64,000 bases of DNA from Rhizobacter sp. SG703 (GTDB lineage Bacteria; Pseudomonadota; Gammaproteobacteria; Burkholderiales; Burkholderiaceae_C), in NCBI RefSeq assembly GCF_012275445.1, contig NZ_JAAZQK010000001.1, forward strand, positions 62,001 through 126,000. Direction: 5' to 3'. Position numbers and translations under genes: made by a program. Under the pieces are notes generated by a model, which saw only the letters and a program-made list of their open reading frames with translations, made no database searches and was not told where the DNA came from. Positions 1-64,000 of the stretch are shown here, one piece after another (within the stretch, counting starts at the first letter, position 1; each line of letters begins with the position of its first letter).

Positions 1-3000
1 GGCAGATCCTGCCGCGCCGGCCCGACCTGAAGATCATCGTCACCTCGGCCACCATCGATGCCGACCGCTTCGCGCAGCACTTCGCGTCGCGGCACGGGCC
101 GGCGCCGGTGATCCAGGTGTCGGGGCGGCTGTTTCCGGTCGAGCAGCGCTGGCGGCCATTCGAAGAATCGCGCGAGTACGGCCTGAACGACGCGATCGGC
201 GATGGCGTCGACGAACTCTGGCGCGAGGGTGCCGGCGACGTGCTGGTCTTCCTGCCCGGCGAGCGCGAGATCCGCGAGGCCGCCGAGCACCTGCGCAAGC
301 ACCACCCGCCGGGCGTCGAGGTGGTGCCGCTGTTCGCGCGGCTGAGCCAGCAGGAACAGGACGCGGTGTTCGAGCCGCACAGCGCGCGCCGCATCGTGCT
401 GGCCACCAACGTGGCCGAGACCTCGCTGACTGTGCCGGGCATCCAGTACGTGATCGATGCCGGCACGGCGCGGGTCAAGCGCTACAGCTACCGCAACAAG
501 GTCGAGCAGCTGCAGATCGAGCCGGTCAGCCAGGCGGCGGCCAACCAGCGGGCCGGCCGCTGCGGGCGCGTCAGCAACGGCATCTGCATCCGGCTCTACG
601 ACGAGAAGGACTACAGCGAGCGGCCGCGCTTCACCGACCCGGAGATCCTGCGTTCGTCGCTGGCCGGCGTGATCCTGCGCATGAAATCGCTCGGGCTCGG
701 GCTGGTGGAGGATTTCCCGTTCCTCGAACCGCCGCCGCGCCGCGCGATCGCCGACGGCTATCAACTGCTGCACGAGCTGGGCGCGGTCGACGAGCAGAAC
801 GAGCTGACGCCGACCGGCCGCGAGCTGGCCAGGCTGCCGCTGGACCCGCGCGTCGGCCGCATGATCCTGGAGGCGCGCAACCGCGAATCGCTGGCCGAGG
901 TGCTGGTGATCGCGTCGTCGCTGAGCGTGCAGGACGCGCGCGACCGGCCGATGGAGCACCAACAGGCAGCCGATGCGGCGCACAAGAAGTTCGACGACGA
1001 CCGCTCGGAATTCGTCGGCACGCTGAAGCTCTGGAAATGGCTCGAAGACGCGCGCGGCGGCAGCAAGGAGCACAAGCTTTCGCACCGCAAGCAGGAGCAG
1101 CTGCTGCGCGACAACTTCGTCTCGCCGCGCCGGGTGCGCGAATGGCGCGACATCCATTCGCAGCTGCACACCGTGGTGGCCGAGCACGGCTGGCGGCTGA
1201 ACACGCTGCCGGCCACCTACGACCAGCTGCACCTGGCGATGCTCGCCGGGCTGCTCGGCAACATCGGCCAGAAGAGCGACGAGGACGACTGGTACCTCGG
1301 CGCCCGCGGCATCAAGTTCTACAAGCACCCGGGATCGCACCTCGGCAAGAAGCCGGGGCGCTGGATCGTCGCGGCCGAACTGGTCGAGACGACGCGGCTG
1401 TTCGGCCGCGGCATCGCCAACATCGAGCCGCAGTGGCTGCCGGGCATCGCCGGCCACCTGATCAAGACGCAGCTGCTGGAGCCGCACTGGGAGAAGAAGG
1501 CGGCCGAGGTGGTCGCGCTCGAACGGGCGACGCTGTACGGGCTGGTGATCTACAGCAACCGGCGCGTCAACTTCGGGCGCGTGGATGCGCCGGCAGCGCG
1601 CGAGATCTTCATCCGCGAGGCGCTGGTGAACGGCGAGTGGGAGACGCGCCTGCCGTTCCTCGCGGCCAACCGCAAGCTGATCGCGCAGGTCGAGGAGCTG
1701 GAGCACAAGTCGCGCCGGCAGGACGTGCTGGTCGACGACGAGCTGATCCACGCCTTCTACGACCAGCAGCTGCCGGCCGACGTGTGCAGCGGCCACAGCC
1801 TGGAGCGCTGGTACCGCGAAGAGAGCCAGCGCCAGCCGAAGCTGCTGTTCCTGACGCGCGAGGAGCTGATGCGCCACGAGGCGGCCGGCATCACGACGGC
1901 GTCGTTCCCGAAGACGCTGCGCCTGGGCGGCGTCGACTGCAGCGCGAGCTACCTGCACGACCCCGGCGACCCGAAGGACGGCGTGACCGTCACGGTGCCG
2001 ATCTATGCGCTCAATCAGGTCAACGACGAGCGCTGCGAATGGCTGGTGCCCGGCATGTTGAAGGACAAGGTGCTGGCGCTGGTGAAGACCTTGCACCAGC
2101 GCCCGCGCTCGCGGCTGGTGCCCTTGCCCGACTATGCGCAGGGCTTCGTCGACCAGGTGCACGAGGCGCACGGCTTCGGCGCGGGCAGCCTGGTCGACGC
2201 GTTGCTGAAGGCGGTGCGCGACAAGACGCAGCTGGACGTGAAGCGGGCGGACTTCAAGCTGGAGCAGCTGTCGCCGCACCTGTTCATGAACTTCCGCATC
2301 GTCGACGAGAACGGCCGGCAGCTGGGGCAGGGCCGCAACCTCGCGAGCCTGAAGGCCGAGCTGGGCGTGCAGGCGCGCTCGGCGTTCCAGGCGCTGGCGG
2401 TGTTGCGGCCGACGCTGGCGGTGGCGCCGGCGGCACCGGCTGCAGCTGCGGCGGCGGGTGGCGCGGCCGCAGCGAACACGATCGTCGTCAAGACGGCGCC
2501 GGGCCGCGCGAGCGCACCGGCGGCGGAGGTGCCCGATCCGACCTACACCGACTGGACCTTCGGCGAGCTGCCCGAATTGATGGAGGTGAAGCGCGGCAAC
2601 CAGGTGCTGGTGGGCTTCCCGGCGCTGATCGACCGCGGCAGCCATGTGCAGATCGAGGTGTTCGACGAGCCCGACGTGGCGGCGCACAAGCACCGGGCGG
2701 GCTTGCGCCGGCTGGTGGCGCTGCAGATCCGCGATGCGCTGAAATACCTCGAGAAGAACATCCCGGACCTGCAGAAGATGGCGGTGCTGTACATGCCGCT
2801 GGGCACCGGCGAAGAGCTGCGCGAGCAGGTCATCGACCTGGCGCTCGACCGCGCCTTCCTGGCCGACCCGTTGCCGGCCGATGCCCAGGCCTTCAAGCGC
2901 CGCATCGACGAGGGGCGAGGGCGCCTGACGCTGATCGCCAACGAGATCGCGCGCAGCGTGATGGTGGTGCTGACCGAGTTCGCCGCGGCGCAGCGCAAGT

Positions 3001-3383
3001 TGAAGGATGTGCGGGCACCGAAGGAGGTCGGCGACGACGTGCAGGCCCAGCTGGCGCGCCTGGTGCCCAAGCGCTTCGTGCTGGCGACGCCGTGGGCGCA
3101 GCTGGCCCACCTGCCGCGCTACCTGAAGGGCGTGACGATGCGGCTCGACAAGCTGCGCGCCGACCCGGTCCGCGACGCCCAGCGCCTGGCCGAACTGCGC
3201 CCGCTGGAGCAGCGCTGGCTGAGGCTGCTGGCCGACCGCAAGGGCGTGCACGACGCGCGGCTGGAGGAATTCCGCTGGCTGCTGGAGGAGTTGCGCGTCA
3301 GCCTGTTTGCGCAGGAGTTGCGCACGCCGCAGCCGGTCAGCGTGAAGCGGCTGGAGAAGGCGCTGGGGGCGCTGACGGTGTGA
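1..3383 (+). CDS. hrpA: ATP-dependent RNA helicase HrpA, 5' end missing
   Basis: DEAH-box RNA helicase of the HrpA family, which unwinds RNA in the cytoplasm. The gene starts before the window: the reading frame is open from base 3 and already contains motif III (VTSATID). Visible in order: helicase C-terminal domain with ATNVAETSLTVPG and the arginine-finger motif QRAGRCGR, the HA2/ratchet region, an OB-fold region, then the long C-terminal extension (DUF3418 type) that separates bacterial HrpA from shorter DEAH helicases. An Ala/Pro-rich linker (about 2400-2530) interrupts the C-terminal part and is probably disordered. The Walker A and DEAH motifs must lie upstream, outside the window. The stop is at 3381-3383, about 100 bases before tRNA-Pro. 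Family assignment is certain; only the start is unknown. Confidence 0.95.
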   Translation, partial: QILPRRPDLKIIVTSATIDADRFAQHFASRHGPAPVIQVSGRLFPVEQRWRPFEESREYGLNDAIGDGVDELWREGAGDVLVFLPGEREIREAAEHLRKHHPPGVEVVPLFARLSQQEQDAVFEPHSARRIVLATNVAETSLTVPGIQYVIDAGTARVKRYSYRNKVEQLQIEPVSQAAANQRAGRCGRVSNGICIRLYDEKDYSERPRFTDPEILRSSLAGVILRMKSLGLGLVEDFPFLEPPPRRAIADGYQLLHELGAVDEQNELTPTGRELARLPLDPRVGRMILEARNRESLAEVLVIASSLSVQDARDRPMEHQQAADAAHKKFDDDRSEFVGTLKLWKWLEDARGGSKEHKLSHRKQEQLLRDNFVSPRRVREWRDIHSQLHTVVAEHGWRLNTLPATYDQLHLAMLAGLLGNIGQKSDEDDWYLGARGIKFYKHPGSHLGKKPGRWIVAAELVETTRLFGRGIANIEPQWLPGIAGHLIKTQLLEPHWEKKAAEVVALERATLYGLVIYSNRRVNFGRVDAPAAREIFIREALVNGEWETRLPFLAANRKLIAQVEELEHKSRRQDVLVDDELIHAFYDQQLPADVCSGHSLERWYREESQRQPKLLFLTREELMRHEAAGITTASFPKTLRLGGVDCSASYLHDPGDPKDGVTVTVPIYALNQVNDERCEWLVPGMLKDKVLALVKTLHQRPRSRLVPLPDYAQGFVDQVHEAHGFGAGSLVDALLKAVRDKTQLDVKRADFKLEQLSPHLFMNFRIVDENGRQLGQGRNLASLKAELGVQARSAFQALAVLRPTLAVAPAAPAAAAAAGGAAAANTIVVKTAPGRASAPAAEVPDPTYTDWTFGELPELMEVKRGNQVLVGFPALIDRGSHVQIEVFDEPDVAAHKHRAGLRRLVALQIRDALKYLEKNIPDLQKMAVLYMPLGTGEELREQVIDLALDRAFLADPLPADAQAFKRRIDEGRGRLTLIANEIARSVMVVLTEFAAAQRKLKDVRAPKEVGDDVQAQLARLVPKRFVLATPWAQLAHLPRYLKGVTMRLDKLRADPVRDAQRLAELRPLEQRWLRLLADRKGVHDARLEEFRWLLEELRVSLFAQELRTPQPVSVKRLEKALGALTV

Positions 3384-3464
3384 GGGGCGGCCATGTGCGG
3401 ACCGATTCGGCGCGAGGGCGATCTGTTCCGGTGGGCAAGGGCCCGAATCGACGCGTGCGCTGGT

Positions 3465-3470
3465 TACAAT
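3465..3470 (+). promoter_or_regulatory. -10 element of the tRNA-Pro promoter
   Basis: TACAAT lies 9 bases before the first base of mature tRNA-Pro, which suits a sigma-70 -10 element for a stable RNA gene. No convincing -35 is visible at the right distance. Position-based call. Confidence 0.45.
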
Positions 3471-3479
3471 GCGCCGGTT

Positions 3480-3556
3480 CGGGGTGTAGCGCAGCCTGGT
3501 AGCGCAACTGGTTTGGGACCAGTGGGTCGGATGTTCGAATCATCTCACCCCGACCA
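3480..3556 (+). tRNA. tRNA-Pro (UGG)
   Basis: A 77-base cloverleaf. Acceptor CGGGGTG pairs with CACCCCG and the CCA end is encoded (3554-3556). The anticodon stem ACTGG/CCAGT encloses loop TTTGGGA, giving anticodon TGG at 3514-3516. The T arm is GATG-TTCGAAT-CATC. It reads CCN proline codons through U34. It lies about 40 bases before tRNA-Arg, probably on one transcript. Confidence 0.97.
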
Positions 3557-3595
3557 TCATCTTCTCTCGTGCAAGCAACTCTGCCTGCTCCCTCG

Positions 3596-3672
3596 CTGCC
3601 CGTAGCTCAACTGGATAGAGCAGCTGCCTTCTAAGCAGCAGGTCGGGGGTTCGAGTCCCTCCGGGCAGGCCA
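3596..3672 (+). tRNA. tRNA-Arg (UCU)
   Basis: A 77-base cloverleaf. Acceptor CTGCCCG pairs exactly with CGGGCAG, followed by discriminator G and encoded CCA (3670-3672). The anticodon stem GCTGC/GCAGC encloses CTTCTAA, giving anticodon TCT at 3630-3632, which reads AGA/AGG arginine. AGA is rare in this GC-rich sequence, so this is a minor-codon tRNA. The gene carries no integrated element at its 3' end. Confidence 0.97.
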
Positions 3673-4037
3673 AAACCAACGACTTGACGCTGCCAGAACC
3701 CGAAGCGGTCTGGTCTTTCGGCGTTTGTCAGGTCTTGAGCCAATAGTTGCGCAACGGACCCACCGAAGGTATGTGCGGCCAGGAGTAGCCGTTCATCGGG
3801 ACAGTCGGGTCCACCATGAAGTCGGTTTTCATTGCGGCGTTGGCGATCGCCACGAAAACCGCCGGCCGAGTCAGCCATCGGGTCGGCAGGCGAGGTGCGC
3901 TTCGGCGGTCCGCCGGCGGTTGCGCCCGGGACCTCGAATGCGGGCCAGGCCCACCTCATGATTCCGAAGCCACGAATCCGACCTCTTTCTCGCAGGATCG
4001 CGACATTCGTGTTCGGATTCTTTGATGGACCTGTGCG
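3673..4037. other. intergenic region without a recognisable gene
   Basis: 365 bases between tRNA-Arg and the 3' end of the amidotransferase-like gene. Short open frames exist but show no recognisable product or ribosome binding site. An 8-bp inverted repeat, GAATCCGA (3974-3981) and TCGGATTC (4013-4020), lies just beyond the stop of the leftward gene and could form a loose hairpin. Nothing else is supported. Confidence 0.6.
3693..3719 (+). terminator. possible terminator after tRNA-Arg
   Basis: CCAGA(a)CC and GGTCTGG form a 7-bp stem with one bulged A and a six-base loop, followed by TCTTTC. It starts about 20 bases after the tRNA. The T tract is weak, so the call is tentative. Confidence 0.35.
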
Positions 4038-5441
4038 TCACCAGCGTTCGTCGGACGGGTAGGGTTGGTGCCTCTCGTCCGGCACGGTGGGCCTCGACCC
4101 GCTCGGCACGCCTCCCCAACCGTCCGCCTGCGGCGCGCGCGCGTACGGTGGCACGCTCTCGCCCATCGCGGCGCGCCGGCGGCGTCCTTGCGGCGGGATC
4201 GAGAAATCCGTCGGCGCCGGTCCTGCGCCGATGCCGGAGGGCTGGTGCGCCCGGCTGGACTGCATGTCGCGTTCGAACTGGCCGGTGTTGGTGCGGCGCG
4301 CCTCGTAGGCATCGCCGGCCTGCGCCAGGTAGTTGAGTGCGTTCTGGCTCATCGCCGCGGCGGGCTTGTCGGCGTGGCCGCTCGAGTAGGCCTCGGGATG
4401 CCACTGCATGCCCATGACCGGCGCGCCGGAGCGCGATTCGAAGGCTTCGGCCGCGTACTGCGGCGCACCCGGCGGCGCCTGCATGAACGGGTTCGCGTGC
4501 GTCGTGTCGCGCGCCGAGACCTGCAAGTTCGCCAGCTTCGCGACGAGAGCCTCGTCCTGCGGATCACGGGGCACCAGGCCTCCTGCGTCCTCGCGCGCAG
4601 CAGCCCAGTGCACGCTGTTCACGTCGTAGGGGATTCGGGTCGTCTCCTGGTTGTTTGCCCAGCGCGGTCCGGGCGCCGGGCCGCCGTCGACGTCCATCGG
4701 ATCCTGGCGTTGCCAGGCCGATTGGCTGTGCAGCATCGTCTTGGGTTCCAGGTCGATGCCGTGGGGTTCGAAGTTGTTGCTGATGTTGCCGTCCTTCTTG
4801 ATGAACGGCATGGAGCGCGCCTGGTGCGTGCCGGAGTTCAACTGCTGCGTGGTGCCGCCGTAGCTTTCGAGCACGCTCCAGGAGCCGCCGCACAGGCCGG
4901 CCACCGGTCGTCCGGTCAGTTGCGCCTGCTTGAGCAGCGCCTCCTCATGCTCGCGGCGTTGCTGGTGGCGCTCTGCAGCGCTGCCCTTCGGCGTATGTGC
5001 CGCGTGGCGCGGACTCTCGCTTTCCAGGCCGTAGTTGCCGCCGGCGACCACCAGCAGGCCCCTGCCTCCGCCGGTGGTGGTGGTGTGCGACCTCGGCAGG
5101 TCCCCGCTGTAGTTTTTCTTGCCCGGCTTCGTCGGATCGGTGGAGCTGATGGTCGGCTCCATACCGCCCGGATGCGAGGCGATGCTCTCGCGTCCGGTGG
5201 TCTGCTGCATCGTGTAGTGGTCCCAGAACGCGCCGGTGCCATGGCCCGAGTCGCGGTACGCGATGGTCACCGGCATGCGCGGCGGGCGCCCGAGAGCGCT
5301 CAGTTCGGTGGCGACGCGCGCGCGCGAGGTGGGTGGCGGCGACCCGCCTTCGCTGTCGCTGCTGTCGCGGCGTTCCTGTGCGTGGCGCTTGACGCCTCCC
5401 GAGCGGTTGCTGTGGTGCGACCCGACGCGATGGTCTGGCAT
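4038..5441 (-). CDS. class I glutamine amidotransferase-like protein, candidate type III effector
   Basis: 467 residues. The middle carries the class I amidotransferase/C26 peptidase-like signature: AGGNYG (133-138), the nucleophile elbow GLCGG with Cys184, VNSVHWAA (274-281) in the place of the VNSxHHQ motif, and the catalytic His-Glu motif GMQWHPE (His348, Glu350). Relatives (PuuD and similar gamma-glutamyl hydrolases) are about 250 residues. Here about 120 N-terminal and 100 C-terminal residues are added, rich in Ser, Pro, Arg and His and probably disordered. That is unusual for a housekeeping enzyme and typical of secreted effectors. The start has a good Shine-Dalgarno (AAAGGA). A perfect PIP box (TTCGC-N15-TTCGC) lies 75 bases upstream with a fitting -10. 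No amidotransferase partner is adjacent. Enzyme fold is likely; substrate unknown; the effector role is inference. Confidence 0.75.
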   Translation of the reverse strand: MPDHRVGSHHSNRSGGVKRHAQERRDSSDSEGGSPPPTSRARVATELSALGRPPRMPVTIAYRDSGHGTGAFWDHYTMQQTTGRESIASHPGGMEPTISSTDPTKPGKKNYSGDLPRSHTTTTGGGRGLLVVAGGNYGLESESPRHAAHTPKGSAAERHQQRREHEEALLKQAQLTGRPVAGLCGGSWSVLESYGGTTQQLNSGTHQARSMPFIKKDGNISNNFEPHGIDLEPKTMLHSQSAWQRQDPMDVDGGPAPGPRWANNQETTRIPYDVNSVHWAAAREDAGGLVPRDPQDEALVAKLANLQVSARDTTHANPFMQAPPGAPQYAAEAFESRSGAPVMGMQWHPEAYSSGHADKPAAAMSQNALNYLAQAGDAYEARRTNTGQFERDMQSSRAHQPSGIGAGPAPTDFSIPPQGRRRRAAMGESVPPYARAPQADGWGGVPSGSRPTVPDERHQPYPSDERW

Positions 5442-5478
5442 GGCGAATTCCTTTCGACTGACATGAGGGAGGAATTCA

Positions 5479-5484
5479 ATGGTG
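5479..5484 (-). promoter_or_regulatory. -10 element paired with the PIP/hrp_II box
   Basis: Read on the minus strand, CACCAT fits the YANNNT -10 described for HrpB/HrpX-dependent promoters. It begins 32 bases after the end of the hrp_II box at 5517-5540, inside the expected 30-32 base window, and 37 bases before the start codon of the amidotransferase-like gene. Confidence 0.5.
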
Positions 5485-5515
5485 GACGCGGTGATGTCCG
5501 ATGGTCCGAAGCCAT

Positions 5516-5540
5516 GCGAATGCGTCGATTGGAATGCGAA
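5516..5540 (-). promoter_or_regulatory. PIP / hrp_II box upstream of the amidotransferase-like gene
   Basis: On the minus strand the sequence reads TTCGC-N15-TTCGC, a perfect plant-inducible-promoter box that also satisfies TTCG-N16-TTCG. In Xanthomonas and Ralstonia, HrpX or HrpB bind this motif to switch on type III effector genes. The box ends 75 bases before the start codon. A similar box with the same first nine bases (TTCGCATTC) stands 70 bases before the second effector-like gene at 24436. Confidence 0.65.
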
Positions 5541-5585
5541 ATCCGATCCGGCGAGGCAGGCAGGCCTGCGGATGCTGCCGTGCGG

Positions 5586-6386
5586 TCAGAACCACGCCAC
5601 CGGCAGATCCAGCCCGACCGATTGCATCAGCTGCTGGCGCTGCGCCTGCAGTTCGGGCGTCGGTGCGCGCCAGCGGCGGTAGGTGTGCAGGAAGTCGACG
5701 ATGACGGTGTTGTCGTTGGCCGCCGTCGAGCTGCCGCGGCGCGTGCCCGGGTTCACGAAGTCCTTGTGCACGATCGCGCCTCCGCCGTCGTAGTGCTGCG
5801 GCATCGCCTTCTGGCACACCGACAGCAGGAAATCCCAGTCCTCCAGCGATTCGAGGTGCGGGTCGACGCTGCAGCCTTCGAGCACCAGGCGGTGGAACAG
5901 CAACGCGTTGTTGGGGATGAAGTTCTTCACGTGCAGCGACTCGACCCGCTGGCCGCCAAGGTTCACGCGGTTGCGCGAGAGCGTCGGGGGCAGGTCGTTC
6001 GAGCGGTCTTCGGTCAGCACGTCGTAGTCGGAATACAGCAGCCGGGCGTCGGGGTGGGAGACGATGTGCGCATGGGCCCGCTGCAGGTGCTCGGGCGCGA
6101 AGGCATCGTCGTCGTCGAGGAACACCACCCATTCGCCGCGCGCGTGACCCATGCCCAGGTTCCGGCTCTCGGCCGGACCGGGGCGGCCGCCACGCTTGAT
6201 GAACACGTCCTGCTCGCGCAGCAGCTCGGCGCAGATGGCGGCGGTGCCGCCGTCGAGTGCGTCGGCGACGATGATGACTTCGAAATCCTGGAACGTCTGC
6301 GCACGCAGCGAGCGCAGGTTGCGCGCAAGCAGCGCCGGTCGCAGGTGGGTCGCGGTGATGATGCTGAAGAACGGCGGTCGGGACAT
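5586..6386 (-). CDS. family 2 glycosyltransferase
   Basis: 266 residues, GT-A fold glycosyltransferase of family 2, which transfers a sugar from a nucleotide donor. The N-terminus FSIITATHLRP is the first beta strand of the fold. SRNLGMGHARGEWVVFLDDDD (about residues 75-93) carries the acidic metal- and nucleotide-binding motif. No membrane segment is seen, so it is cytoplasmic or peripheral. The start at 6386 is preferred over the in-frame ATG at 6398 because only it has GGAG at proper spacing. No other polysaccharide genes are nearby, so the acceptor cannot be named. It lies between two leftward genes with gaps of about 145 bases on each side. Confidence 0.85.
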   Translation of the reverse strand: MSRPPFFSIITATHLRPALLARNLRSLRAQTFQDFEVIIVADALDGGTAAICAELLREQDVFIKRGGRPGPAESRNLGMGHARGEWVVFLDDDDAFAPEHLQRAHAHIVSHPDARLLYSDYDVLTEDRSNDLPPTLSRNRVNLGGQRVESLHVKNFIPNNALLFHRLVLEGCSVDPHLESLEDWDFLLSVCQKAMPQHYDGGGAIVHKDFVNPGTRRGSSTAANDNTVIVDFLHTYRRWRAPTPELQAQRQQLMQSVGLDLPVAWF

Positions 6387-6531
6387 CGGATGCTCCATCG
6401 GGCGTGTGTTGCTGCCCTGAGTGAGGCGCATCCTAGGAGCGGGTCGGGTGCCGACCGATCCGAATAGCGGGCCAAAGCCGGTGGATCTGGGACCTATGGT
6501 AGCTATGTACCGGGACGTGCGACCCTGCTCG

Positions 6532-8457
6532 TCAACCCGACCCTCGGACCTCCTGCAGCGCCCGCGCAATGCGGTGCCGCCCGACGGTCGGCTTGGGCAT
6601 GCGGATGTCGAACCAGCTGCGCACGTCGGCGTCCAGCCCGATGCCGTGCATGTAGTTGTAGATGGCCTTCTTCAGCGCGCGGCCCATCGCCTCGTGGTCG
6701 GCGCCGGTCGGGTCGACGAAGCCGACGTCGTTCTTCGCGAAGCGGCCCGGCGGCAGCGGCAGCAGCGTGATGCCGTAGTCCGCCGGCTGCTGGCCGACCG
6801 GCGAATGCACGGTGCACGCGAAGCGGTGGAAGAAGCCGCTCGCGATGCAGCCTTCCTCGAACAGCTGGCGCACGTACTCCAGCGCATCCACCGTGTCCTG
6901 CTCGTTCTGCGTCGGGAAGCCGTACATCAGGTAGGCGTGCACCAGGATGCCGGCCTCGGAGAAGGCCTGCGTCACGCGTGCCACCTGCTCGACCGACACG
7001 CCTTTCTTCATCAGTTTCAGCAAACGGTCAGACGCGACCTCGAGCCCGCCGGAGATCGCGATGCACCCGCTCGCGGCCAGCTCCAGGCACAGCTCGCGGT
7101 CGAAGGTCTTCTCGAAGCGCACGTTGCCCCACCACGAGATCTCGACCTTGCGGCGCTGCAGCTCGGCGGCCAGCGCGCGCAGGGCCTTCGGCGGCGCGGC
7201 TTCGTCGACGAAATGGAAGCCGGTCTGCCCGGTCTCCTGCACGATGGCCTCGATGCGATCGACCAGCGTCGCCGACGAGGCCTGCTCGAAGCGCGCGATG
7301 TAATCGAGGCTCACGTCGCAGAAGCTGCACTTCTTCCAGTAGCAGCCATGGGCCACCGTCAGCTTGTTCCAGCGGCCGTCGCTCCACAGCCGGTTCATCG
7401 GGTTCAGCATGTCGAGCAGCGACAGGTAGCGGTCGAGCGGCAGGCCATCCCAGGTGGGCGTGCCGGTCTGGTCGAACGGGACGTCGGGCTCGGCGAAGCC
7501 GTTGACGTAGCGCACCGCGCCCGATTCGGCGTCGCGCACGAAGCTGCGCACCAGCCGCTGCTGAGAGCGTCTGCCCTGCAGGTGGTCGATCAACGCGAGC
7601 AGCGGGCGTTCGCCGGCATCGAGCGTCACCACGTCGACGAAGTCGAACACCCGCGGCTCCGACAACTCGCGCAGCTCGGTGTTGACGAAGCCGCCGCCGA
7701 GCGCGATGGTGATCTGCGGATGCTGCGCTTTCACCGCCTGCGCAATGCGCAGCGCCGCATACATCGAACCGGGGAAGGGCACCGACAGCAGCAGCAGGTT
7801 TGGGCGATGCCGTTCGACCGCGGCCAACGCCAACGCGGCCAAGCGTTCGTCGACGAGGTTGGGGGTGGCCGAGAGCGCCGCCGCCAGCGGATCGAAATCG
7901 GGTTGGCTCGCGGCCAGTTGCTCGGCATAGCGCACGAACTCGAAGCGGCCGTCGATCGCGTCGCGCAGCACGTCGGCGAGGTCGTTCAGGTACAGCGTGG
8001 CAAGGTGGCGGGCGCGGTCTTGCAGTCCCAGCGCGCCGAAGGCCCAGGCCAGCGGGTCGCCGCCCTCGTCGTCGACATAGACGTCGAGGGAGCGGAAGCG
8101 CGTGCCCTCGGGCAGCCAGTCGCGGCCGACGATGCGGTGCGCGAGCGTGGCGTCGCGGCCTTGCAGGAAGCGGACGGTCGGCGCGATGGTCGCGCGGTAG
8201 CGGTCGAACACGGCGAGGAAGTGCGCCACCGGTTCGGTGCGCGCCGCTGCGGGGATCACCTCGGCGCGCTCGCGGACCTGGTCGAGGCCGGTCGGCGACA
8301 GCAGGTCCAGCACCAGCGCGAGCGCCAGGTCCTCCTGCACCGCCGGGATGCCACGCGAGCGCAGGAAGCCCGTGAGGTAGGCCGTCGACGGGTACGGCGT
8401 GTTGAGCTGCGTCATCGGCGGGATCACGGCCAGGACGCGGAAATCTTCGGTGGACAT
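6532..8457 (-). CDS. B12-binding-type radical SAM protein
   Basis: 641 residues. The N-terminal half (FRVLAVIPPMTQLNTPYPSTAYLTGFLR...) resembles the cobalamin-binding-like domain of B12-dependent radical SAM enzymes. The middle has the radical SAM core with its cluster-binding cysteines in CYWKKCSFC (Cys372, 377, 380), spaced CX4CX2C rather than the usual CX3CX2C. ISGGLEVASDRLLKLMKKG and YLMYGFPTQNEQ are typical later strands of the SAM barrel. The reaction is unknown; no peptide precursor or pathway partner is adjacent. The start at 8457 (MSTEDF) is chosen because homology begins there; an ATG at 8613 would add a low-complexity extension. Neither start has a strong Shine-Dalgarno. Confidence 0.8.
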   Translation of the reverse strand: MSTEDFRVLAVIPPMTQLNTPYPSTAYLTGFLRSRGIPAVQEDLALALVLDLLSPTGLDQVRERAEVIPAAARTEPVAHFLAVFDRYRATIAPTVRFLQGRDATLAHRIVGRDWLPEGTRFRSLDVYVDDEGGDPLAWAFGALGLQDRARHLATLYLNDLADVLRDAIDGRFEFVRYAEQLAASQPDFDPLAAALSATPNLVDERLAALALAAVERHRPNLLLLSVPFPGSMYAALRIAQAVKAQHPQITIALGGGFVNTELRELSEPRVFDFVDVVTLDAGERPLLALIDHLQGRRSQQRLVRSFVRDAESGAVRYVNGFAEPDVPFDQTGTPTWDGLPLDRYLSLLDMLNPMNRLWSDGRWNKLTVAHGCYWKKCSFCDVSLDYIARFEQASSATLVDRIEAIVQETGQTGFHFVDEAAPPKALRALAAELQRRKVEISWWGNVRFEKTFDRELCLELAASGCIAISGGLEVASDRLLKLMKKGVSVEQVARVTQAFSEAGILVHAYLMYGFPTQNEQDTVDALEYVRQLFEEGCIASGFFHRFACTVHSPVGQQPADYGITLLPLPPGRFAKNDVGFVDPTGADHEAMGRALKKAIYNYMHGIGLDADVRSWFDIRMPKPTVGRHRIARALQEVRGSG

Positions 8458-8653
8458 CGGAGGGGCGGGCGGGGGCGGGCAGGTCGCATTGTCGGCGATG
8501 CCTCGCGGCGCCGCGCTTGGTGGCCACGCTGTTGCGCCGCGACCCAGGTCCGGGGCCGTCGAGCACCGCCGATCAGGAACGAGATCAGAAGCAGAGACAG
8601 GCCTCAAGAACACGCAGGAACCGGTTCATCGCGACCTGTGTCACGGATTTACG

Positions 8654-8673
8654 TATAGGGTAATCCCTATAAT
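8654..8673 (+). promoter_or_regulatory. promoter with overlapping inverted-repeat operator
   Basis: TATAAT at 8668-8673 is a consensus -10. It overlaps the right arm of a perfect inverted repeat, TATAGGG-TAAT-CCCTATA (8654-8671), that looks like a repressor operator. No clear -35 is seen. It lies 26 bases before the binding-protein gene at 8700. Confidence 0.55.
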
Positions 8674-8699
8674 TCCGCCCTTTTGGTCGGAGCTTCAAG

Positions 8700-9614
8700 A
8701 TGTTCTCCCTCTCTCAGCGCGCGATGCGCCGCATGACGGGCCTGCTGCTGCTGGCAGCCGCCAGCGGCGGGGCATGGGCCCAGGCGCACACCGACACGAT
8801 GGCCAAGATCCGCGACAGCAAAGTCATCGTGCTTGGCGTTCGCGAGGCCGCGCGGCCGTTCTCGTTCCTCAACGACCAGAAGCAACCGGTCGGCTACTCG
8901 GTCGACCTGTGCCTGAATGCCGTCGAAGGCATCAAGCGCGAGCTGAAGCTGCCCGACCTGAAGGTGCAATACAAGGTCGTGAGCGGCCCGGAGCGGATCC
9001 CGAAACTGCTGAGCGGCGAGATCGACCTCGAATGCGGATCGACCACCAACACCCGCGCGCGCCAGGAGAAGGTCGACTTCAGCTACACCTTCTTCGTCGC
9101 GTCGATGCGCCTGCTGACGCCGAAGAACGTGCAGGTCGAGTCGGTCAAGGACCTGAACGGCATGCAGGTCGCGCTCAGCAAGGGCACCACCTCCGAGAAG
9201 CTCTTCAACCAGCTGGCCAACGGCGAACTGCATGCCAAGCTGGAGACCTTCGCGAGCAACGGCGAAGCCTACAAGGCGCTGAAGGAAGGCCGCGTGCGCG
9301 CCTTCCCGCAGGACGATTCGCTGCTGCTCGGCCTGGCCTCCAACGACAAGGCGCTCGACACCTTCCAGGTCAGCAACCTGGCGCTGTCGGTCGAGCCCTA
9401 TGCAGTGATGCTGCGCAAGGGCGACACCGCGCTGCTCGCCTCGGTCGATCGCAGCTTGTCGCAGCTCTACGCCAGCGGCGAGATCAACGCGCTGTACACC
9501 AAGTGGTTCCTGACCGATGCGCTGACGATCAAGATGAGCCGCCTGACGCGCGACAGCTTCGTGCGGCCGAACAAGGAAGCCGGCGTCGCGATGCTGCTCG
9601 GCTTCTCGATCTGA
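8700..9614 (+). CDS. glutamate/aspartate-type ABC transporter substrate-binding protein
   Basis: 304 residues, periplasmic solute-binding protein family 3 (GltI-like). A signal peptide (residues 1-24, ending AWA) is followed by DTMAKIRDSKVIVLGVREAARPFSFLN, the standard first strand and ligand loop. GYSVDLCLNAVEGI, LECGSTTNT and the conserved domain-crossing region follow. It should bind an acidic or amide amino acid in the periplasm. There is no permease or ATPase next to it, so it either serves a transporter elsewhere or is a solo sensor-type protein. Shine-Dalgarno GGAG at 8689-8692. The promoter carries a perfect inverted repeat over its -10. The gene converges on the TauD-like gene with only 12 bases between the stops. 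Confidence 0.88.
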   Translation: MFSLSQRAMRRMTGLLLLAAASGGAWAQAHTDTMAKIRDSKVIVLGVREAARPFSFLNDQKQPVGYSVDLCLNAVEGIKRELKLPDLKVQYKVVSGPERIPKLLSGEIDLECGSTTNTRARQEKVDFSYTFFVASMRLLTPKNVQVESVKDLNGMQVALSKGTTSEKLFNQLANGELHAKLETFASNGEAYKALKEGRVRAFPQDDSLLLGLASNDKALDTFQVSNLALSVEPYAVMLRKGDTALLASVDRSLSQLYASGEINALYTKWFLTDALTIKMSRLTRDSFVRPNKEAGVAMLLGFSI

Positions 9615-9626
9615 TCGCCTGACCGC

Positions 9627-10550
9627 TCAGCCCGCGCTGCGCGCCGTGGTCGGCCGCACGCGGCTGCGCTGGCCGTCGACCGCCACCGGCACGTCGCCGC
9701 GCACCGTGATGCGGCGCATCACGCGGTGCGCATCGCCATAGTCGTTGATCGCGTAGTGCTGCGTCGCGCGGTTGTCCCAGACCGCGACATCGCCCTCGGC
9801 CCAGCGCCAGCGCACCGTGTTCTCCAGCCGCGTGATGTGGTTCTGGAAGACCGCGAACAGGTGGTCGCTGTCCTGCGTGTTGCAGCCGATGAAGTTCTTG
9901 ATGAAATGGCCCGAGACCAGCGTGCGCTCGCCGGTCTCCGGGTGCAGGCGCACCAGCGGGTGCTCGGCCTGGATCAGGCGCGACGTGAAGACCTCGTGGT
10001 AGCGCTTCGCGCCGTGCGCATCGGGCGCCACGCGGGTGGCGGCATAGTCGTAGTCGTTGCCGTGCAGCGCCCACAGGGTCTCGGCCAGCGCCTTCAACGC
10101 GGGCGTCAGCTCGTCGTACGCGGCCGCGGTGTTGGCCCAGACGGTATCGCCACCGTACGGCGGCAGCGTCACCGCGCGCAGGATCGACACCTGCGGGTAG
10201 TCGACCTCGAAGGTCACGTCGGTGTGCCACGAATTCGCTCGGCCGCCATGGTGCGAGTCGAGCTCGAGGATCTGCGTGCCGTCCTTCGACGGCACTGTCG
10301 GGTGGTCGACCAGCTCGCCGAACAGCCGCCCGAAGGCCTGCTGCGCGGCATCGTCCAGCTGCTGCTGGCCGCGGAAGAACAGCACCTTGTGGCGGTACAG
10401 CGCCTGCCTGATCGCGGCGAAGGTCGCGGCCGGCAGCGTGCCCGACAGGCGCAGCCCGCGCACTTCGGCGCCGATGCGGCCGGACACCGGCGCGATGTCG
10501 AGTTCGGCCGGGGCGGCCGCAACGGTGGGCGGGTTCAACACAGCACTCAT
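9627..10550 (-). CDS. TauD/TfdA-family Fe(II)/2-oxoglutarate dioxygenase
   Basis: 307 residues. The iron-binding facial triad is visible: WHTD (His109, Asp111) and His265 in NRATQHYAI, with 2-oxoglutarate-binding Arg276/Arg280 in HRVMRR. The family oxidises taurine, other alkylsulfonates or alkyl sulfate esters to release sulfite or sulfate. The sulfonate transporter genes and the flavin monooxygenase upstream on the same strand support an organosulfur substrate; which one cannot be told from sequence. AGGAGAA stands 8 bases before the start. It is the last gene of the operon, 38 bases after the LLM gene. Confidence 0.88.
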
Positions 10551-10588
10551 CGGAGTTCTCCTGGTGGATCGGGGGACAAATTCGCGAC

Positions 10589-11944
10589 TCAGGCGGCACG
10601 CGCCGCAGGCGCCTGCGCATAACGGCTGGCCGGGCGCTCCAGCCCGAGGTTCTCGCGCAGCGTGCGGCCTTCGTAGGCGGTGCGGAACAGCCCGCGGCGT
10701 TGCAGCTCCGGCACCACCAGCTCGACGAACTCGTCGAGCGACTGCGGCAGCACCGGCGGCATCACGTTGAAGCCATCGGCCGCGCCGTTCTCGAACCACG
10801 ACTGCATCCGGTCGGCGATGGTCTTGGGCGTGCCGACCACCACCCAGTGGCCGCGCGCGCCGGCCAGGTACTCGTACAGCTGCCGCACGGTGAACTTCTC
10901 GCGGCGCGCGAGTTCGATCACCACATGGGCGCGGCTGTTGATGCCCTTCGGCGGCTCGGGGTAGTGCGGCGGCGGGGCGTCCAGGTTCCAGCGGCGCAGG
11001 TCGTCGTTCGGCCAGAACGGCGCGAGCGTGTCGAGCCCGACCGCCGGGTGGATCAGCCGCTGCAGCTCGGCCCACCGGGCCTGCGCCTCCGCCTCGGTGC
11101 GGCCGATCACCGGCGAGATGCCCGGCAGCACCAGCAGCTGCCCCGGGTGGCGGCCGTGCTTCGCCATGCGGCCCTTCACGTCCTGGTAGAACGCACGCGC
11201 CTCGGCCTCGCTGGTCCACGCGGTGAAGATCGCCTCGGCGGTCGCGGCCGCGAGCTCCTTGCCGTCTTCCGACGAACCGGCCTGCACGATCACCGGGTGG
11301 CCCTGCGGCGAGCGCTCGATGTTCAGCGGCCCCTTCACCTTGAAATGCTTGCCGACGTGGTTCAGCGCATGCAGCTTCTTCGGGTCGAAGTACACGCCCG
11401 ACGCCGCATCGCGCACGAAGGCATCGTCGTCGTAGCTGTCCCACAGCCCCTTGACGACCTCGACGAACTCGTGCGCCCGCTCGTAGCGCAACGCAGGGTC
11501 GGGGTGGGCCTCGAGCCCGAAGTTGCCGAACACGTTCTCGGCGCTGGTCGTCACCACGTTCCAGGCCGCGCGGCCCTTGCTCAGGTGGTCGAGCGATGCG
11601 AACTTGCGCGCCAGCAGGAACGGGTCTTCGTAGGTGGTCGACGCCGTCGCGACGAAGCCGATGTGCTTCGTCACCGCCGACAACGCGGCCCACAGCGTCA
11701 CCGGCTCGAAGTACGACACGCGGCCCTGGCGGCTCAGCGACTCGTCGTCGCCGCGGTGCTGCAGCCCGGGGCTGTCGGCGACGAAGACCTGGTCGAACAG
11801 GCCGCGCTCGGCGGTCTGCGCGACCTGGATGTAGTGGTCGATGTTGACGCCGGAGTCGATCTGCGAACCCGGGTGGCGCCACGCGGCCACGTGGTGGCCG
11901 GTGGCCATGATGAAGGCGCCGAGGCGCATCTTCCGGTCGGACAT
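10589..11944 (-). CDS. NtaA/SnaA/DszA-family FMN-dependent monooxygenase
   Basis: 451 residues, bacterial luciferase-like TIM-barrel monooxygenase that uses reduced FMN from a partner reductase. Typical stretches are [33 protein letters not shown] and [16 protein letters not shown]. Members include nitrilotriacetate monooxygenase and dibenzothiophene-sulfone monooxygenase; in this transporter context an organosulfur substrate is likely. The start at 11944 has GAGGAA upstream. The longer reading frame to 12034 overlaps the ATPase gene and lacks homology. It follows the ATPase gene after 31 bases and precedes the dioxygenase gene. No flavin reductase is in the cluster. Confidence 0.88.
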
Positions 11945-11975
11945 GGGCGTTCCTCGAGAATGGTTGTCGTCGGGT

Positions 11976-12812
11976 TCAGAGCGCAAACCGCAGCCCGGTC
12001 GGCAGCGCGATGCGCGGGTCGAGCCGGCCGGCATGGCGGGCCTGCGTCGCCTGCTCGGCCTCGCCGGCGAACTCGGCGAGCACGTCTTCCTTGACGCGCG
12101 AGAAGGCCAGCCCGACGCGGTCGCGCGGGTGATCGAGTGCTACCGGCACGATGCGGCGGATGCGGCCCGGCCGCGGCTCCATCACCACCACCTTGTCGCC
12201 GAGGTAGATCGCCTCTTCGACGTCGTGCGTCACCAGGATCATCGTGATGCCCTCGGCCTGCCAGATGCGGTGCAGCTCCTGCTGCAGGTGGGCGCGCGTC
12301 AGCGCATCGAGCGCGCCGAACGGTTCGTCGAGCAGCAGCACCTCGGGCCGGTTGACGAGCGCGCGCGCAATCGCCACGCGCTGCGACATCCCACCCGACA
12401 GCTGGTGCGGCCAGGCCGTCTCGAAGCCTTCGAGCCCGACCAGCGCGATGTGCTCGCGCACGGTGTCGGCCTTCTGCGCCTCGCCCAGCCCGCCGTTCAG
12501 CAGCCCGAGCCCGATGTTCTGCTCGACGGTCAGCCACGGGAACAGCCGGTGCTCCTGGAACACGATGCCGCGGTCGAGGCTGGTGCCGACGATGCGCTCG
12601 CCGTCCAGCAGCACCTCGCCCTGGTAGTCGTCTTCCAGCCCGACGATCAGCCGCAGCAGCGTCGACTTGCCGCAGCCGCTGCTGCCAACGATGCTGACGA
12701 ACTCGCCCGGGTCGACGGTCAGCGTGATGTCTTCCAGCACGCGCAGCGGGTCGCCGCGCACGTCGTACTGCTTGCTCAGGTGCTGGATCTGCAGGGTGCC
12801 GGCGTTCGCCAT
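11976..12812 (-). CDS. sulfonate/taurine-type ABC transporter ATP-binding protein
   Basis: 278 residues, SsuB/TauB-like ATPase that drives uptake through the two permeases encoded upstream. Walker A GSSGCGKST (43-51), Q-loop Gln86, signature LSGGMSQR (138-145), Walker B VLLLDEP (158-164) and the switch His in VTHDVEEA are all intact, so it should be active. It lies 30 bases after the second permease gene on the same strand. The C-terminal tail (about 40 residues past the core) is typical of the sulfonate group. Confidence 0.9.
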   Translation of the reverse strand: MANAGTLQIQHLSKQYDVRGDPLRVLEDITLTVDPGEFVSIVGSSGCGKSTLLRLIVGLEDDYQGEVLLDGERIVGTSLDRGIVFQEHRLFPWLTVEQNIGLGLLNGGLGEAQKADTVREHIALVGLEGFETAWPHQLSGGMSQRVAIARALVNRPEVLLLDEPFGALDALTRAHLQQELHRIWQAEGITMILVTHDVEEAIYLGDKVVVMEPRPGRIRRIVPVALDHPRDRVGLAFSRVKEDVLAEFAGEAEQATQARHAGRLDPRIALPTGLRFAL

Positions 12813-12842
12813 GGTGGGGTCCTCGTTGATGTCCGGAAGGGG

Positions 12843-13625
12843 TCAGAACTGCGCGACCGAGCGGCCGCGCCACGCAAGGGCCCGGGCCTCGATGCGGCCG
12901 GCGATCCAGTTCAGCGCGAAGCCGACCGCGCCGACCACGATCACGCCGAACAGCACCTGGTCCATCCGGAAGTGCTCGCGGCCGTCGATCATCGTGTTGC
13001 CGATGCCCTGGCCGGAGACGAGCAGGTACTCGGCGCCGAGCGTCGCGAGCCAGGCGTAGATCAGCCCCAGGTGGATGCCGGCGAAGATCGATGGCGATGC
13101 CGACGGCAGGATCACGCGGGTCCAGGTCTGCCACCGGCCGAAGCGCAGCACGCGGGCCACTTCGAGCAGGTCGGCGGGCACGCTGCGGATGCCTTCGAAG
13201 GTGTTCAGCACCACCGGGAAAAATGCAGCCAGCGACAGGAAGGCCACCTTCGCGGCGTCGCCGAGCCCGAACCACACCGACAGCAGCGGGATCCACGCGA
13301 ACAGCGAGATCTGCTTCAGCGTGTGGAAGCTTGGGCCCGCCAGCCTCTCGAACAGCCGCGACGCGCCGAGCGCCGCGCCGAACGCGAGGCCGGCGAACGC
13401 GCCGATCGCGAAGCCGACCAGGTCGCGCCGCAGGCTTGCCGCGAGCGCCGCGAACACCTGGCCCGACGCGACCTGCTCGACCGCCGTCTGCCACACCTTC
13501 GCCGGCGACACCAGCAGCGGCGAACTCGACACGCCGAAGCGCACCGCGGCCCACCACGCGAGCAGCAGCAGCGCCGGCAGCACGAAGCCGCGCAGCGGTT
13601 TCGGGACGAGCCTGGCAACGAGCAT
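12843..13625 (-). CDS. sulfonate-type ABC transporter permease (second of two)
   Basis: 260 residues with about six hydrophobic segments and the EAA-type cytoplasmic loop (NTFEGIRSVPADLLEVARVLRFGRW) that contacts the ATPase. It belongs to the SsuC/TauC group of inner-membrane permeases. Its ATG shares one base with the stop of the preceding permease gene (TGATG), so the two are translationally coupled. The pair is similar in family but clearly different in sequence, suggesting a heterodimeric channel. Confidence 0.88.
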   Translation of the reverse strand: MLVARLVPKPLRGFVLPALLLLAWWAAVRFGVSSSPLLVSPAKVWQTAVEQVASGQVFAALAASLRRDLVGFAIGAFAGLAFGAALGASRLFERLAGPSFHTLKQISLFAWIPLLSVWFGLGDAAKVAFLSLAAFFPVVLNTFEGIRSVPADLLEVARVLRFGRWQTWTRVILPSASPSIFAGIHLGLIYAWLATLGAEYLLVSGQGIGNTMIDGREHFRMDQVLFGVIVVGAVGFALNWIAGRIEARALAWRGRSVAQF

Positions 13626-14461
13626 CAGAAGGCCTCCCGGCGCCAGCGCAGCAGCCGGTGCTCGACCAGCGCCAGCAGCGTGTCGAGCGCGAAGCCGACG
13701 GCGCCGACCACCGCCACCGCGGCCAGCACCACGTCGAGCTGGAACAGCTGGCGGCCGTAGACGATCATGAAGCCCAGGCCTTCGCTCGACGCCAGCAGCT
13801 CCACCACCACCAGCGCCAGCCATGCATGCGTCAGGCCGTAGCGCACGCCGTTCCAGATCGGCGCGAGCGCGGCCGGGAACACCACCCGCGACAGCAATTG
13901 CCAGCGCGTGAACTTCAGCACCCGTGCCACCTCGATGTGGCGGGTCGGCACGCCTTCGATGCCCTTGCAGGTGTTCAGCGCGATCGGCACCAGCGCCGCC
14001 TTGCTGACCAGGATGACCTTCAGCGCCTCGTCGATGCCGACCAGCAGCATCAGCAGTGGCAACCAGCCGAGCACCGGCACCTGCGCGAACACCTTGAAGC
14101 TCGGGTAGACGTAGTCCTTGACGGTCGGCGACAGGCCCATCGCGACGCCGAGCGACAGCCCGCCGACCAGGCCGACCGCGAAGCCCGCCAACACGCGCAG
14201 CAGGCTGACCTGCAGGTGGGCCCACAGCTCGCCGCTGAGCAGCGAATCCTTGAAGGTGAGGGCGACCGCCTCGGGGGCCGGCAGCACCTGCGGTGCGATC
14301 CATTCGAAATGCGCGGCGACGGTCCACAGCGCGAGCACCGTCAGCGGCAGCGGCCATGCGAGCAGCCTGTCGCGCAGCGCCGGCCACGTCGGCCATGAGG
14401 TCGGCGGCGCGACGGGCGCAGCCAGCGGCATCGGCAGATCGGCCAGGCTCACGGGCCTCAT
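13625..14461 (-). CDS. sulfonate-type ABC transporter permease (first of two)
   Basis: 278 residues, SsuC/TauC-like inner-membrane permease with a proline-rich N-terminal tail, about six membrane segments and the EAA loop NTCKGIEGVPTRHIEVARVLKFTRW. Its start overlaps the stop of the binding-protein gene by four bases (ATGA), and its own stop overlaps the next permease start. Standard SsuABC systems have one permease gene; two here imply two different half-channels. Confidence 0.88.
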   Translation of the reverse strand: MRPVSLADLPMPLAAPVAPPTSWPTWPALRDRLLAWPLPLTVLALWTVAAHFEWIAPQVLPAPEAVALTFKDSLLSGELWAHLQVSLLRVLAGFAVGLVGGLSLGVAMGLSPTVKDYVYPSFKVFAQVPVLGWLPLLMLLVGIDEALKVILVSKAALVPIALNTCKGIEGVPTRHIEVARVLKFTRWQLLSRVVFPAALAPIWNGVRYGLTHAWLALVVVELLASSEGLGFMIVYGRQLFQLDVVLAAVAVVGAVGFALDTLLALVEHRLLRWRREAF

Positions 14462-15543
14462 CGCGTGGCCGCCAGGCTGCTGCCGACCAGGCGACCGTCG
14501 GCGGCGTACTCGGGCCAGAAGCCTTCGAGCTGCTGCGATTTCAGCGCGGCGTCCAGGAAGCGCCGGTCGAACCAGCTGTCGATCTCGGGCTGGCTGCGGA
14601 TCAGCTTCAGCGCGAACGCTTCACCGGCCGCATCCTTGTAGCGGGCGACGAGGAAGGGGTCGAGCAGCGGCGACAGGCGCACCCGCAGCGGCTGGCCGGT
14701 GAAGTCCTCGCGCCAGTACTTCTCGGGCAGTTCGGCCTTGCCCCATTGCGCGAACAGCTCGCGGCGCTGCGCTTCGTCGGCGTAGCGGCGCGCGGTCTTC
14801 ACGACGGTGTCGACCACGCGCTGCACGATCTGCGGCTGCCGGGTCGCGAACTCGTCGCTGACCAGCAGCACCGTCTGCCGCGTGTAGCGGAACGAGTCCT
14901 GCGCAGCCGACCACACCACCTTCGCGGCGCCTTTGTCGCGCAGCGCGAAGAGCTCGACATGGCCGAACGCCGCATCGATGTCCTTGGTGGTCAGCGCGGC
15001 CTGCGCGGCGGCGGTGTCGAGGTTGATCAGCCTGAGGTCGCTCTCCTTGAGGCCCTTCGCGGCCAGCGCGCGCACCGCGGCCAGGTGCAGGTTGGTGCCC
15101 TTGAAGACGGCGACGCGCTTGCCCTTCAGGTCTTCGAGCTTCGCGATCGTGGAATCGGGCGGCACGCCGAGGTACAGCCCGTTGCGCACGCCGCTGCCGA
15201 CGATGATGCGGGTCTTGACGCCGCCGGCGCGGTGAACGATCGACGGCAGGTCGCCTTGCCACGCGAAGTCGAGCTGCTTGTTGACCAGCGCCTCATTGAC
15301 GGCCGGGCCGGCGCCCTTGAAGAAGATCCACTCGACCTGGATGCCGTCCTTCACGAACTCCTGCTCGAGCAGCCCTTGCGAATTGACGAGGCCGACGGTC
15401 GAGCCGCCGGTGCGCGGCGGCGTGCCGACACCGCCGGTGGCGATGCCGATGCGGATCACCGCGGGCGGCTGGGCCAGCGCGGTCGCGGTGGTCGCGAGCA
15501 GCGCGAGCAGCGTGGCGAAGCGGCGAACAAGTCTCAGGTTCAT
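14458..15543 (-). CDS. sulfonate-type ABC transporter substrate-binding protein
   Basis: 361 residues, NMT1/SsuA-like periplasmic binding protein and first gene of the organosulfur operon. A signal peptide ends near residue 25 (TALAQ). IRIGIATGG, the DFAWQGDLPSIVHRA region and KLEDLKGKRVAVFKGTNLH are the conserved ligand-site and hinge parts of the family. The upstream region holds TGCATATGCA (15624-15633), a short palindrome of unknown role. The ATGA overlap couples it to the first permease gene. Confidence 0.87.
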   Translation of the reverse strand: MNLRLVRRFATLLALLATTATALAQPPAVIRIGIATGGVGTPPRTGGSTVGLVNSQGLLEQEFVKDGIQVEWIFFKGAGPAVNEALVNKQLDFAWQGDLPSIVHRAGGVKTRIIVGSGVRNGLYLGVPPDSTIAKLEDLKGKRVAVFKGTNLHLAAVRALAAKGLKESDLRLINLDTAAAQAALTTKDIDAAFGHVELFALRDKGAAKVVWSAAQDSFRYTRQTVLLVSDEFATRQPQIVQRVVDTVVKTARRYADEAQRRELFAQWGKAELPEKYWREDFTGQPLRVRLSPLLDPFLVARYKDAAGEAFALKLIRSQPEIDSWFDRRFLDAALKSQQLEGFWPEYAADGRLVGSSLAATR

Positions 15544-15671
15544 GGAGCGTCCGGAGAAGAAGCGGGGATCGATGCGAGATCATCGAAGTCCCCATGGACG
15601 CTGTGAACTGAGCATTTCGCGTTTGCATATGCAGACAAGCCGTTCGGGCGCGGTGCCGCCCGGTGTCCGCG

Positions 15672-17816
15672 TCAGGGGCGTGAACCCCACCGGATCCGCC
15701 CCATCAGCGGATCGCTGATGCTGTCGTCGCCGTTCTCGACGTGCCCGGCGAAGCGCGCGACGAATGCCGCGTCGCCGTCGACGGTGATCTCCAGTTCGTA
15801 CCAGCCGCGGCTGCGCTCCAGCGGCCAGTACTTCGAGGTCGACTGGTTGACCCTGAGCCTGTCGCCCCAGCGGTCGTCGCCGGCGCCGTCGCGATGCTCG
15901 CGGTGGTCGCTGCCGGCATACCCGTCGCGCACCCGCAGGCTCACCGGCTGCGGACCGACGTTCGTGATCGTCAGCGTGATGCCGAGCCGTCCTTCGTCGT
16001 AGCTCGCGCGGACCAGCAGCTTGCTGGCGTCGGCCCGCACCTTGCCCTTGAACGCGCGCAGGAAACCGTTCGGCCCGGTGACCGAGAGGTCGTAGGAGCC
16101 GTCATCGGCCGCCGCCGCCCAGCTGGCCGACAACAGGCGCTGCGGTTCGACCGTGAAGTTCCGCGGCGCCTGAGAGGCCAGCCCCGATCGCACGTGGAAC
16201 ACCGCGGCCGCCTTGCCGGTGTTGCCGAAGTTCAGCTGGAACGACGCCGCCGCGGTGTTCGCCGCGCCATCGGCATGCAGCACATACGGCAGCGCGCGCG
16301 CCGGCCGCACGCCGGGCTCCTGCACCGGCAGCACCGGCGAGGCCGGCGGCACGATCGTGTAGTCCGGGTGCCGCACCAGGTCGGCCGGCATCAACCCGGC
16401 GGTGCTCGGCAGCCGCACGCGGTCGTGGTCGGCGCGCGAGAAATCGAGCGTCGACGTCAGGTCGCCGGCCACCGCGCGCCGCCACGGCGTGATGTTGGTC
16501 TCGACGAGTTGCGGATGCGCCTTCGCATGGCGAGCCTCGATGAAGCGGATCACCGACGTGTGGTCGAACACCTGCGAATTGACCCAGCCGCCCTTGCTCC
16601 ACGGCGACACCACGATCATCGGCACCCGCATGCCCAGCCCGTACGGCGCGCTCGGGTGCGTCGCGTCGCCGGCCGGGTAGATCTCGTTGACGGTGTCGAC
16701 CGTCGATGCGCCTTGCCCGGCGAACGGCGGCGTCGGCGGCACCGCGTGATCGAAGAAGCCGCCTTCCTCGTCGTAGTTGACGAACAGCACCGTCTTGCCG
16801 AAGACGTCCGGGTTCGACGCCAGGATGTCGATCACCTGCGACGTGTACCACGCGCCGAAGTCGGCCGCATGGTTCGGATGCTCGCTGAAGGCCTCCGGCG
16901 CGACGATCCACGACACCGCCGGCAGGCGGCCGGTGCGCACGTCCTCGCGCAGCGCGTCGAACAGGCGCGCCGGGTCGCGGTTCAGCGCATTGACCTGCGT
17001 ACCGGTGCGCGCCCCGAGCGCCAGCGGCGAGCCCTCCGGCGCGTTCTGGTACTGGTGGAAGTACAGCAGCGAGTTGTCGCCATAGTTGCCGATATAGGCG
17101 TCCGAGGTCCAGCCCCAGAAGCCGGCGGCGTTCAGCCCGACGCCGACGTCCTGGTAGACCTTCCAGCCGATGCCGGCCTGCGTCAGCCGCTCGGGGAAGG
17201 TGGTCCAGTCGTAGCCGGCTTCGGCATTGGTGATGACCGGCCCGCCTTGCCGGCCGTCGTTGCCGACCCATCCGGTCCACAGGTGGTAGCGGTTCGGATC
17301 GGTCGGCCCCATCACCGAGCAGTGGTAGGCGTCGCAGATGGTGAATGCATCGGCCAGCGCGTAGTGGAACGGGATGTCGCGGCGCGTGTGGTACGTCATC
17401 GTCACCGAGCCCTTGTTCGGCACCCACTGGTCGAAGCGGCCGCCGTTCCACGCCGCATGCGTGTCGTTCCAGCCGTGCGGCGGGTCGGGCAGGAAGGTCA
17501 GCCCGACATCGGGCACCGGCGGCCGGAACGGCAGCAGCGTGCCGGTCGCGGTCGGCTGGTACCACACCGGCTTGCCCGACGGCAGCGTCACCGCCCGCGG
17601 ATCGGCGAAGCCGCGCACGCCGCGCAGCGTGCCGAACAGGTGGTCGAACGAGCGGTTCTCCTGCATCAGGATCACGATGTGTTCGACGTCCTCGATGGTG
17701 CCGGTGCGGTGATGGGCCGGCACCGCCAGAGCATTCGCGATGCTGCCGGGCAGTGCGCCGCCGAGGCCGCTGGCGCCGATGAGCTTGAGGGCCTGGCGTC
17801 GATCGATGTGGGTCAT
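15672..17816 (-). CDS. phospholipase C, PlcH/PlcN type, Tat-exported
   Basis: 714 residues, within the usual range of phosphocholine-specific phospholipase C. The N-terminus DRRQALKLIGASGLGG has the twin-arginine Tat signal, as in Pseudomonas PlcH and PlcN. The catalytic phosphoesterase domain begins at VEHIVILMQENRSFDHLFGTLRGVRGF, with GPTDPNRYHLWTG and the metal-binding Asp/Glu/His positions further on. Two C-terminal DUF756-type beta domains follow (about 480-700). It hydrolyses phospholipid head groups outside the cell and is often linked to phosphate supply or virulence. It is a single gene, divergent from the GH48 gene, with 473 bases between the two starts. Confidence 0.92.
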   Translation of the reverse strand: MTHIDRRQALKLIGASGLGGALPGSIANALAVPAHHRTGTIEDVEHIVILMQENRSFDHLFGTLRGVRGFADPRAVTLPSGKPVWYQPTATGTLLPFRPPVPDVGLTFLPDPPHGWNDTHAAWNGGRFDQWVPNKGSVTMTYHTRRDIPFHYALADAFTICDAYHCSVMGPTDPNRYHLWTGWVGNDGRQGGPVITNAEAGYDWTTFPERLTQAGIGWKVYQDVGVGLNAAGFWGWTSDAYIGNYGDNSLLYFHQYQNAPEGSPLALGARTGTQVNALNRDPARLFDALREDVRTGRLPAVSWIVAPEAFSEHPNHAADFGAWYTSQVIDILASNPDVFGKTVLFVNYDEEGGFFDHAVPPTPPFAGQGASTVDTVNEIYPAGDATHPSAPYGLGMRVPMIVVSPWSKGGWVNSQVFDHTSVIRFIEARHAKAHPQLVETNITPWRRAVAGDLTSTLDFSRADHDRVRLPSTAGLMPADLVRHPDYTIVPPASPVLPVQEPGVRPARALPYVLHADGAANTAAASFQLNFGNTGKAAAVFHVRSGLASQAPRNFTVEPQRLLSASWAAAADDGSYDLSVTGPNGFLRAFKGKVRADASKLLVRASYDEGRLGITLTITNVGPQPVSLRVRDGYAGSDHREHRDGAGDDRWGDRLRVNQSTSKYWPLERSRGWYELEITVDGDAAFVARFAGHVENGDDSISDPLMGRIRWGSRP

Positions 17817-18000
17817 GCGGGGGTCTCCTGGAAGGGATGCCCACCGTAGGGGGCCCGCATGACAGCACGGTGTCGCGCCGTGGCGCTGACCGGATCAGTC
17901 GATCAATGGGGCCGTCATCGTCCTGAAACGCAAAGGCAGCTTGCATCTGACGGGGCTTTCCCGACTGCCGCGCTTGCGCGACGCGCCGCACACTGGTCGC

Positions 18001-18018
18001 GTTGAAATCGATTTCAAC
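18001..18018. promoter_or_regulatory. LacI-type operator, distal copy
   Basis: GTTGAAATCGATTTCAAC is a perfect 18-bp palindrome centred on CG. Its core TGAAATCGATTTCA matches the proximal copy at 18259 in 12 of 14 positions (TGAAANCGNTTTCA), the general shape of LacI/CcpA-family sites. It lies 185 bases upstream of the phospholipase C start and 272 bases upstream of GH48. Confidence 0.6.
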
Positions 18019-18258
18019 AGCAGTTGTAGACAGACCGTCCAGAACATCACGGCGCGCCGTCGCGAGACCGCCGCGCCGAGGGAAAGGAGACACGGAATGA
18101 TGCAGTTGCAGTTCCCCCGCCGGCCATCGGCCATCCCAGAGCGCCCGGGCATCCCAAGCCCGTCCTGACGCGCTCGAACGACCCGCGAATCGTTGTACCC
18201 GCCGCAGGCGCCCTGGCGCCGCGGCGGTGCTGTGCGCTCGACCGCAGTTTCATTGATA

Positions 18259-18272
18259 TGAAAACGTTTTCA
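18259..18272. promoter_or_regulatory. LacI-type operator, proximal to GH48
   Basis: TGAAAACGTTTTCA is a perfect 14-bp palindrome 17 bases before the GH48 start codon, just ahead of the ribosome binding site CAGGAGA. A repressor bound here would block transcription or its start. The second copy 256 bases away could allow looping or control of the divergent gene. The likely inducer is a cello-oligosaccharide, by analogy with other cellulase regulators; no regulator gene is in the window. Confidence 0.65.
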
Positions 18273-18289
18273 ATACAGGAGACCTTTCG

Positions 18290-20980
18290 ATGAAGATCCG
18301 ATCCCACGCTCTCTCGACTGTTGCCTCGGCCGTTGCCGCGGCCGTGCTGGCGTTGTCGCTCGCCGCACCGGCGCGGGCCGCCGACGCCGAGTACACGCAG
18401 CGCTTCCTGACGCAATACAACAAGATCAAGGACCCGGCGAACGGCTACTTCAGCAGCGACGGCGTGCCGTACCACTCGATCGAGACGCTGATGGTCGAGG
18501 CGCCGGACTACGGCCATGAAACGACCTCCGAGGCCTACAGCTTCTGGCTCTGGCTGGAGGCGCAGTACGGCCGCGTCACCGGCGACTGGGCACCGCTGAA
18601 GGCCGCCTGGGCGAAGATGGAACAGACCATCATCCCGCCCACGGCCGACCAGCCCACCAACAGCTTCTACAACCCCGCCAAGCCGGCCACCTATGCCGGC
18701 GAGTTCCCGCTGCCCAAGGACTACCCGGCGCCGCTGGACAACGCGGCGACGCCGGGGCAGGACCCGATCGCCACCGAGCTCGCGACGGCCTACGGCACGC
18801 GCGACATCTACGGCATGCATTGGCTGACCGACGTCGACAACTGGTACGGCTACGGCCGCTGCGGCGACGGCAGCACCAAGCCGGCCTACATCAACACCTT
18901 CCAGCGCGGGCCGCAGGAATCGGTGTGGGAGACGATTCCCCATCCCTCGTGCGAGACCTTCCGCTGGGGCCGCAGCGGCGGCACGCAGGGCTTCCTGAGC
19001 CTGTTCATCGGCGACCAGAGCTATGCGAAGCAGTGGCGCTACACCAATGCGCCGGATGCGGATGCGCGCGCGATCCAGGCCGTCTACTGGGCCTCGGTGT
19101 GGGCGAAGGCGCAGGGCAGGGGCGCGGACGTGGCCGACCTCGTCAAGAAGGCGGCCCGCATGGGCGACTACCTGCGCTATTCGATGTTCGACAAGTACTT
19201 CAAGAAGATCGGCAACTGCGTCGGCGCGCAGACCTGCGCGGCCGGCACCGGCCAGCCGGACGCGAACGGCTTTCGCGACAACCAGACCTACCTGATGAGC
19301 TGGTACTACGCCTGGGGCGGCGCAACCGACACGAGCGCCGGCTGGGCCTGGCGCATCGGCTCCAGCCACAACCACTTCGGCTACCAGAACCCGCTCGCAG
19401 CCTGGGCGCTGTCGACGCAGGCCGACTTCAAGCCGGGCTCGCCGACGGCGGCCGGCGACTGGGGCAAGAGCCTCGCACGCCAGCTCGAGTTCTACCGCTG
19501 GCTGCAGTCGGCCGACGGCGCGATCGCCGGCGGTGCCACCAACAGCTGGGGCGGCAACTACGGCGCGCCGCCCGCCGGCACGGCCACGTTCTACGGCATG
19601 GCCTACGACGAGAACCCGGTCTACCACGACCCGGGTTCGAACGAATGGTTCGGCATGCAGGTGTGGTCGATGCAGCGGGTGGCCGAGTACTACCGCGCGA
19701 GCGGCGATGCGAAGGCGAAGTCGCTGCTCGACAAATGGGTGGCCTGGGCCTCGGCGCAGACGCTGCTGAATGCCGACGGCAGCTATGCCATCCCGAGCAC
19801 GCTGAAGTGGAGCGGCCAGCCCGACACCTGGAATCCGGCGGCGCCGGGAGCGAACGCGAACCTGCGCGTCACGGTGGCCGATCGCACGACCGACATCGGC
19901 ACCACCGCGGCCTTCGCGCGCACGCTGATCCACTACGCCGCGAAGTCGGGCAACGCCGCCGCCAGGGCCCTGGCGAAGGAGCTGCTGGACCGCGCCTGGA
20001 CGCGCTACCAGGACAGCAAGGGCATCGCCATCGCCGAGAAGCGCACCGACTACCTGCGCTTCGACGACACCTACGACGCGGCCACCGGCTCGGGCGTCTA
20101 CGTGCCCTCCGGCTGGACCGGCACCAACGCGCAGGGGGCGACCATCGATGCGAACGCGACCTTCCTGAGCCTGCGGCCGAAGTACCGGCAGGACCCGCAG
20201 TGGCCGAAGCTGCAGGCCTACCTGGCCGGCGGCGCGTCGCCCGACTGGGTCTACCACCGCTTCTGGGCGCAGGCCGACATCGCGATGGCCTTCAACGACT
20301 ACGCGAACATCGACGGCGACGGCAGTGGCGGCACGCCGGCCATCGTGCTGAGCGGCAGCACGCTGAGCGTGGCCGAAGGCGCCAGCGCGAGCGTCGGCGT
20401 CAGCCTGTCGCAGGCGCCGTCAGGAACGGTCACGGTGACGGTGAGCAAGGCGGCCGGCGGCGACGTCGACCTGAGCACCGCGAGCACCACGCTGACCTTC
20501 ACGCCGGCCAACTACAACGTGCCGCAGAACCTGGTGATCGCCGCCGCCGAGGATGCCGACCAGGCCAACGGCAGTGCGAGCTTCAACCTGGCGGCGACCG
20601 GCCACACCGGCGCCGTCGTCGCCGCCACCGAGGTCGACAACGACGTGGTGGTGGCCGACTGCACGATCAGCTTCGACACCAGCAACGACTGGGGCGCGGG
20701 CCAGGTGCCGACGGTGAAGCTGGGCAACACCGGCACGGCGCCGATCACCGGCTGGTCGCTGAGCTGGACCGAGTCGAACGACTTCACGCTGTCGAATTCC
20801 TGGAGCGCCACGGTGACGAAGAACGGCCGCGGCGTGGTGGCCACGCCGGTCGGCTGGAACGGCACGGTGTCGCCGAACGGCAGCGTCGAGTTCGGCATGC
20901 AGATCGGCTACAGCGGCGCCAAGCCGCTGCCCACCGGGCTGGCGCTGGCCGGCCACAGCTGCACGGTCACCGTCAAGTGA
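18290..20980 (+). CDS. GH48 cellulase with C-terminal CBM2
   Basis: 896 residues. A signal peptide (1-30, ARA) leads into a complete family 48 glycoside hydrolase domain (about 33-675). The region [18 protein letters not shown] (69-86) contains the family's proton-donor glutamate, and DVDNWYGYG and YYAWGG are conserved. A Calx-beta-like domain (about 680-785) and a family 2 cellulose-binding module (about 790-893, NDWGAGQ...[12 protein letters not shown]) follow. GH48 enzymes are processive cellobiohydrolases acting from reducing ends and are the main exocellulases of clostridia and actinobacteria. They are rare in Proteobacteria. Secretion is probably by signal peptide plus type II export. 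Followed after 15 bases by the LemA-like gene and then GH9, forming a likely cellulase operon. Confidence 0.93.
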
Positions 20981-20995
20981 CGACAGGGGGATGCG

Positions 20996-21586
20996 ATGAA
21001 CCACCTTCACACCGCATCGCCCCCGGGCCTGTCCCGGGGTCGGTTCGCCGCGCTGGCCCTCGGGCTGGCGCTGGTGGCCGGCGCCACGGCCTGGGGCTCG
21101 CGCCTGGTGATCCGCCTTGGCGAGGCCCGCACGGCCAGCACGGCCGCGTGGGACGAGATCGGCCTGATCTACGCCGAACGCCACCGGCTCGCCATGCCGG
21201 CGCTGCAGGCGGCCGGCCACGCGACCGGCGTCGACCCGCAACTGGTCGAGGCGGCTCGCGGCGCGCTGGCGCGTGCCGCGGCACTGCCCGGCGGTCCGGG
21301 GCTGCTCGACGACCCGCGCGCGCTCGACGCCTTCAAGCGCAACCAGGGCGAGCTGACCGGCCTGCTGTTCCGGCTCGTGCTCGCGGCGCAGCGGCAGCCG
21401 GCGCTGCGCGATGACGCCGCGGTGCAGGGCCTGCACCGGCAACTGCTGCAGTCGGAACCCCGGCTGGCCGAGGCGCGCGAGCGCTACAGCCGCTTCGCCG
21501 ACCACTACAACGCGCTGACCCGGTCGATGCCGGATGCCATTGCCGCCCGCCTGGCCGGGTACGCCAGCGTGCCCACCCACCTCTGA
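20996..21586 (+). CDS. LemA-like membrane-anchored protein
   Basis: 196 residues with one N-terminal membrane segment (about 20-38) and a helical periplasmic domain. The stretch TAAWDEIGLIYAERHRL and the end RERYSRFADHYNALTRSMPDAIAARLAGY match the pattern of LemA proteins (AW..v...y..R..L; ...R..YN..v..yN..i...P...). The usual QRR-DLIPNL part is altered, so this is a divergent member. The molecular role of LemA is not known. It lies between the GH48 and GH9 genes on the same strand with gaps of 15 and 20 bases, which is not a usual LemA context. Confidence 0.65.
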   Translation: MNHLHTASPPGLSRGRFAALALGLALVAGATAWGSRLVIRLGEARTASTAAWDEIGLIYAERHRLAMPALQAAGHATGVDPQLVEAARGALARAAALPGGPGLLDDPRALDAFKRNQGELTGLLFRLVLAAQRQPALRDDAAVQGLHRQLLQSEPRLAEARERYSRFADHYNALTRSMPDAIAARLAGYASVPTHL

Positions 21587-21606
21587 CCTGATCCAGGGAG
21601 ACGACC

Positions 21607-24276
21607 ATGAACCAGAACCTCCTCCGGCGCCTGCGGCGCGCGGCCCTGAGCCGCGGCGCCGCGGCCGCGATCGCGCTGGCCTTGAGTGCCTGCGGCGGCG
21701 GCGACGCCCCCGCGCCCGACGACACGGCCACGCGGGACAGCTTGCATGCCCGCGCGATGGCCGCGCCGTCGGCCGTGCCGCACTTCAACTATGCCGAGGC
21801 GCTGCAGAAATCGGTGCTGTTCTACGAGGCGCAGCAGTCCGGCAAGCTGCCCGCCTGGAACCGCGTCACCAGCTGGCGCGGCGATTCGCGCCTGTCCGAC
21901 GGAAGCGACATCGGCCGCGACCTGACCGGCGGCTGGTACGACGCCGGCGACCATGTGAAGTTCGGCTTCCCGATGGCGTACAGCGCGACCCAGCTTGCCT
22001 GGGGCGGGCTGCGCTTCAAGGCCGGCTACCAGGCTGCCGGCCAGTACGAGGCGCTGCTCGCCAACCTGCGTTTCGTCAACGACTACTTCATGCGCGCGCA
22101 CACCGCGCCGAACGAACTGGTGGTGCAGGTGGGCAACGGCGGCGCCGACCACAGCTGGTGGGGCCCGGTCGAGGTCTACCCGCTCGCGGCGCCGAGCTAC
22201 CGGATCACCGCGAGCTGCGGCGGCTCCGACGTGGCCGCCGAAACGGCCGCGGCGATGGCGGCGGCCTCGATGCTGTTCTCGCCCAGCGACCCGGCCTATG
22301 CCGCGCAGCTGCTGACGCATGCGCGGCAGCTGTACACCTTCGCCGACACCGTGCGCGCGAAGTACTCCGATTGCGTGACCGATGCGGCCAACTACTACAA
22401 GTCCTGGTCGGGCTATGCCGACGAACTGGCCTGGGGCGCGGCCTGGTTGTACCGCGCCACCGGCGAGGCGGCCTACCTGCAGAAGGCCGAGGCAGCGGTC
22501 GGCAGCTTCGGCACCGAGGGGCAGACCGCGTACCTGCCGTACAAGTGGACGCAAGGCTGGGACAGCAAGCACGTCGGCGTCTACCTGATGCTGGCCGAGA
22601 GCACCGGCAAGGCCCTCTACAAGGACGCGCTGGAGCGCAACCTCGACTACTGGACCACCGGCACCTCGGACGGCCAGCGCGTGACCTACACGCCGGGCGG
22701 CCTGGCGTGGCTGGAGCAATGGGGCTCGCTGCGCTACGCGATGAACGAGGCCTTCATCGCGCTCGCCTATGCCGACGTGGTGGGCGACGCGGCGAAGCAG
22801 CAGCGCTACCGCGACTTCGCGACGCGCCAGGTCAACTACGCGCTGGGCGACAACCCGCGCCAGGGCAGCTACCTGATCGGCTTCGGCGCCAACCCGCCGC
22901 AGCACCCGCACCACCGCACGGCGCACGGTTCGTGGCTGGACAGCCAGGCGACGCCGGCACAGCACCGCCACCTGCTGTACGGCGCGCTGGTGGGCGGGCC
23001 GGGGGCCGACGATTCGTACAGCGACGACATCGGCAACTACGTGTCGAACGAGGTCGCGACCGACTACAACGCCGCGTTCACCGGCGTGCTCGCGAAGATG
23101 AACGAGCTCGCGCCCGGCGGTGCGCCGCTCGCGGACTTCCCGCCGCGCGAGGTGGCCACCGAGGACGAGTTCTTCGTCGAGGCCGGCATCAACAGCTCGG
23201 GCGGCACCTACACCGAGATCAAGGCGCTGTTGAACAACCGCTCGGGCTGGCCGGCCCGCCACGGCGACAAGCTGTCGCTGCGCTACTACGTCGACCTGGG
23301 CGAGGTGATCGCCGCCGGCGTGCCGGCCTCGGCGATCGCGCTGAGCACGAACTACTCGCAGGGCGGCACGGCGAGCGGGCTGTTCCGCTGCGGCACGAGC
23401 AGCATCTACTACGCCGTCGCGGACTTCAGCGGCACCGACATCTACCCGGGCGGCCAGTCGGCGCACCGCAAGGAGATCCAGTTCCGCTTTTCGGCGCCCT
23501 CGGGCACGGCGTACTGGAACCCGGCGAACGATCCATCGTATGCCGGGCTGTCGGCCGGCAGCACGGTCAAGTCGCTGGCGATCCCGGTGTACTCGAATGG
23601 TGTGAAGGTGTTCGGCAATGAGCCGCAGGCCTGCGGCGGCAGCCCGGTCATCCCGCCGGCCGCGCCGCAGGGGCTCGCGGCCACCGGCGGGGCTGGGTCG
23701 GTGACGCTCGCGTGGACCGCGGTGGCGAATGCGACGAGCTACTCGGTGAAGCGCTCGGTCACCGGCGCGGCGGGCAGCTTCAGTGCCGTCGGGTCGCCCA
23801 CCACGGCGGCCTACACCGACACCGGCCTCGCGGCGAACACCACGTACTGGTACCAGGTGACGGCCGCGAATGCCGGCGGGGAGGGCGCCGCCAGCGCCAC
23901 CGTGTCGGCCACCACGCAGCAGGGGACGACGCCGCCGGTCGGCTCGTGCGCGGTCACGCTGGACATCGGCAACGACTGGGGCGCGGGGCAGGTGGTGGCG
24001 ATCCGCCTGGGCAACACCGGCACGCAGGCCTTGAGCAACTGGCAGCTGTCGTGGACCGAATCGAACGACTTCACGGTGACCAACTTCTGGAGCAGTGCGG
24101 TGACGTCCAGTGCGCGCACCATCACCGTCCGGCCGGCGGACTGGAACTCGACGGTGGCGGCAGGCAGCTCGGTCGACTTCGGGATGCAGCTCGCGTACAG
24201 CGGCGCACGGCCGATGCCATCGAACGTGCAGGTCCAGGGACGCGACTGCAGCATCGCCGTGGTGGCGGCGCATTGA
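21607..24276 (+). CDS. GH9 cellulase, GH9-CBM3-Fn3-CBM2 architecture
   Basis: 889 residues. A lipoprotein-type signal (LALSAC, Cys29) suggests outer-membrane anchoring. The GH9 domain (about 58-515) has the nucleophile-positioning motif YDAGDH (111-116), HPHHRTAHGSW and the acid region DDIGNYVSNEVATDYNAAF. A CBM3 (about 525-675), a fibronectin type III domain (about 683-770) and a family 2 cellulose-binding module (about 780-886) follow. This order equals that of processive endoglucanases such as Thermobifida Cel9A. GH9 and GH48 enzymes act synergistically on crystalline cellulose, so pairing them in one transcript makes sense. The CBM2 closely resembles that of the GH48 protein (NDWGAGQ, WTESNDF), suggesting shared ancestry. 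Confidence 0.93.
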   Translation: MNQNLLRRLRRAALSRGAAAAIALALSACGGGDAPAPDDTATRDSLHARAMAAPSAVPHFNYAEALQKSVLFYEAQQSGKLPAWNRVTSWRGDSRLSDGSDIGRDLTGGWYDAGDHVKFGFPMAYSATQLAWGGLRFKAGYQAAGQYEALLANLRFVNDYFMRAHTAPNELVVQVGNGGADHSWWGPVEVYPLAAPSYRITASCGGSDVAAETAAAMAAASMLFSPSDPAYAAQLLTHARQLYTFADTVRAKYSDCVTDAANYYKSWSGYADELAWGAAWLYRATGEAAYLQKAEAAVGSFGTEGQTAYLPYKWTQGWDSKHVGVYLMLAESTGKALYKDALERNLDYWTTGTSDGQRVTYTPGGLAWLEQWGSLRYAMNEAFIALAYADVVGDAAKQQRYRDFATRQVNYALGDNPRQGSYLIGFGANPPQHPHHRTAHGSWLDSQATPAQHRHLLYGALVGGPGADDSYSDDIGNYVSNEVATDYNAAFTGVLAKMNELAPGGAPLADFPPREVATEDEFFVEAGINSSGGTYTEIKALLNNRSGWPARHGDKLSLRYYVDLGEVIAAGVPASAIALSTNYSQGGTASGLFRCGTSSIYYAVADFSGTDIYPGGQSAHRKEIQFRFSAPSGTAYWNPANDPSYAGLSAGSTVKSLAIPVYSNGVKVFGNEPQACGGSPVIPPAAPQGLAATGGAGSVTLAWTAVANATSYSVKRSVTGAAGSFSAVGSPTTAAYTDTGLAANTTYWYQVTAANAGGEGAASATVSATTQQGTTPPVGSCAVTLDIGNDWGAGQVVAIRLGNTGTQALSNWQLSWTESNDFTVTNFWSSAVTSSARTITVRPADWNSTVAAGSSVDFGMQLAYSGARPMPSNVQVQGRDCSIAVVAAH

Positions 24277-24341
24277 AGCGATGCCCGGCGTGACGGTTGG
24301 ATGACAAACGCCCGGATCGGTCCGTCGGCGGCCGACCGGGC

Positions 24342-24365
24342 TTCGCATTCGCGACAGGGGCTTCG
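24342..24365 (+). promoter_or_regulatory. hrp_II box upstream of the 726-residue effector-like gene
   Basis: TTCG (24342-24345), 16 bases, TTCG (24362-24365): an exact hrp_II box. As a PIP box it is TTCGC-N15-TTCGG, one mismatch. It ends 70 bases before the start codon at 24436, almost the same distance as at the other candidate effector. No good YANNNT -10 is seen 30-32 bases on. A TTCG-N16-TTCG match is expected about once by chance in a window like this, so the position matters more than the match. Confidence 0.55.
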
Positions 24366-24435
24366 GCGCGCCCGGAAATGTGACGGCGACGCCCGAAGAC
24401 AGTGCGTCCATTCGATCACTCTCGCGTTCCACACC

Positions 24436-26616
24436 ATGTCGATGCCGACGCTTCCGAAGCTGACCGCCACGCCCAGCCGCGCGCCCTCGGTCAGGACCCA
24501 GTCCGATCCATCCCGTCAACCCGACACCGGCTCACGGTCGTCCGCTCGGTCGCTCGACGGCGACCGTCCTCCGGTCACGCGTCCACCGCGCGCCCATGCA
24601 GGCACCCGCCCGCGCCAGGCCGGCAGCCTGGCCGCGTTGGGCACGACGGGGTCGTCGACATCGACGGCCTCGTCCGTCGACCAGCCGCCGCCGGCGGACG
24701 TGAGCCTCGCGCGCAACCTGCCCGATTTCGAACGCAAGCTCGCCGCGCAGCGCGCGATCACGCCGGGCGACGCGCAGTTGAGCGCCGCCGCGACCCTGGT
24801 CAACCAGGTGCGCCACAACCCGCTCGCGTCCGGCACCGGCGACGGCACGACGCCTTCGCACGACCAGCTGGCCCGGCTGCTGTCGCCCGCGCTGATCCGC
24901 CGGTTCCAGAAAGAGGCGTTGCAACTCTCCGACGCGAAGATCCAGGCCATGGACGACATGGCGACGAAGGGCGGGCGCTACATCCCCAGCAGCGGCTCGC
25001 TGTTCCAGGCGGTGCTGTACGGTGCGATCCCGTTCGCGGCGCTGGAGAGCACGCCGACCAAGGTGCTGGGCGGCAGCGTCGCGGCGCTGGCGGCGCAGCC
25101 CTTCGTGACGGCGGGCCTGCAGACCCCGATCGTCTCGGCCATCACCGTGATGCGGCAGAAGGGCGGGCCGATGGGCAAGATGCCCGGCAACATCAAGGCC
25201 AGCACGACCCTGCAGCAGATCGAGGCCGATCTCGTGGCGCTGAAAGACCTGGCGCAGAAGGATGCCGCCGCAATGGGCGACATGCTGCGCGACCTGGCGG
25301 CCCGGCATCCGGAGCACGCGCTGCCGACCGATGCGGCACCCACCGAAGAACAGCTGCGGAACTTCCTGCGCGCGCTGACCCCCGACGAACACCGGGGCCT
25401 GGAGAAGATCCAGGACGACCAGACCGCTCGCGCCGTGCAGGCGGCCGGGCTCGTGCTCGACGGCCTGCGCCTCGAAGGCATGCAGAAGCGCCAGAAGAAC
25501 TCGACGAACGCACAGGTGTTCTGGCGCACCTTGCGCGGCCTGAGCGGCATCCTGGCGCCGGCGATGCAGGCGAAGCACGTGCCGGCGGCGGCCATCACCG
25601 GCGTGTCGGTCGCGATCGCGCTCGGCGCGCTGCTCGGCCAGCACGTCGGGGCCGGCCAGGACGAGCGCACCGCGCAGGCCGACGAAATGCGGCTGAGCAT
25701 CCTGTATGGCGACCTCTTCAATGCCGAAGGGCAGGCCGACTGGAACGCCGGCCGGCCGATCCGGCCGACCGGCATCGATCCGAAGAAGCTGCAGGGCCTG
25801 GTCGTCGAGCCCGAGATGCTGATCGCCGGCCGCGTGAGCGCGATGGTCGACAGCCACCGCAAGGAATTGCAGGCGCGGCTGGAGGCGCGCCAGGCGCAGC
25901 CGCCGGCACCGGGCATCGATCCGGAGGCCGGCGACCGCGTGGCCACCGACCTCGCCGCGGAGATCGCCGACTGCGACGCCGATCTCCAGAAGATCGCCGA
26001 CGGCAACCTGAGCGGGCTGGAGGAGAACGGCTTCGCACGCCAGCTGTTCGGCAAGGCGATGCAGAACACCGCGGTGGCTTTTGCGTGGTCGGAGGGCTGG
26101 GCCAAGCTGCGCTCGCCGCTGGAGTATTCGGCGCAGGTCGGGCAGCGCCTGTCGCAGCAGTTCACCTTCGGCGTGCTGGGCGGCGCCGGCGCCTTGCTGC
26201 TCGGGCGCGGCGTGAACATGGCGGTGTACGAGGTCAACAAGCACCTGGCCGCGCAATCTCACGACCCCGCGCAGGCGCACAAGCCGATCAGCGGCACCAG
26301 CAGCCTGCCGGCGTGGGGCCAGGTGATGCTCGCGGCCGGCGCCGGCGGCATCGCGCTCTATTCGGCGATGACGCAGTACAGCGCGGTGAACGTGAAGAAC
26401 GCGCGCCGCGACATCCAGGGAGGCAAGGACAACGACCCGGGCCTGGGCGACCAGATGGGCAAAGGCTGGATCAGCCCGCTGTGGCAGCGCCGGGCGAACA
26501 GCGCCGGCGCGTCGGCCAAGGCGGCCGGCAACGAGGTGCTGCAGTCCGACTGGCGCAACACGACGGCACTGCGCTCGGCGCTGGCGGCCGACGCGGCGCT
26601 CGCCGGCGACGACTGA
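24436..26616 (+). CDS. large helical membrane-associated protein, candidate type III effector
   Basis: 726 residues, not recognised with certainty. The first 100 residues are rich in Ser, Thr, Pro and Arg with hardly any hydrophobic residue, like type III secretion signals. There is no Sec or Tat signal. The rest is helical with four hydrophobic stretches (about 189-230, 382-405, 575-598, 626-647) separated by long charged segments. This resembles large membrane-inserting effectors of Xanthomonas and Ralstonia more than any metabolic protein. The start at 24436 (MSMPTL) is chosen because the composition changes there and the hrp_II box lies 70 bases upstream. The in-frame ATG at 24301 would run through the box. 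The Shine-Dalgarno is weak. It is a single gene between GH9 and a convergent lipoprotein gene. Confidence 0.7.
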   Translation: MSMPTLPKLTATPSRAPSVRTQSDPSRQPDTGSRSSARSLDGDRPPVTRPPRAHAGTRPRQAGSLAALGTTGSSTSTASSVDQPPPADVSLARNLPDFERKLAAQRAITPGDAQLSAAATLVNQVRHNPLASGTGDGTTPSHDQLARLLSPALIRRFQKEALQLSDAKIQAMDDMATKGGRYIPSSGSLFQAVLYGAIPFAALESTPTKVLGGSVAALAAQPFVTAGLQTPIVSAITVMRQKGGPMGKMPGNIKASTTLQQIEADLVALKDLAQKDAAAMGDMLRDLAARHPEHALPTDAAPTEEQLRNFLRALTPDEHRGLEKIQDDQTARAVQAAGLVLDGLRLEGMQKRQKNSTNAQVFWRTLRGLSGILAPAMQAKHVPAAAITGVSVAIALGALLGQHVGAGQDERTAQADEMRLSILYGDLFNAEGQADWNAGRPIRPTGIDPKKLQGLVVEPEMLIAGRVSAMVDSHRKELQARLEARQAQPPAPGIDPEAGDRVATDLAAEIADCDADLQKIADGNLSGLEENGFARQLFGKAMQNTAVAFAWSEGWAKLRSPLEYSAQVGQRLSQQFTFGVLGGAGALLLGRGVNMAVYEVNKHLAAQSHDPAQAHKPISGTSSLPAWGQVMLAAGAGGIALYSAMTQYSAVNVKNARRDIQGGKDNDPGLGDQMGKGWISPLWQRRANSAGASAKAAGNEVLQSDWRNTTALRSALAADAALAGDD

Positions 26617-26628
26617 GTTTCGCCCGCG

Positions 26629-27783
26629 TTACTGCAGGCTCAGCGACAGCGTGTACTGGTTGCGGTCCTCGAAGTCGTACGGGCTGCTCGACAGCCGGAT
26701 CCACACCTCGCGCGCCGTCGCGCCGTTGGTGTAGGCCACGCTGACCTCGCCCGAGCTGGGAAATTCGGCATCGCCGGAGAGCTTGTCGCCGTTCGCGTCG
26801 ACGATGGAGACGAAGAAGCCCTGGTGCTGCGGGGTCAGCATGCGCACCGTCAGCGTCTGGCCGGCGGGCACGGTCAGCTTGTAGTAGTCGCTGTCGGTGT
26901 GCACGATCTTCGTGGAGCCGATGAGCTCGGTCTCGTTCTTCAGCGTGCCGTAGATCGGCAGCTGCGCCGAGGCCACCGCGTTGGCCGTGGCCAGCGTGTT
27001 GTTCGGCTCCGTCTCGGCGAGGCCGGCGGCCGGGTCGACGTTCAGCACGATCTCGTCCGACAGCGTCGTGTGGTTGGCGAGATCGCGCGCGCGGGCGACG
27101 ACGGTGTGCGCGCCCGGCAACAGCGTCGTCGTGTCGAACAGCACGTAGTACTGGTCGGCCGGATCGTTGCTGCTGTAGTGCAGCGAGGCCCAGGTGCCGG
27201 TGAGCTGGCCGTCGACCAGGAAGTCGACGCCGAACAGCCGGGTCTCGTCCTTCGCGATGGCCGTCAGCTTGACCAGGCCGAAGTGGCCTTGCACCGCGGC
27301 GGTGATCGTCGGCGGGAGGGTGTCGCTGCTGCCCGGCGCACCGGCCGGCGTGCCGACCGTGAAGCCGGCCGAGGCCGAGGTGGTGCTGTTGCCGGCGGCA
27401 TCGACCGCGACCGCGACGAAGCTGTGCGTGCCGTTGGTGACGAGGCCGATCGGCAGCGACGAGGTGTACGAACCGTCGCTCGGCGACTCCTGCACGCTGG
27501 CCTCGATGGTGCCGCCATCGACGATGAAGCTGACCGAGACGACGCCGACGTTGTCGGTGGCGAGCGCGTTGAAGGTCACGGCCGTGGTCGACACGGTGAC
27601 CGAGGCGGAGACGACCGGCGGCAGGGTGTCGGCGGCCGACGGGCTCGAGGCCGGCGCGTCGGGCGGGGCGGGCTTCTGGGCGGTGTCGTTGGGGCTGTCG
27701 CCACCACCGCCGCCGCCGCAGGCGGCGAGCAACAGCGTGAGCAGCAGGGCGGGCAGGGCGCGGGTGGCGCTGGTTCGGGTCAT
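26629..27783 (-). CDS. lipoprotein with Ig-like and PPC-type domains
   Basis: 384 residues. The signal LPALLLTLLLAACGGGGGGD has a lipobox, so the protein is lipid-anchored at an outer or inner membrane. A Pro/Ala linker, two Ig-like beta domains (DTLPPVVSASV..., DTLPPTITAAV...) and a C-terminal PPC-like domain (AETEPNNTLATANAV...DSDYYKLTVPAGQTL) follow. Such domains usually bind surfaces or polysaccharides; no enzyme motif is visible. An in-frame ATG at 27795 would add four residues; neither start has a clear Shine-Dalgarno. The stop is 12 bases from that of the convergent effector-like gene. Confidence 0.75.
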   Translation of the reverse strand: MTRTSATRALPALLLTLLLAACGGGGGGDSPNDTAQKPAPPDAPASSPSAADTLPPVVSASVTVSTTAVTFNALATDNVGVVSVSFIVDGGTIEASVQESPSDGSYTSSLPIGLVTNGTHSFVAVAVDAAGNSTTSASAGFTVGTPAGAPGSSDTLPPTITAAVQGHFGLVKLTAIAKDETRLFGVDFLVDGQLTGTWASLHYSSNDPADQYYVLFDTTTLLPGAHTVVARARDLANHTTLSDEIVLNVDPAAGLAETEPNNTLATANAVASAQLPIYGTLKNETELIGSTKIVHTDSDYYKLTVPAGQTLTVRMLTPQHQGFFVSIVDANGDKLSGDAEFPSSGEVSVAYTNGATAREVWIRLSSSPYDFEDRNQYTLSLSLQ

Positions 27784-27862
27784 GGGGTGGGGCATGTTTT
27801 GCGACGGGCGATTCTGTCACCTTGGCGACAGGCTGTCTGACACGCTGACGGGCCGTGACGCT

Positions 27863-27890
27863 TTGATCGGCGCGACGCAGCGCCTAGACT
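27863..27890 (+). promoter_or_regulatory. sigma-70 promoter of the DUF3597 gene
   Basis: TTGATC (27863-27868), a 16-base spacer and TAGACT (27885-27890) form a good sigma-70 promoter 35 bases before the start codon at 27926. Confidence 0.6.
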
Positions 27891-27925
27891 GGGTCGGCAA
27901 CCCCTCAACCGAACAGGAGCCCGTG

Positions 27926-28312
27926 ATGAGCATCTTCAGCAAGATCAAGGACGCGATCTTCGGCAAGAAGGACGAGGCGCCCGCGGTGGCGCAGGCGCCG
28001 ACCCAGGCTGCACCGGCCGCCGTGCCGGCCACTGCGGCACCCGTCGCGATGAGCGAGGTGGATGTGGAGGCGGTGCTGACGAAACTGGCCGCGGCCTCGT
28101 CGCAGAAACTGAACTGGCGCACCTCGATCGTCGACCTGATGAAGCTGGTCGGCATGGAATCGAGCCTGGCCGAACGCAAGCAGCTGGCCGGCGAACTCGG
28201 CTACACCGGCGATACCGGCGACACCGCGACGATGAACATCTGGCTGCACAAGCAGGTGATGAAGAAGCTGGCGGAGAACGGCGGGAAGGTGCCGGCGAGT
28301 TTGTTGGGGTGA
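27926..28312 (+). CDS. DUF3597 family protein
   Basis: 128 residues. The N-terminus MSIFSKIKDAIFGKK is followed by an Ala/Pro linker and the DUF3597 domain (about 42-128). Conserved parts are KLNWRTSIVDLMKLVGMESSLAERKQLAGELG and MNIWLHKQVMKKLAENGG. The family is widespread in Proteobacteria and resembles LysM-associated stress proteins in layout, but its function is unknown. Shine-Dalgarno AGGAG precedes the chosen ATG, and a good sigma-70 promoter lies upstream. The long upstream extension of the frame is not coding. Single-gene unit. Confidence 0.85.
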   Translation: MSIFSKIKDAIFGKKDEAPAVAQAPTQAAPAAVPATAAPVAMSEVDVEAVLTKLAAASSQKLNWRTSIVDLMKLVGMESSLAERKQLAGELGYTGDTGDTATMNIWLHKQVMKKLAENGGKVPASLLG

Positions 28313-28349
28313 GGGCGGTCGCGGTGGATCAGCCGTCGGCCACGGAGGC

Positions 28350-28916
28350 TCATTTCGCCTGCCGCCACCACGGCACGTCATAGTTCACCTTCTCCTTCGG
28401 CACCACCATCGGGTGCGACCGGACGAAGTACTCGTAGAAGCGCGTGCGTTCGTCGGCGTCGTAGATCTGGAACGCACCGGCTTTCTCCTGCTCCTCCAGG
28501 AAGCGCCGCATCGCGCCCACTGGTTCCATCGGGTTGGCCTGCTGGAAGATCACCTCGCCGCCATAGCGCTGGTACAGCGCCCTGCTGACCTTCCACTGCC
28601 GCACCATCTCGAACGGTACCTGCCGCAGCATCGCCTTGTCGGCCTCCGACAGCCCGGGCGGGGGCGGTGGCAGCTTCAGCGCCGTTTCGAGTTCGGTCAC
28701 CTCGGCGTCGTTGACGGTGACGCGCTGCTGCTCGGCAAACCGTTGCAGCAGCGGCCCGAGGATCTGGCCTTGCAACCCGCGCGCGGGTTTCGTCGTGTCG
28801 TCGCTGTAGATCGTCTGGCCCAGCACCCGGGCCACCGCTTCCTTCGCCGACACCAGCGCCGGCAAGAGCGAGGTGGCCAGCGCGGCGATCGTGGCCAGCA
28901 GGATTCGTCGTTGCAT
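28350..28916 (-). CDS. periplasmic hypothetical protein
   Basis: 188 residues. A signal peptide (1-24, ending VSA) is followed by EAVARVLGQTIYSDD and a helical region rich in Glu, Gln and Arg. The pattern, a short strand-type stretch then helices with TVNDAEVTELETAL, recalls SurA/PpiC N-terminal chaperone segments, but no prolyl isomerase domain follows. Function is not assigned. The start at 28916 has GGGAA upstream; an alternative at 28952 gives a worse signal peptide. It lies downstream of the GH127 gene on the same strand with 140 bases between. Confidence 0.65.
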   Translation of the reverse strand: MQRRILLATIAALATSLLPALVSAKEAVARVLGQTIYSDDTTKPARGLQGQILGPLLQRFAEQQRVTVNDAEVTELETALKLPPPPPGLSEADKAMLRQVPFEMVRQWKVSRALYQRYGGEVIFQQANPMEPVGAMRRFLEEQEKAGAFQIYDADERTRFYEYFVRSHPMVVPKEKVNYDVPWWRQAK

Positions 28917-29056
28917 GGTGTTCCCGGTGGAGGCAGTGGGTTGAAGGGTCATGCACTCTAGCGGCGAGCATGCCGATGGCCCGCCGACCGGGCCCGCGGT
29001 ATCGGCATGCTCCACCTCCGGTATCGCGCCTCGCCACCCAGGCGACGCCGATGCGC

Positions 29057-31894
29057 TTACAACAGCCGCCAGTCGTGGTCCGCCGTGCCGCTGTCGGCGA
29101 ACTGCTCGACGTTGGCCGAATCCGCCGTCGACATCGCATGCACCGCCAGCACCTTGCCGCTGTTGACGTTCTGCAGCCGCAGCGTGCCGGGGCTCGCCGC
29201 GTTCACGCGGATGCGCCAGTTGTGGTCGGCGGTGCCGTTGTCGGTGAACTGCAGCACCTGGGCCGAGTCGGCGAGCGACATGCCGGCCACCGCGAGCACC
29301 TTGCCGCTGTGGACGTTGCGGATGCGGAAGCTGCCGTCGGCATTCGGCAGGAAGGTCCACGCGTGGTCCGGCGTGCCGTTGTCGGCAAACTGCTGCACGC
29401 GCGCCGAATCGGTGGTCTGCATGTTCTCCACCGCCAGCACCTTGCCGCTGTTCACGTTCTGGATGCGCAGTTCGCCGTTCGGGACCAGCCGCCAGTCGTG
29501 GTCGGCCGAGCCGTTGTCGGCGAACTGCACCACCTGCGCCGAGTTGTTCAGCGACATGCCCGCCACGCCCAGCACCTTGCCGCTGTTGACGTTGCGGATG
29601 CGCAGCCACCCTCCGCCAAGGTCTCCCAGGTCGATCAATTGCCACAGGTGATCGGCCGTGCCGCTGTCTTCGTACTGCTGCACACGCGCCGAATCGGCCG
29701 TCGACGCTGCCTCCACCGCGAGCAGCCGGCCGGAGTTCAGGTTCTGGATCTTGACGCGGCCGCTGCCGGCATCGATCAGCCGCCACAGGTGGTCCTGCGT
29801 GCCGCTGTCGTCGAACTGCACCACGTTGGCCGAGTTGGCGAGCGACATGCCGTCCACGCCCAGCACCTTGCCGGAGTTCCTGTTCTGGATGCGCAGAGAC
29901 GCGCCCGGCGGCAGCCACGGTCGCGTGCCGCCGGTCTGCGGGAACGAGGTGACGCGCAGCCGCGCCGCGCCCATCGGGATCAGCGTGACCTGCTCGACCG
30001 CGGCGCTCGACGCGACCGGCCCGTCCTGCAGCGGCGTCACCACGTGTTCCGCATCCGCCTGCCAGCCGCCGATCTTCTGCGCCGACGCCAGCAGCCGCAG
30101 CGGCGCGTTGCCGGTCATGAATGGATCGGCCAGGTTGCCGCCGGTCGTCACCGTGATGGCGGTGTTCGGCACCAGCCCGTAGTTCCAGGCCGAGCCCGGG
30201 TGCACGTCCCATTCCGGCCACTGCGCGTTGCCGCCGGTCTGCACCCAGTTCTCGCTGATCTGCAGAGAGAACGCGAGGGCGCCTTGGTGCACCGACACCG
30301 CGTTGTGCTGCGCCGGCCAGCGCCTGACCACCGGCTGCGCCGGAAAGCGCAGCGCCACCATGTCGCCGTTCGCCCACAGCCGGTTCACCGTGATGAAGCG
30401 CGGCCCGGCGCCGGCGGCGACCGGCGCGCCATTGACCCGCACTTCCGGCGCCGCGCACCAGCCGGGCACGCGCAGCACCAGCGGGAAGGTCACGGCCGCG
30501 GGCAGTTGCAGCCGCAGCGTCACGCTGTCGGTGAACGGGTAGTAGGTGGTCTCGGTGATCGTCACCCGCGTGCCGCCGGCCACCGACGCGCTGACGGTGC
30601 AAGGCCCGTACAGCGCGGCGCACAGGCCGCCGTCGGGCGTCGCGAGCCACATCTCCTCGACGTAATACGGCCAGCCCATGCCGTAGTTGTGCGGGCAGCA
30701 CCGGTACTGGTCGATGCCGGCGCGGTACGACTGCATCGCGAAGCCGTTCTGGAACTGGCCGCTGCGCTTCGGCGCGTTGTCGAGGTCGATGCTGTTCGCG
30801 CTGGTCACGTAGTGCACCGAGCGGCCCAGCGGGTCGAGCGCGGCCGGCAGCGAGTTGAACGCGAGCTCCTCGGTGCGGTCGCACCAGGTGGCGTCGCCGG
30901 TGATGCGCGCGAGGATCTCGTGGCTCATCATGTACTCGACGATGCCGCAGGTCTCGAAGCCCTGGCGCGGGTCGCCGAAGCCCGGCCGGGCGTTCTCGTC
31001 GCCCGCGAAACCGCCGCCGGGGAACTGGCCCCACGCGGCCTGCACGCCGTCGTAGCGGGCGTAAGTGGCGTTGCGGTGCGCTGCATCGCCCGACAGCACG
31101 CCGAACTGCGCCGGCTCGCGGAAGCCCTGCGCTATGTTGACGTTGTGGCGGTCCGGCAGCCCGCCGACCCAGTCGGCCGAGTTGGCGTGGATGCGCCGCA
31201 CCAGGTCGAGCAGGAAGGCCTCGCCGCTGCGGTTGTAGAGCCAGTAGATCGAATCGATCGCGTCGCCCCAGCGCCAGGTGCCCCAGCCGTCGCTGAACAC
31301 GCCGTTCGGCTGCGTGGTCAGGAAGCGGAAGAAGCGCGTCAGGAACGGTGCCACGCGCGCATCGCCGGTGTACTCGGCATGCGAGCGCAGCGCATGCAGC
31401 ATCGGCAGGTGCGGCCAGACGTCGGCATGGCCGTTCAACGCGCTGCGCAGCGCGGTCGGGCCGAAGAAGCCGTCGGCTGCCTGCGTCGCGAGCACGCCGT
31501 CCATCCAGCGGCGCGCGGTGGCCAGCGCCGTCGCGTTGCCGGTCACGTAGGCGAGGTCGACAAAGCCGCGCAGCCAGTACGGCACTTCTTCCCAGCCGCC
31601 GCGCTCGGGGTGGATCCAGCCGGTGCTGTCGTAGCCGAGGAAGTGCGACACCTCCGGGAAGCGCCCGCACAGCCCGTTGAGCTGGCGCTCGAGCTGCAGC
31701 TGCAGCCAGTCGCGCGCCTGCACCGCGCCGGGCGGCAGCCGCAGGAACGCGGCCGGCGCGAGCGGGCTTCGGTTCTGCGGGTAGGAGGCCACCGCGGCCT
31801 GGCCGGGCAGCGGGCTCAACGCGGTGGCGGCCGCGGCCGCTTCACCGGCGATGGCAACACTGCCGCGCAGGAAATCACGTCGATCGAGGGTCAT
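29057..31894 (-). CDS. GH127-type beta-L-arabinofuranosidase with ricin-type lectin repeats
   Basis: 945 residues. A Tat signal (LDRRDFLRGSVAIAG) precedes a DUF1680/GH127 domain (about 45-630). The zinc-cysteine site of the family is visible: Glu-containing ETCGIVEYMMS and the RCCPHN motif, where one cysteine is the nucleophile in characterised members. Six tandem repeats then fill the C-terminus (about 667-945), each with a consensus of R-I-x-N-x-N-S-G-K-V-L and Q-F-x-D-x-G-T-x-D-H-x-W: two ricin B beta-trefoils. The enzyme should release L-arabinose from plant arabinans or extensin-type glycans, with the lectin holding the substrate. Export in folded form by Tat fits a metal-bound catalytic site. 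Confidence 0.87.
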   Translation of the reverse strand: MTLDRRDFLRGSVAIAGEAAAAATALSPLPGQAAVASYPQNRSPLAPAAFLRLPPGAVQARDWLQLQLERQLNGLCGRFPEVSHFLGYDSTGWIHPERGGWEEVPYWLRGFVDLAYVTGNATALATARRWMDGVLATQAADGFFGPTALRSALNGHADVWPHLPMLHALRSHAEYTGDARVAPFLTRFFRFLTTQPNGVFSDGWGTWRWGDAIDSIYWLYNRSGEAFLLDLVRRIHANSADWVGGLPDRHNVNIAQGFREPAQFGVLSGDAAHRNATYARYDGVQAAWGQFPGGGFAGDENARPGFGDPRQGFETCGIVEYMMSHEILARITGDATWCDRTEELAFNSLPAALDPLGRSVHYVTSANSIDLDNAPKRSGQFQNGFAMQSYRAGIDQYRCCPHNYGMGWPYYVEEMWLATPDGGLCAALYGPCTVSASVAGGTRVTITETTYYPFTDSVTLRLQLPAAVTFPLVLRVPGWCAAPEVRVNGAPVAAGAGPRFITVNRLWANGDMVALRFPAQPVVRRWPAQHNAVSVHQGALAFSLQISENWVQTGGNAQWPEWDVHPGSAWNYGLVPNTAITVTTGGNLADPFMTGNAPLRLLASAQKIGGWQADAEHVVTPLQDGPVASSAAVEQVTLIPMGAARLRVTSFPQTGGTRPWLPPGASLRIQNRNSGKVLGVDGMSLANSANVVQFDDSGTQDHLWRLIDAGSGRVKIQNLNSGRLLAVEAASTADSARVQQYEDSGTADHLWQLIDLGDLGGGWLRIRNVNSGKVLGVAGMSLNNSAQVVQFADNGSADHDWRLVPNGELRIQNVNSGKVLAVENMQTTDSARVQQFADNGTPDHAWTFLPNADGSFRIRNVHSGKVLAVAGMSLADSAQVLQFTDNGTADHNWRIRVNAASPGTLRLQNVNSGKVLAVHAMSTADSANVEQFADSGTADHDWRLL
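29060..29896 (-). repeat. six tandem ricin-lectin coding repeats
   Basis: Six units of about 140 bases each, encoding about 47 residues with the shared core NSGKVL...SA.V.QF.D.GT.DH.W. DNA similarity between units is high, so slippage or unequal exchange is possible. They belong to the GH127 gene and are not a CRISPR array. Confidence 0.85.
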
Positions 31895-32085
31895 GTCTGT
31901 CTCCTGTGGTGGTTCGTCGGAACGCGGGCAGAGCGCTCATCGCCACGACAAACCCCACAACGAGACCTCGCCCTGAGCGGATTGCATCCGAACCGGGCGA
32001 GCTGCGGTACTAATAATCAGGTAACAATCCGTAAATATGTACCAGACAACCTGTGTGATTACGCAAGACGAATTAGTAATCTTTT
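31895..32085 (-). promoter_or_regulatory. AT-rich upstream region of the GH127 gene
   Basis: 191 bases between tctA and the GH127 gene, with the least GC-rich stretch of the window at 32010-32085. It holds GATTAC-N13-GTAATC (32058-32082) and a longer inverted pair, GTACC/GGTAC. These may be operators or a terminator for tctA. A single promoter could not be fixed. Confidence 0.35.
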
Positions 32086-33582
32086 CTATGCCGGCTGCGG
32101 CTGGGCGCGCGCCTTCAGCAGGAAGGCCGCCAGCTGCCAGGCGATGAACACGGCGATCAGCCCGATCAGCGTCGCGCTGATCGGCCGGGTCACGAACGCA
32201 CTGAAGCTGCCGCGGCTCAACAGCATCGCGCGGCGGAAGTTCTCTTCCAGCATCGGCCCGAGGATGAAGCCGAGCATCAACGGCGCCGCATCCATGTCGA
32301 GGCGCGAGAACAGGTAGCCGCCGAGCCCGAACGCGGCCGTGACGAAGATGTCGTCGAGGTTGTTGTTGACGCTGTAGGTGCCGATGCAGCAGAAGAACAG
32401 GATCGACGGGAACAGCACGCTGTACGGGATCTTGAACACCGACAGCCAGTAGCGCACCAGCGGCACGTTCAGCACCAGCAGGAAACAGTTGCCGACCCAC
32501 ATGCTGGCCACCAGGCCCCAGAACAGGTCGGGGTGGCCGGCGATCATGTTCGGGCCGGGCTGGATGCCCTTGATCACGAAGGCCGCCATCATCAGCGCCA
32601 TCACCGCGTTCTCCGGAATGCCGATGCTCATCAGCGGGATGAAGCTGGTGCGGGCGGCGGCTTCGTCGGCCGCGGCCTGGCCGGCCACGCCTTCGATCGC
32701 ACCGTTGCCGATCTCGTCGCGGTACTTGCTGACCTTCTTGTCGACCGCATAGGCGGCGAACTGCGCGATCACCGGCCCGCCGCCCGGCAGGATGCCGAGG
32801 AACGATCCGATCACGCTGCCGCGCAGCGCGCTCGGGATGATCCGCTTGAACTCGGCCCAGGTCGGCATCAGGTGGATGGTGCCGTTGAACGGCGAGCGCT
32901 CCTCGCGCGAATCGAGGTTCTTCGTGATCTCGGCGATGCCGAAGCAGCCGAGCGCGACGCTGACCAGGCCGACGCCGTCGGCCAGCATCGGCAGGTCCCA
33001 GGTGTAGCGCGCCACGCCGCTGTTGACGTCGGTGCCGATCTGGCCGAGCAGCACGCCGATCAGGCACATCGCCATGCCGTTGAGCAGGCTGCCGGTGGTC
33101 ACGAAGCTGACGCAGACGAAGCCGACCAGCATCAGCGCGCAGTAGTCGGCCGGGCCGAACAGGAAGGCCACCTCGCCGAGGCTGGGCGCGAGGAAGGTCA
33201 GCACCACGATGGCCACCGTGCCGCCGATGAAGCTCGACACGCCGGCGGTGAACAGCGCGAGGCCGGTCTTGCCCTTCAGCGTCATCTGGTAGCCGTCGAT
33301 GCAGGCCACGATGCTGCTGGCATGCGGGATCTTCATCGTGATCGCGCTGACGCTGTCGCCGTACTGCGCGCCGTAGTAGATGCCGGCCAGCATGATCAGC
33401 GCGCCGTTGGTGGGGATCGAATACGTCAGCGGCAGCAGCAGGCTGATGGTGGCCAGCGGGCCGAGGCCCGGCAGCAGGCCGACCAGCGTGCCGACCGTGC
33501 AACCGATGGCGCAGAACAGCAGGTTCTGCATCGTCAGCGCGTGGCTGAAACCGAACGCGAGGTTGTGGAGGAGGTCCATCAT
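32086..33582 (-). CDS. tctA: tripartite tricarboxylate transporter large permease TctA
   Basis: 498 residues, the family's standard length. Many membrane segments and the conserved motifs GTLVGLLPGLGP near the N-terminus and GSFLGILPGGGPVIAQFAAYAVDKK in the middle identify TctA. It moves a di- or tricarboxylate delivered by a periplasmic TctC protein. The start follows tctB by 9 bases. No tctC gene is adjacent, so the binding protein is encoded elsewhere (Burkholderiales carry many orphan Bug/TctC proteins). Confidence 0.93.
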   Translation of the reverse strand: MMDLLHNLAFGFSHALTMQNLLFCAIGCTVGTLVGLLPGLGPLATISLLLPLTYSIPTNGALIMLAGIYYGAQYGDSVSAITMKIPHASSIVACIDGYQMTLKGKTGLALFTAGVSSFIGGTVAIVVLTFLAPSLGEVAFLFGPADYCALMLVGFVCVSFVTTGSLLNGMAMCLIGVLLGQIGTDVNSGVARYTWDLPMLADGVGLVSVALGCFGIAEITKNLDSREERSPFNGTIHLMPTWAEFKRIIPSALRGSVIGSFLGILPGGGPVIAQFAAYAVDKKVSKYRDEIGNGAIEGVAGQAAADEAAARTSFIPLMSIGIPENAVMALMMAAFVIKGIQPGPNMIAGHPDLFWGLVASMWVGNCFLLVLNVPLVRYWLSVFKIPYSVLFPSILFFCCIGTYSVNNNLDDIFVTAAFGLGGYLFSRLDMDAAPLMLGFILGPMLEENFRRAMLLSRGSFSAFVTRPISATLIGLIAVFIAWQLAAFLLKARAQPQPA

Positions 33583-33591
33583 CGTCGGCCC

Positions 33592-34020
33592 TCAGTACAG
33601 GTTCAGGCTGAGGCCGAGCAGTTTCTGGAAGGCGAGCGCCACCAGGAACAAGCCGACCGACACCTTCAGGTTGCGCACGATCGAGTACCCCGCCGTGCCG
33701 GCGAAGCCCGAGATGAACACCAGCGCGACGATGCCGGCCGTCATGTTCAGCACCCGCGACACCAGCGCGAACGCGCACAGGCTGGACAGCAGCAGCGCGA
33801 TGTTGACCGGGTTGAACCCGAAGGGCGGCCCGTTCCTGACGAGCCGCGACCGCACGACGGTGGCGACGGCGATCAGCAGCAGCAGGCCGCTCACCATCAG
33901 CGGGAACAGCCCGGCACCGGCGCGGCTGAAGTCACCGATGGGGTAGCGCAGCGCGCCGAGTCCGAAGGCCAGCGCGATGGCGGCCAGGAAGAGTCCCCGT
34001 GCAAGGTTTCTGTCGATCAT
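33592..34020 (-). CDS. tctB: tripartite tricarboxylate transporter small permease TctB
   Basis: 142 residues with four membrane segments, the small subunit of the TctAB membrane complex. FPLMVSGLLLLIAV and the C-terminal TAGYSIVRNLKVSVGLFLVALAFQKLLGLSL are typical. Its start is 65 bases from the stop of the sensor kinase gene on the same strand, and it precedes tctA by 9 bases. Confidence 0.88.
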   Translation of the reverse strand: MIDRNLARGLFLAAIALAFGLGALRYPIGDFSRAGAGLFPLMVSGLLLLIAVATVVRSRLVRNGPPFGFNPVNIALLLSSLCAFALVSRVLNMTAGIVALVFISGFAGTAGYSIVRNLKVSVGLFLVALAFQKLLGLSLNLY

Positions 34021-34085
34021 GGCGGCTCCGTGAGAGGAGGCCCACTCTAGGCAGCGGGCCCTCTGCGCACGCCATCGGTTTCTAC

Positions 34086-35495
34086 CTACGACAGGTTGGC
34101 GACAGGTTCGGGGCTGCAGGGCAGCGTCACGGTGGCGGCCACGCCACGGCCGTCGGTGCCGGGCTGCAGCACGGCATCGCCGCCATGCAGGCGGGCGATG
34201 TCGCGCACGATCGCGAGGCCGAGGCCGGTGCCCAGGCCGCCGGCTGCGGCGCCGCGGCGGAACCGGTCCCACACCTGCGGCAGCTCGTCGGCCGGCAGGC
34301 CGCGGCCGTCGTCGATGACCTGCAGCAGCGACTGCGCCGCTTCGGCGCGCGTGCGCACGGTGATGCGCGCCCCGGCGCCGGCATGCTCGACCGCGTTGTG
34401 GATCAGGTTGCCGAGCAGCTCGCGCAGCAGCAGCGCGTCGCCGTCGACCCATGCGGGTTCGAGGTCGAAGCCGAGGTCCTGTCCGGCGGCGAGCGCGGGG
34501 CGCAGCCAGTCGTCGGCGGACGCGGCGGCCAGCGCGGCGAGGTCGATGCGGGCGAGCGGCGTGCCGGCGCCGAGCGCCGCGCCGTCGGCGCGCGCCAGCG
34601 TCAGCAGTTGCTGCACCAGGTGCGCGCCGCGCTCGGCGGCCGCATGCAGCCGCTGCAGCGTCGGCTGCAGCTCGGGCGGGCAGGGCTGCGCCAGCGCCTG
34701 GGCCGACTCGACGCGCAAGGTCGACAGCGGCGTGCGCAGCTGGTGCGCGGCGTCTTCGACGAACGCACGCTGTGCCGAGGCCGCCAGGCGCAGCCGCGCG
34801 AACAGGTCGTTCAACGCCACGACGAAAGGCGCCACTTCGCGAGGGACGGAACCGGGCGCTATCGGGTCGAGCCGTTGCAGCGAGCGCGAGCCGATCTCGA
34901 CCGAGGCGCGCTGCAGGGGGCGCAGGCCGCGCCGCACCGCCAGCACCGACAACAGGCCGAGCGACAGCGCGAGCAGCACCGCCGCGGCCAGCGCGGCCCA
35001 GGCCACGGCGCGTTCGGCGTCCTCGCGCTTGCCGAGCGATTCGGCGACCAGGATCGTGCAGACCTGCGCCGGTTCGCCGCAGCGCGCGCCGAAGGCGGCG
35101 GCCCGCACGTGCCGGCCGCGCAGCGTGGCATTGAAGAAGCGCCACTGCCCGGGCGCCAACGGCGGCGCCAGCGCGAGCAACGCGGTGTCGCCACCCAGCG
35201 GCTGGCCCCGGGCATCGCCGACGACGAAGGCCACCTCGTCGACCAGGTCGGCGCGCAGCGCGCGCAGGGTCTGCGCACTGAGCGGCAGCGTCGCCTGGCC
35301 GTCGTGCACTTCGAGGATGCCGTTCAGCGCGACCGCGGTGTCGGTCAGCGCGCGGTCCAGGCCGTCGAGCGCCGGCCGCACCGCGAGCGCGTACACCACC
35401 GCGGCCGACAAGGGCACCAGCGCGACCAGCGGCAGGATCAGCCAGCGCAGCAGCGTGCGGCGCAGGCTGCTGGCGGGCAGCGGCGCGTCGGTCAC
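34086..35495 (-). CDS. TctE-like sensor histidine kinase
   Basis: 469 residues, inner-membrane sensor kinase. Two membrane segments (about 15-38 and 165-187) enclose a periplasmic domain of the TctE N-terminal type. The H box AFVEDAAHQLRTPLSTL carries phospho-acceptor His251. N box NLIHNAVEHA, G boxes DDGRGLP and GTGLGLAIV are intact. Translation starts at GTG (35493-35495), overlapping the response-regulator stop by four bases (GTGA). The context with tctBA points to control of carboxylate uptake, as TctD/TctE do in Salmonella. Confidence 0.88.
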   Translation of the reverse strand: MTDAPLPASSLRRTLLRWLILPLVALVPLSAAVVYALAVRPALDGLDRALTDTAVALNGILEVHDGQATLPLSAQTLRALRADLVDEVAFVVGDARGQPLGGDTALLALAPPLAPGQWRFFNATLRGRHVRAAAFGARCGEPAQVCTILVAESLGKREDAERAVAWAALAAAVLLALSLGLLSVLAVRRGLRPLQRASVEIGSRSLQRLDPIAPGSVPREVAPFVVALNDLFARLRLAASAQRAFVEDAAHQLRTPLSTLRVESAQALAQPCPPELQPTLQRLHAAAERGAHLVQQLLTLARADGAALGAGTPLARIDLAALAAASADDWLRPALAAGQDLGFDLEPAWVDGDALLLRELLGNLIHNAVEHAGAGARITVRTRAEAAQSLLQVIDDGRGLPADELPQVWDRFRRGAAAGGLGTGLGLAIVRDIARLHGGDAVLQPGTDGRGVAATVTLPCSPEPVANLS

Positions 35496-36166
35496 GCGTC
35501 GTCCCCGGCGTCGAGCAGGTAGCCGAGCCCGCGCACGGTGCGCAAGCGGACGCCGGCGGGTTCGATCTTCGTGCGCAGCCGCGACACCAGCAGGTCGAGC
35601 GCGTTGTCCGACGTGGCGCCGCTCCAGCCCGGCACCAGCGCCACCAGTTGCTCGCGCTGCACCACGCGGCCGGCCTTCAGCATCAGGTACTGCAGGATGT
35701 CGCACTCGCGGCGCGACAGCTTCACCGGGTCGTCGCCGACCCAGGCGCGCAGCGCTTTCGGGTCGAAGCGCAGCGTGCCGACCGACAGCACCTCGGCCGC
35801 GCGGTTCTCGTGGCGGCGGGTGAGGGCGCGCAGCCGCGCCACCAGCTCGACCGGCGCGAACGGCTTGACCAGGTAGTCGTCGGCGCCGACCTCGAGCCCG
35901 TGCACCCGCTGCTCGACGGTGTCGCGCGCGGTCAGCATCAGCACCGGCAGGCGCGAGCCTTGCGCGCGCACGCGGCGCAGCGTCTCCAGCCCGTCGATGC
36001 CGGGCAGGCCGATGTCGAGGACCAGCGCGTCGTAGTCGTCGCGCAGCAGCGAGGCCGGCACCGGTTCTCCGTTCGGGCTGGTGTCGACCCGCCAGCCCTG
36101 GGCACCGAGGGCGCCGGCGATCGACGCGGCGAGGGGTTGGTCGTCTTCGACCAGCAGGATCAGCAC
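35492..36166 (-). CDS. TctD-like OmpR-family response regulator
   Basis: 224 residues. Receiver domain LILLVEDDQPLAAS with phosphorylation site Asp51 (LVLDIGLPGIDG) and conserved Lys in YLVKPF, then an OmpR-type winged helix DNA-binding domain ending in VRLRTVRGLGYLL. The start is taken as GTG at 36164-36166 because the receiver begins there. It overlaps the last codons of vapC, and upstream residues in this frame are noncoding. Probably activates tctBA and the missing tctC. Confidence 0.87.
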   Translation of the reverse strand: MLILLVEDDQPLAASIAGALGAQGWRVDTSPNGEPVPASLLRDDYDALVLDIGLPGIDGLETLRRVRAQGSRLPVLMLTARDTVEQRVHGLEVGADDYLVKPFAPVELVARLRALTRRHENRAAEVLSVGTLRFDPKALRAWVGDDPVKLSRRECDILQYLMLKAGRVVQREQLVALVPGWSGATSDNALDLLVSRLRTKIEPAGVRLRTVRGLGYLLDAGDDA

Positions 36167-36555
36167 CAGTTGACCACCTTCAGCCCCGGCACCTGCCGGA
36201 AGTGCTTGTCGTTGGTCGTGACGACCACGGCTTGCAGAGCCAGCGCATGCGCCGCGATCATTTCGTCGAACTGGCCGATGGGGCGTCCGCTCAGGCGCAA
36301 TCGAGCCCGCAGTTTGCCGTGGCGGTCTGCCGCCGACTGATCCCACGGCTCGCAGCGCACGCAGTCCAGAAACGCGTTGACCAATGCTTCGAGGCGGCGG
36401 GCGGGTGCCGCCAGCGCGACGCCGAAGCGCAATTCGGCATACGTGACGGCCGAGATGCAGACATCGGCCGGATCGAGGTCGGCCAGCTTGCCGTCGGCGC
36501 CAGAGTGCTTCTTGATCACCGCGCTGCAGATGTTCGTGTCCAGCATGTAGAGCAT
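36160..36555 (-). CDS. vapC: VapC-type PIN-domain toxin
   Basis: 131 residues, PIN-domain ribonuclease of a type II toxin-antitoxin pair. The acidic metal site is present: Asp6 (YMLDTNIC), Glu41 (TYAELRFG), Asp97 and Asp116 (TTNDKHF). It should cleave tRNA or rRNA when free of antitoxin. It starts 3 bases after vapB. Its stop overlaps the start of the response regulator gene by a few bases. Confidence 0.88.
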   Translation of the reverse strand: MLYMLDTNICSAVIKKHSGADGKLADLDPADVCISAVTYAELRFGVALAAPARRLEALVNAFLDCVRCEPWDQSAADRHGKLRARLRLSGRPIGQFDEMIAAHALALQAVVVTTNDKHFRQVPGLKVVNWC

Positions 36556-36558
36556 CCG

Positions 36559-36834
36559 TCACTCTTTCCAGTCAGAGAACGGATCGCGCTCTTGCGGCGC
36601 GGCGGACCGGTCGGCGAGGAAATCGTCGGGAACGACGCCTTCCTGCTTGTCTCGCAGTGCGAAGAAATTCGCCCAGCTCTTCGCCGGTCGACTGGACAAG
36701 ACGACATCACCGGTCCGGGGGTCGCGCCGGACGTAGACCTCCGGGACGTCGAAGCGGAACTCCGCCGGCAATCGAACGGCCTGGCTGCCGCCGTTCATGA
36801 AGATCCTGGCCGTTCTCGCTGCATCGCCTTTCAT
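36559..36834 (-). CDS. vapB: VapB-type antitoxin
   Basis: 91 residues. The N-terminal AbrB/SpoVT-type half (ARIFMNGGSQAVRLPAEFRF) should bind DNA and repress the operon. The acidic C-terminus (ADRSAAPQERDPFSDWKE) should wrap the toxin. GDVVLSSRP fits the swapped-hairpin barrel. Promoter TTGCCT-N17-TAATAT lies upstream. Confidence 0.85.
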   Translation of the reverse strand: MKGDAARTARIFMNGGSQAVRLPAEFRFDVPEVYVRRDPRTGDVVLSSRPAKSWANFFALRDKQEGVVPDDFLADRSAAPQERDPFSDWKE

Positions 36835-36867
36835 GGGAGCGTTCCCCGGAAATATATACAGATGTAG

Positions 36868-36896
36868 ATATTAGCGACGTCCGTCCTGCCAGGCAA
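36868..36896 (-). promoter_or_regulatory. vapBC promoter
   Basis: On the minus strand TTGCCT (36891-36896), 17 bases and TAATAT (36868-36873). The AT-rich stretch that follows contains an imperfect inverted repeat around TACATCTGTA that could be the VapB operator. Confidence 0.55.
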
Positions 36897-37049
36897 GGCG
36901 CGCGATCGGGCGTTCCAGGGCCTGCCTCGAAATGCATGATCGGTGGCTGATCCGGATCTGATCGACGCCGGTTCGCGCATCGTCATTCGTGTGGATGGCG
37001 TCGCCCCGAGGCGTGAGCAGAATGGGGCGCTTGCAGGGAGAGCCTCCAC

Positions 37050-38201
37050 ATGAGCCATGACATCGCGTCTCAGAGCAGGCGCCTGCTGCTGTTGTCCGGT
37101 CTGGGCGGATCGGCGCTGGCGGCCGGGGCGGCCCGGGCCGAGCCGGCACCGGCCTTCGGCGACCGCCATCCGCCGAGCCTGGAGACCCGGCTCACGCGCC
37201 ACTACGGCGTGCGCCATCCCTTCGTCGGCGCCGGCATGGGCTTCGTCGCGCTGCCGTCGCTGGTGGCGGCGGTGTCGAACGCCGGCGGCATCGGCGTGCT
37301 GGGCAACGGCATCGAGCCGCCGCCCGGCACGCAGGCGCTGATCCAGTCGATCAAGGCCACGACGGCGCGGCCCTTCGGCGTGGATTTCATCTTCGACGAC
37401 TCGGCGTTCGGACCGCTGGTGACGCAGGCGCACATCGATGTCTGCATCGCCGAGCGGGTGCGCCTGGTGGTGTTCCACATGAACGTGCCGCCGCGGGCCT
37501 GGATCGACCAGCTGCATGCGGCGGGTGCGCGGGTGTGGATGCAGGTGGCCTCGGTGGCGCAGGCGCTGGAGGCGGCAGCCGCCGGCATGGATGCGGTGAT
37601 CGCCCAGGGCTCGCAGGCCGGCGGACACAACAAGAGCACCACGCGCACGCTCCAGCTGCTGCCGCAGGTGGTCCGGGCGGTGCGGCCGTTGATGGTGCTG
37701 GCCTCGGGCGGCATTGCCGATGGACAGGGCGTGGTCGACGCGTTGGCCCATGGCGCCGATGGCGTCTGGGTGGGCACGCGCCTGGTCGCGTCGAGCGAGG
37801 CGCATGCGCATCCGGAGTACCAGCGCCGCATCGTCGAAGCCCGCGGGCATGCCACCGTCACGACCACGCTGTTCGGGCCGGAGTACCCCGGGCGGCCGTA
37901 CCGCGTGCTGCGCAACCGGGTCGTCGACGAATGGGCCGGCAGGGAAGGGCAGGTGCCGAACCCGCCACCGCCGCCCGCCGTCATCGGCAGCACGCTGCTG
38001 TTCCCGTTGACGCTGAAGCAGAACTACAGCATGCCCAAGTTCAGCGCGATCGTGCCGACACCGGAGACGACCGGCGACTTCGAGGAGATGGGGTTGCCGG
38101 CCGGCTCGGAGAGCGTGAAGTTCATCAAGCGGGTGCAGCCGGCGGGCGAGATCGTGCGGGAAATGATGGAAGAAGCGCGAGCGCTCATCCGCTCGTCTTG
38201 A
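37050..38201 (+). CDS. nitronate monooxygenase family protein with signal peptide
   Basis: 383 residues, FMN-dependent nitronate monooxygenase / 2-nitropropane dioxygenase fold. GAGMGFVALPSLVAAVSNAGGIGVLG, AQGSQAGGH (185-193) and LASGGIADGQGVVDALAHGADGVWVGTRL are the flavin- and substrate-site motifs. Unusually the N-terminus (SQSRRLLLLSGLGGSALAAGAARA, about 8-30) looks like a Tat-type export signal, so the enzyme may act in the periplasm. Shine-Dalgarno GGGAG supports the start. No neighbour explains the substrate. About 40 extra C-terminal residues continue the barrel's last helix. Confidence 0.85.
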   Translation: MSHDIASQSRRLLLLSGLGGSALAAGAARAEPAPAFGDRHPPSLETRLTRHYGVRHPFVGAGMGFVALPSLVAAVSNAGGIGVLGNGIEPPPGTQALIQSIKATTARPFGVDFIFDDSAFGPLVTQAHIDVCIAERVRLVVFHMNVPPRAWIDQLHAAGARVWMQVASVAQALEAAAAGMDAVIAQGSQAGGHNKSTTRTLQLLPQVVRAVRPLMVLASGGIADGQGVVDALAHGADGVWVGTRLVASSEAHAHPEYQRRIVEARGHATVTTTLFGPEYPGRPYRVLRNRVVDEWAGREGQVPNPPPPPAVIGSTLLFPLTLKQNYSMPKFSAIVPTPETTGDFEEMGLPAGSESVKFIKRVQPAGEIVREMMEEARALIRSS

Positions 38202-38300
38202 CGGCAGCGGCAATCCGGCAGGACGACGACCTGCCCGACGGCAACGCCTGTGCCGAGGCCTGTGCGTCGGTTGCGCTCGCTGGTCTGCTGCGTCGATCAA

Positions 38301-38353
38301 GACATCCCCAACATGAAGGACAAGCCGCCCGGACGGCTTGAGCTAGGGATGTC
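38301..38353. terminator. nested stem-loop, possible bidirectional terminator
   Basis: GACATCCC (38301-38308) pairs with GGGATGTC (38346-38353). Inside, CAAGCCG (38321-38327) pairs with CGGCTTG (38334-38340) across a six-base loop. It lies 100 bases after the nitronate monooxygenase stop. There is no T tract. Confidence 0.4.
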
Positions 38354-38469
38354 CGTGCGCGAAGATCTTCCGAAGAATCGGTTCCCGACCACCACGAGAC
38401 TTCAGGGAGGACACATGACTGTCCTGGTCTTGGCAAACGCTGGCGTGCCGCTGCGGCCGCCGTGCCTCC

Positions 38470-39831
<1,362 letters not shown>

Positions 39832-39868
39832 ACGGGCGGGCCGGGGCAGGACATTCGCGCCCGTCGGC

Positions 39869-39886
39869 GCGGACAAATTTGTCCGC
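39869..39886. promoter_or_regulatory. upstream activator site, perfect palindrome
   Basis: GCGGACAAATTTGTCCGC is a perfect 18-bp palindrome centred about 134 bases before the -24 element. Position and symmetry fit an enhancer-binding-protein site. Confidence 0.7.
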
Positions 39887-39941
39887 CCCGTTCCCGGCAG
39901 CGCAGAAGGCGCCATCGCCCGGATCGCGCCGCCATCCGCCA

Positions 39942-39955
39942 GGACAAATTCATCC
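39942..39955. promoter_or_regulatory. upstream activator site, imperfect copy
   Basis: GGACAAATTCATCC matches the core of the perfect palindrome (GGACAAATTTGTCC) except at two positions. It is centred 71 bases further on, about 63 bases before the -24 element. Paired sites of this spacing are typical of sigma-54 activators. Confidence 0.65.
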
Positions 39956-40010
39956 CGGTGGAGCGACCCGATCGATGCGCTTCACCTGGGAGAAGCGCCT
40001 CGATGCGGCA

Positions 40011-40025
40011 TGGCACCGCTCTTGC
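40011..40025 (+). promoter_or_regulatory. sigma-54 (-24/-12) promoter of the eCIS operon
   Basis: TGGCAC, 5 bases, TTGC: a full match to the -24/-12 consensus (TGGCACG-N4-TTGC has the same spacing; only the G after TGGCAC differs). The predicted start of transcription is near 40037, 19 bases before the first ATG of the operon. Confidence 0.75.
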
Positions 40026-40055
40026 GAAGAAGCACCCCAACAGGCCGCAGCCGCC

Positions 40056-40340
40056 ATGAACGCCAACGATCCGGTCGAGGAGATTGTCCGAGCCTTGTCG
40101 CGGTACCTGCGCCTGAACCCGCTCGCGTCCGACACGCTGGAAGGCATCGCGCAATGGTGGCTCACCGTCGACGATTTCTCCGAAGCCCGGTTGCAGCAGG
40201 CGCTGCAGCAGCTGGTGGATGCCGGCGTCGTCGCCGCGGTGCCGGCGGCCGACGGCCAGGTGCGCTATCGGCGTTCCGCGCTGAACGCGAGCGTCGACGC
40301 GCAGCTTGACCGATTCATTGCCGGACCGCGTATTCCCTAG
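40056..40340 (+). CDS. small winged-helix-like protein, first gene of the eCIS operon
   Basis: 94 residues, no signal peptide or membrane segment. The helices VEEIVRALSRYLRLNP, DTLEGIAQWWL and EARLQQALQQLVDAGVV followed by the hairpin VAAVPAADGQVRYRR fit a small winged-helix fold. Similar short proteins stand at the head of several eCIS loci; their role is unknown, perhaps regulatory or structural. The start at 40056 is forced by the sigma-54 promoter, whose transcript begins near 40037; the in-frame ATG at 39975 would lie upstream of it. It precedes the sheath gene by 8 bases. Confidence 0.65.
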   Translation: MNANDPVEEIVRALSRYLRLNPLASDTLEGIAQWWLTVDDFSEARLQQALQQLVDAGVVAAVPAADGQVRYRRSALNASVDAQLDRFIAGPRIP

Positions 40341-40348
40341 GAGGCCCC

Positions 40349-42307
40349 ATGGTGCAAGTGACTTATCCAGGCGTCTACATCCAGGAAGTGTCGAGCGGGG
40401 TGCACACGATCACCAGCGTGGGCACCTCCATCACCGCCTTCATCGACTTCTTCCGCGAGGGGCCGACCGACCAGGCGGTCGAGATCTTCGGCATGGCCGA
40501 TTTCCAGCGCATCTTCGGTGGGCTGGACGACCGCAGCGACGCGAGCTACGCGATCGCGCAGTACTTCCTGAACGGCGGCAGCTCGGCCTACGTGATCCGG
40601 GTCGCCAGCGGCGCGGTCGCCGCGAGCGCGGTGCTGCACCAGATGCCGACGCCGAACGAAGCGCTGGTCGTGCGCGCCGCGAGCGCGGGCGCCTGGGGCA
40701 ACAACCTGCGGGTGCAGGTCGACCATGCGACCACGTCGCCCGACACCCGCTTCAACCTGTCGATCACGCGCTACGACGGAACCACCGCCACCGCCAAGCC
40801 GCTGGCCACCGAGCGCTACCTGAACCTGACGATGGACCTGGCGGACCCGCGCTATGCGGTCAAGGTGATCAACGACAGCTCCCGGCTGGTCATCGTCGCG
40901 CCGGGCGCCGGCGTGCTCGCCACCGAGCGGCCGTCGGCCAACGGCACCTCCGGCGGCGCGATCACCGTGGCGAACCTCGGGCTCCTGAACGGCCTGTCGG
41001 GCAAGAAGTTCAAGGTCGCGCTCGGTGCCTTGCCGGCGCGTGACGCGATCCTCGCCGACTGGGCCGCCGAGGTGCCGGCCAAGACCGTCGACACGCTGGT
41101 CAAGCTGCGCGGCTACATCGAGCAGGCGATCCGAAGCTCCGGTGCCGGCCTCGACGTGCCGCTGCCGCTGCAAGGCGCCGTGGTCGAAGTCGTCGGTAGC
41201 AATCGCCTGCGCGTGCTGACCGGCGCGGCTGGCTACTCGCCGATGGAGCGCGTGACCCTCAGCAACTTCGGCGGCGGCGACACCACGGCGGCCACCCTCG
41301 GCTTCGACGCGGCGGCCACGGTCAATGTGCAGGAGTACCCGCTGGGCTCCGGCGCGTCGGCGAGTGCCGGCGCGCTGGTCATCGGCCCGCCCGGCACCGA
41401 CGGCGGCTTGATCGGCGGCAACGACATCCTCGGCAACCCGGCGCTGTTCACCGGCCTGTACGCGCTCGACCGCGTCGACCTCTTCAACATCCTGTGCATC
41501 CCGCACGCGGTCGCGCTGGACGACACGGCGACCAGCAAGGTCTACAGCGACGCGCTTGCCTTCTGCGAGCTGAAGCGGGCGTTCCTGCTGATCGACGTGC
41601 CGGCCACGATCGACACCGTGCAGGAGGCCAAGGACTGGCTCGACGCCCACGCGACGCTGCGCCACCGCAACGCCGCGCTGTACTTCCCGCGCACGCAGGT
41701 TCCCGACCCGGTGAACGACTTCCGGCTGCGCTCGGTGGCCGCCAGCGGCACGATGGCCGGCATCTTCGCGCGCACCGACAACCAGCGCGGCGTCTGGAAG
41801 GCGCCGGCCGGCGTCGAGGCGGTGCTCAACGGCGTGGTGCAGCTCGACATCCGCCTCACCGATGCCGAGAACGGCGTGCTGAACCCGCTGGCCATCAACT
41901 GCCTGCGCACCTTCCCGGTCTATGGCGGCGTGGCCTGGGGCGCGCGCACGCTGGTCGGCGCCGACCAGCTGGCGTCGGAATGGAAATACGTGCCGATCCG
42001 GCGGCTCGCGCTGATGCTGGAAGAGTCGCTGTTCCGCGGCACCAAGTGGGTGGTGTTCGAGCCGAACGACGAACCGCTGTGGGCCAAGGTGCGGCTCAAC
42101 GTCGGCGCCTACATGAACTCGCTGTTCCGCCAGGGCGCCTTCCAGGGCGCGACGCCGAAGGAGGCCTTCTTCGTCAAGTGCGACGCCGAGACCACCACCG
42201 AGGACGACCGCAACAAGGGCATCGTGAACATCCAGGTCGGCTTCGCACCGCTGAAGCCCGCTGAGTTCGTCGTCATCAGCATCCAGCAGATCGCTGGCGA
42301 TCTCTAA
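40349..42307 (+). CDS. contractile sheath protein
   Basis: 652 residues, phage-tail sheath family (T4 gp18, Afp2-4). The N-terminus VTYPGVYIQEVSSGVHTITSVGTSITAFIDFFREGPTDQ is the classic sheath start, where strands link subunits into the mesh. The C-terminal region (LNPLAINCLRTFPVYGGVAWGARTL, EWKYVPIRRLALMLEESLFRGTKWVVFEPND, LWAKVRLNVGAYMNSLFRQGAFQG) is the highly conserved sheath core. Contraction of this sheath drives the inner tube through a target membrane. Afp and PVC clusters have three sheath genes and T6SS has a two-gene sheath; only one sheath gene is in this window. AGGAGG Shine-Dalgarno. Confidence 0.94.
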   Translation: MVQVTYPGVYIQEVSSGVHTITSVGTSITAFIDFFREGPTDQAVEIFGMADFQRIFGGLDDRSDASYAIAQYFLNGGSSAYVIRVASGAVAASAVLHQMPTPNEALVVRAASAGAWGNNLRVQVDHATTSPDTRFNLSITRYDGTTATAKPLATERYLNLTMDLADPRYAVKVINDSSRLVIVAPGAGVLATERPSANGTSGGAITVANLGLLNGLSGKKFKVALGALPARDAILADWAAEVPAKTVDTLVKLRGYIEQAIRSSGAGLDVPLPLQGAVVEVVGSNRLRVLTGAAGYSPMERVTLSNFGGGDTTAATLGFDAAATVNVQEYPLGSGASASAGALVIGPPGTDGGLIGGNDILGNPALFTGLYALDRVDLFNILCIPHAVALDDTATSKVYSDALAFCELKRAFLLIDVPATIDTVQEAKDWLDAHATLRHRNAALYFPRTQVPDPVNDFRLRSVAASGTMAGIFARTDNQRGVWKAPAGVEAVLNGVVQLDIRLTDAENGVLNPLAINCLRTFPVYGGVAWGARTLVGADQLASEWKYVPIRRLALMLEESLFRGTKWVVFEPNDEPLWAKVRLNVGAYMNSLFRQGAFQGATPKEAFFVKCDAETTTEDDRNKGIVNIQVGFAPLKPAEFVVISIQQIAGDL

Positions 42308-42328
42308 CCCCTGCGCGGAGAACCGGCC

Positions 42329-42838
42329 ATGGCAAACACAGGCTTCGTCGTCAACGCCACGCGCGTCGACCCTTACAAGAACTTCAAGTTCCGGGTGCTG
42401 TGGGACGGCAAGACCGTGCTCGGCGTGTCCAAGGTCGGCTCGCTGAAGCGCACCACCGAGGTCGTCAAGCACCGCAGCGGCGGCCAGAACAGCTACGACC
42501 ACAAGTCGCCCGGCCGCTCGTCGTACGACGCGGTGACGCTGGAGCGCGGCATCACGCACGACCTCGAATTCGAGAAGTGGGCCAATGCGGTGTCCAGCTA
42601 CGCCGGCGATTCGGCGATGGACCTGGCCGGCTACAAGAAGGACCTGACGCTGGAGGTGCTGAACGAGAAGAGCCAGGTCGCGATCCGCTACTTCCTGTTC
42701 CGCTGCTGGGTCAGCGAGTTCACGACGCTGCCCGACCTCGACGCGAACGCCAACGCGACCGCGATCGAGCACCTGAAGATCGAGCTCGAAGGGTGGGTGC
42801 GCGATGTCGACACGCCCGAGCCGAGCGAGGCGGGCTGA
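42329..42838 (+). CDS. inner tube protein
   Basis: 169 residues, T4 gp19-like tail tube (Afp1/Afp5 family, also related to Hcp). The pattern DPYKNFKFRVLWDGKTVLGVSKVGSLKRTTEVVKHRSGG, YDAVTLERGITHDLEFEKWAN and YFLFRCWVSEFTTLPDLDANANATAIEHLKIELEGW is the family's two-sheet barrel. Stacked hexameric rings form the lumen that may carry cargo. Only one tube gene is seen here, where Afp has several. It follows the sheath gene by 21 bases. Confidence 0.93.
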   Translation: MANTGFVVNATRVDPYKNFKFRVLWDGKTVLGVSKVGSLKRTTEVVKHRSGGQNSYDHKSPGRSSYDAVTLERGITHDLEFEKWANAVSSYAGDSAMDLAGYKKDLTLEVLNEKSQVAIRYFLFRCWVSEFTTLPDLDANANATAIEHLKIELEGWVRDVDTPEPSEAG

Positions 42839-42844
42839 GCGGCC

Positions 42845-43621
42845 ATGCACGCTGCGGCATTCCCAGGCTGGCAGGCGCGCGCGTTCGGCAGCGGCGCCGA
42901 CGACGTGGCGGTCCCGTTCGACGCGGCCGAGGCGGGCGGCGCGACCACCGCGCTGCTCGCGGCCTGCCTGAGCGATCGCGACGGCCGTGCGCTGCCGGCC
43001 GACGAGGCCTGGGACTGGACGCTGAACCGGCGCCTGCACGGGCTGATCGCGGTGCGGCGGGCGGCCGGCGACGAACCGCTCGAACTGCAGGCGCCGTGCG
43101 GGGCCTGCGGCGAGCCGATGGCGCTGCCGCTCGATGTCGCGAGCCTCGGCAGCGAGCCGGCCGCGCCGCGCTTTGCATGGCGCGATGCGCAGGGCGTCGC
43201 GTTCCGGTTGCGGCTGCCCTGCGGGCGCGACCTGCGGCAATGGCAGCACCAGGTTCCGCCGTCGGCCATGGCGCTCGCGCGCACGCTGGTCGAAGCGATC
43301 GACGACCGCTCGGTGGAGGAGGGCGTGCCATGGAGTGCCGACGCGTTGCCGGCGCTCGACGATGCCTTCGAGGCGCACGACCCGCTGACCGCGTTGCGGC
43401 TGCAGGCCGGTTGCCCGGCCTGCGGCCAGGTCAACGACGTGGCCTGCGACCTGGAAGCCGCCTTGCTGGCTGGCTTCGCGGTCCGCCAGGCCGCGCTGCT
43501 TGACGACGTGGCGCGGCTGGCCGGCGCCTTTCACTGGAGCGAGGCCGAGATCCTGGCGCTGCCGCATTGGCGGCGCACGCTGTACCTGCGGCGCATCGAC
43601 GGGGCGGGGAGCTGGGCATGA
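42845..43621 (+). CDS. baseplate chaperone-like protein with paired CxxC motifs
   Basis: 258 residues. The C-terminal part, LAGAFHWSEAEILALPHWRRTLYLRRI, resembles the end of T4 baseplate hub assembly chaperones (gp26/gp51 type), which are common in eCIS and Mu-like clusters. Two CxxC pairs, C85-GA-C88 and C190-PA-C193, could make a split zinc site. The protein sits between the tube and a Pro/Ala-rich protein, and overlaps the latter by four bases (ATGA). Assembly role is inferred; not proven. Confidence 0.65.
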   Translation: MHAAAFPGWQARAFGSGADDVAVPFDAAEAGGATTALLAACLSDRDGRALPADEAWDWTLNRRLHGLIAVRRAAGDEPLELQAPCGACGEPMALPLDVASLGSEPAAPRFAWRDAQGVAFRLRLPCGRDLRQWQHQVPPSAMALARTLVEAIDDRSVEEGVPWSADALPALDDAFEAHDPLTALRLQAGCPACGQVNDVACDLEAALLAGFAVRQAALLDDVARLAGAFHWSEAEILALPHWRRTLYLRRIDGAGSWA

Positions 43622-44481
43622 GCGGGTATTTCGCGCGGCTGGTGGCGAAGGCGGCGCCGGTCGGTGCCGTGCCGCGTGCTGCGCCGGCGGTGGCGCCGCT
43701 GGAGCAGGTGGTGGAGGTCGAGTCGGTGCCGGTCGGCGTGGCGCAGCCGGCGGCCGCGGCGCTGTCGCAGGCGCAGGCGCAGGCGCCGCGTGGCGCGGAA
43801 CAGCCGCGGCCGAGCGCGCTGGCGCCGACGGTGCAGCGCGAAGCGCTCTCGCCGGCGGCGGCCGTGCCGGCGGTGCCGTCCGCACGGTCGTTGGCGTCGA
43901 CACCGGCGCGCGGCGCGCTGCAGGCGCACGGGCCGACGCCGATGCGCGGCATCGAGACCCAGGCGCGCAGCGAGAAGCCCGCGCCCGAGACGCCGTCGCA
44001 TGCGCAGCCGCTGACGTCGACGCGGCCCGGCATCGACCCGGTGGTCGCCGGACAGCCGACGATTCCCGCCGAGACGCGCGGCGCGCCGCAGGCCGGTCCG
44101 TCGATGCCGTCCACCGTGCGATCGATGGCGTCGCCCGACGCGCCGGCAGTGCTTCCGATGCGGGCGGCTGCACACACCACGCCGCCCATCGAGACACTCG
44201 CGATGCCGGCCACCATCGCCGGTTCGGGCTTCGACACGGTGGACGCAGCCGCGTCCCCCACCATCCGCACCGCCGTCGCCGCGATGCCGCTGATCCCGTC
44301 CTCCGCCCCGTCCCGCGGCGACCGATCCGCGCAGCCCGATGTCCGCATCGGCACCGTCTCGCTCGAAGTCCGCCTGCCGCCACTCCCGGCACCGGCTGCA
44401 CGCCTCGCACCCGCGGCCCCGGCACCGGCCCCCGCCGCGCCGCGCTTCTCCGCGCAGCGCCACTACCTGCGCTGGAGCTGA
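43618..44481 (+). CDS. Pro/Ala-rich protein of the eCIS operon
   Basis: 287 residues, almost wholly low-complexity: Ala, Pro, Ser, Thr and Val with scattered Arg. The first 20 residues (MSGYFARLVAKAAPVGAVPR) and the last 40 (VRIGTVSLEVRLPPL...RFSAQRHYLRWS) are less biased and may be binding ends joined by a disordered linker. The end pattern, a short strand motif then HYLRW, is found in short proteins next to Pvc16 genes. No enzyme or membrane features. Overlaps the previous gene by four bases and precedes the Pvc16-like gene by 3 bases. Function unknown. Confidence 0.6.
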   Translation: MSGYFARLVAKAAPVGAVPRAAPAVAPLEQVVEVESVPVGVAQPAAAALSQAQAQAPRGAEQPRPSALAPTVQREALSPAAAVPAVPSARSLASTPARGALQAHGPTPMRGIETQARSEKPAPETPSHAQPLTSTRPGIDPVVAGQPTIPAETRGAPQAGPSMPSTVRSMASPDAPAVLPMRAAAHTTPPIETLAMPATIAGSGFDTVDAAASPTIRTAVAAMPLIPSSAPSRGDRSAQPDVRIGTVSLEVRLPPLPAPAARLAPAAPAPAPAAPRFSAQRHYLRWS

Positions 44482-44484
44482 ACC

Positions 44485-45648
44485 ATGTCGCTCGCCGCGA
44501 GCCAGGAAGCCATCGGTGCCGTCAGCGAGCTGCTGAAGGTGCAGCTCGCGGTGCGCACCGGCATCAACGCGGTGGCGGTCGGCCGGCCCGAGGAGGCCAG
44601 CAAGGCGGCGTCGTCCGGCGCCGGCGGCAGCAGCTTCAACCTGTTCCTGTACCGCGTCGGCATCGACGGCAACCTGCGCAACCGCGCGCTCGACGACGGC
44701 CAGTCGCCACCGGTGTGGCTGGTGCTGCACTACCTGCTGACCGCGTTCGACGGCACCGACAGCGATTCGGCGCTGGCGCACAGGCTGCTCAGCCGCGGCA
44801 TGGTCGCGCTGAACGCGATGAGCATCCTGCGCCCTGCCGCGACCAACGCGGTGCTCGCGAGCAACCCCGATCCGCTGCGCATCAGCTTCGACGAGGCCGA
44901 TGTCGAGATGCTGTCGAAGGTGATGCAGGGCAGCGACGAGAAGTACCGCGTGTCGGCCGCGTTCCAGGTGCGCCCTGTGATGCTGGCGTCGACCGACGCC
45001 GCGCCGGCCTATGCGCTGCCGGTGCTGACGATCGGCCCGGCGCTGCCGCCGCCGCAGCGGTACACCGGCGTCAGCGTGCTGCCCGGCATGGGCCCGCGCC
45101 TCGGCGCGATCGAACCCGAGCGTTTCGCCGCCGGGCAGCCGTTCGTGCTGCGCGGCGCCGACCTCGCCGGCTGCGACCAGGTGTTCGTCGGCGCGGCCGC
45201 GTACCCGGCGACGCCGACCGCCGACGGCGGGCTCAGCGCGACGATCCCGCTGGCCGACACCGCCGCCGCCGGCACCTACCCGGTGTGTGCGGCGCGCACC
45301 TTGCCCGACGGCCACCTGTTCAGCAGCAACGCGCTGGCCGGCCACCTGCTGCCGCGCATCACCGGCGTTGCGCTCGACGGGCCGCTGGTGCCGCAGATGG
45401 GCAAGCTGTCGGGCAGCTTCACGGTCAGCGGCAGCCAGCTCGGCGGGCCGCTGTCGGCCGCCTATGCCGCGCTGTACCTGAACGGCCAGGCCCGGCTGCT
45501 GCTGGAGCCGCAGCCCGGCGGCACGCCGACCTCGCTGGGCTTCACCGTCGGCGACGCGCAGGCGCTGCCGCCCGACCCGAACTACCGCGTGATCCTGCGC
45601 GTCAACGGCGAGCAGGCGCTGGACACGCCGCTGCTCGCCTGGACCTGA
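44485..45648 (+). CDS. Pvc16/DUF4255 family protein with C-terminal Ig-like domains
   Basis: 387 residues. The N-terminal 180 residues (AIGAVSELLKVQLA..., SSFNLFLYRVGIDGNLRN, PPVWLVLHYLLTAFD, LLSRGMVALNAMSIL) match the DUF4255/Pvc16 family, which caps or terminates the tube in Afp and PVC particles. The C-terminal half is made of IPT/TIG-like beta domains (GPRLGAIEPERFAAGQPFVLRGADLAGCDQVFVG). Such extensions appear in longer family members. It is followed by the AAA+ gene after 7 bases. Confidence 0.8.
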   Translation: MSLAASQEAIGAVSELLKVQLAVRTGINAVAVGRPEEASKAASSGAGGSSFNLFLYRVGIDGNLRNRALDDGQSPPVWLVLHYLLTAFDGTDSDSALAHRLLSRGMVALNAMSILRPAATNAVLASNPDPLRISFDEADVEMLSKVMQGSDEKYRVSAAFQVRPVMLASTDAAPAYALPVLTIGPALPPPQRYTGVSVLPGMGPRLGAIEPERFAAGQPFVLRGADLAGCDQVFVGAAAYPATPTADGGLSATIPLADTAAAGTYPVCAARTLPDGHLFSSNALAGHLLPRITGVALDGPLVPQMGKLSGSFTVSGSQLGGPLSAAYAALYLNGQARLLLEPQPGGTPTSLGFTVGDAQALPPDPNYRVILRVNGEQALDTPLLAWT

Positions 45649-45655
45649 GACCGCG

Positions 45656-47773
45656 ATGAACGCGCCGCAGCTGCTGATGCCGCCGTCCCTGCACCCCGAG
45701 CTCGGCCCGGCCGACCCGCTGTGCGCGCTGTGGCTGGCCCAGGTCAGCCTGCGGCTGCGGCGCGAGGTGGCCTGGTGCTGGCACCAGCGCGGCGTCAGCC
45801 TGCCGCCGGCAGGCGCGCTGCCGGCCCCCGGCGACCCGGCACAGGACAGCCTCGACCTGCTTCGCTTTCGCGACGACAAGCAGCGCTTCTTCGATGCCGA
45901 CCCGACCGCGCGCTACCTCGACGACTGCCTCGCGGCGCTGGCACCGCTGCCGCAGCGCAGCGCGCGGCGCGGCGACTGGGCGTGGATCGCCGGCGCCTGC
46001 GCGTTGACGCCGGCCGCGCAGTTCGTGCTGGCCTGTGCACTGGCCGGCCGGGCCGATGCCGCGCTCGGCCCGGTCTGCGCCGCCTGCCTGAACGATGCGT
46101 CGCGGCCGTGGCCGACGCTCGCGCTGGCGCAGCGCCTGTGGGACGAACCGCTGGCCATCGCCGCCTGTGCCGATGCCGGCCATGCGCTGTTCCGCCACGG
46201 GCTGCTGAGCCTGCCGCCGGGGCGCGACGCGCTCGACTGGCAGCAGCCGCTGGAGATGCCGTCGCGGGTCGCGCAGGCGCTGCTCGAACCGCTGGCCGCG
46301 GACGACGACCCGCTACCGCGGCGCGAGATCCCGCCGGCGCTGCAGCCGCTGCTCGCGCGGCTGCGCAGCGACCCGCCGGCCGCGATGCAGGTGCTGCCGC
46401 TGCAGGGCGCGCACGGCACCGACTTCGCGGCCTGGGCGCAGACGCTGGCCCGCGCCTGCGGCCGCGGGCTGACGGTGGCCGGCGACGGCGTGTCGCTCGA
46501 ACGCGGCCTGGCCGGGCTCGCGACGCTGGCCTGGCTGCAGGGTCACGACCTGCTGCTGCCCGCGCACTGGCAGGAGCGCTGCTGCGCCGGCGCGGCCGAT
46601 GGCGCCTGGACCGTGCCGGTCGCCGCACTGCCGCTGCGCTGGATGCTGCCGCTCGGCGACGGCAGCGCCGGCCTGCGCGGCGTGCCGGCCGGCCTGCTGC
46701 TGCCGGCCTGGCCGATCGCGCCGCTCGACACGCCGGCGCGAACTGCGCAGCTCGTGCAGGGTCTCGCCGGCGCAGCCCCGGCGGTGCGCGACGCCGGGCC
46801 CGAAGCCGCGCGCCGCTTCCGCCTCGCCGAGCGACCGCTGGCGCGCGTCGCCGCGGCCGCCTGCGGGCTGGGCCCGGACGCCGGCGCGCGCGAGCTGTTC
46901 GCCATCTGCCGGGCCGAGGCACGGCTCGAGCTCGACGGCCTGGCCAACCCGGTGGCGACCCGCTTCGGCCTGGACGAGCTGGTGCTGCCCGCCAACCAGG
47001 CCAGCCAGCTGCGCGAGATCGTCGATGCGATGGGCGCGCTCGGCCGGGTGCACCACGACTGGGGCACCGCGCGCGCGTGGAACGAGAGCGGGCTGTCGGT
47101 GCTGTTCTGCGGCCCGCCGGGCACCGGCAAGACGATGGCGGCCGAGGCGCTGGCGCAGACGCTTGCGCTGCCGATGGTCCGCATCGACCTGTCGCAGGTC
47201 GTCAACAAGTACATCGGCGAGACCGAGAAGAACCTGCGCCGCATCTTCGACGCCGCCGAGACCAGCGACTGCCTGATGTTCTTCGACGAGGCCGATGCGC
47301 TCTTCGGCAAGCGCACCGAGGTGCGCGACGCCCACGACCGCTTTGCCAACATCGAGATCAGCTACCTGCTGGAACGCATGGAGCGCTTCAAGGGCCTCGC
47401 GGTGCTGGCCAGCAACCGGCGCAAGGACCTGGACGAAGCCTTCACGCGGCGGTTGCGCCACATCGTCGAGTTCCCGATGCCCGGCGCGCCGGAACGCGAG
47501 CGGCTGTGGCGCCAGGCCTTCCCGGCGCGCGTCGACATCGGCGCGCTCGACTGCCGCTGGCTCGGCCAGCAGTTCGAGCTGGCCGGCGGGCACATCCGCT
47601 CGGCCGCATTCAACGCCTGCCTGATCGCCGCCGGGCGCGCGCCGCGGGCCGATGCGCGGGTCGAGATGGTGCAGGTGCTGGGCGCGGTGCGGCGCGAGCT
47701 GGAGAAGATGAACCGGGTCGCCGGGCGCGAGCAGTTCGGCCGCTACGCCGCGCTGCTGGAGAACCTGCCATGA
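45656..47773 (+). CDS. AAA+ ATPase, Afp15-like
   Basis: 705 residues. A long N-terminal part of about 430 residues (Ala/Leu rich, partial degenerate ATPase-like fold) is followed by a classical AAA+ module with Walker A GPPGTGKT (486-493), Walker B LMFFDEAD (about 540-547), the second region ASNRRKDLDEAFTRRLRHIVEFP and sensor/arginine finger residues. Afp15-like ATPases are needed for assembly, probably in joining sheath or tail components, and are not part of the finished particle. The following gene overlaps its stop by four bases. Confidence 0.88.
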   Translation: MNAPQLLMPPSLHPELGPADPLCALWLAQVSLRLRREVAWCWHQRGVSLPPAGALPAPGDPAQDSLDLLRFRDDKQRFFDADPTARYLDDCLAALAPLPQRSARRGDWAWIAGACALTPAAQFVLACALAGRADAALGPVCAACLNDASRPWPTLALAQRLWDEPLAIAACADAGHALFRHGLLSLPPGRDALDWQQPLEMPSRVAQALLEPLAADDDPLPRREIPPALQPLLARLRSDPPAAMQVLPLQGAHGTDFAAWAQTLARACGRGLTVAGDGVSLERGLAGLATLAWLQGHDLLLPAHWQERCCAGAADGAWTVPVAALPLRWMLPLGDGSAGLRGVPAGLLLPAWPIAPLDTPARTAQLVQGLAGAAPAVRDAGPEAARRFRLAERPLARVAAAACGLGPDAGARELFAICRAEARLELDGLANPVATRFGLDELVLPANQASQLREIVDAMGALGRVHHDWGTARAWNESGLSVLFCGPPGTGKTMAAEALAQTLALPMVRIDLSQVVNKYIGETEKNLRRIFDAAETSDCLMFFDEADALFGKRTEVRDAHDRFANIEISYLLERMERFKGLAVLASNRRKDLDEAFTRRLRHIVEFPMPGAPERERLWRQAFPARVDIGALDCRWLGQQFELAGGHIRSAAFNACLIAAGRAPRADARVEMVQVLGAVRRELEKMNRVAGREQFGRYAALLENLP

Positions 47774-48024
47774 GCCTCGAGATCGGGCGGCTGTCGATCA
47801 CGCTGCACGGTGGCTCGGGCACGCTCGGCGACGGCCTGTCCGACGCGATCGAAGGCGCGCTGCGGCAGGCACTCGCGCGGCACGCCGGCCTGCACGGGCT
47901 GGCCGATGCGGTGCAGCTGGACCTCGGCGTGCTGCAGGCGCCGGCCGGTGCCGCGACGGACGCCCACCGGATCGCCGACCTGATCGCCGCGCGGCTGCTC
48001 GCGCTCGGCGGGGAGGGCCGCTGA
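47770..48024 (+). CDS. small eCIS protein of unknown function
   Basis: 84 residues. LEIGRLSITLHGGSGTLGDGLSDAIEGALRQALARH followed by a helical part. It resembles short proteins found after AAA+ genes in related clusters; no function can be given. ATGA overlap with the ATPase stop; the next gene starts on the base after its stop. Confidence 0.6.
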   Translation: MSLEIGRLSITLHGGSGTLGDGLSDAIEGALRQALARHAGLHGLADAVQLDLGVLQAPAGAATDAHRIADLIAARLLALGGEGR

Positions 48025-48714
48025 ATGGCACTGTTCCCGTTGCGCGGCGTGCTGGTCGAGTACGGCATCAACCTGCTCGGGCCGATCCCGAACATCGTCG
48101 TGTTCCAGTTCAACCCGGAGTCGATGACGCGCACCATCGCGATCCCGCCGCCGCCGGCCACCGCGTCTGCGCAGCCGCGCACCGAATCGCATTCGACCGC
48201 CGCGCCGCCGTCGGAAAGCTTCGAGGTCAGCGCGCAGTTCTCGGCCGCCGACGACCTCGGCGCCGGCGGCGTGGTGTCGGCGATCCCGCGGGTGTTCGGC
48301 GTCGGCCCGCAGCTCGCGGCGCTCGAGAAGATGGTCTACCCGCCGACCACGCCGGGCGGCCTGCTCGGGGCGGCGATCGACGCGATCGGCTCGGCGCTGT
48401 CGGGGCCGAAGAAGGACCCGCCGTCGCAGCCGGTCCCGCGCGTGCCGCTGCCGCGCATCCTGTTCATCTGGGGGCCGTCGCGGGTGCTGCCGGTCAGCAT
48501 CACGTCGATGACGATCACCGAGCAGAAGTACGACGTGCTGCTGAACCCGATCCAGGCCGACGTGAAGATCGGCATGCAGGTTTCCAGCCAGGCGCCGGCC
48601 GACGACGCGGTGGGCGAGGGCGCCTGGCAGTACTCGCAGATGGTCAAGGACACCCAGGCCACGCTGACCCTGGCCAAGGTGATCGAGTTCGCGCTCGACA
48701 TCATTCCCTTCTGA
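48025..48714 (+). CDS. Afp7-like tube-adaptor protein
   Basis: 229 residues. The N-terminus KALL-type start VVFQFNPESMTRTI (27-40) is the hallmark of the contractile-injection-system tube protein family (Afp7, related to T4 gp53/gp54 adaptors), which fits the tube on the spike complex. RILFIWGPSRVLPVSITSMTITEQKYDVLLNPIQADVKIGMQV is conserved. The C-terminal LysM domain found in Afp7 is missing here; a LysM-like protein is instead encoded by the next gene. Confidence 0.82.
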   Translation: MALFPLRGVLVEYGINLLGPIPNIVVFQFNPESMTRTIAIPPPPATASAQPRTESHSTAAPPSESFEVSAQFSAADDLGAGGVVSAIPRVFGVGPQLAALEKMVYPPTTPGGLLGAAIDAIGSALSGPKKDPPSQPVPRVPLPRILFIWGPSRVLPVSITSMTITEQKYDVLLNPIQADVKIGMQVSSQAPADDAVGEGAWQYSQMVKDTQATLTLAKVIEFALDIIPF

Positions 48715-48724
48715 AGGAGCCGCG

Positions 48725-48997
48725 ATGTTCCTGCCGAACTCCCGCTACCACGGCCTGCCGACCGTGACCGCGACCGACCGCGCCGGCGTCGAGGTGGCGG
48801 CCGTCGCGCTGCGGCCGCTGCCGGACACGCCGGGCGACCCGGCCAGCGTGCGCGCGCACGACCAGCTCGACGCGATCGGCGAGCAGCGCTATGCGGATGC
48901 CACCCGCTACTGGCACGTGGCTGACGCCAACACCGAGCTCGAGGCCGGCAGGCTGCTGCAGCCGGTCGGCCGGCCGATCAACCTGCCGCGAGGCTGA
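48725..48997 (+). CDS. gp53/LysM-like baseplate protein
   Basis: 90 residues. FLPNSRYHGLPTVTATDRAGVEVAAVALRPLPD and DQLDAIGEQRYADATRYWHVADANTELEAGRLLQPVGRPINLP match the short tail protein X / gp53-like LysM family that holds baseplate wedge to hub. It may supply the LysM part that Afp7 itself lacks here. AAGGAG Shine-Dalgarno 6 bases before the start. Confidence 0.75.
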   Translation: MFLPNSRYHGLPTVTATDRAGVEVAAVALRPLPDTPGDPASVRAHDQLDAIGEQRYADATRYWHVADANTELEAGRLLQPVGRPINLPRG

Positions 48998-49002
48998 GCA
49001 GC

Positions 49003-50106
49003 ATGGCCACCGCCGAGTTCCGGGTCTTCTTCGACAACGCGCCGGCCAGCGTGGAGCAGCTGGCGCGCTTCACCGAGATCCGCATCGACCAGGCGATCGG
49101 CATGGCCGCCGAGGCCGAGCTCGACTGGCCGGTCGGCACCAGCGACCAGGGCGTCTGGAAGGGCGCCGAGGAAGACTGGGCGCGGGTGCGCGTCGAGGTC
49201 AAGGTGGCCGATGCCGATTTCGTGCCGCTGATCGACGGGCCGGTGGTCGGCAACCGCTTCGAGCTGAGCGCGCAGCCCGACCAGAGCCACGCGACGCTGG
49301 TGGTGCAGGACGACAGCGTGCTGCTGAACCGCGACGAAAAGGTGCAGCTGTTCGAGGACATGGCGGCGCAGGACATCGTCAGCAGCGTGTACGCCGAGGC
49401 CGGGCTGACGCCCGATGTCGACGCCACCCCGGATGCCGGCGCGGCGCTGCAGCGCGTGGTGGTGCAGCGCGGCACCGGCATGCAGCTGCTGCGCGACCTG
49501 GCGCGGCGGCTCGGCATGTTCGCGTACGTCAGGCCCGGCGACGCGCCAGGGGCGAGCATCGGGGCGTTCAAGCGCCTGCAGCTCGCGCCCGGCACGCTGC
49601 CCGAGCTGCTGCTGGTGGGGGACAAGCGCAACGTCGCGAAGTTCTCGGCGCAGTACGACGCGCTGCGCCCGCTGGCCGGCCAGGCCGGCAGCGTGACGCT
49701 GGCCGACCGCAGCGTGCTCGCCGCCCAGGCCGATGCCTCCAGCCAGCTGCCGCTCGGCGATCTGGCGGCACACGACCTGGCCACGCCCGGCGTCGCGCTG
49801 CTCAGCGGCATGCGCGAGGAGCAGGCCGATCTCGACGCGGCCACCGCCGCCGCGGTCGACCTGTCGTCCTGGGCCTGGGCCGCCAGCGGCGAGCTCGACG
49901 TCGACGACTACGCCGGCGTGCTGCAGCCCTACGAGGTGATCCGGGTGCGTGGCGTCGGCGGCTTCCTGTCGGGCGACTACCTGGTCGGGCGCGTCACCCA
50001 TGTGCTCAGCGACAGCGCCTACCGGCAGCGCTTCTCGCTGCACCGCAATGCGCGCTCGGCCGGCAGCGGCGGCGGCGCGGGCGGCCTGCCCGGAGGGATC
50101 TTCTGA
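49003..50106 (+). CDS. gpD/gp27-like hub protein (N-terminal part of Afp8)
   Basis: 367 residues, phage late control gene D family. The start MATAEFRVFFDNAPASVEQLARFTEIRIDQAIGMAAEAEL and DDSVLLNRDEKVQLFEDMAAQDIVSSVYAEAGLTPDVD are characteristic. It forms the trimeric hub between tube and spike. In Afp the hub and spike domains are fused in one protein (Afp8, VgrG-like); here they are split over two adjacent genes with one overlapping base (TGATG). Confidence 0.85.
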   Translation: MATAEFRVFFDNAPASVEQLARFTEIRIDQAIGMAAEAELDWPVGTSDQGVWKGAEEDWARVRVEVKVADADFVPLIDGPVVGNRFELSAQPDQSHATLVVQDDSVLLNRDEKVQLFEDMAAQDIVSSVYAEAGLTPDVDATPDAGAALQRVVVQRGTGMQLLRDLARRLGMFAYVRPGDAPGASIGAFKRLQLAPGTLPELLLVGDKRNVAKFSAQYDALRPLAGQAGSVTLADRSVLAAQADASSQLPLGDLAAHDLATPGVALLSGMREEQADLDAATAAAVDLSSWAWAASGELDVDDYAGVLQPYEVIRVRGVGGFLSGDYLVGRVTHVLSDSAYRQRFSLHRNARSAGSGGGAGGLPGGIF

Positions 50107-50825
50107 TGGACACCGGCAGCCTCGAACGCCTGGTGGTCGAACTCGCGTCGCAATCGCGCGCACGCCACTGGGGCAAGTACCGCGGCATCGTCAGCGACAC
50201 CGCCGACCCGGACTCGATCGGCCGCCTGAAGGCCCAGGTGCCCGAGGTGTTCGGTCCCGACGTCGTGACGCCGTGGGCCACGCCGTGCACGCCGTACGCC
50301 GGCCCGGGCGTCGGGCTGCATGCGGTGCCGCCGGTCGGCGCCGGTGTGTGGATCGAGTTCGAGGCCGGCGACCCGTCGCGGCCGATCTGGTCCGGCGGCT
50401 GGTGGGGCACCGCCGACATGCCGGCCGACGAGAAGGGCACGGCCGCCAAGCCGACGCTGAAGATCCTGCGCAGCGAGCAGGGCCTGCTGGTCGCGCTCGA
50501 CGACGACGCGAACACGCTGACCTTGTCCGACGGCCACGGCAGCAACCTGCTGACCGTCAGCGTCAACGACGGGCTGATCACCGTGAAGTCGACCGCCAAG
50601 GTGGTGGTCGAGGCGCCGCTGATCGAGCTGACCGACGGCGCCAGCCACCCGCTGGCCTTCGGCGATTCGCTGCTGCAGTACCTGAACCAGCTGGTCGGCG
50701 TGTTCAACGCCCACCTGCACGTCGGCGAGACGGTGCTGGGCATCCCGGTCACGCCGATGGTGCCGGTCATGCAGTTTCCGCCCGCGACGCCTTCGCTGCT
50801 GTCGACGCGCGTCACCACCGGATGA
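50106..50825 (+). CDS. gpV-type spike protein
   Basis: 239 residues. The OB-fold region (KYRGIVSDTADPDSIGRLKAQVPEVFG...WATPCTPYAGPGVGLHAVPPVGAGVWIEFEAGDPSRPIWSGGWW) matches the gp5/VgrG baseplate assembly protein V. The part LSDGHGSNLLTVSVNDGLITVKSTAKVVVEAPLIEL forms the start of the beta-helical needle. The tip is shorter than in VgrG; no PAAR protein was recognised in the window to cap it. Confidence 0.87.
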   Translation: MDTGSLERLVVELASQSRARHWGKYRGIVSDTADPDSIGRLKAQVPEVFGPDVVTPWATPCTPYAGPGVGLHAVPPVGAGVWIEFEAGDPSRPIWSGGWWGTADMPADEKGTAAKPTLKILRSEQGLLVALDDDANTLTLSDGHGSNLLTVSVNDGLITVKSTAKVVVEAPLIELTDGASHPLAFGDSLLQYLNQLVGVFNAHLHVGETVLGIPVTPMVPVMQFPPATPSLLSTRVTTG

Positions 50826-50832
50826 GGCAGCC

Positions 50833-51129
50833 ATGGCCAACGAACTGAAAGCCGGCCGGACCGACGACATCGCCGGCAGCCTCGCGGAGTACATCGACAC
50901 CGCGATGAAGAACGAATGGAAGAAGACCAAGGGCGAAGACTTGCCCAAAGGCGAGGGCGCGCAGGACCGGCAGATCCTGTTCGCGGCCATCGCGCAAGGC
51001 ATGCTGAAGTTCCTCGAAGACCACCGGGTCGACCTGGTCACCACCGATGACAGCGGCGATTCCGGCCTGACGACGCACCACCACGCGATGGCCTTCACGG
51101 TCGGCACCTACCGGGATCCGCTGCCATGA
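50833..51129 (+). CDS. small eCIS protein of unknown function
   Basis: 98 residues, charged and soluble: helices around DIAGSLAEYIDTAMKNEWKKTKGEDLP and ILFAAIAQGMLKFLEDH, and a C-terminal THHHAMAF. Similar short proteins sit between spike and gp25 genes in other eCIS loci; a role in baseplate assembly is possible. It overlaps the gp25 gene by four bases. Confidence 0.6.
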   Translation: MANELKAGRTDDIAGSLAEYIDTAMKNEWKKTKGEDLPKGEGAQDRQILFAAIAQGMLKFLEDHRVDLVTTDDSGDSGLTTHHHAMAFTVGTYRDPLP

Positions 51130-51512
51130 ACCGCGCACCGCACGGCCGCCACCTGGCGTTCCCGTTCCACATCGGGCCGGACGGGCGCAGCGCGACGCCG
51201 GCCGACCTGACGGAGCACGTGCGCGGCGAGCTGATCCAGCTGCTGCTGACCGCGCCCGGCGAGCGACCCTTCCTGCCGAGCTTCGGCGCGGGGCTGCGCC
51301 GGCTGGTGTTCCACCAGAACGACGACGCGACCGCCGGCATCACGAAGGCGCTGCTGAGCCGCAACCTGTCGCGCTGGCTCGGGCAGCGCATCAGCGTGCA
51401 GGCGCTGGACGTCAGCGCGATCGACGCGACGCTGAACGTCGACCTGCGCTACCAGGTGATCGCGACCGGCGAGGTCAAGCAGGTGCGCTTCCAGCGCCAG
51501 GGAGCCATGTGA
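51126..51512 (+). CDS. gp25-like baseplate wedge protein (Afp9)
   Basis: 128 residues, gp25/GPW family. HVRGELIQLLLTAPGERPFLPSFGAGLRRLVF is the diagnostic sequence, with the EIR-type motif region present as GERPFLP-FG. It initiates sheath polymerisation at the baseplate. Start overlaps the previous gene (ATGA), and its stop shares its last base with the ATG of the next. Confidence 0.9.
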   Translation: MNRAPHGRHLAFPFHIGPDGRSATPADLTEHVRGELIQLLLTAPGERPFLPSFGAGLRRLVFHQNDDATAGITKALLSRNLSRWLGQRISVQALDVSAIDATLNVDLRYQVIATGEVKQVRFQRQGAM

Positions 51513-54085
51513 TGGCCGTGCTGCACGACGACGAACGCCTCGAGGACCGTGCCCGCGACCTCGACACCCGGGGGCTGAACGGATTCCGGCTCGCCTACGT
51601 GACGCTGGAGGCGGTCGCGAAACCGGGCTTCGCGTGGCTCGATGTCGAGTTCTGGAATGACGGCGCGCTGGTCCCGCTGCCGCCGAAGGCCGCGTTCCGG
51701 GTGCGGGGTGCCGAGCGGGCGCGCGGCGGCAACCCGGCGCGGCCGGTCGAGGTCACCGAGGTGCAGGCCGGGCCCGACGCGACCGCGCTGCGCCTGAAGA
51801 TCGCACCCGTCGGCGACTACTCGACCTACCTGCTGTCGACCACCGCCGACGGCCTGGCCGCGCCCGGGAATGCGCTGCCGCTCGCGATGGACCCGCTGCT
51901 GAACGCGCTGCCGTTCAAGTTCCGGCCCGGCTGTTTCAACCTCGGCTGCACGCCGCACGCCGCCTTCCAGCCGCCGCCGGTCGAGCCGGCGATCGACTAC
52001 CTGGCGCGCGACTACGACTCCTTCCGCCACGTGCTGATCGCCGCGATGATGCGGCGCGTGCCGGGCTGGCAGGTCACCAGCGAGGCCGACCTGGACCAGG
52101 TGCTGATCGACCTGGTCGCCGCCGACGCCGACGAGCAGGCCGACTACCACGACCGGGTGCTGGCCGAGCGTGCGATCGGCACCGCGCGCAAGCGCGTCTC
52201 GCTGGCCCGCCATGCGCGGCTGATGGACTACCACGTGCACCAGGGCAACCAGGCCGGCACCTGGCTGGCGCTGGAAGTCGGCGGCACGCCCGACCTGCCG
52301 GCCGGCCCCAACGACGAGTTCGGCGCCTGGACCGGCACGGACTGGGCCGCCGCCGACGCGGTGGTGTTCGCGATGCCGCGCGACGGCGTGCGCTGGCGCC
52401 GTCGCTGCCATGCGCTGCTGAACAGGCTGCGGCTGTACACCTGGGGCGACACCGTGCGCGCGCTGGCCGCCGGCAGCACCGAGGCCGACCTGACCGGCCC
52501 CGCGCCGCTGACGCAGGCCGGTGCCGAGGCGCTGCGCGACCTGCTGCTCGGCACCCATGCCAGCCAGGCGGTGGCGGCCGGCGACGTCGACGTGCAGGTC
52601 GACCAGCTGCTGGTGCAGGAGGTGCTGAACCCGGAGACCGGCCTGCCGAACGGCGCTCGCGCGGAGCAGCGCCAGGTGCTGCGGCTGCTGCCGCTGGACG
52701 GGCCGCGCCCGCGGGCCGAGGCGCTGCGCGACCCGTACACCGGCGAGTGGCTGCTGCGCGTGCGCTGGCGCGACGAGGACGCATTGCGCCGCACCGTCTG
52801 CTTCACCTGCGACTGCAACGAGCTGCCGGTGCACGACGTCAGCGTGTTCCACGGCAACCTCGTCCTCGTGACGCAGGGCCGGCCGCGCATCACCACCTTC
52901 CGCGCGCCGGGCGCGCCGCTGGGCCCGCTCGACGAGCATGCGCTGGTCGCGACCGACGAGGCGGCGTACGAGGTGGTGTGGCGCCCGCGCGGCAGCGAGC
53001 GCGTGCGGCGCGGCGTGCTGTGCCCGCTGCCGGCCGCGCCGCTGGCCTGGCGCGACACGCCGCCCGGCGGCGAGCTGCCGACCCGCAGCACGGCCCAGGT
53101 GCGGGTGCAGGGCACGGCGGGGTTCTGGCAGGAGCAGTCGGACCTGATCGAAAGCGAAGGCGACGACGAGCATTTCATCGTCGAGACCGACGAGCTGGGC
53201 GGCAGCTCGCTGCGCTTCGGCGACGGCGTCAACGGCGCGGCGCTGGCCGACGGCGCCGTGGTGGTCTGCCGCTACCGCGTCGGCCAGGGGCGCGCCGGCA
53301 ACATCGGCGCCGACCGCCTGACCGGTTTCCGCGACCCCGGCGGCGCGGTGCTGCGGGTCTGGAACCCGCTCGACGTCGACAATGGCCGCGACCCCGAACC
53401 GGCCGCCGAGATCGTGCGGCGCGTGCCCGAGGCCTACCGGCAGCGCCAGTTGCGCGCGGTGACGCTGGCCGACTATGCGAAGCGCGCCGAAGAGCTGCCC
53501 GGCGTGGCGCATGCCCGCGCGCGCTACGCCTGGACCGGCAGCTGGCGCTGCGTGCGCGTGGCCATCGACCCGATGGGCGGCACGGTGCTCGACGAGCCGC
53601 TGCGCGCGGCCATCGCCGGGCACCTCGAAGCGGTGCGGCTGATCGGCGAAGACCTGGAGGTGCGGCCTGCCACCTACGTGCCGCTGGACATCACGCTGAC
53701 GCTGTGCGCACAGCCGGCGTACTGGCCCGAGGACCTGCGCGCCGAGCTGGAGCAGGCCTTCGGCGACGGCTGGACGGCGCGCGGCGAACGCGGCTTCTTC
53801 CATCCCGATGCGTGGACCTTCGGCCAGCCGCTGTACGCCAGCCAGCTGATCGGCCGCGCGCTCGCGGTCACCGGCATCGGCCGCGTGCTGCGGCTGGGCA
53901 TGCGGCGCTGGAACCCGGGCAGCGGCGGCGGGCTGACCGTGATCGACATCGACCCGGCGGCGCTGCCGACCGCCTATGCCGACAGGCTGGCGATCGGGCC
54001 GTTCGAGATCCTGGTCGTCGCCAACGACCCGGACCACCTGGAGACCGGCCGCATCCGCTTCGAGATCACCGGAGGCCGGCGATGA
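51512..54085 (+). CDS. gpJ-like baseplate wedge protein (Afp11)
   Basis: 857 residues, baseplate assembly protein J/gp6 family. YLARDYDSFRHVLIAAMMRRVPGW (about 155-180) and DEQADYHDRVLAERAIGTARKRVSLARHARLMDY are the eCIS-specific marks. RFGDGVNGAALADGAVVVCRYRVGQGRAGNIGADRL and LADYAKRAEELPGVAHARARYAWTGSWR are the gpJ core. It forms the wedge rings around the hub. The ATG at 51512 is chosen over the GTG at 51509 because GGGAG is well spaced for it. Confidence 0.88.
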   Translation: MAVLHDDERLEDRARDLDTRGLNGFRLAYVTLEAVAKPGFAWLDVEFWNDGALVPLPPKAAFRVRGAERARGGNPARPVEVTEVQAGPDATALRLKIAPVGDYSTYLLSTTADGLAAPGNALPLAMDPLLNALPFKFRPGCFNLGCTPHAAFQPPPVEPAIDYLARDYDSFRHVLIAAMMRRVPGWQVTSEADLDQVLIDLVAADADEQADYHDRVLAERAIGTARKRVSLARHARLMDYHVHQGNQAGTWLALEVGGTPDLPAGPNDEFGAWTGTDWAAADAVVFAMPRDGVRWRRRCHALLNRLRLYTWGDTVRALAAGSTEADLTGPAPLTQAGAEALRDLLLGTHASQAVAAGDVDVQVDQLLVQEVLNPETGLPNGARAEQRQVLRLLPLDGPRPRAEALRDPYTGEWLLRVRWRDEDALRRTVCFTCDCNELPVHDVSVFHGNLVLVTQGRPRITTFRAPGAPLGPLDEHALVATDEAAYEVVWRPRGSERVRRGVLCPLPAAPLAWRDTPPGGELPTRSTAQVRVQGTAGFWQEQSDLIESEGDDEHFIVETDELGGSSLRFGDGVNGAALADGAVVVCRYRVGQGRAGNIGADRLTGFRDPGGAVLRVWNPLDVDNGRDPEPAAEIVRRVPEAYRQRQLRAVTLADYAKRAEELPGVAHARARYAWTGSWRCVRVAIDPMGGTVLDEPLRAAIAGHLEAVRLIGEDLEVRPATYVPLDITLTLCAQPAYWPEDLRAELEQAFGDGWTARGERGFFHPDAWTFGQPLYASQLIGRALAVTGIGRVLRLGMRRWNPGSGGGLTVIDIDPAALPTAYADRLAIGPFEILVVANDPDHLETGRIRFEITGGRR

Positions 54086-56856
54086 GCAACTCCTGCGACA
54101 ACGACTGCAAGCGGCCGGCGGCGTTCCCGAAGCCGATCGGCAACCGGCCGGGGCTGGGCACGATCGACTACCGCATCGGCAGCTATGCCGACCTGCGCGC
54201 GCACATGCTGGCCCGGATCGACGCCGCGCCCGAACTGGCGGACTGGACGCACCGCGGCACCGACGACCCGGGCATCGCGCTGGTCGAGGCGGCCGCCGAG
54301 GTCGGCGACATCCTCAGCTTCTACCAGGACCTGTACGCCAACGAGGCCTACCTCGGCACCGCGAAATGGCGCGACAGCGTGGCGCCGCTGGTGCGGCTGC
54401 TGGGCTACCGGCTCGCGCCGGGGCTGGGCGGGCGAGGGCGCTTCGCATTCACCGCGAAGGGCGAACGGCCGGTGCTGCTGCCGGCCGGGCTGGGCGTGAA
54501 GGCGCAGCTCGACGGCACCGATCCGCCGGCGGTCTTCGAGACCACGCAGGCGCTGACCGCGTACCCGGCGCTGTCGGCCTTCCGGCTCTACCGGCCGCGG
54601 CGCGCGCCGGAGATCCGCTACGGCGCGACGGTCTTCACGCTGGTGCCCGACGCGAACCCGCCGCCGGCGCTGAAGGCCGGCGACCGGCTGATGGTGGGCG
54701 TGGCGCGCGACGGCGGGCAGTCCTTCGATCACCTGCAGGTGCTGGTGGTCGACACGGTCGAGCAGGCCTTCGGCGACACGGTGCTGACGATGAAGGGCGC
54801 GCTGACGAGCCTGAAGAAGCCGGTGTTCAGCCTCGCCGTGTCGGCGTTCTTCAGTGCGCCGGCGCTGTCGGTGGCGGCATCGTTCTCGCCGTCCTTCTCG
54901 CTCGCGCCGACCACGACGAGCCTGTTCGCCAGCGCGTTCACCAGCCTGCAGGTCTTCACGCCCAGCCTCGACCTGAGCTTCGCGCTGCTCGGCGCCGGCC
55001 TGGGCGTGCCGACGCTCGCGTCGACGCCGCGACTGCAGGCCTGGAAGCTCGGCGGCACGCACCGCCACTTCGGGCACAGCGCGCCGGCCACGGTGGTGGT
55101 GGTGGATCCGAAGGGCCGCGCGACCACCGAAGCCATGACCTACGTGCGACGACTCGACGGCAGCACCTACGCGCCGGCCGTGCCGGCGCTGTCGGCCGCG
55201 CAACTGCCGCTGGACGGCGAGGTGCGCAGCATGGTGGCCGGCACGCGTGTGCTGGTCGAGGCCAACCTCAGCCCGTCGAGCAGCGGCGGGGCCGGGCGAA
55301 AGCGGCTGCTGGCGCGCCGCATCGCGCAGCTCGACCGCCAGTCGCTGGCCTGGGGCCCGCTGAGCGGCGCCAGCACCGTGCTGAGCCTGGACGACAACCT
55401 GGCCATCAGCGAAGGCGCGAGCACGCTGGCCCATGCCGACATCCGCGGCATCGGCATCCACGAGGTGCAGGGCGAGCCGTTCCAGCTGCGCGCCCAGTTC
55501 GTGCCGACCCTGGCGACGCGCGGCACCGAGCTTCACTTCCACGGCACGGCCGAGCAGGCCGCGGCGCTCGCGAAGCGCGCGCTGCTGTTCGCCGGGCCGG
55601 ATGGGCGCGTGCGGGCGGTCAACGCGCTGTCGGTGGAGGGCGGCGGCGTCGATGCCGACCAGCCGCAGTTCCACCGCGTGCGCCTCGACCAGGAGGTCGA
55701 CTACGCCGAGTTCGGCCACGTCGACCCGCCGGTCACCGTGCACGGCAACCTGGTCGAGGTGACGCAGGGCAAGACCGAGGCGCAGGCGACGCTCGGCGAC
55801 GGCGATGCGCGCGCGGTGTTCCAGACCTTCGCGCTGCCGAAGCCGCCGCTGACGTACCTGCTCGACCCGACACGCGCGCCGCCGCAGGTGCCGCAGCTGC
55901 AGGTGTGGGTCGACGGCGTCGCGTGGACCGCGGTCGACAGCCTGTTCGGCCGTGGCCCCGGCGAGCGGGTGTACATCGTGCGCGAGGACGATGCCGGCAA
56001 GAGCTGGGTGCAGTTCGGCGACGGCAAGAGCGGCGCGCGGCTGCGCTCGGGACGCGGCAACGTGGTCGCGGTGTGGCGCAGCGGCAGCGGGGCACACGGC
56101 CCGCTGAAGGCCGATGCGAAGCCGTCGATCGACAAGAAGCTGCCGGGCCTGGATGCCGCGCTGCTGCTGGAACCGGTGACCGGCGGCGCCGTGCCCGAGA
56201 GCGCCGACGGTGCCCGCATCGCCGCGCCCGGCACGATGCAGAGCCTGGGCCGCGTCGTCAGCCTGGCCGACCACGAGGCCGAGGCGCTGGCGATCCCCGG
56301 CGTGCTGAAGGCGCGGGCTGCATGGACGCTGGTCGACGGCTCGCCGCTGGTGCGGGTGACGCTGCTGACCGCGAGTGCCGCCACCGCCGATGCGGCGGCC
56401 GCCGCCGACGCGCTGCGCGCGGCGGTGCGCTCGCGCGGTGCCGCGCGCTGCCCGCTGCTGGTGGTGCAGGGCGCGCGCACGCCGGTCGCGCTGCGGCTGG
56501 TGGTCGGCATCGACCCGCTGCGCCGCGCCGACGACCTGCGGCCGCTGATCCTCGAAGCGCTGGGCGCGACGGGCGAAGAAGGCAACGGCGTCGATGCGTC
56601 GTGCGGCCTGTTCAGCTGGCAGCGGCGCCGCTTCGGCGAAGGCGTGCACGGCTCGCAGGTGGTGGCGGCGGTGCAGCAGGTGACCGGGGTGGTCTGGGTG
56701 CGGCTGGTGTGGCTGTCGAGCGGCTCGGGGTTCGCGGTGGCCCATGTGCCGGCGACGCAGCGTTCAGTGAACTGCGCCGGCGATCGGGTGCTCGCACTCG
56801 ACAGTGCAGCGCTTCAACTGCAGTTGACGGCCGACAAGGAAGGGGCACTTTCATGA
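54082..56856 (+). CDS. second gpJ-like baseplate protein (Afp12) with insertion
   Basis: 924 residues. The N-terminus (IDYRIGSYADLRAHMLARIDAAPELADWTHRGTDDPGIALVEAAAEVGDILSFYQDLYANEAYL) and the C-terminal VSLADHEAEALAIPGVLKARAAW and LILEALGATGEEG belong to the gpJ/gp6 group. It overlaps the first gpJ-like gene by four bases. An insertion at about 245-315 is rich in Ser, Phe, Ala and Leu (VFSLAVSAFFSAPALS..., SFALLGAGLGVP), more hydrophobic than the rest and not usual in the family. Two gpJ-like genes in tandem are also found in Afp. Confidence 0.85.
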   Translation: MSNSCDNDCKRPAAFPKPIGNRPGLGTIDYRIGSYADLRAHMLARIDAAPELADWTHRGTDDPGIALVEAAAEVGDILSFYQDLYANEAYLGTAKWRDSVAPLVRLLGYRLAPGLGGRGRFAFTAKGERPVLLPAGLGVKAQLDGTDPPAVFETTQALTAYPALSAFRLYRPRRAPEIRYGATVFTLVPDANPPPALKAGDRLMVGVARDGGQSFDHLQVLVVDTVEQAFGDTVLTMKGALTSLKKPVFSLAVSAFFSAPALSVAASFSPSFSLAPTTTSLFASAFTSLQVFTPSLDLSFALLGAGLGVPTLASTPRLQAWKLGGTHRHFGHSAPATVVVVDPKGRATTEAMTYVRRLDGSTYAPAVPALSAAQLPLDGEVRSMVAGTRVLVEANLSPSSSGGAGRKRLLARRIAQLDRQSLAWGPLSGASTVLSLDDNLAISEGASTLAHADIRGIGIHEVQGEPFQLRAQFVPTLATRGTELHFHGTAEQAAALAKRALLFAGPDGRVRAVNALSVEGGGVDADQPQFHRVRLDQEVDYAEFGHVDPPVTVHGNLVEVTQGKTEAQATLGDGDARAVFQTFALPKPPLTYLLDPTRAPPQVPQLQVWVDGVAWTAVDSLFGRGPGERVYIVREDDAGKSWVQFGDGKSGARLRSGRGNVVAVWRSGSGAHGPLKADAKPSIDKKLPGLDAALLLEPVTGGAVPESADGARIAAPGTMQSLGRVVSLADHEAEALAIPGVLKARAAWTLVDGSPLVRVTLLTASAATADAAAAADALRAAVRSRGAARCPLLVVQGARTPVALRLVVGIDPLRRADDLRPLILEALGATGEEGNGVDASCGLFSWQRRRFGEGVHGSQVVAAVQQVTGVVWVRLVWLSSGSGFAVAHVPATQRSVNCAGDRVLALDSAALQLQLTADKEGALS

Positions 56857-59231
56857 GCTCGCCGCGCCTGCCGCTGTTCGAGCGGCTGCCCGAGATCTAC
56901 CGGTTGCGCGACACCGAACAGTCGCCGCCGGGCCAGCTCGCCGCGTTCGTCGGTGCGCTCGAGGACACCTTCGCCGCGCTGCATGCGCGCACCGATGCGC
57001 AGTACCACGACCTGTTCATCGAGCATTGCGACGACTGGGTGGTGGCCTACCTGGCCGACCTGCTCGGCACCTCGCGGCTCGCCGGCAACCCGTGGACGCT
57101 GCGCGCCGATGTGGCCCGCACCGTGTTCCACCGCCGCCGCAAGGGCACGCTGGGCGCGGTCGAATCGCAGGTGTTCACGCTGTCCGGCTGGGCCGCGCAT
57201 GCGGTCGAGATGCGCGAGCGGCTGGCCTGGAACCAGCAGCTGAACCACCCGCGGCCCGATGCCGGCGGCACGCCGCCGCTGGCGCTGCGCCGCGACATCG
57301 CGTCGGCGGTGCGCGGCGGCACCGCATCGCTGCGCGACCCGGCGCTGTTGTCGCTGGTCGGCGGCGCGTTCGACCCGTTCGCGCGCGTCGTCGACCTGAA
57401 GCCGCCGACCGCCGGCCTGTCGGGCTGGAACCTGCCGAACCTCGCGGTGATGCTGTGGCGGCTGGAGGACTTCCAGGTGCCGCTGTCGCGCCCGCGCTTC
57501 CGCCAGATCGCCGCGGTGCCGGCCGCGCCGCTGTTCCCCGACACCGCGGCGCTCGCGGTGCGCTTCGACGTGCAGGCGCAGGGCGAGCCGTGGCCGCTGT
57601 TCAACACGCACCGCTTCGAGCCCGACCGCGACCCGCCGCGCCTCGGCAGCGACGACGAAGTGCCCGGCTCGATGCCGCGCGCCCGGCTGACCGACGGCAC
57701 GCCGGCCGGCCGGCCGGAGGCTTGCGTCGAACTGCGCACCTACGCCGTCGCGCAGGACGCGCGCCCCGGCCACGGCGCGGTCGGCTTGGTGCTGCACCTG
57801 CCGCAGGTGCCGTTCGTCGGCCGGGCCTGGCGCGTGCGCGGCGCGAACCTGTGCGCCTGGGAGACCGGCCTTGCGCCGCCGTTGCGCGAGTGGGAAGTTG
57901 CGATCGATCCGGAGCGCGGCCGCATCGTGTTCGGCACGCCCGACGCCGACCCGACGCTGCAGGCCGAGCCGCTGCGCGACGGGCTGCTGGTGTCGGCCAC
58001 CTACGGGCTGGCCGGGCCGACGGGCGCGCACCCGGCACCGGCCTTGCGCACGCCGTTGCCGCCAACGTGGCCGGACGAGCAGGCCTACGACCTGCTGCGC
58101 ATCGACTGGTTCACCGACGGCCCGCTCGCGCTGCAGCACGCACTCGACAACCTGCCGACGCGGCCGCGCCCGCTGGTGATCGAGATCGCCGACAGCCAGA
58201 CGCACCGGCTCGACCTCGGCGCGGTCGCGGCGATCGGCAACGACGCCGGCGTGCGGTCGCTGCGGCTGGCGCATGGGCTGTGGATCCGCAGCGCGCAGGG
58301 CGAGCGGCCGGTGATCCGGCTGGTGCAGCCGCTGCGCGCGCGGCCGACGCAGGTCGCTGGCGCCGGCACGCCGGAGATCGGCGCGCTCGCGCTGGCGCTC
58401 GAAGGCCTGTACCTGACCCGCGATGCCGCGTTCCCGGCCGGCGACGCGCTGGTGATGCAGGCGGCGCTCGGTGGGCTGCGCATCGCCGGCTGCACGCTGG
58501 ACCCGGGTGGTGGCCTGGTGCTGGACGGCAGCGTCAACGGCACGCGCGCCGACCTGCGAACCGCGTTGCGCCTGACGGCCGACTACGGGCTGAGTGCCGC
58601 CGAGGCGGACGCCTTCGACCAGGTGCCCGAGATCGACATCGAGCGCAGCATCTGCGGCGCGCTGGCCGTCGACACCGGCTACCGGCTGACGCTCACCGAC
58701 AGCATCGTCGACGCCGGCAGCGGCGTCGTCGACAGCGCACCGGCGCTGGCCATCGGCGCGGCCAGCGGCAATCCCGAACTCGGCTGGGGGCCCGACCTGG
58801 TGCTGCACGGCCTGACCTGCTTCGGCCGCACCCGCGTGCAGACGGCGCGCGGCGAGGGCGGCCTGTTCGTGCACCGGCTGGAGGTGCACGACAACCAGGA
58901 CAGCCACACCGTCGATGCCTTGCCGGGGTGGGCCGGCAGCTGCCTGAAGTTCTGCTGGTTCCGCGGCGACCACGACCGGCTGCCGCAGCACGTCGGCTGC
59001 GTGTTCGCCGCCGACGCGCGGCTGCGCTTCACCGCCGAATGGCATGGCCGGCCGGGCTATGCGCAGCTGCGGCTCGACTGCGACCGCCGCGTGCTCGAAG
59101 ACGGCCCGGCCAGCGACGAGATGGGCGCGTTCGGCTACCGGCTCGACACGCACAAGTGGAAAAACATCGGCATCCGGCTGCGCGAGTTCATGCCGGTCGG
59201 CGTGCGGCCCGTCCTGATCCCGATCACCTGA
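56853..59231 (+). CDS. gpI-like tail protein with beta-rich C-terminus
   Basis: 792 residues. The N-terminal 90 residues (RLPLFERLPEIYRLRDTE..., LAAFVGALEDTFAALHARTDAQYHDLFIEHCDDWVVAYLADLLG) match the phage tail protein I family (Afp13/gpI region), which joins fibres or baseplate wedges. The remaining part is beta-rich with repeated ALEGLYLTRDAAF, LRIAGCTLDPGG, LTLTDSIVDAGSG type turns, like a right-handed beta-helix. Such proteins may touch the target surface. Its start overlaps the previous stop (ATGA). Confidence 0.78.
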   Translation: MSSPRLPLFERLPEIYRLRDTEQSPPGQLAAFVGALEDTFAALHARTDAQYHDLFIEHCDDWVVAYLADLLGTSRLAGNPWTLRADVARTVFHRRRKGTLGAVESQVFTLSGWAAHAVEMRERLAWNQQLNHPRPDAGGTPPLALRRDIASAVRGGTASLRDPALLSLVGGAFDPFARVVDLKPPTAGLSGWNLPNLAVMLWRLEDFQVPLSRPRFRQIAAVPAAPLFPDTAALAVRFDVQAQGEPWPLFNTHRFEPDRDPPRLGSDDEVPGSMPRARLTDGTPAGRPEACVELRTYAVAQDARPGHGAVGLVLHLPQVPFVGRAWRVRGANLCAWETGLAPPLREWEVAIDPERGRIVFGTPDADPTLQAEPLRDGLLVSATYGLAGPTGAHPAPALRTPLPPTWPDEQAYDLLRIDWFTDGPLALQHALDNLPTRPRPLVIEIADSQTHRLDLGAVAAIGNDAGVRSLRLAHGLWIRSAQGERPVIRLVQPLRARPTQVAGAGTPEIGALALALEGLYLTRDAAFPAGDALVMQAALGGLRIAGCTLDPGGGLVLDGSVNGTRADLRTALRLTADYGLSAAEADAFDQVPEIDIERSICGALAVDTGYRLTLTDSIVDAGSGVVDSAPALAIGAASGNPELGWGPDLVLHGLTCFGRTRVQTARGEGGLFVHRLEVHDNQDSHTVDALPGWAGSCLKFCWFRGDHDRLPQHVGCVFAADARLRFTAEWHGRPGYAQLRLDCDRRVLEDGPASDEMGAFGYRLDTHKWKNIGIRLREFMPVGVRPVLIPIT

Positions 59232-59252
59232 AGTTCACCTGAGGACCTCACC

Positions 59253-62200
59253 ATGAAGGGCGACTTCTCTTTTCTTTCTGCCGATCCGCCTCCCCACTAC
59301 AGCGGCGTGCTGCACCAGCAGGGCCGCGTGCTGCTGGACCGCGACTGGAACGAGGCCGCGGCCATTGCGGCGGCCTGGCGCAGCGCGGTCGGGCGCGACA
59401 CCTTCGGCCCCGGCGTGCTGGCGGTGCCGGTCTCGGACACCGCGGCGTTCAAGGTGCTGGACGCCAGCACCGACGGTGCGGTCGTCAAGGTCCGGCTGGA
59501 CGCCGGCCGCGCCTGGGCCGACGGCCTGTCGCTGACGCTCGACACACCATCCAGCTTCGTCGCGAGCTACTTCGCGCCGCCGTTCCAGGCGCCGGCGGCC
59601 ACCGCGAAGAGCATCGCCGACGGCGTGCGCGACCTGGTGGTGCTGGAGGCCTGGGAAGACACGCTGAGCGGCTTCCAGGACCCGCTGCACCTGATCGAAC
59701 CCGCGCTCGGCGGGCCGGACACCACCGAGCGCACGCAGGCGTACGTCAGCCTGAAGCTGCTGCGCCTCGGGCCGAACGAGGACTGCAGCGCGGCCGCCGG
59801 GGTGCAGGACGACCTCGGCGCGCGTGGCCGGCTGACGGTGTCGCCGGCGCCGGTGCTGAACATCACGGGCGACTGCCCGCTGGAGGCCGGCGGCGGCTAC
59901 ACCGGGCTGGAGCATTACCTGTACCGCATCGAGATCGCCGACCCCGATGGCGCGGGGCGCGCCCGCTTCAAGTGGTCGCAGTGGAACGGCGGGCTGGTCG
60001 GCCGCGGGATCTTCACCGCCGGCGCGCCCGGCAGCGCAACGCTCGCGATCACCGCGAACGACCAGATGATCAACCACTGCGGGCTGCAGGATTTCTACCT
60101 GGAGGCGCTGGCGTTCGACGGCGCGCTCGGCCGCTGGACGGTGCGATTGACGGCGGATGCGACGCTGTCGCAGGATGGCGTGCTGGCGCTCGGCAACGTG
60201 CAGGGCGCGTGGCCGGCAGCGGCGCCGGCGAGCGGCTTCTTCCGGCTGTGGAACGGCATCGAGCGGGTGCAGGATTTCCCGCCGGGCGGCCCCGACCCGG
60301 TCGAGCTGAAGGACGGCATCCGGGTCGAGCTCGACGCCGCGAGCGCCGGCAACGCGAACTACCTGCCAGGCGATTACTGGACCTTCCCGGTGCGAGCCGC
60401 CGGGTCGGCGTTCGAACCCGCGCCGTGGCCGGTGAACGCGCCGCCGCAGGGCATCGTGCATCACCGCGTCGCGCTCGGCATCCTGGACTGGAGCGGCCCG
60501 CCGCCGGTCGACATCAGCTTTGCGGCCGGCCAGATCGACGACTGCCGGCGCATCTTCCGGCCGCTGACCAACCAGAAGATCTGCTGCACCTTCAACGTCG
60601 GAGACGGCCGCAGCAGCCGCGGCGATTTCGATTCGATCGAGGAGGCGCTGCAGCACCTGCCGGCCAGCGGCGGCGAGATCTGCCTGCTGCCCGGGCTGCA
60701 CACGACCAACGCGGTGATCGCCGGCCGGCGCAACGTGCGCATCAAGGGCTGCGACACCAAGACCAAGGTGATTCCGCGCAAGGAGGGCGCAGCGCTGGCG
60801 ATCTTCACGGTGCGCGATTCGCAGAACGTGGTGCTGGAGCACATGGACCTGGTGACGCTCGGCGGCACCGCGATCGTCGTCGGCGCGACGAAGCGCGGCG
60901 AGTGCAGCGAGATCGAGATCGCGCACAACCGCATCCTGGCCTGCACCAACGCGATCCGCGCGCGGCAGGTGCGCGGCATCCACCTCCACGACAACCGCAT
61001 CCGCATGCTCGACAAGTGCGGCAGCGACGTCGCGATCTACCTGGCCGGCGACGACGGGCTGATCGAGCGCAACGACATCCGCCTGGTGCCGGCCCCGGCG
61101 ATGCCGCCGCTGGACGTGCCGACCGAGCCGGACCCGCTGGACCCGAACGACCCGTGCGCGAAGCTGGAGATCGTCTACGTCAACCCGCGGCTGTTCGTCA
61201 CCTACGTGAACGCGGTGTGGGCGCTGTGGCTGCCGCCGCTGATCCTGCTGCTGCAGCCGTACCGCGCGCTCGGCGGCATCCAGCTGGGTGGCGGCAGCGA
61301 GCGGGTGACGGTGCTGGAGAACGCGGTGACGGGCGGTGCCGGCAACGGCATCACGCTGGGCGGCACGCCGCCGGCCGCGCCGCCGGCGCAGGACGACCCG
61401 GTCTTCACGCTGCCGCGCGAATCCGGCGTGCAAGGCCGCGTGATCGGCCCCGACGGCAAGCCGATGGCCGGCGTGCAGGTGACGCTGACCCATGTCGACA
61501 CCGGCGTCGTGATCACGCCGGACCCGAGCGATGCGAAAGGCGAGTTCGTGTTCGGCAGCAACCCGGGCACGCTGCGGGTCAGCGAAGGCGAGGCGGCGAT
61601 GGCGATCGACAAGATCGATGTCCAGGAGCTGCCGAACCAGCGCTTCTTCGAGCTGACGGTGGTGCTGAAGGCCGACGAGGCGCCGCTGCCGGAGGACGCG
61701 GGCTTCCTGTACGACATCGCGATCGAGCGCAATGCGATCGAGGCGATGGGGCTGTCGGGCATCGGCATCGCGACGGCTGCGGCGCCGGCCCCGAACACCC
61801 GGGCGAGCGCGCTGGCAGCGGCCGCCGACCGGCTCGGCACGCCGGTGATCGGCCTCGCGATCCGCGGCAACCGCATCCGCGGCTGCCTGCTGAACCTGTT
61901 CGACAACCTGCTGCGCGCGCGTGCCGCGACGCAGGGCCTGGGCGGCATCTCGCTCGGCATGGTGCAGAACCTGGCCATCGCCGACAACGCCATCGAGCGC
62001 AACGGCACCAGCGGCGCCAACCCGGTGTGCGGCATCTTCGTCGCCTATGCCGAGGAGGCCGAGGTCACGCACAACCGCATCGTCGACAACGGCGTGCTGA
62101 CGCCGGACATCACGCCGAAACAGCTGGTCGATGGTCGACGCGGCGGCATCGTGTTCAAGCTGGTCTCGAACTTCAACCTGCTGGAGGCCCGGGGGCAGGC

Positions 62201-62999
62201 GGCCGGCGAGACCTTCAGCCAGCGGCCGGCCGCGCGCATCCACGAGAACGTCGTCGACCAGCCGGTCGGGCAGGCGCTGTCGGCGATCGCGTTCGGGCCG
62301 GTGCAGTGCACCGACAACGCGTTCAGCAGCGAGCTGTCGGGGCTGAGCGCGGCCGAGGGCCTGGCCGGCACCGTCTACCTGTACGACCTGGGCGGCGTGA
62401 ACACCGCGCCGGCCGGCATGACGCTGCTGCGTTCGAGCAACGTGGTCGATGCCTCGGGCGTGGTGCTGGCGCAGGCGAACGACACGAAGGCCGCGGCGGC
62501 AGCGGCCCCGCGCGCCGCGGCCTTCGGCAGCTTCCATGCGGCACCGGCCGCCTTGCTGCCGCAGCGCGACGCGGCGGTCGCGACGCTGTTCCCGGCCGGC
62601 AACGTGCTGTTCGGCGACAACCAGTCGCGCACCGGCCCGGGCAACACCAGCGCGACCTGCCACACGGTGGCGACGCTGGACGACCTGGGCTGGCAGCAGA
62701 ACCAGAGCTTCAGCCTGCGCAGCGGCAACCTGGTGAGCAATGCGCTGCTGTACGGCAACACGCTGCGCGCGACGGCCAACCGGCTGAGCGAGCGCGGCGA
62801 GGCGACGCAGCTGTCGCTGCTGACGCTGGGGGTGCGGCTGAACAACACCAGCTTCAACCAGGGCGACCACTGCATCGTCGCCGACGACATGAACCCGGCG
62901 ATGGCCGAGGTGCAGGTCGGCAACCAGGTGCTGAACCCGGGACCGCTGTGCCAGAGCCGCGCGCTGGTGACGGCACTGCTTTTCAAGCCACAGGGGTGA
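59253..62999 (+). CDS. DUF6519 / right-handed beta-helix protein
   Basis: 1248 residues, largest gene of the operon. The N-terminus MKGDFSFLSADPPPHYSGVLHQQGRVLLDRDWNEAAAI is the DUF6519 signature found in eCIS loci. Beta-helix coils follow (about 465-620 and 820-1000; repeated NVRIKGCD, IEIAHNRIL, GIHLHDNRI, LAIADNAIERNG). Inside are a hydrophobic stretch (about 649-673) and a carboxypeptidase-regulatory-like beta domain (about 725-810, GVQGRVIGPDGKPMAGVQVTL). It probably forms a fibre or plate on the particle; it could bind glycans. Function not known. Confidence 0.75.
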   Translation: MKGDFSFLSADPPPHYSGVLHQQGRVLLDRDWNEAAAIAAAWRSAVGRDTFGPGVLAVPVSDTAAFKVLDASTDGAVVKVRLDAGRAWADGLSLTLDTPSSFVASYFAPPFQAPAATAKSIADGVRDLVVLEAWEDTLSGFQDPLHLIEPALGGPDTTERTQAYVSLKLLRLGPNEDCSAAAGVQDDLGARGRLTVSPAPVLNITGDCPLEAGGGYTGLEHYLYRIEIADPDGAGRARFKWSQWNGGLVGRGIFTAGAPGSATLAITANDQMINHCGLQDFYLEALAFDGALGRWTVRLTADATLSQDGVLALGNVQGAWPAAAPASGFFRLWNGIERVQDFPPGGPDPVELKDGIRVELDAASAGNANYLPGDYWTFPVRAAGSAFEPAPWPVNAPPQGIVHHRVALGILDWSGPPPVDISFAAGQIDDCRRIFRPLTNQKICCTFNVGDGRSSRGDFDSIEEALQHLPASGGEICLLPGLHTTNAVIAGRRNVRIKGCDTKTKVIPRKEGAALAIFTVRDSQNVVLEHMDLVTLGGTAIVVGATKRGECSEIEIAHNRILACTNAIRARQVRGIHLHDNRIRMLDKCGSDVAIYLAGDDGLIERNDIRLVPAPAMPPLDVPTEPDPLDPNDPCAKLEIVYVNPRLFVTYVNAVWALWLPPLILLLQPYRALGGIQLGGGSERVTVLENAVTGGAGNGITLGGTPPAAPPAQDDPVFTLPRESGVQGRVIGPDGKPMAGVQVTLTHVDTGVVITPDPSDAKGEFVFGSNPGTLRVSEGEAAMAIDKIDVQELPNQRFFELTVVLKADEAPLPEDAGFLYDIAIERNAIEAMGLSGIGIATAAAPAPNTRASALAAAADRLGTPVIGLAIRGNRIRGCLLNLFDNLLRARAATQGLGGISLGMVQNLAIADNAIERNGTSGANPVCGIFVAYAEEAEVTHNRIVDNGVLTPDITPKQLVDGRRGGIVFKLVSNFNLLEARGQAAGETFSQRPAARIHENVVDQPVGQALSAIAFGPVQCTDNAFSSELSGLSAAEGLAGTVYLYDLGGVNTAPAGMTLLRSSNVVDASGVVLAQANDTKAAAAAAPRAAAFGSFHAAPAALLPQRDAAVATLFPAGNVLFGDNQSRTGPGNTSATCHTVATLDDLGWQQNQSFSLRSGNLVSNALLYGNTLRATANRLSERGEATQLSLLTLGVRLNNTSFNQGDHCIVADDMNPAMAEVQVGNQVLNPGPLCQSRALVTALLFKPQG

Positions 63000-63002
63000 G
63001 CC

Positions 63003-63752
63003 ATGCCGCTGATCATCAACCGCGGGAACGCGAGCTTCAAGGGCGATGTCGAGAACCTGTTCGAGACGCTGCAGCAGCAGCGCGCCGACTGGTTGGTGCT
63101 GACGCGCGAGACGATGCTGGCGGCGCGCCTTCTGGCGCTGGCCGAGGCGCACCGGCTCGAAACCGGCGAGGGCGGCAAGGACGATCCCCGTGCAAGCCGC
63201 CTGCGCGCGGCCGGCGACGCGATGGCACGGCGCAGCGCGGCGCTGGTGGTCGAGCAGCAGATCGCCACCATCCGCACGCCGCCGGTCACGAAGACCGAGA
63301 CGCTGCTGCAGGGCCGCGTCACCGACGAGTCGGCGAAGGCGGCCGGCCGCGTGACGCTGACGCTGATCGACGAGAAGGGCACGCCGGTGGCCGGCGTCGC
63401 GCCGGTGGAAGCCGACGACGCGGGCTACTACGCCTTCGTGCTGCAGCCGCAGCAGGTCGAGGCGATCGGCGCGACGCGGCAGCTCACGCTGCTGGTCGGC
63501 AGCACCGGCGGCCAGCTGGTGCCGGCGGCGGCCAAGCCGTTCACGCTGGCGAGCGGCAAGGTCAGCGTCGCCGAGACTCGGCTGCAGGCGGCGGAGCTGG
63601 AGAAGCTGCAGTTGCGGCTGCGGACCGTCGCACGCACGACAGTCGCGGCAACGCCTGTCGCCAAAGCCGCCGCCAAACGGCCCGCGCCGGCCACCAAGCC
63701 AGCAAAGAAGAAGGCGGCCAGGAAAGTCGAGAAGAAGGGGAGCGAGCAATGA
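63003..63752 (+). CDS. eCIS-associated protein with beta domain and basic tail
   Basis: 249 residues. Helical N-terminal part (FKGDVENLFETLQQQRADWLVLTRETMLAARLLALAEAHR), then a beta domain (about 95-190; TLLQGRVTDESAKAAGRVTLTLIDEKGTPVAGVAPVEADDAGYYAFVL) of the carboxypeptidase-regulatory kind, as in the preceding protein. The last 30 residues are Ala/Lys-rich and basic. It may sit on the particle or bind nucleic acid or cell wall by the tail. Its stop overlaps the DUF4157 gene by four bases. Confidence 0.6.
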   Translation: MPLIINRGNASFKGDVENLFETLQQQRADWLVLTRETMLAARLLALAEAHRLETGEGGKDDPRASRLRAAGDAMARRSAALVVEQQIATIRTPPVTKTETLLQGRVTDESAKAAGRVTLTLIDEKGTPVAGVAPVEADDAGYYAFVLQPQQVEAIGATRQLTLLVGSTGGQLVPAAAKPFTLASGKVSVAETRLQAAELEKLQLRLRTVARTTVAATPVAKAAAKRPAPATKPAKKKAARKVEKKGSEQ

Positions 63753-64000
63753 ATGCCATGCGACAAGGCGCGGTACGCCCACCGCGTTCCGGCGAATCGC
63801 GCCGGTCGGCGGCAGCCTGGCGCACGCCGGCCGCACCGGTGCCGGTTCACACGCCGGCCGCCGCCCCGTGTGCCTGCGGCGGTACCTGCCCGCAGTGCCG
63901 GCGGCGGGCCGACGCGCTGTCGATCAGCCGCCCCGGCGATGCGGGCGAGGTGCAGGCGCGCCAGATTGCCGACCGTGTCGGCCGAGGCGAATCGGTGGCG
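63749..64000 (+). CDS. DUF4157 'eCIS core' protein, 3' end missing
   Basis: 84 residues are visible; the gene runs out of the window. A disordered Arg/Pro/Ala N-terminus leads to CACGGTCPQC (a likely zinc knuckle) and LSISRPGDAGEVQARQIADRVGRG, which resembles the start of the DUF4157 domain (usual LRVSRPGDPFEREADRVADRV). This family is strongly associated with eCIS loci and is often found on proteins carried or processed by the particle; it is related to zinc metallopeptidases. The HExxH part, if present, lies outside the window. Start overlaps the previous stop (ATGA). Confidence 0.8.
   Translation, partial: MNAMRQGAVRPPRSGESRRSAAAWRTPAAPVPVHTPAAAPCACGGTCPQCRRRADALSISRPGDAGEVQARQIADRVGRGESVA

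What the first reader, a model, noticed from the sequence alone, without database searches (positions are those of the whole stretch)
40011..40056. An injection-particle operon under a consensus sigma-54 promoter
TGGCAC-N5-TTGC lies 19-30 bases before the first gene of a 20-gene eCIS operon, and a sigma-54 activator gene stands directly upstream on the same strand. Known from the sequence: the promoter match, the activator's AAA+ domain and the gene order. Inference: the particle is made only when this activator fires, which would tie it to a defined signal. I know of few eCIS loci with a promoter this clear.
Basis: partly seen in the sequence, partly recalled or inferred. Interest (0 to 1): 0.8.

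Follow-up and report, generated by a model that had tools for sequence, protein, structure and literature searches.

The report
Conserved sigma-54 switch for injection particles
A bacterial operon for a phage-tail-like injection particle sits behind what looks like a complete sigma-54 switch (activator gene, two activator-binding sites, -24/-12 promoter and a small regulator-like protein) that recurs in other bacteria, which makes the open question of how such particles are turned on directly testable.

Summary
TGGCACCGCTCTTGC (40011-40025, +) is the only exact -24/-12 match in the window, 30 nt before the first gene of an eCIS operon and downstream of a co-directional sigma-54 activator (EBP). 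Conservation makes it far stronger than one motif. The first gene (g1, 94 aa, no clear family, predicted winged helix), the EBP and the promoter recur together: 36 of 36 testable g1-bearing eCIS loci have the promoter with at most 1 mismatch within 130 nt (34 within 100), against 0.7% of random 100-nt windows. The g1-linked EBPs form one clade, and 55 of 55 lack the second glycine of GAFTGA (GAFTHA here, mostly GAFTDA). g1-EBP pairs also stand by T6SS, nitrate-reductase and protease genes, so g1 is probably a regulator, not a particle part. The 'defined signal' is not supported: the receiver-like domain has lost most phosphorylation residues, and 38 of 55 relatives have no room for one. Most likely: dedicated sigma-54/EBP control with g1 as partner; the role of g1 is inference. 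Five paper searches found no description of sigma-54 control of an eCIS.

The parts
38470..39831 (+). Sigma-54 activator (bacterial enhancer-binding protein, 453 aa), member of the g1-linked EBP clade
   Evidence: PF00158 E=2.3e-61, AAA lid, weak HTH_8; 55 g1-linked EBPs are one side of a branch, SH-aLRT 100, quick tree
38470..38823 (+). Degenerate receiver-like N-terminal domain of the activator
   Evidence: AlphaFold2 pLDDT 86.9, alternating strands and helices; no Pfam match at E<=1; acidic pair, Thr/Ser and Lys absent, Asp53 kept (positions recalled)
38887..39387 (+). AAA+ domain with Walker A GETGSGK and sigma-54-contact loop GAFTHA instead of GAFTGA
39733..39801 (+). Fis-type HTH with recognition segment KNRRAFFELIRKH
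39849..39862 (+). Possible third, weaker activator site GGACATTCGCGCCC (1 of 8 core bases off)
   Evidence: not found as such in G008
39871..39884 (+). Enhancer dyad UAS1 GGACAAATTTGTCC
39942..39955 (+). Enhancer dyad UAS2 GGACAAATTCATCC, 71 bp from UAS1
40011..40025 (+). -24/-12 sigma-54 promoter TGGCACCGCTCTTGC
40037..40037 (+). Predicted transcription start (about 12 nt after the -12 GC)
   Evidence: inference from the recalled geometry of sigma-54 promoters
40056..40340 (+). g1: 94-aa first gene, family without a clear match in the libraries searched (consensus HPxAxDTLEGIxxWWL), predicted winged-helix-like fold
40349..42307 (+). Contractile sheath protein
   Evidence: PF04984, PF17482
42329..42838 (+). 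Tube protein
   Evidence: PF06841
44485..45648 (+). Pvc16-like protein
   Evidence: PF14065
45656..47773 (+). AAA ATPase (likeness to Pvc15 recalled, not tested)
   Evidence: PF00004
51126..51512 (+). gp25-like baseplate protein
   Evidence: PF04965
51509..54085 (+). Baseplate J-like protein
   Evidence: PF04865, TIGR02243

Best explanation
The eCIS operon is transcribed by sigma-54 RNA polymerase from TGGCAC-N5-TTGC at 40011-40025, and opening requires the adjacent EBP (38470-39831). The EBP binds two GGAC-N6-GTCC dyads at 39871-39884 and 39942-39955 through its C-terminal helix, assembles on them and remodels the polymerase by DNA looping. The first product, g1, is a small winged-helix protein that belongs to the switch rather than to the particle and most likely feeds back on the EBP or its DNA. 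Shown by computation: the promoter, the dyads, their conservation and their tie to the EBP helix; the g1-EBP linkage; one EBP clade with an altered GAFTGA loop. Inferred: binding, looping, sigma-54 dependence, and the role of g1. The input is unlikely to be plain receiver phosphorylation. The confidence given is for sigma-54/EBP control; for g1 as regulator it is about 0.55.
For: Box and both dyads identical in same-genus G008. First set: 19 of 19 g1 loci with the box within 100 nt, 11 exact, against 0.7% of random windows; 2 of 77 sheath loci without EBP or g1 have one within 400 nt. Second set: 12 of 14, or 11 of 13 without L204, which repeats L179. All 65 distinct g1 loci: eCIS 34 of 36 testable within 100 nt and 36 of 36 within 130, T6SS 4 of 15, other 3 of 8, short contigs 5 of 5 (100 nt). 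An EBP lies in the fetched stretch of 55 of 65, 48 of these 55 with its end within 800 nt of g1, 51 on the same strand and 4 opposite. Of the ten loci without one, seven genomes were searched: each has one clearly best EBP outside the fetched stretch (three on the same contig 27-31 kb away), 6 of 7 with the altered loop. Dyads: the six EBPs with an [ND]RRA(F/L)FEL helix all have at least two GGAC-N6-GTCC sites, the other 24 loci none; in later loci L294, the one new EBP of that kind, has two and the other 29 loci none, and GGTC-N6-GACC occurs in 8 of 10 [KT]ERR loci, 2 of 15 with other helices and 1 of 4 without an EBP. Only this one of the genome's 25 exact -24/-12 sites has two or more dyads upstream. 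g1-linked EBPs are one clade (SH-aLRT 100); 55 of 55 lack the second Gly, which the genome's 14 other strong EBPs keep.
Against: No transcript data. An exact -24/-12 match in 64 kb is not rare (19 of 100 shuffles). The window's loop is GAFTHA; in NorR only D, N, Q, S, C and M worked in place of that glycine, so His (and Thr, in L092 and L119) did not (PMC2941729, passages), although GAFTHA is among variants said to stay competent in D. vulgaris (PMC4641369, passages). One in-trans EBP (G630, L312) keeps the glycine. The dyads were found by reading the first set; in the later set the GGAC total is 2 against 3.4 expected by shuffling, so the support there is that both fall in the one predicted locus; 11 of the 24 loci of the first set without GGAC sites have no GGTC site either, and the split into [KT]ERR and other helices was made on reading. 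The window and G008 lack the IHF-like site of many relatives. g1 has no significant match (best: Pfam AlkZ-like E=0.0012 in 1 of 9 members, PDB E=0.064), and its fold could not be searched. In 11 of 15 T6SS loci g1 has no box in front. Box spelling was relaxed to TGGCAY after the first relatives were seen (strict TGGCAC: 17 of 19 within 1 mismatch, counted), and the 130-nt limit is post hoc.
Confidence: 0.85

Rival explanations
1. The -24/-12 match and palindromes are chance or relic; the operon is driven by an ordinary sigma-70 or other promoter and the EBP serves another target.
For: 25 exact -24/-12 matches exist in the genome, 0.23 per 64 kb are expected by chance, and the loop is GAFTHA, a form that did not work in NorR (PMC2941729, passages).
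Against: 34 of 36 (100 nt) or 36 of 36 (130 nt) testable g1-bearing eCIS loci keep the box, dyad type follows the EBP helix, and no sigma-70-like site was found in 38200-40400.
Confidence: 0.05
2. The EBP is a conventional two-component response regulator, phosphorylated by a kinase elsewhere, so the particle answers one defined signal.
For: The N-terminal domain is receiver-like with an Asp at the end of strand 3 (Asp53); the N-terminus of one clade member, L294, has a weak receiver match (PF00072, E=0.03, under the cut-off).
Against: The acidic pair after strand 1, the Thr/Ser of strand 4 and the Lys of strand 5 are absent in the window; no Pfam match for the window domain and none over the cut-off in 9 clade N-termini scanned, while that of g1-less L172 scores E=3e-14; 38 of 55 clade members lack room for the domain.
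Confidence: 0.1
3. g1 is a structural or assembly part of the particle rather than a regulator.
For: It is the first gene, 8 nt before the sheath gene here, and is present in 37 eCIS loci.
Against: It also stands by T6SS genes in 15 loci, in 14 of them on the same strand, and with an EBP before nitrate reductase genes (L278), papain-like protease with patatin or peptidoglycan-binding genes (L274, L269) and weak PEP-CTERM matches (L206); 77 sheath loci examined have neither g1 nor EBP.
Confidence: 0.15
4. The EBP with a changed GAFTGA loop is constitutively active, so the switch is set only by EBP abundance; g1 is an unrelated passenger.
For: In NorR the G266D and G266N changes at this position bypass cis-repression (PMC2941729, passages); Asp is the residue in 48 of 55 clade members.
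Against: g1-EBP linkage across unrelated operons argues that g1 matters; the window has His, not Asp.
Confidence: 0.25

Closest known systems
VasH/RpoN control of T6SS clusters (V. cholerae, A. hydrophila, V. fischeri; PMC10482370, passages)
   Same: A contractile injection system under sigma-54 with an EBP; VasH of V. [quoted passage not shown]
   Different: Here an extracellular-type system; an EBP clade with an altered GAFTGA loop; a g1 gene first in the operon. Sequence kinship to VasH was not tested.
eCIS regulators named by Geller et al. 2021 (GerE/LuxR, BTAD, RfaH; PMC8213781, passages)
   Same: Regulatory genes next to eCIS loci.
   Different: A different mechanism; the word 'sigma' occurs 0 times in that paper's main text.
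Predicted D. vulgaris sigma-54 regulons (PMC4641369, passages)
   Same: EBPs with GAFTDA, GAYTDA and GAFTHA loops and EBPs without N-terminal domains, paired with operons by conserved promoters and binding sites.
   Different: No eCIS among the targets in the passages seen; 'tail' occurs 0 times in the main text.
PspF-PspA and HrpRS-HrpV (EBPs controlled in trans; PspA-PspF in a passage, HrpV recalled)
   Same: An EBP without a sensory domain controlled by a partner protein: the model proposed for g1.
   Different: Kinship of g1 to PspA or HrpV was not tested; no g1-EBP interaction is shown.

Membership tests
Sigma-54 (-24/-12) promoter | GG and GC elements in TGGCAC-N5-TTGC spacing | tested here: met
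   exact match
Sigma-54 (-24/-12) promoter | conserved position before related operons | tested here: met
Sigma-54 (-24/-12) promoter | sigma-54 present in the genome | tested here: met
   three PF04552 matches
Sigma-54 (-24/-12) promoter | transcription depends on sigma-54 and an activator | not testable with these tools
   needs mutants or in vitro transcription
Bacterial enhancer-binding protein | sigma-54-type AAA+ domain with Walker A | tested here: met
   PF00158 E=2.3e-61; GETGSGK
Bacterial enhancer-binding protein | GAFTGA sigma-54-contact loop | tested here: inconclusive
   exact letters not met: GAFTHA; that variant is listed as competent in PMC4641369, but His was not among working substitutions in NorR
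Bacterial enhancer-binding protein | C-terminal Fis-type HTH with dyad enhancers upstream of the promoter | tested here: met
   HTH_8 match just under its cut-off; alignment; dyads
Two-component response regulator | receiver with acidic pair, phospho-acceptor Asp, Thr/Ser and Lys (positions recalled) | tested here: not met
   only Asp53 kept; no PF00072 match
eCIS | sheath, tube, baseplate gp25 and J, Pvc16-like and AAA ATPase genes in one cluster | tested here: met
eCIS | release as an extracellular particle; no phage head genes | not tested
   head genes were not sought
VasH-type T6SS activator | EBP kinship to VasH | not tested
   no VasH sequence was brought into the tree

The most novel reading that the evidence does not exclude
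The EBP, g1 and the enhancer/promoter form a portable sigma-54 control cassette in which the usual sensory domain has decayed or been lost, the sigma-54-contact loop has switched to a non-glycine form, and control has passed to a winged-helix partner (g1) made as the first product of the operon it controls. The cassette probably arose with eCIS and was then recruited to T6SS (two changes between the labels on the EBP tree) and other operons.
Probability: 0.4. Interest if true: 0.85.

Novelty: new variant of a known kind. Interest (0 to 1): 0.74.

Why it matters
A 2023 review of tailocins and other eCISs says that for loci lacking conserved regulatory genes it remains unclear how they are regulated and what elicits them (PMC10598620, passages). 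This gives a concrete hypothesis (which sigma factor, which activator, which sites, which partner) that can be tested by plain gene removal and that extends to 37 g1-bearing eCIS loci, in Pseudomonadota and, in one named case, Thermodesulfobacteriota. It also points to an EBP clade with an unusual sigma-54-contact loop and to an unnamed protein family shared between eCIS and T6SS loci.

Tried and rejected
Rejected: that the promoter match alone proves the point (19 of 100 shuffled windows contain one). Rejected: further targets of this EBP in the genome. The two other near-palindromes lie at C1:131857, before a gene with ricin-type lectin and pectate-lyase domains, and at C4:538583; neither has a box with at most 2 mismatches on the same strand nearby; none of the other 24 exact -24/-12 sites has two GGAC dyads (three have one). 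Rejected: an IHF site in the window (4 mismatches), although 13 of 48 loci have one with at most 1 mismatch (1.2 expected by mononucleotide shuffling), 12 of the 13 at -27 to -30 (consensus recalled). A first search for palindrome pairs found nothing, because UAS2 is imperfect and the threshold too strict.

Led nowhere: Pfam, PHROG and PDB sequence searches with g1 gave only weak matches (9 of the 32 members used); plasmid search with one g1 found none; paper searches for contractile injection or eCIS with sigma-54, sigma54, RpoN or enhancer binding protein gave no paper that describes it (listings, of which one search showed 25 of 117; passages of one hit).

Rows left out of counts: L098 (contig ends upstream of the sheath hit) was not used in the g1 counts; five loci that re-fetch places already counted (L204, L272, L303, L304, L305) were dropped; L270 has no upstream DNA. 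L286 and L299 were also dropped as near-copies but kept. In some searches the highest-scoring EBP of a locus was taken (L284 has two). T6SS or eCIS was assigned from any hit in the fetched stretch; in L297 the T6SS gene is on the other strand.

Full report
The observation. The window has TGGCACCGCTCTTGC at 40011-40025 on the + strand, 30 nt before the ATG (40056) of a 94-aa gene called g1 here, which is followed after 8 nt by the sheath gene at 40349. It is the only exact match in the window; 0.23 are expected by chance, and the genome holds 25 against 10 for the reversed pattern. The gene upstream (38470-39831, +) is a sigma-54 activator with an AAA+ domain and a Fis-type HTH. The operon downstream carries eCIS markers. 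The match alone would be modest evidence; the rest of the work asked whether evolution has kept it.

Conservation of the promoter. In G008, a same-genus relative with a 91% identical activator, the box and two upstream palindromes are identical while the DNA between them has diverged; the leader with its start codon agrees in 29 of 33 nt. Among the window plus 99 sheath loci (19 of the 20 unnamed same-family stretches, 80 named ones), 19 carry a g1 homologue, and all 19 have TGGCAY-N5-TTGC with at most 1 mismatch (GG and GC fixed) within 100 nt of g1, 11 of them exact. Random 100-nt windows of the same loci show this in 0.7% of cases, 4 of 661 other ORF upstreams do, and 2 of 77 sheath loci lacking both EBP and g1 have one within 400 nt. 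The Y at position 6 was admitted after TGGCAT was seen in relatives; with strict TGGCAC, 17 of 19 stay within 1 mismatch (counted). A second set found by g1 alone in class- and phylum-wide samples (13 of 369 and 4 of 398 genomes, the window's own included) gave 12 of 14, or 11 of 13 without L204, a repeat of L179. An order-wide sample (35 of 399 genomes) was added. The tally over 65 distinct g1 loci: eCIS 37, box in 34 of 36 testable within 100 nt and 36 of 36 within 130; T6SS 15, box in 4; other 8, box in 3 (4 within 130); short contigs 5, box in 5. The T6SS group, with the same g1 and mostly the same kind of EBP, is a useful control: the box is not a by-product of how g1 loci were chosen.

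The activator-binding sites. Two dyads, GGACAAATTTGTCC (39871-39884) and GGACAAATTCATCC (39942-39955), lie 71 bp apart between activator and promoter. The genome has only two other places within two mismatches of the first. Reading the upstream DNA of relatives showed a second dyad type, GGTC-N6-GACC. The type follows the recognition helix of the neighbouring EBP: all six EBPs with [ND]RRA(F/L)FEL have at least two GGAC sites (14 in all; 2.9 expected over the 30 loci) and the other 24 loci none, while 23 GGTC sites were seen over the 30 loci against 3.0 expected, one of them in the six; 13 of the other 24 loci have a GGTC site and 11 have neither type. In the later loci the one new EBP of the first kind (L294) has two GGAC sites and the other 29 loci none (2 in all, 3.4 expected by shuffling); GGTC sites (17, 3.2 expected) are in 8 of 10 loci with a [KT]ERR helix, 2 of 15 with other helices, a split made on reading that table, and 1 of 4 without an EBP. 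This is the best evidence that the dyads are bound by the adjacent EBP. L103 and L104, with a third helix type, have neither dyad type. In part of the loci an IHF-like site (WATCAANNNNTTR, consensus recalled) lies upstream of the box: 13 of 48 with at most 1 mismatch against 1.2 expected, 12 of the 13 at -27 to -30; the window and G008 do not have it.

The activator. A tree of 72 EBPs puts all 55 g1-linked ones on one side of a fully supported branch, apart from 14 other EBPs of the window's genome and three EBPs next to g1-less eCIS loci (a quick tree, with no outside EBP families included). Fifty-five of 55 lack the second glycine of the GAFTGA loop (48 Asp, 4 His, 2 Thr, 1 Ser; the window has His), while the three g1-less ones keep it, as do the 14 other strong PF00158 matches of the genome (six weak matches were not looked at). 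In NorR, Asp or Asn at this place makes the protein constitutive, Gln, Ser, Cys and Met partly so, and the rest did not work (PMC2941729, passages); GAFTHA and GAFTDA are listed among variants that keep activity in D. vulgaris (PMC4641369, passages). The window's N-terminal domain is predicted receiver-like but has no Pfam match and lacks the acidic pair, Thr/Ser and Lys (positions recalled); one clade N-terminus of nine scanned, L294, has a weak receiver match (E=0.03).

g1. The family (32 members aligned) has no significant match in Pfam, PHROGs or PDB sequences (nine members searched; best AlkZ-like E=0.0012 in one). An EBP of this clade is in the fetched stretch in 55 of 65 loci, its end within 800 nt of g1 in 48 of the 55, on the same strand in 51 and opposite in 4. 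Of the ten loci without one, seven genomes were searched and each has one clearly best EBP outside the stretch, three of them 27-31 kb away on the same contig, 6 of 7 with GA(F/Y)TDA (G630 has GAYTGA). g1 stands by eCIS genes, T6SS genes, nitrate reductase genes (L278), papain-like protease with patatin or peptidoglycan-binding genes (L274, L269) and weak PEP-CTERM matches (L206). A protein that keeps its activator but changes the genes behind it is more likely a regulator than a particle part; as the first product of the operon it is placed to feed back. That role is inference.

Comparison with what is known. Sigma-54/VasH control of T6SS is established (PMC10482370, passages). For eCIS, Geller et al. 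name LuxR-type (GerE), BTAD and RfaH regulators, with no occurrence of 'sigma' in the main text (PMC8213781, passages), and a 2023 review calls the regulation of loci without conserved regulators unclear (PMC10598620, passages). Five paper searches found no description of sigma-54 control of an eCIS (listings). The parts are therefore known kinds (EBP, -24/-12 promoter), while the combination with g1, the altered-loop clade and its recurrence before eCIS look new within what could be searched. L108 and L172 show EBPs outside the clade next to other eCIS loci that also have exact -24/-12 boxes, so sigma-54 control of eCIS may have arisen more than once; L114, a third such locus, has no box within 600 nt of its sheath gene.

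Noticed in passing
genome G000 C5:324254, C11:187683, C1:520966: Three sigma-54 (PF04552) matches in the window's genome; the last two lie 3-5 kb from other EBP genes. Which one reads the eCIS promoter is open.
   Followed up: no
L214, L217, L218 and 12 further loci: g1 by T6SS genes, an EBP in 13 of 15; sheath proteins with VipA and VipB domains in one frame in L214, L217 and L218; 11 of 15 have no -24/-12 box before g1.
   Followed up: partly
L278, g1 at 4489-4720 and narG-like gene from 4923 (coordinates on the g1 strand): g1, an EBP of the clade and a box (1 mismatch) directly before nitrate reductase alpha, beta and delta genes.
   Followed up: no
L269 and L274, downstream of g1: g1, EBP and exact box before papain-like protease genes with patatin (L274) or peptidoglycan-binding (L269) neighbours; possibly a third kind of target.
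   Followed up: no
window 47774-48024: A 251-nt gap inside an otherwise tightly packed operon; a second promoter is possible.
   Followed up: no
L003 1501-1514 (genome C1:131857, about 5.9 kb past the window end): GGACAAATCTGTCG, near-copy of the enhancer dyad, 32 nt before a gene with ricin-type lectin and pectate-lyase domains; no -24/-12 box within 2 mismatches on that strand nearby.
   Followed up: partly
L103 and L104 upstream regions: EBPs with a third helix type (MERAAFSKMVKKC), divergent from the operon; a different palindrome (GACACAGCTGTGTC in L103) may be their site.
   Followed up: no
L108 and L172: eCIS loci with EBPs outside the clade (GSFTGA, GAFTGA) and exact -24/-12 boxes, suggesting separate adoption of sigma-54 control.
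   Followed up: partly
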